Source: Deltaproteobacteria bacterium
GTDB taxonomy: Bacteria; Desulfobacterota; RBG-13-43-22
Reading direction: 5' to 3'
Assembly (NCBI GenBank): GCA_016219065.1
Contig: JACRCK010000367.1
Location: 1 to 37,840, forward strand
Length of the DNA stretch: 37,840 nt
The notes under the pieces were generated by a model. It had not been told where the DNA came from. It saw only the letters and a list, made by a program, of their open reading frames with translations, and made no database searches. This document shows, in pieces, positions 1 to 37,840 of this stretch; position 1 is the first letter of the stretch; each line of letters begins with the position of its first letter. Both the position numbers and the translations under genes were made by a program.

Positions 1-848
1 GGGCCGATCTCCCGGATATTCTCCCCGGCCGTCTCCGGCTCCTCCGGAAAATTAATGGTAAACCCGACCTGGAGCCCGCAGGAGATGGACATCATCTGCT
101 CGCCGATCCAGGCAAAGGGCAGGAAGGAGACAAAATCGTCTTCCGGGTTGCAGGGGTCCACTTTCATCATGGCCTGACCCATGGTCAACATATTGTAATG
201 GGACAGCAGGGCCCCCTTGGGCAGGGCCGTGGTCCCGGAAGTGTAAAAGAGCAGCGCAATATCCCGAGTCTTCCCGGCGGCTACTGTTTTCTCGAACAGG
301 CCGGGATCCTTTTTTTCCAGGTCTCGTCCCCGTTCCATGACTTCGCTCAGGCTGATCAGCATGGGATCGTCGTAACCCCGCATGCCCTTGGGGTCATCCC
401 AGATGATCTTTTTCAGATAGGGGCAGCGGTCCTTGATCGACAGGGCCTTGTCCACTTCTTCCTGTCCCTCCCCCACCAGAAAAACGGCGTCGGAATGGTT
501 GATGATATAGGCCACTTCGTCCATGAGCGAATCCTGGAAAAGCCAGACCGCGATGCCGCCCGCCGCTAGGGTACCCATCTCCGCCCAGAGCCCCTCCGGC
601 CGGTTGTCCCCGATCATGGCCACCTTGTCTTCGCGCTGGAGTCCCAGACTGATCATGCCCAAGGCGATGTATTTTACTTTATCCAGGTAGTCCTGCCAGG
701 TAATGGGCGCCCAGATGCCGAATTCCTTCTCCCGCATGGCCGCTTTCCCGGACCCATATTTTTTAGCCGTTTCCACCAGGACCTTGGGCAGGGTCAGCTC
801 CTCGGTGATCTGGAAGGGGATGGTAAAGGTTTTATCTCCGTGTGGCAT
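1..848 (-). CDS. Long-chain acyl-CoA synthetase / AMP-dependent ligase, N-terminal part (truncated by window start)
   Basis: Own translation of minus strand from ATG at 848: MPHGDKTFTIPFQITEELTLPKVLVETAKKYG...; contains LLFYTSGTTALPKGALLSHYN (AMP-binding motif). SD GGTGAGGAGG just upstream; overlaps the end of the ABC ATPase gene by 17 bp. Confidence 0.85.
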   Translation of the reverse strand, partial: MPHGDKTFTIPFQITEELTLPKVLVETAKKYGSGKAAMREKEFGIWAPITWQDYLDKVKYIALGMISLGLQREDKVAMIGDNRPEGLWAEMGTLAAGGIAVWLFQDSLMDEVAYIINHSDAVFLVGEGQEEVDKALSIKDRCPYLKKIIWDDPKGMRGYDDPMLISLSEVMERGRDLEKKDPGLFEKTVAAGKTRDIALLFYTSGTTALPKGALLSHYNMLTMGQAMMKVDPCNPEDDFVSFLPFAWIGEQMMSISCGLQVGFTINFPEEPETAGENIREIG

Positions 849-1644
849 ACAGATCCTCCTCACCCAGGTAGGCGTCGACCACTTGCGGATTGGCCTGGAC
901 TTCTTTCGGCGTGCCCGTGACGATCTTATTCCCGAAATTCAACACCGAAACACTATCGGAAATATCCATAACCACCCCCATGTCGTGCTCCACCAGAATA
1001 CAGGTAACTTTCCAGCGCTCTTCTTCGCTGATATCGATGATGAAACGGGCCATATCCTCCACTTCCTCCAGGTTCAATCCGGCCAGCGGTTCGTCCAGGA
1101 GGAGCAGTTTGGGGTTCAGGGCCAGGGCCCGCCCCAGTTCCACCCGCTTCTGCATGCCGTAGGGGAGCATCCCTACGGTCTTGTTCCGGATGGACTCGAT
1201 CTCCAGGAGGTCGATGATCTCCTCTTCGATGAATTCCCGGGCCTTGATCTCCTCCCGGGCGGTCTTGCCGAAATAGACGGCCCCGCTAATGATGCCGGAT
1301 TTCAGATGAATGTGCCGTCCCAGGCGGATGTTGTCCAGCACGGTCATGCCCTTGAAGAGTTCGATCTTCTGAAAGGTTCTAGACAGGCCCAACCCGGCCC
1401 GCCGGTGAGGGGACAGCCGGGTGATCTCCTGCCCCTGATAGTGAATGCCCCCTTTTTGGGGGTGGTACAGGCCGTTGATGCAGTTGAGCATGACGGTTTT
1501 ACCGGCGCCGTTGGGCCCGATGATCGAGTGAATTTCCCCCTGCCGAACCTCAAAACTCACCCCGGAGAGGGCGGCCACTTTTCCGAAATACATGTGGATA
1601 TCATCCACTTTCAGCATTACCGGCCCAAGCTGTTCCGACGCCAT
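832..1644 (-). CDS. livG: Branched-chain amino acid-type ABC transporter ATP-binding protein (LivG-like)
   Basis: Walker A GPNGAGKT, LPYGMQKRVELGRALALNPKLLLLDEP signature/Walker B, LivG-like length and C-terminus. Confidence 0.85.
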   Translation of the reverse strand: MASEQLGPVMLKVDDIHMYFGKVAALSGVSFEVRQGEIHSIIGPNGAGKTVMLNCINGLYHPQKGGIHYQGQEITRLSPHRRAGLGLSRTFQKIELFKGMTVLDNIRLGRHIHLKSGIISGAVYFGKTAREEIKAREFIEEEIIDLLEIESIRNKTVGMLPYGMQKRVELGRALALNPKLLLLDEPLAGLNLEEVEDMARFIIDISEEERWKVTCILVEHDMGVVMDISDSVSVLNFGNKIVTGTPKEVQANPQVVDAYLGEEDLYATRR

Positions 1645-1914
1645 AGGGCGATTCTCCTTCCTTAACTGGGAAGTATGGTTTTTTATGCCTTACCTAAACA
1701 GGGAAGGCGGCCTGAATATGGTTACCTGATTGAAAAGAGTGAGGAGGGCAATTTAAGGACAATATTATCGTCAATGTTGTAAATTACACCTATTTATTTA
1801 TTTTTAGAAATAATAAAATATTGTAATCATTTTGGATGGTAGGGATTATGGATATCTAAATTTGGGAAGGATGTCAAGTTGATAAAATAGTAGGTAAATA
1901 GTAGGTAAAAACTA

Positions 1915-3513
1915 CTATTCAGGCGAATAGGACAAAAGATGGGACCTTAAATTGATTTTTTTATGCTTCAATTTAAGTTTACTCCGAATGTTATGCCGGT
2001 GAAATAAAACCGTATTTTTGGATAGAAAGAGCAACTCGGCAATCTCCTTGTTGGTTTTGCCTTCCTTGACCAGGTTGGCCACCTTGATTTCCATGGAGGT
2101 CAAATTGAAATACTTGGAAGACATACGGCCGATAAAGGGCGAGATGATGTTATTGAGATTGGACTCCATGATGTCGATCAGGGTCTGTTGCGTGGTGTTC
2201 AGCCGCCCTTTTTTAAGCCGTTCCACGTAAGGGGAAATCAATTCCTTGACATTGGACAATACGTCTTCCCCCAATTCCTTCTTGTCCTCTTCCCGCTGTT
2301 TCAAAAGGACCTTCAGGGCCGTATTGACTTCTTCCAGATGGTGGGACTGGGCCTTGAGCTCCACTTCCCTCTTCCGCAGGGCCTTTTCCACCCGTTTGCG
2401 CTCTTCCACTTCCTGCTTGAGCTGGGTATTGATCTTGGCCAGTTCGGCCGTCCGCTCCTTGACCCGGTCTTCCAGGTGGTCGTGGTATTTTTTCAATTCC
2501 TGTTCGGCCTGCTTCTGGGCGCTGATATCCCTCAGGATGACGATATTCCCGGCCTGCCGGCCGTCACGATTTTTATAAATCGTCGAGCTGATCTGCACGT
2601 CCAGTACCCGGCCGTCCTTGGTCAGTCGTTTGGTTTCAAAAAGCCTGATCTTTTTCCCCTGCAGCATCAGTTTGATGGCTTTTTGGGTTTCCGGCCAATT
2701 TTCCTCGGGCACAAATTGGATCTGTGTGCCCGTGACCTCTTCGCTGGAAAAGCCGAAGGTCTGCTCAAAGGCGGGGTTGACATACGTGGCCGTGCCGTTC
2801 ATGGTATAGACCACGATGGGATCCGGAGAAGAGGTCAGCAACGAACGATATCTTTCTTCGCTTTCGCGCAGCGTTTCTTCGGTCTGTTTTCGTTCGGCCA
2901 ATTCCCGGCGGACCTCAGTGTACAGTTTGGCTTTATCAATGGCCACCAGCGCCAGTTCAGCAAAACGTCCCAGGAAGGCCAGATCTTCATCCTGGAACCT
3001 TTTATCGGGATCGACACTGGCCAGACCGATGACCCCGTGAAACCGGTTTCTGTCCTTGAGGGGGATGCCGACCACAGAACAGAGGGCGTCCAGAGACCGG
3101 TCGCTGATGCGATCCTTCCAGTCACGGTAATCGTCCACCAGAATGGGCTGTTTGGTCTCCCAGACCTTACCGCCCACCCCTTCCCCCATCTTCACGCGCC
3201 GGCCCAGTTGTTTTTCAAAAAAACCCATGCCGACCCGCATTTGCATTTTCGTATCCCCGGGCTCCAGGAGATAGATAAACCCGCTTTCGGTCTGGCTCAG
3301 CCGGGCGGCCCGATGCAGTATGACCTCCAATAATTCTTCCTTGTCCAGGCGGTCAATCAGCCCCAGGGACGTCTCGTGCAAGGCGGTCAAGTGTTCATTT
3401 TTTCGCCGCAGTAAGCGCTCCGCTTCCCCGAGCCGGAAGATTTCCTCTTGCAGGTCTTCCAGCCCGGCAGGCCGTTCAGCCGGTTGGCTTTGGCCGGTCG
3501 CTTGTCCCGACAT
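1915..3513 (-). CDS. GAF-PAS sensor protein with C-terminal LuxR-type helix-turn-helix
   Basis: 532 aa: GAF-like N-terminal half, PAS (EERYRSLLTSSPDPIVVYTMNGTATYVNPAFEQTFGFSSEEVTG), coiled coil, C-terminal LTSMEIKVANLVKEGKTNKEIAELLFLSKNTVLFHRHNIRSKL (LuxR HTH). No histidine kinase core seen. Confidence 0.85.
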   Translation of the reverse strand: MSGQATGQSQPAERPAGLEDLQEEIFRLGEAERLLRRKNEHLTALHETSLGLIDRLDKEELLEVILHRAARLSQTESGFIYLLEPGDTKMQMRVGMGFFEKQLGRRVKMGEGVGGKVWETKQPILVDDYRDWKDRISDRSLDALCSVVGIPLKDRNRFHGVIGLASVDPDKRFQDEDLAFLGRFAELALVAIDKAKLYTEVRRELAERKQTEETLRESEERYRSLLTSSPDPIVVYTMNGTATYVNPAFEQTFGFSSEEVTGTQIQFVPEENWPETQKAIKLMLQGKKIRLFETKRLTKDGRVLDVQISSTIYKNRDGRQAGNIVILRDISAQKQAEQELKKYHDHLEDRVKERTAELAKINTQLKQEVEERKRVEKALRKREVELKAQSHHLEEVNTALKVLLKQREEDKKELGEDVLSNVKELISPYVERLKKGRLNTTQQTLIDIMESNLNNIISPFIGRMSSKYFNLTSMEIKVANLVKEGKTNKEIAELLFLSKNTVLFHRHNIRSKLKLKHKKINLRSHLLSYSPE

Positions 3514-3662
3514 AGTGTTGTTCCTTTGTGGCGTTAGGGATGGGGGAGTAATGGCGTCACCGTCCCCGGCCCGGGATTAAATAATTTGGTTTTAATTTTG
3601 GAGTACCCGGCCAAGATTGTCAAAAAAAAAACCGGCCCGGGCCTGGTCTTCCGGCATCCGGC

Positions 3663-3691
3663 TTGACAGGTCGGAAGAAAAAACGCATAAT
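3663..3691 (+). promoter_or_regulatory. Predicted sigma70-type promoter
   Basis: TTGACA (3663-3668), 17-nt spacer, CATAAT (3686-3691). Confidence 0.65.
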
Positions 3692-3732
3692 AACGGCGGC
3701 TGATTGAACGATCTGGGAAAGGAGGTGACCCC

Positions 3733-3849
3733 TTGGGACGACATAAAAAAATTGAACGGACCCGGGAAATCGAACGCCGGCGCCATCGGAAGCTGAAACG
3801 GAAGAAACTGGCCGCCAAAGCCGGCGGCCAGGTTCCCCCAACCGCCTAA
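3733..3849 (+). CDS. 38-aa highly basic small protein (not in supplied ORF track)
   Basis: TTG start preceded by AAAGGAGGTGACC; translation MGRHKKIERTREIERRRHRKLKRKKLAAKAGGQVPPTA*; consensus-like promoter about 40 bp upstream of the SD. Confidence 0.65.
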   Translation: MGRHKKIERTREIERRRHRKLKRKKLAAKAGGQVPPTA

Positions 3850-3854
3850 ATAAA

Positions 3855-4003
3855 ATCAAATTCGAAACTCGAAATTCGAAATTCGAAACAAATTCGAATG
3901 ATCAAAGCCCAAATGACCGAAACATAAGGTTCCACTGTTTCGAATTTCGAATTTGGGTCATTTGATTTTGTTTCGGATTTCGTGCTTCGGATTTCGAATT
4001 TAA
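3855..4003. repeat. Short-period intergenic inverted repeat (CGAAATT heptamer type)
   Basis: AAATTCGAAACTCGAAATTCGAAATTCGAAACAAATTCGAA ... TTTCGAATTTCGAATTTGGG ... TTTCGGATTTCGTGCTTCGGATTTCGAATTT. Confidence 0.8.
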
Positions 4004-4056
4004 AAGTGCCGTTGTTTGACGGGTCGAGATGAATTCTCAGAATTTTTTTTGGAGAT

Positions 4057-5001
4057 CTAAAAAGTTCTGACCCGCTGCTCGTAGCTGTTTTCAATGGTCT
4101 GCACCAATCCGGTCAGCAGGCTGTTCACGGGGACCAGCCGGCCTAGTTTTTCTCCTTCCCGCACAATGGCACCGTTGATGTAATCGATCTCCGTCTTCTT
4201 TTGCCGCAGCACATCCTGGAGCATGGAGGAAATATTCGGACCGGTCTGGCGGCACACTTTGCGGACCTCCTCCAGCGGGTTGTCGAAAAGCAAGGGGATC
4301 CCCCGGGCTTCGGCCACCTGAACCGCCTCCCGCACCGCTGCGGCCATGATCCGTTCCGTAGCCGGAAAATCCAACAAGCCGCCGTTGCGCAAACCGGTCA
4401 AAGCCGTCAGGGCGTTGATCCCCACGTTGACCATCAGCTTGCTCCAGATCAGGCTACAGATCCGGGGTACGATCCGGGTCGCGAAACCGGCCGCGGCCAG
4501 ACAGGTCCGGGCCAACCGCAGACCGGGATGGGCCTCCTCCGAGGATTCCCCGAACCCCAGGCCGATATAGGTATCCCCCACCCCGGCGTGCCGGATCCGA
4601 CCGGGCCCCAGGGAGGTGGCCCCGTGGGAAGTGATGCCGGCCAGGATCTTTTCCGGCGGCAGGTATTTTCCCAGGAGTTCCACGTTGCCCACGCCGTTTT
4701 GAAGCGTTAAAAAATAAGGGCCGGAGGGCAGGGCCTGGAGCTGCCGGGCCACGCCCTCGGTGTCGTAGGCCTTCACGCAGATCAGAATCAACTCAACATC
4801 CCCCAGGGCGGCCGGATCCAGGGTGACCGGCACCATTTCCCGCACTTCCTCTTCCCCGGTCAGCAGCTCGATGCCCTGACGGCCGATCAGGGCCGCCCGC
4901 TCCGGGCGATGATCGAGCACCCGGACTTCCAGCCCCGCCCGAGCCAGCTTCACTGCCAGCAGGCCGCCCATGGCCCCCGGCCCCACGACCCCGATTTTCA
5001 T
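4057..5001 (-). CDS. panE: 2-dehydropantoate 2-reductase (ketopantoate reductase)
   Basis: MKIGVVGPGAMGGLLAVKLARAGLEVRVLDH Rossmann start; LTLQNGVGNVELL; ATGA overlap with upstream panB. Confidence 0.88.
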   Translation of the reverse strand: MKIGVVGPGAMGGLLAVKLARAGLEVRVLDHRPERAALIGRQGIELLTGEEEVREMVPVTLDPAALGDVELILICVKAYDTEGVARQLQALPSGPYFLTLQNGVGNVELLGKYLPPEKILAGITSHGATSLGPGRIRHAGVGDTYIGLGFGESSEEAHPGLRLARTCLAAAGFATRIVPRICSLIWSKLMVNVGINALTALTGLRNGGLLDFPATERIMAAAVREAVQVAEARGIPLLFDNPLEEVRKVCRQTGPNISSMLQDVLRQKKTEIDYINGAIVREGEKLGRLVPVNSLLTGLVQTIENSYEQRVRTF

Positions 5002-5858
5002 TTCTTTTTCCTTTTACTGCGACCGGTAAGCCGCTCAAGCTCTTTGGCCTCCATGGCAAAGCCGTGCTCCGGACCGGGGAAAACCCCCTCCCGGACTTCC
5101 CGAATATAGTCCGTCAGGGCCTGGCGGATGATGGGGTGTAACCGGACGTACTGTTTGACGAATTTGGGTTGAAATTTTTCGTAAAGGCCCAGCAGGTCGT
5201 TGGTGACCAGCACCTGTCCGTCGCACTCCGGTCCGGCCCCTATGCCGATGGTGGGCATCTTGAGGGAGCGGGTGATCAAACCGGCCAGTTTGTCCGGAAG
5301 GCATTCCATGACCACTCCAAAAGCCCCGGCCTCCTCCAGGGCCAGGGCGGAATCGAGCAGCCGCCGGGCCGTCTCCGCATCCCGGCCCTGGACCCGGAAG
5401 CCCCCCAGTTTGGAAACCGTCTGCGGGGTCAGTCCGATATGGGCCATGACCGGGATCCCGGCCTCGACTACGGCCTTAACCGTCTCGGCCACCTCCCGCC
5501 CGCCTTCCAGTTTTACCGCCTCACAGCCGGCCTCTTTTATAAAACGTCCGGCATTGCGGATGGCTTCCTCCCGGCTGATATTGTAGGACATGAAGGGCAT
5601 ATCCCCCACCAGCAGGGCGGTGCGGACCCCCCGCCGGACGGCCCGGCAATGATGCAGCATATCTGCCATGGTCACCGGGACCGTGGAATCATAACCCAGT
5701 ACCACCATGCCCAGGGAATCCCCTACCAGGACCACATCGATGCCGGACTGATCGATAAAGGAAGCCAGGGAATAATCATAGGCCGTCAACATGGCGATTT
5801 TTTCACCGGCCTTTTTCTTTTTCTGCAAATCCGCCGTGGTAATTTTTTTTGGTTCCAT
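4998..5858 (-). CDS. panB: 3-methyl-2-oxobutanoate hydroxymethyltransferase
   Basis: KITTADLQKKKKAGEKIAMLTAYDYSLASFIDQSGIDVVLVGDSLGMVVLGYDSTVPVTMADMLHHCRAVRRG...; start placed at MEPKK (ORF track extends to 5909). Confidence 0.93.
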   Translation of the reverse strand: MEPKKITTADLQKKKKAGEKIAMLTAYDYSLASFIDQSGIDVVLVGDSLGMVVLGYDSTVPVTMADMLHHCRAVRRGVRTALLVGDMPFMSYNISREEAIRNAGRFIKEAGCEAVKLEGGREVAETVKAVVEAGIPVMAHIGLTPQTVSKLGGFRVQGRDAETARRLLDSALALEEAGAFGVVMECLPDKLAGLITRSLKMPTIGIGAGPECDGQVLVTNDLLGLYEKFQPKFVKQYVRLHPIIRQALTDYIREVREGVFPGPEHGFAMEAKELERLTGRSKRKKK

Positions 5859-5900
5859 CTTCCCCCCCAATAAACTACTGTCGCTAAATTCGATAGTTTT

Positions 5901-5998
5901 AGGATTCAAAGGGTCAGCGGATACAAGGATTCAAACGAAAATTAATTCAATAATTTTATTGATCACTTGGTCCCTCGACCCCTTGAATCCTTGAAGCC
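5901..5998. repeat. Imperfect intergenic inverted repeat, AGGATTCAA type
   Basis: Left AGGATTCAAAGGGTCAGCGGATACAAG; reverse complement of right arm AGGATTCAAGGGGTCGAGGGACCAAG. Confidence 0.7.
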
Positions 5999-6012
5999 CA
6001 TTTCTAAAATGA

Positions 6013-6040
6013 AAAACCCCCGGACGCAGTCCAGGGGTTT
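6013..6040 (-). terminator. Rho-independent-like terminator downstream of folD
   Basis: Minus strand reads AAACCCCTGGACTGCGTCCGGGGGTTTTTCATTTT: GGAC/GTCC and CCCC/GGGG stem with 3-nt loop, then T-tract. Confidence 0.7.
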
Positions 6041-6120
6041 CAGCTTTCAGGGCTTCCCCGTCCCGGTCCGTTTCCCGGATCCAAGCGGTATGACCTTCAT
6101 TTTAGCCTTATTAAAATCTT

Positions 6121-6198
6121 GTCACCACAAAGGCGCCAAGGGCGCGAAGAATTTTAATTTTATCCTTTGCGTTCTTTGGGTCTTTGCGGTGAAGCAGC
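6121..6198. repeat. Intergenic inverted repeat (CACCACAAAGG ... CTTTGCGGTGAA type)
   Basis: CACCACAAAGGCGCCAAGGGCGCGAAGAA ... TTTGCGTTCTTTGGGTCTTTGCGGTGAA; imperfect approximately 30-bp arms. Confidence 0.75.
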
Positions 6199-6204
6199 GG
6201 GCCG

Positions 6205-7095
6205 CTACAAGCCGGCGGCCAGTTTGGCGGCCTTGACCGTGTTTTTCATCAGCATGGTTATGGTCATGGGCCCTACTCCGCCGGGAACGGGTGTAATCAA
6301 ACCGGCTACTTCCTTGACGTTTTCAAAATCCACGTCACCGGCCAAAATCGCTTTGCCGGACTCGCTCATCCCAATCCGGTTGACCCCGACATCGATCACG
6401 GCGGCCCCCGTCTTGACCCAGTCGGCCTTGACATACTTGGCTACGCCGGCGGCCACGACCAGGATATCCGCCCGGCGGCAATGGTCGATGATCTTGTCCC
6501 GCGGGGTTCCGGTATGGACGATCGTTACCGTGGAATTGGCCCCTTTTTGTTTCTGGAGCATGATATTGGCAATGGGTTTCCCGACGATATTGGAGCGGCC
6601 GACCACCACCAACTCGGCCCCCTTGGTCTCGACTCCGGAACGGACCAGCAGTTCCTGGATCCCGGCCGGGGTGCAGGGCAGGTAATCGGCTTCACCGATC
6701 ATCAACTTCCCTACATTGACCGGATGAAACCCGTCTACATCCTTCGCGGGATCGATAGCATAGAGGACCTTGGTTTCATTGATGTGCTTGGGCACCGGCA
6801 ACTGCACCAGGATCCCATGGATCTGGGGATCCTTATTGTATTTATCGATTAAAGCCAGCAAGGCCGCCTCGCTGATGTCCGCCGGCTGATTGTCCTGGAT
6901 GGAATAAAAACCTAACTCCTTGGAAGTCTTCTGCTTTGCGGTCACATAGCTTACCGAGGCCGGGTTTTCGCCGACCAGGATGGTTACCAGGCCGGGTGAC
7001 ACTCCCTTTTTGGCCTTCATTTCTTCCACTTCTTTTTTTAATTCTTCACGAATCTGCTTGGCAACTTCGGCACCGCTGATGATTTTTGCCGCCAT
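6205..7095 (-). CDS. folD: Bifunctional methylenetetrahydrofolate dehydrogenase/cyclohydrolase
   Basis: 296 aa with GILVQLPVPKHINETKVLYAIDPAKDVDGFHPVNVGKL and TPAGIQELL...VVGRSNIVGKP motifs; PGGVGPMTITMLMKNT C-terminus. Confidence 0.96.
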   Translation of the reverse strand: MAAKIISGAEVAKQIREELKKEVEEMKAKKGVSPGLVTILVGENPASVSYVTAKQKTSKELGFYSIQDNQPADISEAALLALIDKYNKDPQIHGILVQLPVPKHINETKVLYAIDPAKDVDGFHPVNVGKLMIGEADYLPCTPAGIQELLVRSGVETKGAELVVVGRSNIVGKPIANIMLQKQKGANSTVTIVHTGTPRDKIIDHCRRADILVVAAGVAKYVKADWVKTGAAVIDVGVNRIGMSESGKAILAGDVDFENVKEVAGLITPVPGGVGPMTITMLMKNTVKAAKLAAGL

Positions 7096-7303
7096 AAAAC
7101 TTCTCCTTTCGGGTCACGATTTGCATGATTTCAAAATCTGGAAGGAACGAATGATTTACCGGTTTTAAATTCCCCTTCTATTTAGCAAATGCCTTTGCAG
7201 GGAGTCAATTAAAAACTTGAATTTAATTTTTAGCGAAAACCGCCGATATATTTATCGAGCAATACCATTCGGCTGCCGGTTAATCCACTCGAGGTGAAAC
7301 ACC

Positions 7304-8386
7304 ATGGCCCAAATCGATGCCTTTTTTAAATTAATGAACGAACAGGGGGCTTCCGACCTCCACCTTTCCTCCGGGACCCAGCCCCTGCTCCGTATTCGGG
7401 GCGATTTGGAGCGCATCAAATATAAAATCCTGGAAAATGACGACCTGCGCTCCCTGCTTTTTGAGATAACCCCGGAAGACAAAATCAAGGAATTCGAAGA
7501 ATCGGGGGATATCGACTTCTCCCACGAAGTGCCCGGCCTGGCCCGTTACCGGGTCAATTTCTTCCGCCAATTGCATGGCATCGGGGCCGTTTTTCGTGAA
7601 ATTCCCAGTAAAATCATGACGATCGATGAACTGGGCCTGCCTCTGGTCATGAAAAGGATGGCCCTGCTGCCCAAGGGGCTGGTTTTGGTCACCGGACCGA
7701 CCGGCAGTGGGAAATCCACCACGCTGGCCGCCATTGTCGATCACGCCAACCGTTCCCGCAAGGACCATATTCTGACCATCGAGGACCCGGTCGAATTCGT
7801 GCACCAGAACATCAGTTGCACCATCAACCACCGGGAAGTGGGCCGCCACACCCGTTCCTTTTCCGCCGCCCTCCGTGGGGCTTTGCGGGAGGACCCGGAC
7901 ATCATCATGGTCGGGGAAATGCGTGACCTGGAAACCATCTCCCTGGCCATCGAGGCCGCTGAAACCGGCCACCTGGTATTCGCCACCCTCCATACCATCA
8001 GCGCCTCTAAAACCGTGGACCGTATTATCGAAGTCTTTCCCTCCCATCAGCAGGGTCAGATCCGGGCCACACTGGCGGATTCCCTGCGAGCCGTGGTGGC
8101 GCAAACCCTGTTTAAACGGATCGACCGGAAAGGCCGGGTGGCCGCCTTGGAAATCCTGATCGCCACCCATGCCGTCCGCAACCTGATCCGGGAGGGCAAG
8201 ACCTTTCAAGTCCCCTCGGTCATCCAGACCGGGAAAAAATACGGCATGACCACTCTGGACGATTCCATCATGGACTATCTGAAAAAAGGGGTCATTTCCG
8301 GGGACGACGCCTACTCGAAATGCGTGGACAAGGAAAAATTCAAATCCTATGTCTCCGAACTGGTGACCGACTTCACGGAGGTCTAA
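7304..8386 (+). CDS. pilT: PilT-family type IV pilus retraction ATPase
   Basis: Walker A GPTGSGKSTTLAAIVDH, IEDPVEFVH Asp box, GEMRDLETI, ATLHT His box. Confidence 0.9.
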   Translation: MAQIDAFFKLMNEQGASDLHLSSGTQPLLRIRGDLERIKYKILENDDLRSLLFEITPEDKIKEFEESGDIDFSHEVPGLARYRVNFFRQLHGIGAVFREIPSKIMTIDELGLPLVMKRMALLPKGLVLVTGPTGSGKSTTLAAIVDHANRSRKDHILTIEDPVEFVHQNISCTINHREVGRHTRSFSAALRGALREDPDIIMVGEMRDLETISLAIEAAETGHLVFATLHTISASKTVDRIIEVFPSHQQGQIRATLADSLRAVVAQTLFKRIDRKGRVAALEILIATHAVRNLIREGKTFQVPSVIQTGKKYGMTTLDDSIMDYLKKGVISGDDAYSKCVDKEKFKSYVSELVTDFTEV

Positions 8387-8393
8387 AACAGGA

Positions 8394-8486
8394 GATTGGA
8401 GTGCTGGAGTATTGGAGTGTTGGGTGTGGGAGAAGGGATTTTTGAGAACCAGTACCCCTCTACTCCATTACTCCAGCACTCCAGTC
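8394..8486. repeat. GGAGTRNT octamer inverted repeat, copy 1
   Basis: Left GATTGGAGTGCTGGAGTATTGGAGTG (8394-8419); reverse complement of right arm (8460-8486) GACTGGAGTGCTGGAGTAATGGAGTAG. Confidence 0.85.
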
Positions 8487-8512
8487 AGGCCTTTTGAAAA
8501 CATTTTTTAGAG

Positions 8513-8549
8513 ATACGAATTGTGTTAGAATGCAATAATTCGTATTGCA
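8513..8549 (+). promoter_or_regulatory. Overlapping inverted repeats just upstream of the second pilT-like gene
   Basis: ATACGAATT (8513-8521) pairs with AATTCGTAT (8537-8545); TGCAATA (8531-8537) pairs with TATTGCA (8543-8549); SD-like GGAAAGAGG at 8552-8560. Confidence 0.5.
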
Positions 8550-8565
8550 ACGGAAAGAGGAACCT

Positions 8566-9741
8566 ATGCGGCAGGCCGACCTTGATTTTTTATTAGCCCG
8601 AATTATCCGCAGTTACCCCCACATCTCGGATATCCTTTTTACCGTGGGGCGGCCGATTCAGGTGGAAGCGAACGGCGAGCTGGTTTCCATCAACCTGACG
8701 CCGCCCATCACCTCTCTTTCACCTTTCCAGACCGAAACGGCGGCCCTGCGCCTGATGCATGCCGATCGCCGGCTGGTCCTCGACCTGCTGCAAAAGGGTT
8801 CCTGCGACCTTTCCTATGAAATCGAAGACAAAGTCCGGTTTCGGGTCAATGTTTTTTCCCAGCGGAATTCCCTGGGCATCGTAATGCGCAAACTGCCGGT
8901 GGAAATCCCGACCATCACTACCCTGGGGCTCCCCTCCGTGTTCAAAAAGATGGCCCAGGAAAAAAACGGCATCATCCTCTTCACCGGAGCTACCGGAACC
9001 GGGAAAACCACTTCGCTGGCGGCTATTCTGAATGATATCAACCAGCTCCTGCCGGTGCACGTCATCACCCTGGAAGACCCCATCGAATACATTCACCCCC
9101 ACCAGAAAGCCACCTTCAACCAGCGGGAACTGGGGACCGACTTTGATTCCTATTCCCACGGCCTGCGGGCGGCTTTGCGTCAGGCCCCCAAGGTCATTCT
9201 GGTCGGAGAAATCCGCGATCGGGAAACCCTGGAGATCGCCCTGACCGCCGCCGAAACCGGCCACCTGGTCTTCAGCACGCTCCATACCGTGGACGCCGCC
9301 CATACCCTGAACCGGGTCATGGGCATGTTCCCCCTGGAAGAAGAACGCCAGGTCCGGACCCGCCTGGCCGGAGCGCTCCGCTGGGTGGTCTGCCAGCGGC
9401 TGCTGCCCCAGGTCGCCGGCGGACGCTTTGCCGTTTTTGAAATCATGGGCGCCTCCCTGCGGATCCAGGATTTGATCTTAAACGGTGAAGCGGAAGGGAA
9501 AACCTTTTACGACGTCATCGAGGGCAGCCGTCCCTTCGGCAGCCGGACTTTCGATCAGGACATTCTGGACGCCTACGAAGGGGGGATCATCACCGAGGAT
9601 ACGGCGCAACTCTATTCTTCCAAGCGTTCGGTCGTTCACCTGGGCATCGATCAGATTAAAAGCCGTCGCGGGGAAAAGACCACGGACATTTCCGGTCTCA
9701 AACTGGATGTGAACTACGATCATCAGCGGCCCCACCGCTGA
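8566..9741 (+). CDS. Second PilT/PilU-family ATPase
   Basis: Walker A GATGTGKTTSLAAI, LEDPIEYIH, GEIRDRETLEIAL, STLHT. ATG at 8566 preferred over 8545 because of the SD GGAAAGAGG. Confidence 0.88.
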   Translation: MRQADLDFLLARIIRSYPHISDILFTVGRPIQVEANGELVSINLTPPITSLSPFQTETAALRLMHADRRLVLDLLQKGSCDLSYEIEDKVRFRVNVFSQRNSLGIVMRKLPVEIPTITTLGLPSVFKKMAQEKNGIILFTGATGTGKTTSLAAILNDINQLLPVHVITLEDPIEYIHPHQKATFNQRELGTDFDSYSHGLRAALRQAPKVILVGEIRDRETLEIALTAAETGHLVFSTLHTVDAAHTLNRVMGMFPLEEERQVRTRLAGALRWVVCQRLLPQVAGGRFAVFEIMGASLRIQDLILNGEAEGKTFYDVIEGSRPFGSRTFDQDILDAYEGGIITEDTAQLYSSKRSVVHLGIDQIKSRRGEKTTDISGLKLDVNYDHQRPHR

Positions 9742-9756
9742 TTAAGGACGGGGATT

Positions 9757-10224
9757 ATGAACAACCTTTGGGTGCATTCCGAACCTCTGACGTTAGACGG
9801 CAAGTCAATCCTGCTGGCTTTGGAGCCCACCGCTTTGGGTGAAATGATTATTCCGGAGTTAAAGCAGGCCGGTATGGAAATCCGCCTGGCCGCTTCCCTG
9901 GAAGAGGCTGCCCGGCAAGTCACCTTTTCACCTCCCGACTTCCTGATCCTCAGCGAAGGGTTCGGCACCCGCCAGCCCCATTTGAATCCGCTGCTCACCC
10001 TGCTGACCAAGCTGCCCGCCGCGGCCCGCCGCAACCTCATTGTGGTCTGGGTCAGCCCGACGGTGAAAACCAGGGATTATTTCACCGCCTATACCCTCAG
10101 CGTCAACCTGGTGCTGCAGCCCGATTACTTGCCGGACCTCGTTCGTCTGTTGACCGAAACCTGGCAGGAAGTGCTGGATCTGTTCGAGGGCTACGTTCAT
10201 CTACGCGAGCAGGAACAGCTCTAA
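9757..10224 (+). CDS. Hypothetical protein, possible degenerate CheY-like receiver fold
   Basis: 155 aa; KSILLALEPTALGEMIIPELKQAGMEIRLAASLEEAARQVTFSPPDFLILSEGFG resembles the receiver beta/alpha layout without the conserved acidic and Lys residues. Confidence 0.6.
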   Translation: MNNLWVHSEPLTLDGKSILLALEPTALGEMIIPELKQAGMEIRLAASLEEAARQVTFSPPDFLILSEGFGTRQPHLNPLLTLLTKLPAAARRNLIVVWVSPTVKTRDYFTAYTLSVNLVLQPDYLPDLVRLLTETWQEVLDLFEGYVHLREQEQL

Positions 10225-10236
10225 GGTTTTCCCGGC

Positions 10237-10512
10237 GTGGCCCCGGTCCCTTCCCGTTTGCAATGGCGCATCCAAAACTGCCTCCATACCATTCTGGAAG
10301 TTCACGAGCATATGGGCGGCAAAACGATCAGTCCGGAAATCATCCAGCAGTTGGAGGACCTGAAGGAGCTGATTCACCGTTTCGAACCGGCGACCCTGAC
10401 CGAAACGGATTTACGGAGGATCGAGGCCTCCACCAACCTGCTGCTCCAGGAATTGGCCAAGGTTTTCCGGATTAAAAACCTGGGCCCCATCCATTCCGGC
10501 TACCGGAACTGA
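10237..10512 (+). CDS. Hypothetical small helical protein (91 aa, GTG start)
   Basis: Immediately downstream of and co-oriented with the preceding ORF; predicted helical composition. Confidence 0.55.
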   Translation: MAPVPSRLQWRIQNCLHTILEVHEHMGGKTISPEIIQQLEDLKELIHRFEPATLTETDLRRIEASTNLLLQELAKVFRIKNLGPIHSGYRN

Positions 10513-10519
10513 AAGACCG

Positions 10520-10680
10520 GGAGTGCTGGAGTGCTGGAGTAATGGAGTATTGGAGTATTGGAGTATTGGAGTGTTGGAGTGTTGGAGTGTTGGAGTGTTG
10601 GAGTGTTGGAGTGTTGGAAGAGCGGAATGGTAGCCTAACGTTTCCCCCATTACTCCATCACTCCATTACTCCAATATCCA
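10520..10680. repeat. GGAGTRNT octamer inverted repeat, copy 2 (12 tandem octamers)
   Basis: From 10520: 2x GGAGTGCT, GGAGTAAT, 3x GGAGTATT, 6x GGAGTGTT; right arm CATTACTCCATCACTCCATTACTCCAATATCCA. Confidence 0.92.
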
Positions 10681-10689
10681 TTCGATCGC

Positions 10690-11646
10690 TTAACGGAAAT
10701 GACAGGCCACCCAGTACCCGGGCCGGGATTCCCGCAACGGGGCTTCCACCCGGGTGCAGATGGATTCCCGGTAAGGGCAGCGGGGGTGGAAAACGCAACC
10801 CGGCGGAGGGTTGAGGGGGTCAGGCAGATCGGCGTCCGGAACAACCGCCTTTCCGGGCCTTCCGGCCCCGGGAGACGACTTCCAGAGGGTTTCGGTATAG
10901 GGGTGCCAGGGCGGCTGGAGGAATTCGTCCCGGGTCCCCAGTTCCACTATTTTTCCTAAATACATGACGGCAATGCGATCGCTGACGTGGCTGACTACCT
11001 GCAAATCATGGGAAATAAATAGGTAGGTCAGGCGGAATTGTTCCTGAAGATCCAGCAGCAAGTTGATGATCTGCGCCTGAATGGACACATCCAGGGCGGA
11101 TACCGGTTCGTCGGCGATGATCAATTGCGGCCTCAAGGCCAGGGAACGGGCCAGGCCGATCCGCTGGCGCTGGCCCCCGCTGAATTCGTGGGGATAACGA
11201 TCAAAAACCTCGGGGCCCAGGCCCACAATACGCAACAGTTCCAGGACGGCTTGGCGGCGTCCGCCGGGCGGATCCTGGCGATGAATGACCAGGGGCTCCT
11301 CGATGAGGCGCCCCACCCGCAGCCTGGGATTCAGGGAGGAATAGGGATCCTGGAACACCAGTTGCATCCTTTTGCGCAAATCCCGCATTTCCTTCGGCCC
11401 CAGCCCGGTGATCTCCCGGTCCTCGAAAAACACCTTCCCCGCCGAGGGGTCTTCCAAACGCAACAGCAACCGCGCCAGGGTGGATTTTCCGCAACCGCTT
11501 TCGCCGACCAGTCCTAGGGTTTCCCCGGGAAAGATGGACAGATCCACCCCGCCGACCGCCGTCAGGGTAGCGCGGCCCCGCCGCAGGAAGCCCTTCGTTA
11601 CGGTGTACGTTTTTTCGATTTGAGTCGCCTGGATTAAGGGCTTCAT
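10690..11646 (-). CDS. oppF: Oligopeptide/dipeptide ABC transporter ATP-binding protein (OppF/DppF-like)
   Basis: Walker [50 protein letters not shown]-terminal GCVFHPRCPYRESIC; start at MKPLIQATQ (ATGA overlap with oppD). Confidence 0.9.
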   Translation of the reverse strand: MKPLIQATQIEKTYTVTKGFLRRGRATLTAVGGVDLSIFPGETLGLVGESGCGKSTLARLLLRLEDPSAGKVFFEDREITGLGPKEMRDLRKRMQLVFQDPYSSLNPRLRVGRLIEEPLVIHRQDPPGGRRQAVLELLRIVGLGPEVFDRYPHEFSGGQRQRIGLARSLALRPQLIIADEPVSALDVSIQAQIINLLLDLQEQFRLTYLFISHDLQVVSHVSDRIAVMYLGKIVELGTRDEFLQPPWHPYTETLWKSSPGAGRPGKAVVPDADLPDPLNPPPGCVFHPRCPYRESICTRVEAPLRESRPGYWVACHFR

Positions 11647-12644
11647 GCTCTCTCGTACTTCCAGCAGCGCACCAGGTGCCCCCGGCCGGTGTCCTTTAAT
11701 TCCGGTTCTTCCCGGCAGCGCCCCAGTCCCCAGGGACAGCGGTCCTGAAAGGCGCACCCGGCCGGCAAATCGATGAGGTCCGGCACCCGGCCGGCGATAA
11801 CCGGCAGCCGGGCCTTGGGCCGCAGGTCGACCCGGGGCAGGGAAGCCAGAAGCCCCTGGGTGTAGGGGTGCAGCGGTTCGGCAAACAGGCTTGCCACGGC
11901 GGCCAGTTCCACGATCCGGCCGGCGTACATGACGGCCACCCGGCGACAGGTTTCGGCCACCACCCGGAGATTGTGGGTGATCAGCAGGAGCGAGAGCCCG
12001 GCGGCTTGCTGCAGTTCCCGGATCAGCCCCAGGATCTGGGCCTGAATGGTCACATCTAGGGCGGTAGTGGGTTCATCGGCGATGAGCAGGCTGGGTCGGC
12101 AAGAGAGGGCCATCGCGATCATCACCCGCTGGCGCAGCCCGCCGCTGAGTTGATGGGGATATTGGTTGAGGCGCTGCTCCGGCGCCGGGATTTGGACCCC
12201 CTTGAGCAGCTCGATCACCCGTTCCCTGATGGCACCCGGTGACAGTTGATCCCCCAGGTGCAGGGCCACGGCCTCGGCAATCTGGTCGCCAATGGGGATA
12301 ACCGGATTTAAAGAGGTCAGGGGTTCCTGAAAAATCATGGCGATATCCCGGCCCCGAACCCGACGCGTGGCCTCCTTTTCCAGGGCTAACAAATCGCGGC
12401 CCTGGAAAACAATCCGACCGGATAGTATTTTCCCGGGTGGTTCGGGAACGAGGCGCAGGATCGACAGGGCGGTGACGCTCTTGCCGCAGCCCGATTCACC
12501 TACCAGCCCGAAGGCCTCGCCGGCGTTCAGCGTGAAACTCACCCCGTTCACCGCCGGGGCCGTTCCTTCCTCGGTAAAAAAAAAGGTCTTCAGCTCTTCT
12601 ACGGACAGGAGGGGGGGTTGGGTCGGGGTGAAGTCCGGGGTCAT
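11643..12644 (-). CDS. oppD: Oligopeptide/dipeptide ABC transporter ATP-binding protein (OppD/DppD-like)
   Basis: Walker [69 protein letters not shown]. Confidence 0.9.
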
Positions 12645-12663
12645 GGGCGGAGGGTCTTGCCCT

Positions 12664-12786
12664 TCATTGACAATCGATAATTAACAATTGACAATTGATT
12701 ATTATTTTCTATCACTTATGGCCCTGGGCGCCATGAAGCATGTCAGACGACTAATTGTCAATTGCCAATTGTCAATTTTTAATTGA
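12664..12786. repeat. AATTGACAATTG-type intergenic inverted repeat
   Basis: ATTGACAATCGATAATTAACAATTGACAATTGATTATTA ... AATTGTCAATTGCCAATTGTCAATTTTTAATTGAC. Confidence 0.8.
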
Positions 12787-13996
12787 CACCCGGCAGTTTC
12801 CAGTCCCGGATATGACGCTGCACGTCCTGAACCAACCGGTCACCGGGATCGTTGCGCAGACGAATAAACTGCTGATAGTATTGATAGGCCTCGGGAATAT
12901 TGCCGGTCTCTTCCTCCAGACGGGCCAAGTTATAACAGACTTCCGGAAGCCGGGGATCGCGGAGCAGGGACCTTTTCCAGTACTGGCGGGCCAATTCCCG
13001 GTTCCCTTTTTTGTTATAAATTATGCCCAGATTGGCTAGGGCCCCGGCGTTGTTGGGGTCCAGTGTCAGGCTGCGTTCCAGCCACCGGCCCGCCTCTTCA
13101 CTGTTGCCCAGCCTGATCCAGACCACCCCCAAATTCTGGAGGGCCGGTATCATCCGCGGATCGGCTTCGATGGCCTTTTCGTAGGCTTGAACGGCTTCTT
13201 TCAGACGGCCGGTTTTCTGGTACAAGAGCCCCAGGTTGGTCAGGACGTAGGGATTATACGGATCCTGGGCCAGGATTTCCCGGTACCGGGCCTGGGCCAA
13301 TTCAATTTTGCCTTCCTGTTGCCAAATGTAGGCCTGTTCATAGGCCTTCTTCAGATTCTCCTGGCCCTGGGGATCCGTTTCGATCCCCCGACCGGAGGCC
13401 TGGGAGGCCGATTCCTTCGCGGCGGCTTTCCTGCCCGCCGGCCCGGCGGTTTTATCTTTCCGGACTTCCGGAACAGGGGCAGCGACTCCTTTGGGCGGCA
13501 CCTGTTCCGTCCCGGCCCAGAAAGACCTTCCGGCCTGCGAGGGTGGACTTTGCTTCTCTTCCTCTTTGACCACCGTGGCCGCCCGGGAAGGCGGGAGGGT
13601 CGCCAGGGTTGGAGGTCGAACGGCAACGGTCCCGTCGGCCCCGGCTGAGGCCGGAGGCGGTGTCCTTTTGACGGTCTCGGCCTGGCCTTCCGGGAGACTG
13701 GAGGCCTTTCCGGCGGTTGCCGGTGCCGTGCGGATCCCGCTTGCCGGGAGCGACCTTCCCGCCAGACCCTTGGCCTCCCCCGCCGACTTCGGCTGGGCCG
13801 GACGCTGAGAAGCTGCCGGAAACAGTAGAAAATAGACCCCCGCAATCATCAGCAGGCCGACCCCGATAAGGACATAAACCGTCCGGGAACCTCTCGGACC
13901 CCCTGCGATTTTCGTGGTGGCCATTAAGGCCATCGTCTTATCCGCGGAGTCTTCCTTTTCCTGGATCTTCTTGAGGGAATCCCGTATCAAACTCAT
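12779..13996 (-). CDS. Membrane-anchored TPR protein (MshN-like position)
   Basis: N-terminal TM VYVLIGVGLLMIAGVYFLLFP, Pro/Ala-rich linker, TPR repeats such as NPYVLTNLGLLYQKTGRLKEAVQAYEKAIEADP. Confidence 0.8.
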   Translation of the reverse strand: MSLIRDSLKKIQEKEDSADKTMALMATTKIAGGPRGSRTVYVLIGVGLLMIAGVYFLLFPAASQRPAQPKSAGEAKGLAGRSLPASGIRTAPATAGKASSLPEGQAETVKRTPPPASAGADGTVAVRPPTLATLPPSRAATVVKEEEKQSPPSQAGRSFWAGTEQVPPKGVAAPVPEVRKDKTAGPAGRKAAAKESASQASGRGIETDPQGQENLKKAYEQAYIWQQEGKIELAQARYREILAQDPYNPYVLTNLGLLYQKTGRLKEAVQAYEKAIEADPRMIPALQNLGVVWIRLGNSEEAGRWLERSLTLDPNNAGALANLGIIYNKKGNRELARQYWKRSLLRDPRLPEVCYNLARLEEETGNIPEAYQYYQQFIRLRNDPGDRLVQDVQRHIRDWKLPGVN

Positions 13997-14997
13997 ACCT
14001 GCTCCTGTATGAACCCGGCCGGGATGATCTGGACAATTTTATTGGCCGTCCCCCACCAGTTCAGATATTCACTACCCAGCCAGAGGACCATAAATCCGCC
14101 GATAACGATAAGCACCATGACCACCAAGGAAACCGGTGACAGCGCTTCCTTCCCTCCCCAAAAATTTCCTGCTTCGAGTCTTCCGGATAAACTGGCAATC
14201 CCTTTCCGGGCCATTTTTCGGGTTATAGCCTTGGTTTCCTGAACGTATCCGGCCAGTAGGGCTCGGTCGGCTGCCAGATTGATTAACCGGGGGATGCCAC
14301 GAGAAAAGGCGTTAATCTCCCGAATGGCCCCCCGAGTGAATTGGATGGACCCTGTATCCCCGGCCACCAACAGCCGGTGATTCAGATAGCGCTCGGTTTC
14401 CCTCCGATTCAACGGATAGAGATAATAGCGCACCCCGATCCGTTGATTAAGCTGTCGGAGTTCCTTCCGGGCCAATTTGGCTTCCAACTCCTTCTGGCCG
14501 ATCAGGATGATCTGAATCAGCTTTTCCTGGTCCGTCTCCAGGTTGGAAAGAATGCGGATCTCTTCCAGGACTTCCGGGCTCAGGTTCTGGGATTCGTCGA
14601 AAATAAGGACGACGGTCTTCCCTTCGGCTTTCCGATCCAGGATAAATCCGTTCAATTGATCCAGCATTTCCCGTTTGCTGCGGCCGCGGGGAGACAGTCC
14701 CAGATCCTGGAGGATATTGGCCAGCAGATCCTCTTCCGCCAGAAAGGGGTGCAGGATCAGGGCGGTGATGTACCGCTCGTCCAGTTTTTCCAAGAGGGCC
14801 CGGCAGATCATGGTCTTCCCGGCGCCGACTTCGCCCACCAGCATCAAAAACCCGATTTTTTGCTCCAAACCGTACACCAGGTGATCCAGGGCTTCCTGGT
14901 GTTTCTCGGTCAGGCAAAGGAATTTGGGGTCCGGAGTCACGTTATAGGGCTTTTCTCTCAGCCCGAAAAAATCCCGATAGATGCTGGAGACGTTCAT
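13993..14997 (-). CDS. ExeA/MshM-like AAA ATPase
   Basis: YRDFFGLREKPYNVTPDPKFLCLTEKHQEALDHLVYGL start, Walker A GEVGAGKT, VLIFDESQNLSPEVLEEIRILSNLET. Confidence 0.88.
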   Translation of the reverse strand: MNVSSIYRDFFGLREKPYNVTPDPKFLCLTEKHQEALDHLVYGLEQKIGFLMLVGEVGAGKTMICRALLEKLDERYITALILHPFLAEEDLLANILQDLGLSPRGRSKREMLDQLNGFILDRKAEGKTVVLIFDESQNLSPEVLEEIRILSNLETDQEKLIQIILIGQKELEAKLARKELRQLNQRIGVRYYLYPLNRRETERYLNHRLLVAGDTGSIQFTRGAIREINAFSRGIPRLINLAADRALLAGYVQETKAITRKMARKGIASLSGRLEAGNFWGGKEALSPVSLVVMVLIVIGGFMVLWLGSEYLNWWGTANKIVQIIPAGFIQEQV

Positions 14998-15010
14998 TTC
15001 TTATTCCGGT

Positions 15011-16708
15011 TTATTGAGGACAGGTCGGACAAAACTGCCTTTCATCCAGACTTTTTTGCTTCTGCAGATCCCCGGCCCGCTGCAAGTCCTGCCGCGTGAA
15101 ATCCAGGATCTGGGGCTGCTGGAGAATTTTAGGGGTAATCAGGATGACCAGTTCCGATTTTTCCTTGATTTCCTGCGTGTTTTTAAAGAGATAGCCCAGC
15201 AGAGGGATATCCATCAGTCCCGGGACCCCCGTATCCTGGTTACGTTTTCGCTCCCGGATCAGGCCGGCGATGACGATGGTCTGTCCGTCCCTCACGCGGG
15301 CTACGGTCTGGGCCTGCCTTACCGATACCACCGGAGCCTCGGTTGTAATGGGGGTGGTTCCCGAAAACCCGACTTGCTGGGTCCGGCGGGTGACTTCTTC
15401 GGTGACGCTGGGCTGAATATCCAGCAGGATATTCCCCTCCCCATCGATCTGGGGGGTCACATTCAATATGACCCCGATGGTAACATTGCGCGGCGTAGCC
15501 GTTATGATCGGGGGCCCGCCGGTGCTGGTGGAAATGGAGACTTCAAAATAAACCTCCTCCACCGCCGCCTTGATGATGGATTTCTGGTTGTTCAAAGTGG
15601 AAACCCGGGGGGAAGAAATGACGTTCACCTGCCCCTGCTGGGAAAGCAGGTCCAGCATAGCGGTAAATTGCAGGGTGGCAATCCCGGCCTGGAGACCGGT
15701 GGTAGCTGCCGGTACCTGCCAACTCGGAGGGATGGTGTTGCTGGTTCCGGTCAGGTTCTGGTTGCCCGTCCATCCTAAGCCGGCGCTAGTCATCTGGGGC
15801 AGAAAACGCCAGTCGATTCCCATCTGGAAACGGTCGTTGAGAGTAACCTCGATGATCTTGGCTTCGATGATGACCTGGCGATTCACGGTCCGTTCCACCT
15901 GCTGGAGAAATTTTTCCACCATCTCCAGGTTGCGGGGTAAGTCGTTTACCATGAGGGTGCAGGCCAACTTGTTTACTGCCAGAGAGCCTCTTTCCGAGAG
16001 CAGGGCCCTCAACCCGGTTTTGATTTTGTCGTCGAGCTTGCCGTCTTTGTCCCGCCCTTCGATCTCGTTCCAGAGATTGGTTGTCTCTTCGCTTTTAACT
16101 TCACTGACCACCGTGGTGCCGCTGGTCGAGGTGGCCACCCCACCGCTCATGGTAGTGGTGGAGGGCCCCGCTCCGCCGCTACCCCTGACCACCGAAATCC
16201 CCGAACGGTTGGCAGACAGGTAGTTGAGGTTGTACATCCGGGTTTCCATTTTGGGTTTCGTCACCTGAATATAGCGGCCCTCCTGCTTGTAATCCAGACC
16301 CAGCGGCTTCAACAGGGAGTCCAGCGCCCTGGGTAAAGTGACTTTTTTCAAGTCCACCGTGATCTTGCCTCCGACCTCCGGGTCCACGATAATGTTATAG
16401 TTGCTCTCCCGGGAAAAGGCCATGAGCACATCCCGGACTTCGGCTTCCCGGTAGGACAGGGAATACAGCCGTTCCTTGAATACCTCTCCCTCAATCTCGG
16501 CGGGTTTGGGCAGGGTCTGGACCACCGGGAGTGCGGCCGGCAGGTCGGGGGGCCGCTCCTTGGCCAGCGGGGTCTGGGGAAGCGGGGGCGGATCGGGAAT
16601 TCGGGCGACCTTGGATTCCGTGGCGCACCCGGCCAGAATCAATAGTGCGACCGCCAGACACGGCAATAAAAACCCTAACATGGTTCGGCGCATATGTTTT
16701 GACCTCAT
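15011..16708 (-). CDS. Secretin lipoprotein (MshL/PilQ-like)
   Basis: Lipobox LILAGC; SLSYREAEVRDVLMAFSRESNYNIIVDPEVGGKITVDLKKVTLPRALDSLL; secretin domain through VPGLMDIPLLGYLFKNTQEIKEKSELVILITPKIL. Confidence 0.9.
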   Translation of the reverse strand: MRSKHMRRTMLGFLLPCLAVALLILAGCATESKVARIPDPPPLPQTPLAKERPPDLPAALPVVQTLPKPAEIEGEVFKERLYSLSYREAEVRDVLMAFSRESNYNIIVDPEVGGKITVDLKKVTLPRALDSLLKPLGLDYKQEGRYIQVTKPKMETRMYNLNYLSANRSGISVVRGSGGAGPSTTTMSGGVATSTSGTTVVSEVKSEETTNLWNEIEGRDKDGKLDDKIKTGLRALLSERGSLAVNKLACTLMVNDLPRNLEMVEKFLQQVERTVNRQVIIEAKIIEVTLNDRFQMGIDWRFLPQMTSAGLGWTGNQNLTGTSNTIPPSWQVPAATTGLQAGIATLQFTAMLDLLSQQGQVNVISSPRVSTLNNQKSIIKAAVEEVYFEVSISTSTGGPPIITATPRNVTIGVILNVTPQIDGEGNILLDIQPSVTEEVTRRTQQVGFSGTTPITTEAPVVSVRQAQTVARVRDGQTIVIAGLIRERKRNQDTGVPGLMDIPLLGYLFKNTQEIKEKSELVILITPKILQQPQILDFTRQDLQRAGDLQKQKSLDERQFCPTCPQ

Positions 16709-17175
16709 CGAAATTTCTTTTCTTGGGGTGAACGGGGCGCCCGGTGCTCGCTGATCACCACTGGGCTCTGAAAAAGGTTCAAGACGATCTCTTCCCCTTC
16801 CTTCTTGAGAATGACCTTATTCCGGTCTATCCGCCATACACAGTATTCGTCCAACAGCTCCCCTTCCTGAAAAATCCGCCGATTGATGGCGGCCACTCCT
16901 CCCTTATCGGTCCAGAGAATGCCGCTCAGGGCATATTCCTTGGGGAGCCTTTTGGCCTCCGCCGGCGTCTTGCCGTCCCCGGTTTTCAGTAAAGTCAATT
17001 CCTTGATTATTTTGGACGGATAGGCGAAAGGATTTCTATCGGGACCGCCGATTTCCGGAGTCCCGCTGGGTGAAGCCCCCCACAGCTCCTTTCCGCCAAA
17101 TCCCAATATAAGGAGTACCCCAGAGAGGTTCAGCATGATGGCCCGGGCGGATTTTTTATTTTTTTTAAAAAACAT
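16705..17175 (-). CDS. PilP/MshK-like pilus assembly protein
   Basis: N-terminal TM; NPFAYPSKIIKELT...YALSGILWTDKGGVAAINRRIFQEGELLDEYCVWRIDRNKVILKKEGEEIVLNLF; ATGA overlap with the secretin gene. Confidence 0.65.
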   Translation of the reverse strand: MFFKKNKKSARAIMLNLSGVLLILGFGGKELWGASPSGTPEIGGPDRNPFAYPSKIIKELTLLKTGDGKTPAEAKRLPKEYALSGILWTDKGGVAAINRRIFQEGELLDEYCVWRIDRNKVILKKEGEEIVLNLFQSPVVISEHRAPRSPQEKKFR

Positions 17176-17203
17176 GGGAAGGGCGGATTATCCGTTTATA
17201 GTT

Positions 17204-17809
17204 TTAGTCGCTTTTCATTAAAAATCCTGGACGAAAGGTCAGTTGCACTTTGGGCAACCCTTCTTTGTTCCCTTGGATCTGGACCTCATCCACTTCCATA
17301 AACAAGGGCAGCCGTTCCACCCGGTACAGATATTCCCGGACACTTTCATAGGAACCGGTCAGATTGACCTGGGCCTGCACCTTTTTATACTTTGGGGATA
17401 GGTCGCCCTCGTCTTTTTTTCCCGGGGAAGTCCCGGCCTTTCCGGATTTCCCTTCGGTCAGTTCATTCTTCTTCCCAAAAGACAAGGCCAGGATTTCCAG
17501 CTTGAGGCGGCTGCTTTCGGAGGCCAACTGGTCCAGAAAAACGCGTATCTGTTCCTGCCCGACCGCTTTATCTTTGGCCGAGGTCAGGAAACGGCTTTTT
17601 TCTTCCACCCGGTTCCTGAGCCTGTTCAGTTCCGGGATGGTGTTGACGGTCGAAGCCATTTTTTCTTCTAGTTCTTTGAGCCGGGCCTGTCGGGCCAGGA
17701 CTTCCTGGCCCATGGGCCGCAGCAATAAAAAGTCCGCCAGAAAATACAAGACAATCGCCGCCGCCGCGGCCAGCATGACTTTTTCCCGGGTTTTCAGGTT
17801 GATCTTCAT
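17204..17809 (-). CDS. PilO/MshJ-like inner membrane protein
   Basis: Single N-terminal TM, coiled coil, C-terminal YKKVQAQVNLTGSYESVREYLYRVERLPLFMEVDEVQIQ. Confidence 0.8.
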   Translation of the reverse strand: MKINLKTREKVMLAAAAAIVLYFLADFLLLRPMGQEVLARQARLKELEEKMASTVNTIPELNRLRNRVEEKSRFLTSAKDKAVGQEQIRVFLDQLASESSRLKLEILALSFGKKNELTEGKSGKAGTSPGKKDEGDLSPKYKKVQAQVNLTGSYESVREYLYRVERLPLFMEVDEVQIQGNKEGLPKVQLTFRPGFLMKSD

Positions 17810-17821
17810 CCCCAGCCGCTC

Positions 17822-19588
17822 TTAAAATTGTAGTTTGCCCGACAGGGTAAAATCAACCGCCGGACTTTTAAAGGTTTCGCTGCGTTTAACATCCTCGAGT
17901 CGGATTTCTTTAAAACCCTGCTGCGCGGCCAGGGCTTGACTGAATTGGTCTAGGGAACGGAGCACTTCCTCCCCGGCCCCGAACACCGTTCCTTTCAATT
18001 GGATCCCACCTTTCCAGGGGGTCGTTTCCCCGTTGAGCGCCACCGGTCCCCCGGCACTGTTTGGGCCCTCGGCCGGATTTTTGGCTCTGGGCCCCGGTTC
18101 CGGATCTTCTTTAATTGGCTCGGCCGTCAGGGATAAAGCGGTTAAGGTCATGTTCGAGGGAATATTCCGGCTAATTTTACCCAGAATTTCCTGAACGGGC
18201 AGCCTGGCCACCATGCGCGGGGGATAGACGGAAAGCTTCTGATCCAGAGCCGCTTCCTCCTGCCTGAGCCGTCCCATTTCAGTACCGGTGCCCTGCAACC
18301 GGGTCAGCTCGACCTGCCTTTTGGCAATCCGGCGGTTGAGCTGGTCCAGGTCACTGCGCAACCCCAGGGCCTGGTATCCCAAAAACCCTAAAAAGGCCAG
18401 GGGACCCAGTCCGTAAATCAGGGCCTTCTTCCCGGTTTCCCAGAAAACTTGCCCGGAAGATTTCCGCTTAAAGGGCAGTAGGTTGATGGCCGGGTCGTCA
18501 TCCATCGCCAAGCCGAGGGGGGCAATGAAAAGCGGATACAACCCCATGAAGCCAGCGGGATCGACTTCCGGATCCATTTCCAGTTTGTCCCAGAAATCGT
18601 AATCGGCCACGGGCAGGTTGAAACTCCGCCCGATTGCCGGCCGCAATCCCTGCAACAAGGATCCGCCGCCGGAGAGAAAAATCCGGTCGATACTCTGGTT
18701 TTCCGCCTGGGTTTTAAAGTAGCCGAAGGACCGGTCGATCTCCATGATTAAGCGATCAACGATCGGCATTAGGGCTTCCCGAATGGCTTCTAGGGTTAAC
18801 CCCCCTTCGGTCTGCTCCTCGTCGATTTCATCGAGCGGGATGCCGTACTCGAACTTGATCTTCTCCGCTTCCTGGTAATTCAGAATACCTCCGGGATGGT
18901 CGATCCGGGAAAGATCCATCAGGGCCTCGGTCAGGCTTTCGCCCCCGATCCCGATTTCCCTGGAGAAGACCACCTCTTCTTTTTGGACCATGGCGATCGT
19001 GCTGGTATGGGCCCCGATGTCGATCAGGGCTACGGACTCGTTCGGGGCGCGGTCTTTATTCAAGAGGTAGGTCTTAGTCAGGGCGATCGGTACCAAACTC
19101 AAACAAAACGGATTGAGATTGGCTCCATTTAAGAGATTAATCCGCTGGTTGACCTGGTCCCGCATGGCCGCCGCCACCAGCACGTCCTGTTTGGCTTCCT
19201 TTTTGTCCGCCAGCTTACCGACCAGGGCCACATCGATGACGGCATTTTCCAGGACAAAAGGAAAGATGGTCTGCCCTTGGAAGCGAACCGCTGCTTTCAC
19301 CTCGTCCAGGGGCATATCGGGAAAGGTCATTTTTCTCAAAGCCACTTGCGTGCCGGAAAGGGGGGTGCTGGCCCAGGATCCTTCCAGACCCATTGCGGAG
19401 ATTGAACTTTTTAAAGTCTCCTGGAGCCACTTATCATACCCGATCGGGTCCTCCTCGCCCCGGGAGGAAAATTGTTCATAGCGGAATTTACTGAGCCGCC
19501 AACGGTGTTTTCTCTTTTCCAGGGCAATAATCTTGATCGACTGGGTGCCGATATCCAAACCAACCCATCGAACTTTTCCAGACGGCAT
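17822..19588 (-). CDS. Fused PilM-PilN-like protein
   Basis: N-terminal PilM-like actin fold (VGLDIGTQSIKIIALEK, ALIDIGAHTSTIAMV, IFLSGGGSLLQGL); C-terminal PilN-like TM (LIYGLGPLAFLGFLGYQALGL) with coiled coil and VQEILGKISRNIPSNMTLTALSL. Confidence 0.85.
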   Translation of the reverse strand: MPSGKVRWVGLDIGTQSIKIIALEKRKHRWRLSKFRYEQFSSRGEEDPIGYDKWLQETLKSSISAMGLEGSWASTPLSGTQVALRKMTFPDMPLDEVKAAVRFQGQTIFPFVLENAVIDVALVGKLADKKEAKQDVLVAAAMRDQVNQRINLLNGANLNPFCLSLVPIALTKTYLLNKDRAPNESVALIDIGAHTSTIAMVQKEEVVFSREIGIGGESLTEALMDLSRIDHPGGILNYQEAEKIKFEYGIPLDEIDEEQTEGGLTLEAIREALMPIVDRLIMEIDRSFGYFKTQAENQSIDRIFLSGGGSLLQGLRPAIGRSFNLPVADYDFWDKLEMDPEVDPAGFMGLYPLFIAPLGLAMDDDPAINLLPFKRKSSGQVFWETGKKALIYGLGPLAFLGFLGYQALGLRSDLDQLNRRIAKRQVELTRLQGTGTEMGRLRQEEAALDQKLSVYPPRMVARLPVQEILGKISRNIPSNMTLTALSLTAEPIKEDPEPGPRAKNPAEGPNSAGGPVALNGETTPWKGGIQLKGTVFGAGEEVLRSLDQFSQALAAQQGFKEIRLEDVKRSETFKSPAVDFTLSGKLQF

Positions 19589-19945
19589 AAGTCCCAGTTT
19601 CCCTTTCCCGAGGTTTCAAAACAAAGAATAGAACCGTTGAGGTATTCACGTAAAAAGATGGAAGACTGCGCGCAAGCATATTAATATCAAATTTAAGAGC
19701 ATTGCAAGAAAAAAAACCGACCGGGCGGAAAGACCTTTAATGGTGATAATGTTAATATTTTCAATCCATTAAATAGAAAATGGGATTCTTCGGGCCGATC
19801 TTTCCCTCTGCTCAGGCCGCCTGGCCCCCTCTCCCCCCTCCCCCCTCTAAGCTTTAAAAAAAATTAAACGTTTCGGGAAATATTTAGATCATTAGCATGG
19901 AGGGTGCCGGCAAAAGTCAGCGGACCGGACTGGATTATATTCGCT

Positions 19946-20410
19946 ATGAGGATAAAAAACCTAGCAGGCTTCACCACCATGGAGTTGATAACGGTCATTT
20001 CCATCCTGGCCATTCTCACCGGGATCGCCATCGTTACGGTCGGAAATCCCAGGCAGTTTCAGGCCATCGCGGAAGCCGAAGCACTGAAAGCCAACTTGCG
20101 TTTCACGCAATCCAAAGCTATGGCCGACCTCCCGGGAAACGTCTGGAGTCTGAATGTCGACTCCGGTTCGTACACCCTGCTAAGAAACGGGGCCGCTCCA
20201 GTGCCGGCGGTGAATATTCCCGGCACCTACTCCGGAACCTACACCCTGCCGTCCGGGGTTTCCGTTACCGGCGGAACGGGGTCGTTCCGGTTTAATTTTC
20301 GAGGCCAACCGGTCAATGCCCTAGGCGTACCCTTAGCGGCCGATCAATCCCTCTCGGTGTACGGGGCCCCTCAGATTTTCATTACCCGGCAGACGGGATT
20401 TATACCATGA
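19946..20410 (+). CDS. Type IV prepilin-like / GspH-MshC-like pseudopilin
   Basis: Leader MRIKNLAG|FTTMELITVISILAILTGIAIVTVG with Glu at +5; start placed at ATG 19946. Confidence 0.82.
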   Translation: MRIKNLAGFTTMELITVISILAILTGIAIVTVGNPRQFQAIAEAEALKANLRFTQSKAMADLPGNVWSLNVDSGSYTLLRNGAAPVPAVNIPGTYSGTYTLPSGVSVTGGTGSFRFNFRGQPVNALGVPLAADQSLSVYGAPQIFITRQTGFIP

Positions 20411-20868
20411 GCGACCTTCAGTTTCCTTCCGGGGCGAATTCCGGGCATCGTTTAAGGGATCAGCGGGGCTTCACGCTGCTGGAATCCATCGCCACGATCA
20501 TCATCGGCGGTATCATCGCCATGATGATCATCCCGTTTTTCCAGTCCGGTATTACCGAAAGCCACCGGCCGGCCCTCTGGCTTCAGGACGCGGTGGCCTT
20601 GAACCGGGTCATGGAAAATGTCAACGTTTTTTACCGAGCCCTGCCGACCAAAAATCTGCCGGCCCTACAGAACCTGTCCCTTTCCGTAGGCGCGGTCAAC
20701 ACCTCCCAGAATAACAGTTTCGGAATTTATGCGGTCCTGGAAAACGGGTTTATCCGGTTCAACAGCACGGGCAATGAAACCGCCGGGGGGTCCCGGATCT
20801 TAAAAATTTCCATTCGCAGCGTTAGCAATCCCGGGTACCAGTTGACCCAACTATTTACCGTTCAATAA
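20407..20868 (+). CDS. Prepilin-like protein (MshD-like position)
   Basis: LRDQRG|FTLLESIATIIIGGIIAMMIIPFF with Glu +5; ATGA overlap with preceding gene. Confidence 0.82.
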   Translation: MSDLQFPSGANSGHRLRDQRGFTLLESIATIIIGGIIAMMIIPFFQSGITESHRPALWLQDAVALNRVMENVNVFYRALPTKNLPALQNLSLSVGAVNTSQNNSFGIYAVLENGFIRFNSTGNETAGGSRILKISIRSVSNPGYQLTQLFTVQ

Positions 20869-20890
20869 ACGACCGGGTAGGAATTCGCTT

Positions 20891-21412
20891 ATGAAAAAGG
20901 ACTTTATTAATATAAATAATCACCGGGGTTTCACCCTGATCGAGATTATCGTGGCCATGACGATCATGGGCCTGCTGGTGCTGTTGGGGAGTTTCGGGCT
21001 GCAAAGTGCCGTCGACGGCTACACCCTGGCCCGGGACAACGCCCATCTCTCGCAAAAAGCCCAAGCCGCCCTAGACCGGATGGCGATCGAGTTTGCTAGC
21101 ATCACCTTCAACGGGGCGCAGAGCCGCTACAATATCATTACCGGCAACAACAGCAGCCTCACGTACACGGCCAATTTCGGAGGCGCCGATGAAAATCACA
21201 CCATTGCCTTGGGGGGGTCCCAGGTCCAATTGGACAACATTCCCCTGACCGACATAGTAGGCGCATTCCAGTTAACCTATATGAATTCCAATGGCGCCGT
21301 GGTGGGGGGCGCCGTCGATCCGGCGGTGCGGATTATCGGAGTTTCCCTGACCTTGAACGGGCCGAACGGGATCACCCGGATTTTTAACACCCGCGTGGCC
21401 TTACAGCGGTAG
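20891..21412 (+). CDS. Prepilin-like protein (MshO-like position)
   Basis: NNHRG|FTLIEIIVAMTIMGLLVLLGSFGLQ with Glu +5. Confidence 0.85.
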   Translation: MKKDFININNHRGFTLIEIIVAMTIMGLLVLLGSFGLQSAVDGYTLARDNAHLSQKAQAALDRMAIEFASITFNGAQSRYNIITGNNSSLTYTANFGGADENHTIALGGSQVQLDNIPLTDIVGAFQLTYMNSNGAVVGGAVDPAVRIIGVSLTLNGPNGITRIFNTRVALQR

Positions 21413-21415
21413 GGG

Positions 21416-23134
21416 TTGATGATGAAAACCTATTTATTCCGGTTTTTAGCGAAAAGAAAATTTTGCGATCAACGGGGGATTACCCTGTTGCTGCTGGTAT
21501 TCATCATAACGGCACTGGTGGGCGTCGGGACGGCCATCTATACCTTCAGTACCAGCTCGACCTTTACCGAGCTGACGGAAAACAACCGGAACCGCGCCTA
21601 TCAACTGGCCTGGGCCGGCCTGAATTACGCTGCCGAGCAGTATGCCGCCGGTACCGATCTCAGCTCGAATCAGTTCAAAAATAAGACCTATACCCTGACC
21701 AACAACCGGGGCCAGATCACTTACAACGTCAACATCGTCGGCGGGTATTACCACGTCGTGTCCATCGGCACGGTGAACGCCAACGACGGGCTGCTGCTGG
21801 CCCGGGCCCAGGTCGGTTCCCGGGCCAATCAGTTCCCGGTCGGGCCCACTTCCAACAACGAAATCATGAAGACCACCTTCCGGCAGCTTTCGGCCTTCAA
21901 TCCCCGAAGCCTTACAGACGCCGCCAATCACACCATGATCCGGACCGGCGAATACGTGGCTACCGGCGGGACGCACCTCTACTGGGCCGCTTTCACCGAC
22001 CTGGGGACCTACCCTCGCCCCGACGACGACAACCCCGGGTGCAACATTGGCTTTCACGTAGGCTTTCTGGCCGAAAACTACGTCCAGCAACTGCGCCAGG
22101 TCTGGAATACTTACAACTACGTCGATTATGATGCCCAGGCCAAGATGGGCTGGTACAAAGGCTTGGCCGCCGCCGTTTCCGGATTGAACTTCCGCTGGCA
22201 CGAGGTACCGACCGGTTCCGGTAAATACGAAGGCTACGGCCTCTCCTTCTTGCGGTATACCTACAGCAGCGCCGGCTGTGGAGCCGGTTATGACTACATA
22301 CCCAACAGCATCAAACCCCCCGGCCAAGCCGGCAAGCTGCTCCTGGTCCTCTGGGAACAGCGGGTGTCGGCCGGAACGGAACGGCGGCGCTGGCTGGCCT
22401 ATGCCGTCCTGGGGACCCCAGCCACCTTTCCCACCCCCCCCGCTGGAGCCGATCTCAAAGTCATCGGGGCCCAGGACAACGTGGATGGCTTGTTGAACGA
22501 CAACGCCGGCCTGGTGGTCCGGATCCGGGAGCAATTCATCAACGGCCGACGGGTGAACGACCTGCTGGCCCTTTACTCCGACGCCTCCCCTTATTTCGGC
22601 CGATCGCCCAACACGGTCTGCCCGGACCTGAACCGAAAGCGCATGACCCCGGAATGGATTGACGACACCTTGTTCCCCAGATGGCCCTCCAACAATTTTG
22701 ATCCCTTTACCTGCGGGTCGGACGCCATCTTAAATTTCTGGCGTCCGGATGCCTGCAGGACCAGTGACCCCAATTATTATGATTATTTCACGCTCATGAG
22801 CACTGCTTCCCAGACAGGTTTCGGGGACCTGCCCGGGACGATCTGCGGGGCCAATACCGTCCAATGGGTGATCAACCCGGCCTATGCCTTCAGTCTGGTC
22901 AATCCGCTCAACGATCCCAACATCGATTCCGGTGGAAACCTCTTAAACACCGATCGGGTTTCGGTCTTTCCCGATAAGGGAACGTTACGAACCTACAAGT
23001 TCATTCTGGATGACTTTACGGCCCAGTCCCCGGAGATCGGTCTGCACGGCATGGGGAGGCTGAATAATTCCGACCGGGTAGTGGCCTTCGATGACTGGGC
23101 CCTCCAGGTCCTAGGCCGAAGTGAATGTCCCTGA
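21416..23134 (+). CDS. Large prepilin-like protein without Glu+5 (PilX/GspK/MshP-like N-terminus, 572 aa)
   Basis: CDQRG|ITLLLLVFIITALVGVGTAIYTFSTSS followed by a long Cys-containing C-terminal region ending in SECP. Confidence 0.75.
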   Translation: MMMKTYLFRFLAKRKFCDQRGITLLLLVFIITALVGVGTAIYTFSTSSTFTELTENNRNRAYQLAWAGLNYAAEQYAAGTDLSSNQFKNKTYTLTNNRGQITYNVNIVGGYYHVVSIGTVNANDGLLLARAQVGSRANQFPVGPTSNNEIMKTTFRQLSAFNPRSLTDAANHTMIRTGEYVATGGTHLYWAAFTDLGTYPRPDDDNPGCNIGFHVGFLAENYVQQLRQVWNTYNYVDYDAQAKMGWYKGLAAAVSGLNFRWHEVPTGSGKYEGYGLSFLRYTYSSAGCGAGYDYIPNSIKPPGQAGKLLLVLWEQRVSAGTERRRWLAYAVLGTPATFPTPPAGADLKVIGAQDNVDGLLNDNAGLVVRIREQFINGRRVNDLLALYSDASPYFGRSPNTVCPDLNRKRMTPEWIDDTLFPRWPSNNFDPFTCGSDAILNFWRPDACRTSDPNYYDYFTLMSTASQTGFGDLPGTICGANTVQWVINPAYAFSLVNPLNDPNIDSGGNLLNTDRVSVFPDKGTLRTYKFILDDFTAQSPEIGLHGMGRLNNSDRVVAFDDWALQVLGRSECP

Positions 23135-23159
23135 ACGGATCAGGAAAGGGGAGTAGTTT

Positions 23160-23390
23160 ATGAAAAAACGGTTTTACCTGCAGGTGTCGATAATGGTAAG
23201 TTGTCTGCTGGCGTCAACCGGCGTCCCCGGGTTCTCCTTTGTCACGCCGGAGCACTATGAAAAATTAAAGCAGGAGGCCCGCACCAAGGAAAAAAATGAA
23301 AACAAGCCGGACCGGGAAGTCCCCGGCAAAATCCAGGTTCATCATCCCGCCGAAGCAACCCCTTCCCCGCTCGGTCCGACTAAAAAATGA
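23160..23390 (+). CDS. Small exported hypothetical protein (76 aa)
   Basis: Signal-like N-terminus FYLQVSIMVSCLLASTGVPGFS; SD-like GGAAAGGGGAG upstream. Confidence 0.65.
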   Translation: MKKRFYLQVSIMVSCLLASTGVPGFSFVTPEHYEKLKQEARTKEKNENKPDREVPGKIQVHHPAEATPSPLGPTKK

Positions 23391-23411
23391 GCGATTTCAG
23401 GAGGAACGGTC

Positions 23412-23693
23412 GTGAAAATCCGAATCCGCGTAGCCGGATTCCTGGGCAACCGGCCCTTGCACCTGGAAGGGCTGGTTGAACTGGAGCAGGGCCTTTCCTT
23501 TAAAAAAATCCTCAAACCGGCTGACCGTTCCCCAGCCTTTAAGAACTATCCCTGCCTTCAAGAAATCTTTCGGCAAAAAATTCAACCCACGGTCTTGATC
23601 AACGGCGATTCCCTGCCTCTCCCGGAAGGATTGAATTACCGCCTGGCCGACGGCGATGAAATCACCATTGTAACGGCTTTAGCAGGAGGGTAA
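23412..23693 (+). CDS. MoaD/ThiS-like beta-grasp protein
   Basis: 93 aa, GTG start with AGGAGG SD; VLINGDSLPLPEGLNYRLADGDEITIVTALAGG with terminal Gly-Gly typical of ThiS/MoaD. Confidence 0.75.
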   Translation: MKIRIRVAGFLGNRPLHLEGLVELEQGLSFKKILKPADRSPAFKNYPCLQEIFRQKIQPTVLINGDSLPLPEGLNYRLADGDEITIVTALAGG

Positions 23694-23733
23694 GGCAGCG
23701 GGCAGCGATCGATAAAACCAGAGATCAGAGGCC

Positions 23734-25170
23734 TTACCCGAATAGTCTGTTCAGTGCCCGGCTGGCCCGCATCTGCCAATAGGCCCAACTGGCCGGAATG
23801 GCAAGGCGCGGGTCGAAATTGGGATTTTTCACCCGGCCCAGGGAGGACAGGTAATTGACGTGCTCGGCCACGGACAGGGTACAACCCTTCATGTGCACAT
23901 AAGGGGCCTTCCGGTTTTCAAAACAATCCCAGAGAGCGGAGCCGATTTTCAACAGCATATCGTTCGATCCGGTTTGACGCGCATCCACCGCCGCCGGCGA
24001 ACGATAGCCCGGTTCGATCTTCACCTTTTCCCCGTCCAGGTTCCCTTCCCAACTGGTGCAGTCACCGGCGAAGATAACCCGCTCATGCGGTTCCAGGTAG
24101 AGAGGTCCCTCCACTTTTCCCACTACATAGCGGATTTTCTTCATTTTTTGCTCCACCTGCGGATCGAAGCCCCTGAGGATATGCACGGCCTCCTGCAGGG
24201 CCCCGGGGCAGCCTCCCCAGCAATAATCCCGCGAGTGGCTTTCCGGGAAAGTCCCCACGGTGCAGGTCAGGTTGCCGCCCGGGGGGAAGTATTCGTCCAC
24301 CCGCTCCAGGCAAAACTGAAAATCCCTGGTTTTTTCCTGGACCGCCTCTAAAGGAAAATCCCCGCCCACCTCGATCTCTTCCAAGTTCAGGGGGCCAAAA
24401 CCCCTCTCCGAGGCCATTTTCAGGTGGATCAGGTCCTGCGGGTCCACGCGAACCATATGGCAGCCTACCGTGTCCACAGCGCAGGAATTGGTTCCCATGA
24501 CGATGGCCCCCATTGCGAAGGGGGTAGGGGTCAGCATCATTTTCTGCCCGGCGGTGATGGCGTCGATAGCGATAAACCGGGGCTGGATGACTTCCTGCAG
24601 GTCGGCAATCTTATGCTCCAGAAAGCTGGTGTGATCGATCAGGCGGTGCCGGTCATCCTGAAGGCCGATAAAATTTTTCAGACTCAGGGTCAAACGGGTC
24701 CAGGGATGGGCTTTGAATTTGGGCAGGTTGATCAGGAAGTCACATTCCCGGACCGGCCGGGGCACGAAGATCAGATCCCGCAGCCGGCCTTCCTGCTTCA
24801 GTTCTACGGGCACCTGGCGCACTTCATCGAAATAATAGATCCGGGCCCGGTGTTTCCGGAGCACCGGCAGGTAACCGGCCATTTTGAAATTGAAACGGGT
24901 GGGGACGGTGATCCCCGACCGTTCGCCTACGGCCAGTTCCTTCATGGCCCCGGCCTTGGACCGGACGGCGGACAATACCCCGTCCAGAAATTCCTTCCGG
25001 GTGAAGGCGTGGGGAAAGATCTCCGGGTGGGCCATAACCACGTTGGGTTTCAAGAGCACTTTTCCTTCCGGAATAACCCCCAATTCTTCCATCCCCTCCC
25101 GGACAATGGCGGCGATCCGATCCGGGTCATAGGTTTCACACCGACGGATCAAGACTTTGTGCTTCTCCAT
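23734..25170 (-). CDS. DUF362 domain-containing protein
   Basis: VLLKPNVVMAHP, DFLINLPKFKAHPWTRLTLSLKNFIGLQDD, NSCAVDTVGCHMV; strong SD AAAGGAGGAGAGC before ATG. Confidence 0.8.
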   Translation of the reverse strand: MEKHKVLIRRCETYDPDRIAAIVREGMEELGVIPEGKVLLKPNVVMAHPEIFPHAFTRKEFLDGVLSAVRSKAGAMKELAVGERSGITVPTRFNFKMAGYLPVLRKHRARIYYFDEVRQVPVELKQEGRLRDLIFVPRPVRECDFLINLPKFKAHPWTRLTLSLKNFIGLQDDRHRLIDHTSFLEHKIADLQEVIQPRFIAIDAITAGQKMMLTPTPFAMGAIVMGTNSCAVDTVGCHMVRVDPQDLIHLKMASERGFGPLNLEEIEVGGDFPLEAVQEKTRDFQFCLERVDEYFPPGGNLTCTVGTFPESHSRDYCWGGCPGALQEAVHILRGFDPQVEQKMKKIRYVVGKVEGPLYLEPHERVIFAGDCTSWEGNLDGEKVKIEPGYRSPAAVDARQTGSNDMLLKIGSALWDCFENRKAPYVHMKGCTLSVAEHVNYLSSLGRVKNPNFDPRLAIPASWAYWQMRASRALNRLFG

Positions 25171-25198
25171 GCTCTCCTCCTTTGGTCCCTTAGTCGTT

Positions 25199-25233
25199 CA
25201 TTAACAATTAATAATTGATTATTCATATTCTTA
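25199..25233. repeat. AATTGATTATT-type AT-rich repeat, related to those at 12664 and 35421
   Basis: CATTAACAATTAATAATTGATTATTCATATTCTTA. Confidence 0.55.
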
Positions 25234-25323
25234 ATATCAACTAGATCTAAATTTAACCAATAAAAAAAAGAATATCGAAAAATTCCTAGAGCTGATTTGT
25301 TCGGGTTTTGCGGAATTTTTTTC

Positions 25324-25378
25324 TTGACTGTTTCTCCATGAATGTTCTATATAGAATTTAATTGTTCTCTATAGAGAA
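25324..25378 (+). promoter_or_regulatory. Promoter/operator region of the IclR gene: two perfect palindromes 21 bp apart
   Basis: TTCTATATAGAA (25345-25356) and TTCTCTATAGAGAA (25365-25378); TTGACT (25324-25329) and TATATA (25348-25353) as -35/-10. Confidence 0.65.
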
Positions 25379-25382
25379 TACC

Positions 25383-26165
25383 ATGACCGGTCTGGAAAAA
25401 GAAAAAAAGGTCCAATTCAAAAAGGTCCCCGCCCTCGTCAAGGGGTTCAAGGTCCTGGAGCTCCTGGCCAATTCCCGGACCCCGCTGGGGGTCACGGAAA
25501 TAACGAACCTGCTCGAATTGAACAAAAGCACTGTCTTCAATATCGTCCACACCCTGCTGGAACTGGGGTTTCTGGACAGCAGCCCCGAGAACAAGGTCCG
25601 TTTGGGGTTGAAATTTCATGACCTCAGCCGCGTGGCCGATCCTTACGCCGTCCTCATTTCCAAGATCCATCCCTTCCTGGAGGAGATCAACCGGCAGACC
25701 CGGCTCTCCGTCTTTCTGGGATTACGCTCCGACCATAAAGCCGTTATCATCGACAAGGTGGACTCGCCCCAGGGCATCAAGGTCTCATCCGAAATCGGCA
25801 TGAAGATCCCCTTGATCGCCGGTTCGCACGGCCGGGCCTTGTTGTCCCATCTCTCCGATCAGCAACTCGATGAAATACTAACCGCCCATAAAATAAATCC
25901 TTTTACAGCAAAATCCTGTACCAGCCTGGGCCGGATAAAGCAGGAAATTAAAAAAACCAGAGAAGAACGTTTTGCCTATGATGACGAGGGCTACCTGGAG
26001 GGCATCCGCTCCCTGGCCATCCCCATTCTGACGGGCCGGAGCGATTTTCAATCCGCGGTCTGGATCGTCGGCCTGAAGAGCCAGATCACGGATGAAATGA
26101 TCCCGGGGTATAAAAAACTGCTAAAACAAACCGGAGCACACCTGGAGGCCCTTTTTTCCAGGTAA
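25383..26165 (+). CDS. IclR family transcriptional regulator
   Basis: ALVKGFKVLELLANSRTPLGVTEITNLLELNKSTVFNIVHTLLELGFL HTH and IclR effector domain; ATG 25383 preferred over the TTG at 25362. Confidence 0.9.
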   Translation: MTGLEKEKKVQFKKVPALVKGFKVLELLANSRTPLGVTEITNLLELNKSTVFNIVHTLLELGFLDSSPENKVRLGLKFHDLSRVADPYAVLISKIHPFLEEINRQTRLSVFLGLRSDHKAVIIDKVDSPQGIKVSSEIGMKIPLIAGSHGRALLSHLSDQQLDEILTAHKINPFTAKSCTSLGRIKQEIKKTREERFAYDDEGYLEGIRSLAIPILTGRSDFQSAVWIVGLKSQITDEMIPGYKKLLKQTGAHLEALFSR

Positions 26166-26175
26166 GGAGGTTTTC

Positions 26176-27513
26176 TTGAACGGGAACGGCCAAAGTCGAC
26201 TATTTTGGAATCCTTGGCTGGAAACGCTGGACCCGGAAGCCCTGTGGGCCATTGAATTGAAAAATCTCAGGCGGCTGATCGGTTATGCCAAGGAACATTC
26301 GGCCCTGTTTCAGGAACGCTACCGGGATATTTTTCCCGAAGATATCCGTAGTCTGGCCGATGTGCGCCGGCTTCCGTTGATCGACAAGGAGGATCTCCGA
26401 CGGGCCCAGGAGGATCGTGAGCCTTTCCCGTACGGGGATCTCCTGGGCGTGCCCCTGCCCGAGGTGACGGATTTTCGCCAGACTTCGGGCACTACCGGCC
26501 GGCCGGTTTATGTCCCCGAATCCTATGAGAGTTGGCAATGGCGGATCGAAGTCTGGTGTCATATTCTCTGGATGGCGGGTTTCCGGGAAACGGACCGGGT
26601 TTTTCTTCCTTTCGGGTATAATGTTTACGTGGCCTTTTGGGAGGGGCACTATGCCGCAGAGAAACTGGGCTGCGAGGTGGTCCCCGGGGGCGCCCTCGAT
26701 ACCGCGGGGCGTCTGAGTAAAATCCAGGAAGTGCGGGCCACGGCCCTGCTGAATACCCCCACGTACGGCCTGCACCTGGGAGAGTCGGCCCTTAATAAGG
26801 GCATCGATCCCCAGTCCCTGGGCATCCGGCGCATGCTCTGCGCCGGCGAACCCCTGCCTCCGGCCACCCGCCGCCGGCTGGAACAGCTTTGGGGCGCCGA
26901 GGTCTATGACCACATCGGAGGCACGGAACCCTGCGCCTGGGCGGCCATGTGCCGGGAAAGAGCGGGACTGCACGTCATGGAACCCTTCTTCCTGGTGGAG
27001 ATCCTGGACCTGGAGACGATGACCCGGACGGTAGAGCCGGGCGAAATGGGGGTCGCCGTGGTCACGCCCCTGGGCCGGCGTTCCTTCCCCCTGATTCGTT
27101 TCAACACCAAAGACGTGGTCCGCCGCGCCGAAAGCGGCTGCTCCTGCGGCCGGACCTCCGGGAAGATCGAAGCCGTAGTGGGCCGGGCCGATGACTTGAC
27201 CAAAATCCGGGGGGTCCTGTTTACACCGGTTACGGTGGAGGAGTTGGTCCGGAAGGAATTTCCGGAAGTCGTGGAATTCGAAATACTAGTGACCCGCGAG
27301 GGGATCATGGATGAAATCGCCCTGAAGGTCGAGCTGGCGGAAGCCAAAGGCGCCGCAGGCTTTAAAGAATTTTGCGGCCCCTTAAGGGAAAAATTGAAGT
27401 CCAAGACCAACTTGCGTTTCCGGATCGAACAGGCCGCCCCCGGCGCCCTGCCCCGCTACACCCTGAAAGCCAAGCGTTTCAAGGATCTTCGGAAGGAGGG
27501 GGCCAATGGCTGA
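26176..27513 (+). CDS. Phenylacetate-CoA ligase-like (PaaK family) adenylating enzyme
   Basis: DFRQTSGTTGRPVYVPESYESW, YDHIGGTEPCAWAAMC, TKDVVRRAESGCSCGRTSGKIEAVVGRADDLTKIRGVLFTP; TTG start with AAGGAGG SD. Confidence 0.88.
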   Translation: MNGNGQSRLFWNPWLETLDPEALWAIELKNLRRLIGYAKEHSALFQERYRDIFPEDIRSLADVRRLPLIDKEDLRRAQEDREPFPYGDLLGVPLPEVTDFRQTSGTTGRPVYVPESYESWQWRIEVWCHILWMAGFRETDRVFLPFGYNVYVAFWEGHYAAEKLGCEVVPGGALDTAGRLSKIQEVRATALLNTPTYGLHLGESALNKGIDPQSLGIRRMLCAGEPLPPATRRRLEQLWGAEVYDHIGGTEPCAWAAMCRERAGLHVMEPFFLVEILDLETMTRTVEPGEMGVAVVTPLGRRSFPLIRFNTKDVVRRAESGCSCGRTSGKIEAVVGRADDLTKIRGVLFTPVTVEELVRKEFPEVVEFEILVTREGIMDEIALKVELAEAKGAAGFKEFCGPLREKLKSKTNLRFRIEQAAPGALPRYTLKAKRFKDLRKEGANG

Positions 27514-27721
27514 GCCCTGGACCAATGGACAATGGGACGAACTGGAAGCAATGAAAAAGATCATCGACCAAATGGATGGACTGCTGACCGATCTGAGAGG
27601 ACGGGGTCAGGGGGTGCCGATCATCGAGAAAAATGTCAGGGCCCTGAAAAGCTTCGTAGCGGTCCTGCAGTACGGGATCTCGGATTTGGTGGAGGTCAGG
27701 AAGACAGGAGTGCTGGAGTGA
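27506..27721 (+). CDS. Small conserved-looking operon protein (71 aa)
   Basis: Overlaps the PaaK-like gene end by 8 nt; stop codon lies inside the octamer repeat (C-terminus KTGVLE). Confidence 0.6.
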   Translation: MAEPWTNGQWDELEAMKKIIDQMDGLLTDLRGRGQGVPIIEKNVRALKSFVAVLQYGISDLVEVRKTGVLE

Positions 27722-27795
27722 TGGAGTGATGGAGTATTGGAGTGTTGGGGTGCTAAAACATTACTCCATTTCTCCAACACGCCATCACTCCAGTC
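27707..27795. repeat. GGAGTRNT octamer inverted repeat, copy 3
   Basis: GGAGTGCT GGAGTGAT GGAGTGAT GGAGTATT GGAGTGTT GGGGTGCT; right arm ATTACTCCATTTCTCCAACACGCCATCACTCCAGTC. Confidence 0.85.
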
Positions 27796-27848
27796 CTTTT
27801 TAAATCCCGTTTGGTTAGCGTTTTTAATACCGAGCACAGGAGGAAACA

Positions 27849-28820
27849 GTGAGACTGCCAAAATTTAGATATCTGGAGCCGAAAAGCCTCGAAGAGGCCT
27901 CGGCCATGCTTTGGGACGACCCGGGGGCCAAAATATTTGCCGGCGGAACGGACCTGCTGGTCAATATGAAACACCGGGTCGAGGTGCCGGCGGCCCTGGT
28001 GAACCTTAAAAAAGTCAAAGGGCTGGATACCATCCGGACGGATAACGGCACGGTGCGGATCGGGGCCCTGACGCCTTTGAAAAAGATTTATCAGGACCCG
28101 GTGCTCTCCGGAAAATTTCCGGTCCTGGCCCAGGCGGCCGCCGCGGTGGGCTCTTATCACCACCAGGTCATGGGCACCCTCGGCGGGAATCTCTGCCAGC
28201 AGAACCGCTGCAAATTTTTCAACCAGTCCCAGTGGTGGCGCAGCGCCAATGCCCCCTGTCTCAAGGTGGGGGGACAAGTCTGCCACGTGGTTCAGAAACA
28301 GGAAACCTGCTACTCCAGTTACTGCGGGGATCTGGCTCCGGCCCTGCTGGTCCTGGAGGCCCGGCTCCTCTTGAAGAAAAACAAAGCTGCGAGGGAGATC
28401 CCTTTGCCCGACTTTTACTCCGGTGACGGTAAGGCCCCCCTGGCTCTGGAACGGGGGGAGGTTCTAACGGAAATTATCATCCCCGCGGCTGAGCCAGGCA
28501 GTTTTTCGAATTACGTCAAGTTCGCCAACCGGGAGAGCATCGATTTTCCGATTGTCGGCCTGGCCTTGCAGACCTCCCCGGAAAGAAAAGAATATCGCCT
28601 GGCTTTTACGGCTGTGGACCGCCGGCCCGTCAGGGGTCAAACGGCGGAAACTTTCTTGAACGGGAAAACCCTTTCTCCGGATGTCGCCGAGGAGGCGGCC
28701 CGACTGGCCTCCAAGGACGCCACTCCGGTCAAGAATTCCCTTTACGCGCCCGCCTATAAGAGAATGCTCATGGGCCGCCTGCTGCAAAGCGTGTTAACCC
28801 ATCAGAAGGAGGAGAATTGA
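27849..28820 (+). CDS. Xanthine dehydrogenase-family FAD subunit, 4-hydroxybenzoyl-CoA reductase beta-like (HcrB-like)
   Basis: FAGGTDLLVNMKH FAD motif, GTLGGNLCQQNRCKFFNQSQWWRSANAPCLKVGGQVCHVVQKQETCYSSYCGDLAPALL Cys-rich insertion; GTG start with AGGAGG SD. Confidence 0.88.
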   Translation: MRLPKFRYLEPKSLEEASAMLWDDPGAKIFAGGTDLLVNMKHRVEVPAALVNLKKVKGLDTIRTDNGTVRIGALTPLKKIYQDPVLSGKFPVLAQAAAAVGSYHHQVMGTLGGNLCQQNRCKFFNQSQWWRSANAPCLKVGGQVCHVVQKQETCYSSYCGDLAPALLVLEARLLLKKNKAAREIPLPDFYSGDGKAPLALERGEVLTEIIIPAAEPGSFSNYVKFANRESIDFPIVGLALQTSPERKEYRLAFTAVDRRPVRGQTAETFLNGKTLSPDVAEEAARLASKDATPVKNSLYAPAYKRMLMGRLLQSVLTHQKEEN

Positions 28821-29296
28821 TGAAAACCGCCATCGAACTCCGGATTAACGGCGAGAATTATGAACTCCTGGTTTCCCCGAATAATACCCTATTGGAGGTG
28901 TTGCGGGAAAAGCTGGGGCTCATGGGAACCAAGCGCGGCTGTGACCTGGGAGCCTGCGGGGCCTGCACGGTCCTGCTCGACGGGGAGGCCGTTCTTTCCT
29001 GTCTGCTGCTGGCCCTGGATGCTGTCGGCAGGGAAGTCACCACCATAGAAGGTTTGAGTGAAACCGGCGAACTCCATCCCCTGCAGCAGGCCTTTGTGGA
29101 TCAGGGCGCCTTGCAATGCGGCTTCTGCACGCCGGGCATGATCCTGACCGCTCAAGCCATTCTCCTGGAAGATCCCCGGCCTACGGAAGCGACCATCAAG
29201 AAAAAAATGTCCGGCAATCTCTGCCGTTGCACCGGCTATAAAAAGGTGGTGGACGTCATGCGCGGCGTTCCAACCCCGGCCGGAAAGGAGGCCTAA
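28817..29296 (+). CDS. [2Fe-2S] subunit of a molybdenum hydroxylase/reductase (HcrC-like)
   Basis: GCDLGACGACTVLLDG, QCGFCTPGMILTAQAIL, GNLCRCTGYKKVVDVM. Confidence 0.92.
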   Translation: MMKTAIELRINGENYELLVSPNNTLLEVLREKLGLMGTKRGCDLGACGACTVLLDGEAVLSCLLLALDAVGREVTTIEGLSETGELHPLQQAFVDQGALQCGFCTPGMILTAQAILLEDPRPTEATIKKKMSGNLCRCTGYKKVVDVMRGVPTPAGKEA

Positions 29297-29298
29297 CC

Positions 29299-31581
29299 AT
29301 GGGAACGACCTTCAGCGTAGTCGGTCAGCGGTTGCCGATGCACGACGGGGCCGCCAAGGCCAAGGGCACGGCCCAGTTCACGGATGATATTCTGTTGCCG
29401 GGCATGCTCCACGGAAAAATTCTGCGCAGTCCCCTGCCCCACGCCCGGATCCTGCGCATCGACACCTCCCGGGCCGAGAAGCTGCCCGGCGTGAAGGGGG
29501 TGGTGACCGGAAAAGATATCCCGGACCGCGTCTACGGTATCGTCCCCAAGGCCCATGACGAGCATGCCCTGGCCCGGGATAAGGTGCGCTATATCGGCGA
29601 CGACGTCGCGGCCGTCTGCGCCGTGGACCCGGAGATTGCCGAAGAAGCTCTGGAGCTGATTCGGGTGGACTATGAGGAACTCCCCGCCGTGTTCGACCCC
29701 CTGGAAGCGATTAAGGAAGGGGCGCCGCTCATCCACGACGGGGTCCCCCACAACACTTCTTTTTCCATCCACAAGGAATTCGGAAACGTGGCCAAGGCCT
29801 TTCAGGAAAGCGACTTCGTTTTTGAAGACCGGTTCTATTCCCAGGCGGTCAACCACGCCCCCCTGGAACCGCACGCCGCTGTCGCCCAATACGATCCGCT
29901 CAAAGGGGAAATAATCCTCCATTCCTCCACCCAGATCCCCTTTTTCCTGCGCCGGAACCTGGCCTCGACCCTGATGATCCCCGAAGCCCAGGTCCGGGTG
30001 ATCAAGCCCAAGGTGGGGGGCGGCTTCGGCCAGAAGATCGACATGTTCGCCAAGGATTTCTGCGCCGCCTGGTTCGCCCGCCAGACCGGTAAACCGGTCA
30101 AATTCGTCTACGACCGGGAAGAGGTTTTCATCGCCACCCGGCAGCGGCACCCCATGTACATTACGGTCAAAACCGGCGTGCAGAAGGACGGGACCATCAT
30201 GGCCCAACAGTTCCTGGCCCATGCCGACGGCGGAGCCTTCAACAGCACCGCCCCGACCATGATGGCCCTCTCCTGTTACTTTCTGATGATCCCCTATCGA
30301 GTGCCCAACCTGATCTACGAAGGCCATCACGTCTATACCAACAAACCGGTGGGCGGGGCCATGCGGGGGCACGGCATTCCTCAGGCCCGTTTCGCCGTGG
30401 AACGCCAGTTGGATCTGATCGCCGAGCGGATCGGAGTGGACCCGGTGGAACTGCGGTTGAAAAACAGCATCCACGCCGGCGAGCCCCACCCGGCCCAATT
30501 CATCATCAACTCCTGCGGTTTTTCCGATTCCCTGAAGCTGGCGGCCGACGCCATCGGCTGGCAGGAAAAGCGGGGGAAACTCCCCCGGGGACGAGGAGTC
30601 GGCCTGGCCGGCGCCTCCTTCCCGAGCGGGGTCAGCAACATGAGCCACATCAGCTCCGGCTCCGTGGTCCAGATGGGCCAGGACGGGGCCGTCAACGTCC
30701 TTTCGGGGGCCGCGGACATCGGCCAGGGGGCGGAAACGGTCATCTCGCAGATCGTGGCCGAGGTGCTCGGCGTTCCGCTGGCAGACATCCGGATCACGGC
30801 GGCCGATACCGGGCTGACGCCGCTGGATCCGGGCACCTTCGGCAGCGGGGTCACGGTGCGGGCCGGGAACGCCGCCCGTCTGGCGGCCGAAGAGGTGCGG
30901 GGCAAGCTCTTTAAATTCGTGGCCGACAAGCTGGAGGCCAACCCGGACGACCTGGTGGCCCGGGACCGGATGATCTTTGTCAAAGGATCACCGGACCGCG
31001 GGATGACTTTGAGGCAGGCCATCAAAGGCTATCAGTATGCCGATTTGCCGATGCCCATCGTGGGCCGGTCCGCCTGGTTCGCCCCCTCCACCGAACCGAC
31101 CACCCTGTTCCAGCAGGAAGGGAACTTCGCCCCCAACTATTCCTTCATGACCCAGGCCGCCGAAGTGGAGGTAGACCTGATTACCGGGAAAATCAAGCTC
31201 CTGAAGATGGTCACTGCCCACGACTGCGGCCGGGCCATCAACCCCATGCTGGTGGAGGGACAACTGGAAGGCTCCGTGGTCGGCGGCATGGGTCAGGCCC
31301 TTTATGAAAACGTCATCGTGGAAAACGGCCAGGTGATGAACCCCTCGTTTCTGGACTATGGTTTCCCCACTTTTATGGAAATGCCCGAAATCGGGGCCAT
31401 CGATATAGAGACCGACGACCCGGTTGGGCCTTTCGGGGCCAAGGAAGCCGGGGAAGGGACCCAGTTGTCCCCGGCCCCGGCCATCGTCAACGCCCTCTAC
31501 GACGCCATCGGAGTCGATTTCATGGAACTGCCGGTAACCCCGGAGCATATCCTGGAGGCTTTGCAAAAAGCGAAAGGATAA
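29299..31581 (+). CDS. Molybdopterin-binding subunit, 4-hydroxybenzoyl-CoA reductase alpha-like (HcrA-like)
   Basis: GGGFGQKIDMF, GGAMRGHGIPQARFAVERQLDLIA, DIGQGAETVISQIVAEVLG, FGAKEAGEGTQLSPAPAIVNALYDAIG. Confidence 0.9.
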   Translation: MGTTFSVVGQRLPMHDGAAKAKGTAQFTDDILLPGMLHGKILRSPLPHARILRIDTSRAEKLPGVKGVVTGKDIPDRVYGIVPKAHDEHALARDKVRYIGDDVAAVCAVDPEIAEEALELIRVDYEELPAVFDPLEAIKEGAPLIHDGVPHNTSFSIHKEFGNVAKAFQESDFVFEDRFYSQAVNHAPLEPHAAVAQYDPLKGEIILHSSTQIPFFLRRNLASTLMIPEAQVRVIKPKVGGGFGQKIDMFAKDFCAAWFARQTGKPVKFVYDREEVFIATRQRHPMYITVKTGVQKDGTIMAQQFLAHADGGAFNSTAPTMMALSCYFLMIPYRVPNLIYEGHHVYTNKPVGGAMRGHGIPQARFAVERQLDLIAERIGVDPVELRLKNSIHAGEPHPAQFIINSCGFSDSLKLAADAIGWQEKRGKLPRGRGVGLAGASFPSGVSNMSHISSGSVVQMGQDGAVNVLSGAADIGQGAETVISQIVAEVLGVPLADIRITAADTGLTPLDPGTFGSGVTVRAGNAARLAAEEVRGKLFKFVADKLEANPDDLVARDRMIFVKGSPDRGMTLRQAIKGYQYADLPMPIVGRSAWFAPSTEPTTLFQQEGNFAPNYSFMTQAAEVEVDLITGKIKLLKMVTAHDCGRAINPMLVEGQLEGSVVGGMGQALYENVIVENGQVMNPSFLDYGFPTFMEMPEIGAIDIETDDPVGPFGAKEAGEGTQLSPAPAIVNALYDAIGVDFMELPVTPEHILEALQKAKG

Positions 31582-31610
31582 AATCACGGGCGTAGGAGCC
31601 ACCCAAGTTA

Positions 31611-31643
31611 AGACCGACTCGGTCTGCCAGACCGAGTCGGTCT
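31611..31643. repeat. Perfect nested palindrome
   Basis: AGACCGACTCGGTCT-GCC-AGACCGAGTCGGTCT: 15-bp perfect arms, each arm itself palindromic around its centre base. Confidence 0.9.
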
Positions 31644-31651
31644 GAGCGCGG

Positions 31652-31850
31652 CTTCGAATTTCAGAGTTCCATGTTTCATGTTCGATGTTTTTTTATCGGT
31701 CTCTTTCGCAGCTAGGGAACGGAAAGAAGTAGGGCCTTTTTCTTTCCATTTTGCATTTTGAAATTTAAAAATAAATATAACTTGGGGAACCACCAACCTA
31801 ATTCCATAATTCGATGTTGGGCGTTGGATGTTCGATGTTGGACGTTCGTC
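31652..31850. repeat. GTTCGATGTTGG-type short-period intergenic repeat region
   Basis: TTCGAATTTCAGAGTTCCATGTTTCATGTTCGATGTT and ATTCGATGTTGGGCGTTGGATGTTCGATGTTGGACGTTC flank AT-rich sequence. Confidence 0.65.
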
Positions 31851-31875
31851 TTTTTCCCTCGACTAAGGAGCACCC

Positions 31876-33549
31876 ATGACTATCGATGGAGCCAATCCCT
31901 TTCCCCCTGAGCGGATCGACTTGTATACGGCCCGGCGGTGGTGGTCGGGAATTCCGCTGGGCCAAATGCTGGACCGAACCTGCGACCTGTACCCGGACCA
32001 AGAAGCTTTGGTGGCCGGAGAAGTACGCCTGACCTACCGTCAGATTCGGGAGTGGACGGACCGGGCCGCCGTCGTCTTTCTCGAATTGGGTCTCCAAAAA
32101 GGAGACCGGGTCTTATTGCAGCTCCCCAATTGGGTCGAATTTGTTTATGCCTATTACGGGTTGCTCAAAATCGGCGCCGTCCCGGTCTTTTGCCTTCCCC
32201 GTTTCTCCCGCCGGGAAATGGATCACTTCCGGGAAATCACTGAGGCGAAAATCTGGTTGGGTCCCCGGCAGTTTGAAAAAATCGATTACCTGCCCCTGAT
32301 CCAATCCTTTCAAGACCGACCCGGCTTTTTAAAGCACCTGCTGCTGGCCAATCCTCCTGCGGAACCACTGCCCCCGGGGACCCTCTCGTTCAACGAACGG
32401 CTGCAGCAGGTGGATCTGGGCCGCCCTCCCGGAAAGGACCTGGCCTCCTTAAGCCCCGATCCCAATGAAACCTGCCACCTCATGCCCACCGGGGGGACCA
32501 CGGATCTCCCCAAGCTGGTCCCCCGGACCCACAATGATTTTTACTGCAACTTCGAATACCGGGCCAAGGCCTGGCAACGGTGTCCCCGGGACATCACCCT
32601 GATTGCCACTCCCCTGACCCACAACATGGCCATCGAGGTCTCCCTGAACCCCACGTTTCTTACCGGGGGCAAAGTGGTGCTCATCGATGCCACCGGCCCC
32701 CGGGAAATCCTGGAGGCCCTGGAACGGGAGCGGGTGACCACCACCATTCTGGTGGTGGCCCAACTGCATCGGGTGCTGGAAGTCCCGGACCTGAAGCGCT
32801 ATGACCTTTCCTCTCTGGCGGTAATCGCCGGAGCCGGCTCCTATGTACCGGCCGAGCTGATAAAAAAAGTATACGCCCGCATCGGCTGCAAGTTTTATAA
32901 TGTCTACGGCAGCTCGGAGGGGCCCTGCACCCAAACCCGTTATGAAGACCCGCCGGAGATCGTGTTCCATTCCGTCGGGCGGCCCATCTGTCCCTACGAT
33001 GAATTCCGGGTGATCGACTTCGCTGGGCAGCCGCTGGCGCCGGGCCAGGAGGGCGAACTGGTGGCCCGCGGTCCCTGTATCTTCCAGGGCTATTATAAAT
33101 CGGAAGCCGAAAATAAAGAGGTCTTTACGGCGGACGGTTTTTATCGCACGGGAGACCTCGTCCGCTTCGACCCGGAGGGCCGGATGATCATCACCGGCCG
33201 AAAAAAGGACGTCATTATCCGCGGCGGTGAAAACATCAGCGCCAAGGAAGTGGAGGAACTGGTCGGCGGGCATCCCGACGTGGACCTGGTGGCCGCCGTC
33301 GGCATGCCGGACCTGGTTCTCGGCGAGCGGGTCTGCGCCTTCATCAAACCGAAACCGGACCGGGTCATCACTTTCGAAGACGTCATCTCTTTCCTGAAAA
33401 ATAAAAGCACCTCGGTACTCTATCTGCCGGAGCGGATTGAAGTTATTTCGGAAATCCCGTTGACCCCGGTGGGGAAAATTGACAAGAAAAAACTCCGGGA
33501 GGAAATCAGGCAGAAAATAGAAGCCGAAGCGGCCCGGGGGGGCCGGTAA
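31876..33549 (+). CDS. EntE/DhbE-like aryl-acid AMP/CoA ligase
   Basis: Motifs MPTGGTTDLPKLVPRTHNDF, PLTHNMAIEVS, YRTGDLVRFDPEGRMIITGRKKDVIIRGGENISAKEVE, PLTPVGKIDKKKL. Confidence 0.85.
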   Translation: MTIDGANPFPPERIDLYTARRWWSGIPLGQMLDRTCDLYPDQEALVAGEVRLTYRQIREWTDRAAVVFLELGLQKGDRVLLQLPNWVEFVYAYYGLLKIGAVPVFCLPRFSRREMDHFREITEAKIWLGPRQFEKIDYLPLIQSFQDRPGFLKHLLLANPPAEPLPPGTLSFNERLQQVDLGRPPGKDLASLSPDPNETCHLMPTGGTTDLPKLVPRTHNDFYCNFEYRAKAWQRCPRDITLIATPLTHNMAIEVSLNPTFLTGGKVVLIDATGPREILEALERERVTTTILVVAQLHRVLEVPDLKRYDLSSLAVIAGAGSYVPAELIKKVYARIGCKFYNVYGSSEGPCTQTRYEDPPEIVFHSVGRPICPYDEFRVIDFAGQPLAPGQEGELVARGPCIFQGYYKSEAENKEVFTADGFYRTGDLVRFDPEGRMIITGRKKDVIIRGGENISAKEVEELVGGHPDVDLVAAVGMPDLVLGERVCAFIKPKPDRVITFEDVISFLKNKSTSVLYLPERIEVISEIPLTPVGKIDKKKLREEIRQKIEAEAARGGR

Positions 33550-33601
33550 TCCCCTCACTCCCGAACCCTGGCCTTCAACCAATCAGAACAGGAGTCCCTT
33601 T

Positions 33602-34087
33602 ATGGAAAATCCGTTGAATCGGTTTCTCGCCCAGGCGGGCCGCTGGCTGAACATCATCGGGGGGACGGCCCTGACGGCCATGATGGTCCTGACCGTCGCC
33701 GACGTGATCCTCCGCGCCTTCGGCCACCCCATTCTCGGCACCTACGAAATGGTTTCCCTGCTGCTGGCCCTGGTGGCCGGGTTTACCATTCCCCGGATGT
33801 CCCTGGATCGGGTCCATGTCAACATGGATTTTATCCTCCCCAAGCTGCCCTCCCGGGTCCGGACCGGCCTGGAAATCACCACCCGCCTCCTGCTGCTGGT
33901 GCTCTTTGTCGTCATCGGGATCAATCTTTTTATGATCGCCCGCGAATTTCAAGTCTCCGGGGAGGTATCGTCCACCCTGCGGATCCCCTTTTACCCGATC
34001 GCCTACGGCCTGGGGGTCTGCTGCCTGCTGGAGAGTCTGGTGTTCCTGGCGGAGATCGGAAACCTTTGGAGGAAGCGCCATGTCTGA
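33602..34087 (+). CDS. dctQ: TRAP transporter small permease (DctQ-like)
   Basis: 161 aa, four hydrophobic segments, followed by DctM with 8-nt overlap. Confidence 0.85.
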   Translation: MENPLNRFLAQAGRWLNIIGGTALTAMMVLTVADVILRAFGHPILGTYEMVSLLLALVAGFTIPRMSLDRVHVNMDFILPKLPSRVRTGLEITTRLLLLVLFVVIGINLFMIAREFQVSGEVSSTLRIPFYPIAYGLGVCCLLESLVFLAEIGNLWRKRHV

Positions 34088-35381
34088 GGTCGTGATCGGG
34101 ATCATCGCCCTGAGTTTCCTGCTGCTCCTTTTTGTCACCGGGATCGAACTCGGTTTTGCCATGGCCCTGGTCGGTTTCCTGGGCTTTGCCTATCTGAACG
34201 GCCTCCCTTCCGCCATGCAGCTCCTGGCCCGGGACCTGTATGATGTAGTCACCAACTACGGCTTTACGGTCTTTCCTCTTTTCATCCTCATGGGCCAGAT
34301 CGGTTTCAACTCCGGGATGGCCGTCCGGCTCTTCGACGCCGCCCACAAGTTTATCGGTCACGTGCCCGGAGGACTGGCCATGGCGACCGTCATGGGCGCC
34401 AGCGGTTTCAAGGCCATTTGCGGATCCGCCGCCGCCACCTCGGCCACCTTCGCCAGCGTGGCCATCCCGGAGATGGACCGCTACGGTTACCACCGCCGGC
34501 TGTCCACGGGCATCGTGGCCACCGTGGGGACCCTGGGCTGCATCATTCCGCCCAGCGTCGTCCTGATCGTCTTCGGGATCATCACCGAGCAATCCATCGG
34601 TCAGCTCTTCCTGGCCGGCATCATTCCGGGGGTGATCATCGCCCTCTTCTTCCTGGGCATCATCTACGGCTGGGCCCGGATCAACCCGGCCATCGCCCCC
34701 CGGTCGGACCCGGCCCCCTGGAAAGTCCGGATCCGGTCCCTGCCGGAAGTAGGCTGGATCCTGCTGATTTTTGTCGTGGTGGTCGGCGGGATCATGGCGG
34801 GCTTTTTCACCCCCACCGAGGCCGGCGCCGTGGGCACCTTCTCCGTCCTGCTGCTGGCGGTCCTCCGCCGGGATATGAAATTCAAGGAGTACACCACTTC
34901 CGTAACCCAGGCCCTGCGGACCGCCGGCATGATTCTCATGCTCATCGCCGGTTCCACCGTTCTGGGGCATTTCATCGCCGTAACCAACATCCCCCAGAAA
35001 ACGGCCGAATGGCTGGTAACCCTGCCGCTCAACCGCTACGTCATCCTGTTCATCATCTGCCTCATTTACGAATTCGGCGGTTCATTTATCGACGACCTGG
35101 CCTTCATGATCCTGGCCACCCCCATTTTTTATCCGGCCGTTCAAAAGCTCGGTTTCGATCCGATCTGGTTCGGGATCGTGGTGGGAGTGGTGGTTATGAT
35201 CGGGGTGGTGATCCCGCCGGTGGCCATTTGTGTTTTTGTGGTCAAATCCATTACCAAGGTCCCCTTGAGTGAAATTTACCGTGGGGTGGCCCCCTTTCTG
35301 ATTTCTCTGATAGTAGTCTGGGGACTCCTTTTTCTATTTCCCCAACTGGCCCTCTGGCTGCCTTCGCTGTTTTATAAGTGA
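34080..35381 (+). CDS. dctM: TRAP transporter large permease (DctM-like)
   Basis: 433-aa polytopic protein; GFKAICGSAAATSATFASVAIPEMDRYGYHRRLSTGIVATVGTLGCIIPPSVVLIVFG; ATPIFYPAVQKLGFDPIWFGI. Confidence 0.93.
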   Translation: MSEVVIGIIALSFLLLLFVTGIELGFAMALVGFLGFAYLNGLPSAMQLLARDLYDVVTNYGFTVFPLFILMGQIGFNSGMAVRLFDAAHKFIGHVPGGLAMATVMGASGFKAICGSAAATSATFASVAIPEMDRYGYHRRLSTGIVATVGTLGCIIPPSVVLIVFGIITEQSIGQLFLAGIIPGVIIALFFLGIIYGWARINPAIAPRSDPAPWKVRIRSLPEVGWILLIFVVVVGGIMAGFFTPTEAGAVGTFSVLLLAVLRRDMKFKEYTTSVTQALRTAGMILMLIAGSTVLGHFIAVTNIPQKTAEWLVTLPLNRYVILFIICLIYEFGGSFIDDLAFMILATPIFYPAVQKLGFDPIWFGIVVGVVVMIGVVIPPVAICVFVVKSITKVPLSEIYRGVAPFLISLIVVWGLLFLFPQLALWLPSLFYK

Positions 35382-35420
35382 TCCGGAAAGGAGGGGCGGC
35401 GTCGATCAACGTGCACGGCA

Positions 35421-35460
35421 TCAATAATCAATAATCAATTGTTAATTATCAATTATTAAT
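35421..35460. repeat. AATAATCAATTGTTAATTATC-type AT-rich repeat between dctM and dctP
   Basis: TCAATAATCAATAATCAATTGTTAATTATCAATTATTAAT; shares TTAATAATTGAT with the repeat at 25199 (opposite strand). Confidence 0.65.
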
Positions 35461-35506
35461 GAAAAGCATGGCATTCGAAAAAAAAACCCTAAAGGAGGTA
35501 CGCATT

Positions 35507-36571
35507 ATGGCAAAAAGAGCGATGGGGTTCCTGGTGGCTTTCTCGATGCTGTTGGTCATCCCCTCTTTGATTTGGGGGGCCGATCCGGTCAAACTCAAAT
35601 TCGCCAATTATTTCCCGCCGACCCATATGAATTCGGTGATGATGGGAAAATTCTGCGAGGAGCTCAACAAAAAACTGGCCGGCAAGGTGGAGCTGACTCA
35701 GTACGCCGGTTCGACGCTGCTAGCGGCCCCGAAAATGGCCGCCGGCGTGGCTAGCGGGATCGCTGATCTTGGCTTGTCCAATCTGTCATATACCCGGGGC
35801 CGCTTCCCGGTGATGGAGATCATGGATCTGCCCCTCGGTTTCCCGAGCGCCTGGATCGCCAGCCACGTAGCCAATGATTTCTATCAGAAATTCAAACCCA
35901 AGGACTTCGATCAATACCAAGTGCTCATGTTCAGCACCTCGCCCATCAATGTCATCCAGACCCTGAAAAAGCCGGTTAAATCCCTGGAGGACCTCAAGGG
36001 CCTGAAACTCCGGGGCACCGGCCGGTTGGGGGACATTGTCAAGGCCCTGGGAGCGACGCCCGTTCCCATCGAAACACCCGACCTCTACGATTCTTTGAAA
36101 CGAGGTGTGATCGAAGGGGTGCTGCTGCCCATCGAGACCCTGAAAGGGTTCAAAACCGGCGAATTGCTGAAATTTACCACGGCCTCCTGGAAGGTGGGCA
36201 GCGCCTATTGTTTTTATGTGGTCATGAATAAAGACAAGTGGAACAGCCTCCCGCCGGATGTGCAAAAGGTCATTGCGGACTTTTCCCAGGAATTTAAAGA
36301 GAGCTGGGCCGCGGCCTGGAACAACATCGACCTCGAAGGAAAGGACTTTTTCCTGAAACAGGGGGGGCAGATCATCCCCGTGGCCGATGCGGAGAGTGCC
36401 CGGTGGGTCAAGGCGGCCGAGCCGGTCATCGCCGATTACAAGAAAGATTTGATCTCCAAGGGCCATAAAGCGGAAGAGATCGAAGGCTGGCTGGCCTTCG
36501 TCCGGGAGCGGATTGAATACTGGAAGGGCCAGGAAAAGAGCCGGAAAATTCCAACGACTTATCAGTATTAA
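35507..36571 (+). CDS. dctP: TRAP transporter substrate-binding protein (DctP-like)
   Basis: Signal peptide MAKRAMGFLVAFSMLLVIPSLIWGA; FANYFPPTHMNSVMMGKFCEELNKK; start at ATG 35507 with AAAGGAGG SD. Confidence 0.9.
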   Translation: MAKRAMGFLVAFSMLLVIPSLIWGADPVKLKFANYFPPTHMNSVMMGKFCEELNKKLAGKVELTQYAGSTLLAAPKMAAGVASGIADLGLSNLSYTRGRFPVMEIMDLPLGFPSAWIASHVANDFYQKFKPKDFDQYQVLMFSTSPINVIQTLKKPVKSLEDLKGLKLRGTGRLGDIVKALGATPVPIETPDLYDSLKRGVIEGVLLPIETLKGFKTGELLKFTTASWKVGSAYCFYVVMNKDKWNSLPPDVQKVIADFSQEFKESWAAAWNNIDLEGKDFFLKQGGQIIPVADAESARWVKAAEPVIADYKKDLISKGHKAEEIEGWLAFVRERIEYWKGQEKSRKIPTTYQY

Positions 36572-36577
36572 AACGCA

Positions 36578-36635
36578 GGAGTAATGGAGTATTGGAGTGA
36601 TGGAGTATTGTTTTTACTCCGTCACTCCAACATCC
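36578..36635. repeat. GGAGTRNT octamer inverted repeat, copy 4
   Basis: GGAGTAAT GGAGTATT GGAGTGAT GGAGTATT then TTTACTCCGTCACTCCAACATCC. Confidence 0.85.
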
Positions 36636-36654
36636 ATTCGAAATCGTTGTAACT

Positions 36655-36688
36655 GTAGGTTGGGTAGAACACCGCGAAACCCAACGTT
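36655..36688. repeat. GTAGGTTGGGT ... ACCCAAC intergenic hairpin element
   Basis: GTTGGGT (36659-36665) and ACCCAAC (36679-36685) form a 7-bp stem. Confidence 0.6.
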
Positions 36689-36762
36689 GGTGGCGGCAAC
36701 CTAATCTCCCACGAAGCATGAAAAAGCTTGGGGGGTTAATTCTTTGCGGACCGGACGTTTTT

Positions 36763-36797
36763 TAACCAGTAACCAGCAACGAGCAACCAGTAACAGG
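36763..36797. repeat. AACCAGTAACCAGCAAC-type short-period repeat
   Basis: AACCAGTAACCAGCAACGAGCAACCAGTAACAGG. Confidence 0.55.
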
Positions 36798-36799
36798 TT

Positions 36800-37831
36800 T
36801 TATTTTCGTATTAGAGCCCTCGGCTCCGGCCCCCCCGGCGTCCCGATCCACCGGGTTTCCCCCTGCACCGCTAAAAAAGCCCCCCGGATAATCCTCTTTT
36901 CGACCAGCCTTTCGGCCTCTGCCAGGCCTTTCTCCAAAGCCACTTTTTTTTCCCTCTGAGTAAGTCGTCCCACCTCCCGGGTCACTTTGAGCAACGGAAT
37001 GTCGGTCTCCGGATCGAGTGCTCCGGCCGGTGTCCTGAAAACCCTGCCGGATCTCACATCCGTCCGGGCCGCAATCCAGGTGGCCGCGGCATCGGCGGTG
37101 GTGCAGTCTCCGGCCCAGACGGAAACGATATCGGCTACCCCGGTGGAAAAAGACCGGCCGGTCCAGCCACTGGTGGCCACCCCGCCGATTTTATCCTCGG
37201 CCGCTATTTCCAAATAATGGGTGACCTCCCCTTCCGGATGCGTTTTCAAGCCCACGCGAACGGGTTGATCGGCACAAGTGATCAAGGCCACGTCTCCTCC
37301 GTTGTTGACGATCACCCGGTCGGCGCCCAAGCGGACCGCCTCCTGCAATACCTCATCGGCCGTCAACCCGGCAACCGCAGCCAGGCCGGTCAACTCCGGA
37401 GAAATCGCGCGGCAGATTTGGACGGCCCGGCTTAAGAGCGTCGGACCGTTGGCCGGGTTTTTTATTTTTCCGGAGGGTTTTTTCATTAGAGGCTGAATAG
37501 CCGCCAGTTCGCCTAATACCTCGAGCGCCAAGACAGCGGCCCGGGCGGCCATGACCGGCCGGGGCTCGCCGTCGGCCCAGACGGAGACGGTCAGCGTCAG
37601 GGGACCGTAGTCGACCAGGATGAGATCGGGACGGTGTACCTGGAGGGGGCCGGGGAAGGGCGGGGCAAAGGCGTTCGGCGTGAAAGCCTTGGCGGATCTT
37701 TTGGGTACGGTGATGACGTTCATCGCCCGATGTTCACTCTTGATTAGGATTCGTCTGTTCGAGGAGCATCGGGGGCCTGCTTGTCCAATGATTTTCGATA
37801 TCGCACGCACCCTGCCATAAATTTCGGCCAC
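36800..37831 (-). CDS. UPF0280 / ApbE-related family protein
   Basis: VNNGGDVALITCADQPVRVGL, KIGGVATSGWTGRSFSTGVADIVSVWAGDCTTADAAATWIAA; true start may be internal, e.g. ATG at 37723. Confidence 0.75.
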   Translation of the reverse strand: MAEIYGRVRAISKIIGQAGPRCSSNRRILIKSEHRAMNVITVPKRSAKAFTPNAFAPPFPGPLQVHRPDLILVDYGPLTLTVSVWADGEPRPVMAARAAVLALEVLGELAAIQPLMKKPSGKIKNPANGPTLLSRAVQICRAISPELTGLAAVAGLTADEVLQEAVRLGADRVIVNNGGDVALITCADQPVRVGLKTHPEGEVTHYLEIAAEDKIGGVATSGWTGRSFSTGVADIVSVWAGDCTTADAAATWIAARTDVRSGRVFRTPAGALDPETDIPLLKVTREVGRLTQREKKVALEKGLAEAERLVEKRIIRGAFLAVQGETRWIGTPGGPEPRALIRK

Positions 37832-37840
37832 TCGGGAACA

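Follow-up and report, generated by a model that had tools for sequence, protein, structure and literature searches.

The 38-codon reading frame at positions 3733-3849 of the window (the whole stretch of DNA analysed, 37,840 nucleotides in length) is, with near certainty on comparison with related genomes, a genuine and evolutionarily conserved protein gene. What had been an overlooked ORF of fewer than 40 codons thus emerges as a protein family of phylum-wide distribution and defined signature, whose candidate role as a lineage-specific ribosomal protein can be tested. The features of the locus, in window coordinates, are:

3663..3691, plus strand: sigma-70 type promoter TTGACA-N17-CATAAT, 11/12 consensus matches (-35 box TTGACA 3663-3668, 17-nt spacer, -10 box CATAAT 3686-3691)
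3718-3728, plus strand: Shine-Dalgarno (SD) sequence AAAGGAGGTGA, the AGGAGG of which ends 7 nt ahead of the TTG start (3733)
3733..3849, plus strand: gene for the basic 38-aa protein (the small gene), TTG start, stop TAA, predicted helix at residues 3-29, pI about 12
1915-3513, minus strand: GAF-PAS-LuxR ORF, divergent from the small gene
4057-5001, minus strand: panE-like ORF, convergent with the small gene

From promoter to stop codon, the small gene occupies 3663-3849 of the plus strand. Both the letters and the ORF match the original prediction, which had claimed the TTGACA-N17-CATAAT promoter, the strong SD and the TTG-started ORF of 38 codons exactly as they are found in the sequence, and its description of the small gene as divergent from the GAF-PAS-LuxR gene was also borne out. 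The frame is 51 codons long from stop to stop, and the start is unambiguous because the TTG at 3733 is the sole ATG, GTG or TTG within it. Given the divergent GAF-PAS-LuxR ORF on one side and the convergent panE-like ORF on the other, the small gene is most likely monocistronic. There are three promoter-like sites in the surrounding 1 kb, versus 0.6 expected in shuffles. A promoter-like TTGACA-N17-CAAAAT (3623-3595, minus strand, 10/12) lies back to back with the promoter of the small gene and is directed toward the GAF-PAS-LuxR gene.

Conservation of the frame in relatives had been set as a test beforehand, and it was found across the phylum. In a search of 59 related genomes, the same frame was recovered at 88% identity within the genus, at 70-74% within the family and at 58-77% in members of other families. 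In a sample of 394 genomes from the phylum (completeness at least 90%), one homolog per genome was present in 103 genomes when a profile of 10 homologs was used and in 123 when a profile of 66 homologs was used; about two thirds of the sampled genomes are without a homolog. The alignment of the 66 homologs (A2) has the signature M-[AGS]-x-H-K-K-x-E-R-x-[RK]-E-[IL]-x-R-[RK]-R-x-R-[RK], in which M1, H4, R9, E12, R15 and R19 are invariant, and K5, K6, E8, R17 and R20 (together with K25 further on) are nearly so. A more distant tier within the phylum (e.g. MPRRERDRELARRRKRREKRKKLRAKGLLPP..., MTTERKREIRRRRHRKEKSKKRR...) keeps the core and is without the HKK cap. The homologs are mostly 32-50 aa long, with a net charge of +9 to +23 and a median pI of 11.8, and nine have a C-terminal extension that brings them to 70-75 aa. 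This extension is itself conserved (GLFPRPEGYDPRVYSYVAYAVAKGIMSLEEALxRLEKAK, at L061, L062, L064, L072, L074, L076, L078, L082 and L117, which form one group) and is predicted to be a helical hairpin. A scan of contigs with profile A1 confirmed three loci from 201 pattern hits, a count that is no measure of breadth, as short low-complexity queries confirm poorly; all three lie in Desulfovibrionales, in keeping with the Desulfobacterota named in the original prediction.

The pooled pN/pS in the predicted frame is 0.104 over 17 pairs (pN 0.072, pS 0.693); synonymous sites are saturated in several of these pairs, which makes the value approximate. For the two remaining sense frames of this DNA the ratio is 1.7 and 2.5. 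One antisense frame gives 0.23, and this is interpreted as a frame that shares its degenerate positions with the true one. Thus, the comparison of synonymous with nonsynonymous changes came out in favour of the predicted frame, and the pattern of substitutions establishes phylum-wide conservation of this frame under strong purifying selection.

The start codon, ribosome-binding site and promoter of the gene are likewise backed by conservation. Within the class to which the window belongs, all four carriers keep the TTG start and the panE neighbour, three of the four keep the promoter, and the SD is conserved. The -35/-10 pair has equal spacing and lies at nearly equal distance in G001 and G004 (11/12 in each); no comparable pair was found at the small gene of G002. 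Across the family, a GGAGG-like SD is present upstream of nearly all 66 homologs, and a promoter of at least 10/12 upstream of only eight (1.3 expected), several homologs sitting in operon-like positions instead. The strong SD and the promoter in the window are no more than compatible with the high constitutive expression that the original prediction drew from them.

The neighbouring genes in G001, G002 and G004 were named by eye from their sequences. The order in G001 is LuxR - small gene - panE, as in the window, and G002 and G004 have the panE-panB-folD side in common. In four genomes of one family, the homolog lies directly upstream of rpmH-rnpA-yidD-yidC, 3-32 nt before rpmH, which is the gene for ribosomal protein bL34. 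The homolog is found beside CBS/HcyBio/LarB-like genes in about ten genomes, near a SpoU rRNA methylase in eight and near YbeY-PdxJ in four. The majority of neighbourhoods are non-translational (RdgC, HcyBio, LarB-like, panE), and the contexts are stable within families and change between families, so that no function follows from the neighbours. In G003, which belongs to the genus of G002 and G004 and is 98% complete, the two flanks are in place and the small gene is missing; this clean loss from an intact locus means that the gene is dispensable there. At three loci (L091, L093 and L100, in three genomes), a charged protein of 46 aa, MSSNSKQTKIVRKNKVKANKPNLKADRKRDQLNREVLKELAEKDKK, without a Pfam match, is encoded about 0.2-1.3 kb downstream of the homolog.

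The sole Pfam relative of the window protein is DUF6800 (PF20607), at a borderline 24.9 bits against a gathering cut-off of 25.0. In the six-frame search, G001, G002 and G004 score above the 25-bit cut-off (26.5, 25.3 and 26.6, respectively), and 36 of the 66 homologs give a match with an E-value of 0.01 or lower. The core ER-x-[RK]-E-[IL]-x-RRR-x-RR is common to both families. However, the window protein matches only positions 1-23 of the 43 in the profile, whose C-terminal half is unmatched, and the N-terminal M-[AGS]-x-HKK cap falls outside the profile. The small-gene family is an uncharacterised one that overlaps the N-terminal half of DUF6800, a family of unknown function; a literature search returned no paper naming DUF6800. 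NCBIfam gave no match for the window protein. A match of one of the 66 members to an NCBIfam type III effector model (E 0.031) was taken as a composition artefact. Searches of the PDB (phmmer and two profile searches, E up to 10) found no match to any chain, ribosomal chains included.

AlphaFold2 models the window protein as a single helix at residues 3-29 (mean pLDDT 85). This predicted long helix would carry H4, K5, K6, E8, R9, E12, R15, R17, R19 and K25, and would be followed by a variable C-terminal tail. In the 70-aa long form an extra helical hairpin is predicted (pLDDT 89); a Foldseek search of this form against the PDB gave nothing below E 1.5 and no convincing fold match. Along the helix, the variability of the alignment columns recurs with a period near 100-105 degrees (permutation p about 0.02 for 100 degrees and 0.06 for the best angle within 90-110), a marginal hint that the helix has one conserved and one exposed face.

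The best reading, to which about an even chance is given, is that the product is an accessory, rRNA-binding small protein associated with the ribosome, the step to the ribosome being one that we infer. The helix would lie on structured RNA, most likely rRNA of the ribosome or of an assembly intermediate. The protein would be an accessory, lineage-specific ribosome-associated factor, in the manner of other very small basic ribosomal proteins of bacteria (bS22, bTHX and bL38), and would stabilise local rRNA structure without catalysis. A role with RNA or the ribosome is supported by the basic composition, the predicted basic helix and the rpmH-operon position in one lineage. The ribosome in particular is supported by the single copy per genome in 123 of 394 genomes, the pooled pN/pS of 0.10, the SpoU rRNA methylase or YbeY-PdxJ nearby in some genomes, the marginally conserved helix face, and the precedent of Borrelia. 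There, bS22 (61% Lys+Arg) and bL38 had escaped genome annotation and came to light through imaging of the ribosome (PMC10618245). The RNA or ribosome role is weakened by the patchy distribution, the loss in the close relative G003, the mixed and mostly non-translational neighbourhoods and the lack of a sequence match to solved ribosomal proteins; a role at the ribosome is weakened further because DNA, mRNA and other polyanions are also targets of highly basic helices.

The product of the small gene resembles bL38, a lineage-specific small ribosomal protein of Flavobacterium and Borrelia, in having been missed by annotation, but bL38 contains beta strands (PMC10618245), whereas a single helix is predicted here and the PDB holds no sequence match. 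Tentatively, and with the balance of probability against it, the family as a whole may be an undescribed accessory ribosomal protein of the phylum, with DUF6800 as its wider kin and an rRNA site apart from that of bS22, gained or lost without killing the cell. If the family is ribosomal, this would be the first functional hypothesis for DUF6800. A limited literature search found no ribosome-structure paper from this phylum, so such components would so far have been invisible, and the literature on Desulfovibrio ribosome structure and small proteins yielded nothing useful.

Alternatively, the peptide could be an arginine-rich RNA-binding regulator (similar to an antiterminator or RNA chaperone) whose targets are particular transcripts and not the ribosome. 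This is unlikely, if still a serious contender: arginine-rich-motif peptides share the chemistry of an Arg-rich helix with Glu in between, and in the window and in G001 the gene stands alone behind a promoter of its own, but it is conserved phylum-wide in single copy with no constant target gene nearby. Neither did phage and viral collections yield a match; tblastn against plasmids and phages gave none (a weak result, in which low-complexity filtering may mask the query), and a scan of viral contigs gave 61 pattern hits, of which none was confirmed. Rather doubtful is the role of a small protein that binds DNA or compacts the nucleoid. The 15 Lys+Arg versus 3 Glu among 38 residues would suit it, as would the RdgC homolog (RdgC is a DNA-binding recombination protein) directly downstream of the small gene in ten genomes. 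However, the RdgC linkage is confined to some families, Pfam and NCBIfam gave no match to a known nucleoid-protein family, and a simple charge neutraliser would not usually have conserved glutamates such as E8 and E12.

It is very improbable that the small protein is the bS22 of this genome (COX24_C/AURKAIP1-type) or occupies the bS22 pocket. Like bS22/COX24_C (PF08213), mS38 and eL41, which are tiny, very basic, helical and often unannotated (PMC10618245), the window protein is tiny, very basic, predicted to be helical, and unannotated. Its sequence is different, however, and the window's genome (G000) has a bS22 of its own elsewhere:

Contig C59:13729-13827 (locus L151), minus strand: canonical bS22 gene, 33 aa, MGSVVKKRRKKMRKHKHKKLMKKTRHQRKKRGK, 35.8 bits to PF08213

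Membership of bS22, or replacement of it, was rejected on this account, since the bS22 pocket is already accounted for. COX24_C matches over the cut-off occur in 18 of the 59 relatives, so bS22 is common in the phylum; none of the A1 and A2 members matches PF08213 in Pfam scans, and G003 retains bS22 while lacking the small gene. Finally, that the ORF is a chance frame and the conserved element only the promoter or an RNA, as its shortness and TTG start might suggest, is refuted by the confinement of the pN/pS of 0.10 to this sense frame, the invariant residues in 66 proteins, the conserved SD and the absence of any Rfam match at gathering scores.

Two further elements were observed at the locus. 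Within the ORF, a GC-rich hairpin (3808-3831, codons 26-33) is terminator-like on the minus strand and possibly ends antisense readthrough from panE. Directly after the small gene, a long imperfect palindrome of TTCGAA-type repeats (3858-4001, 49-nt arms, 80% complementary) folds as RNA at -56 kcal/mol (z -6.1), and its low-threshold Rfam microRNA matches are due to the inverted repeat. A related string, TTCGAAATTCGAAATTCGAA, is present at five other sites in the genome, and the palindrome looks like a dispersed palindromic repeat element.
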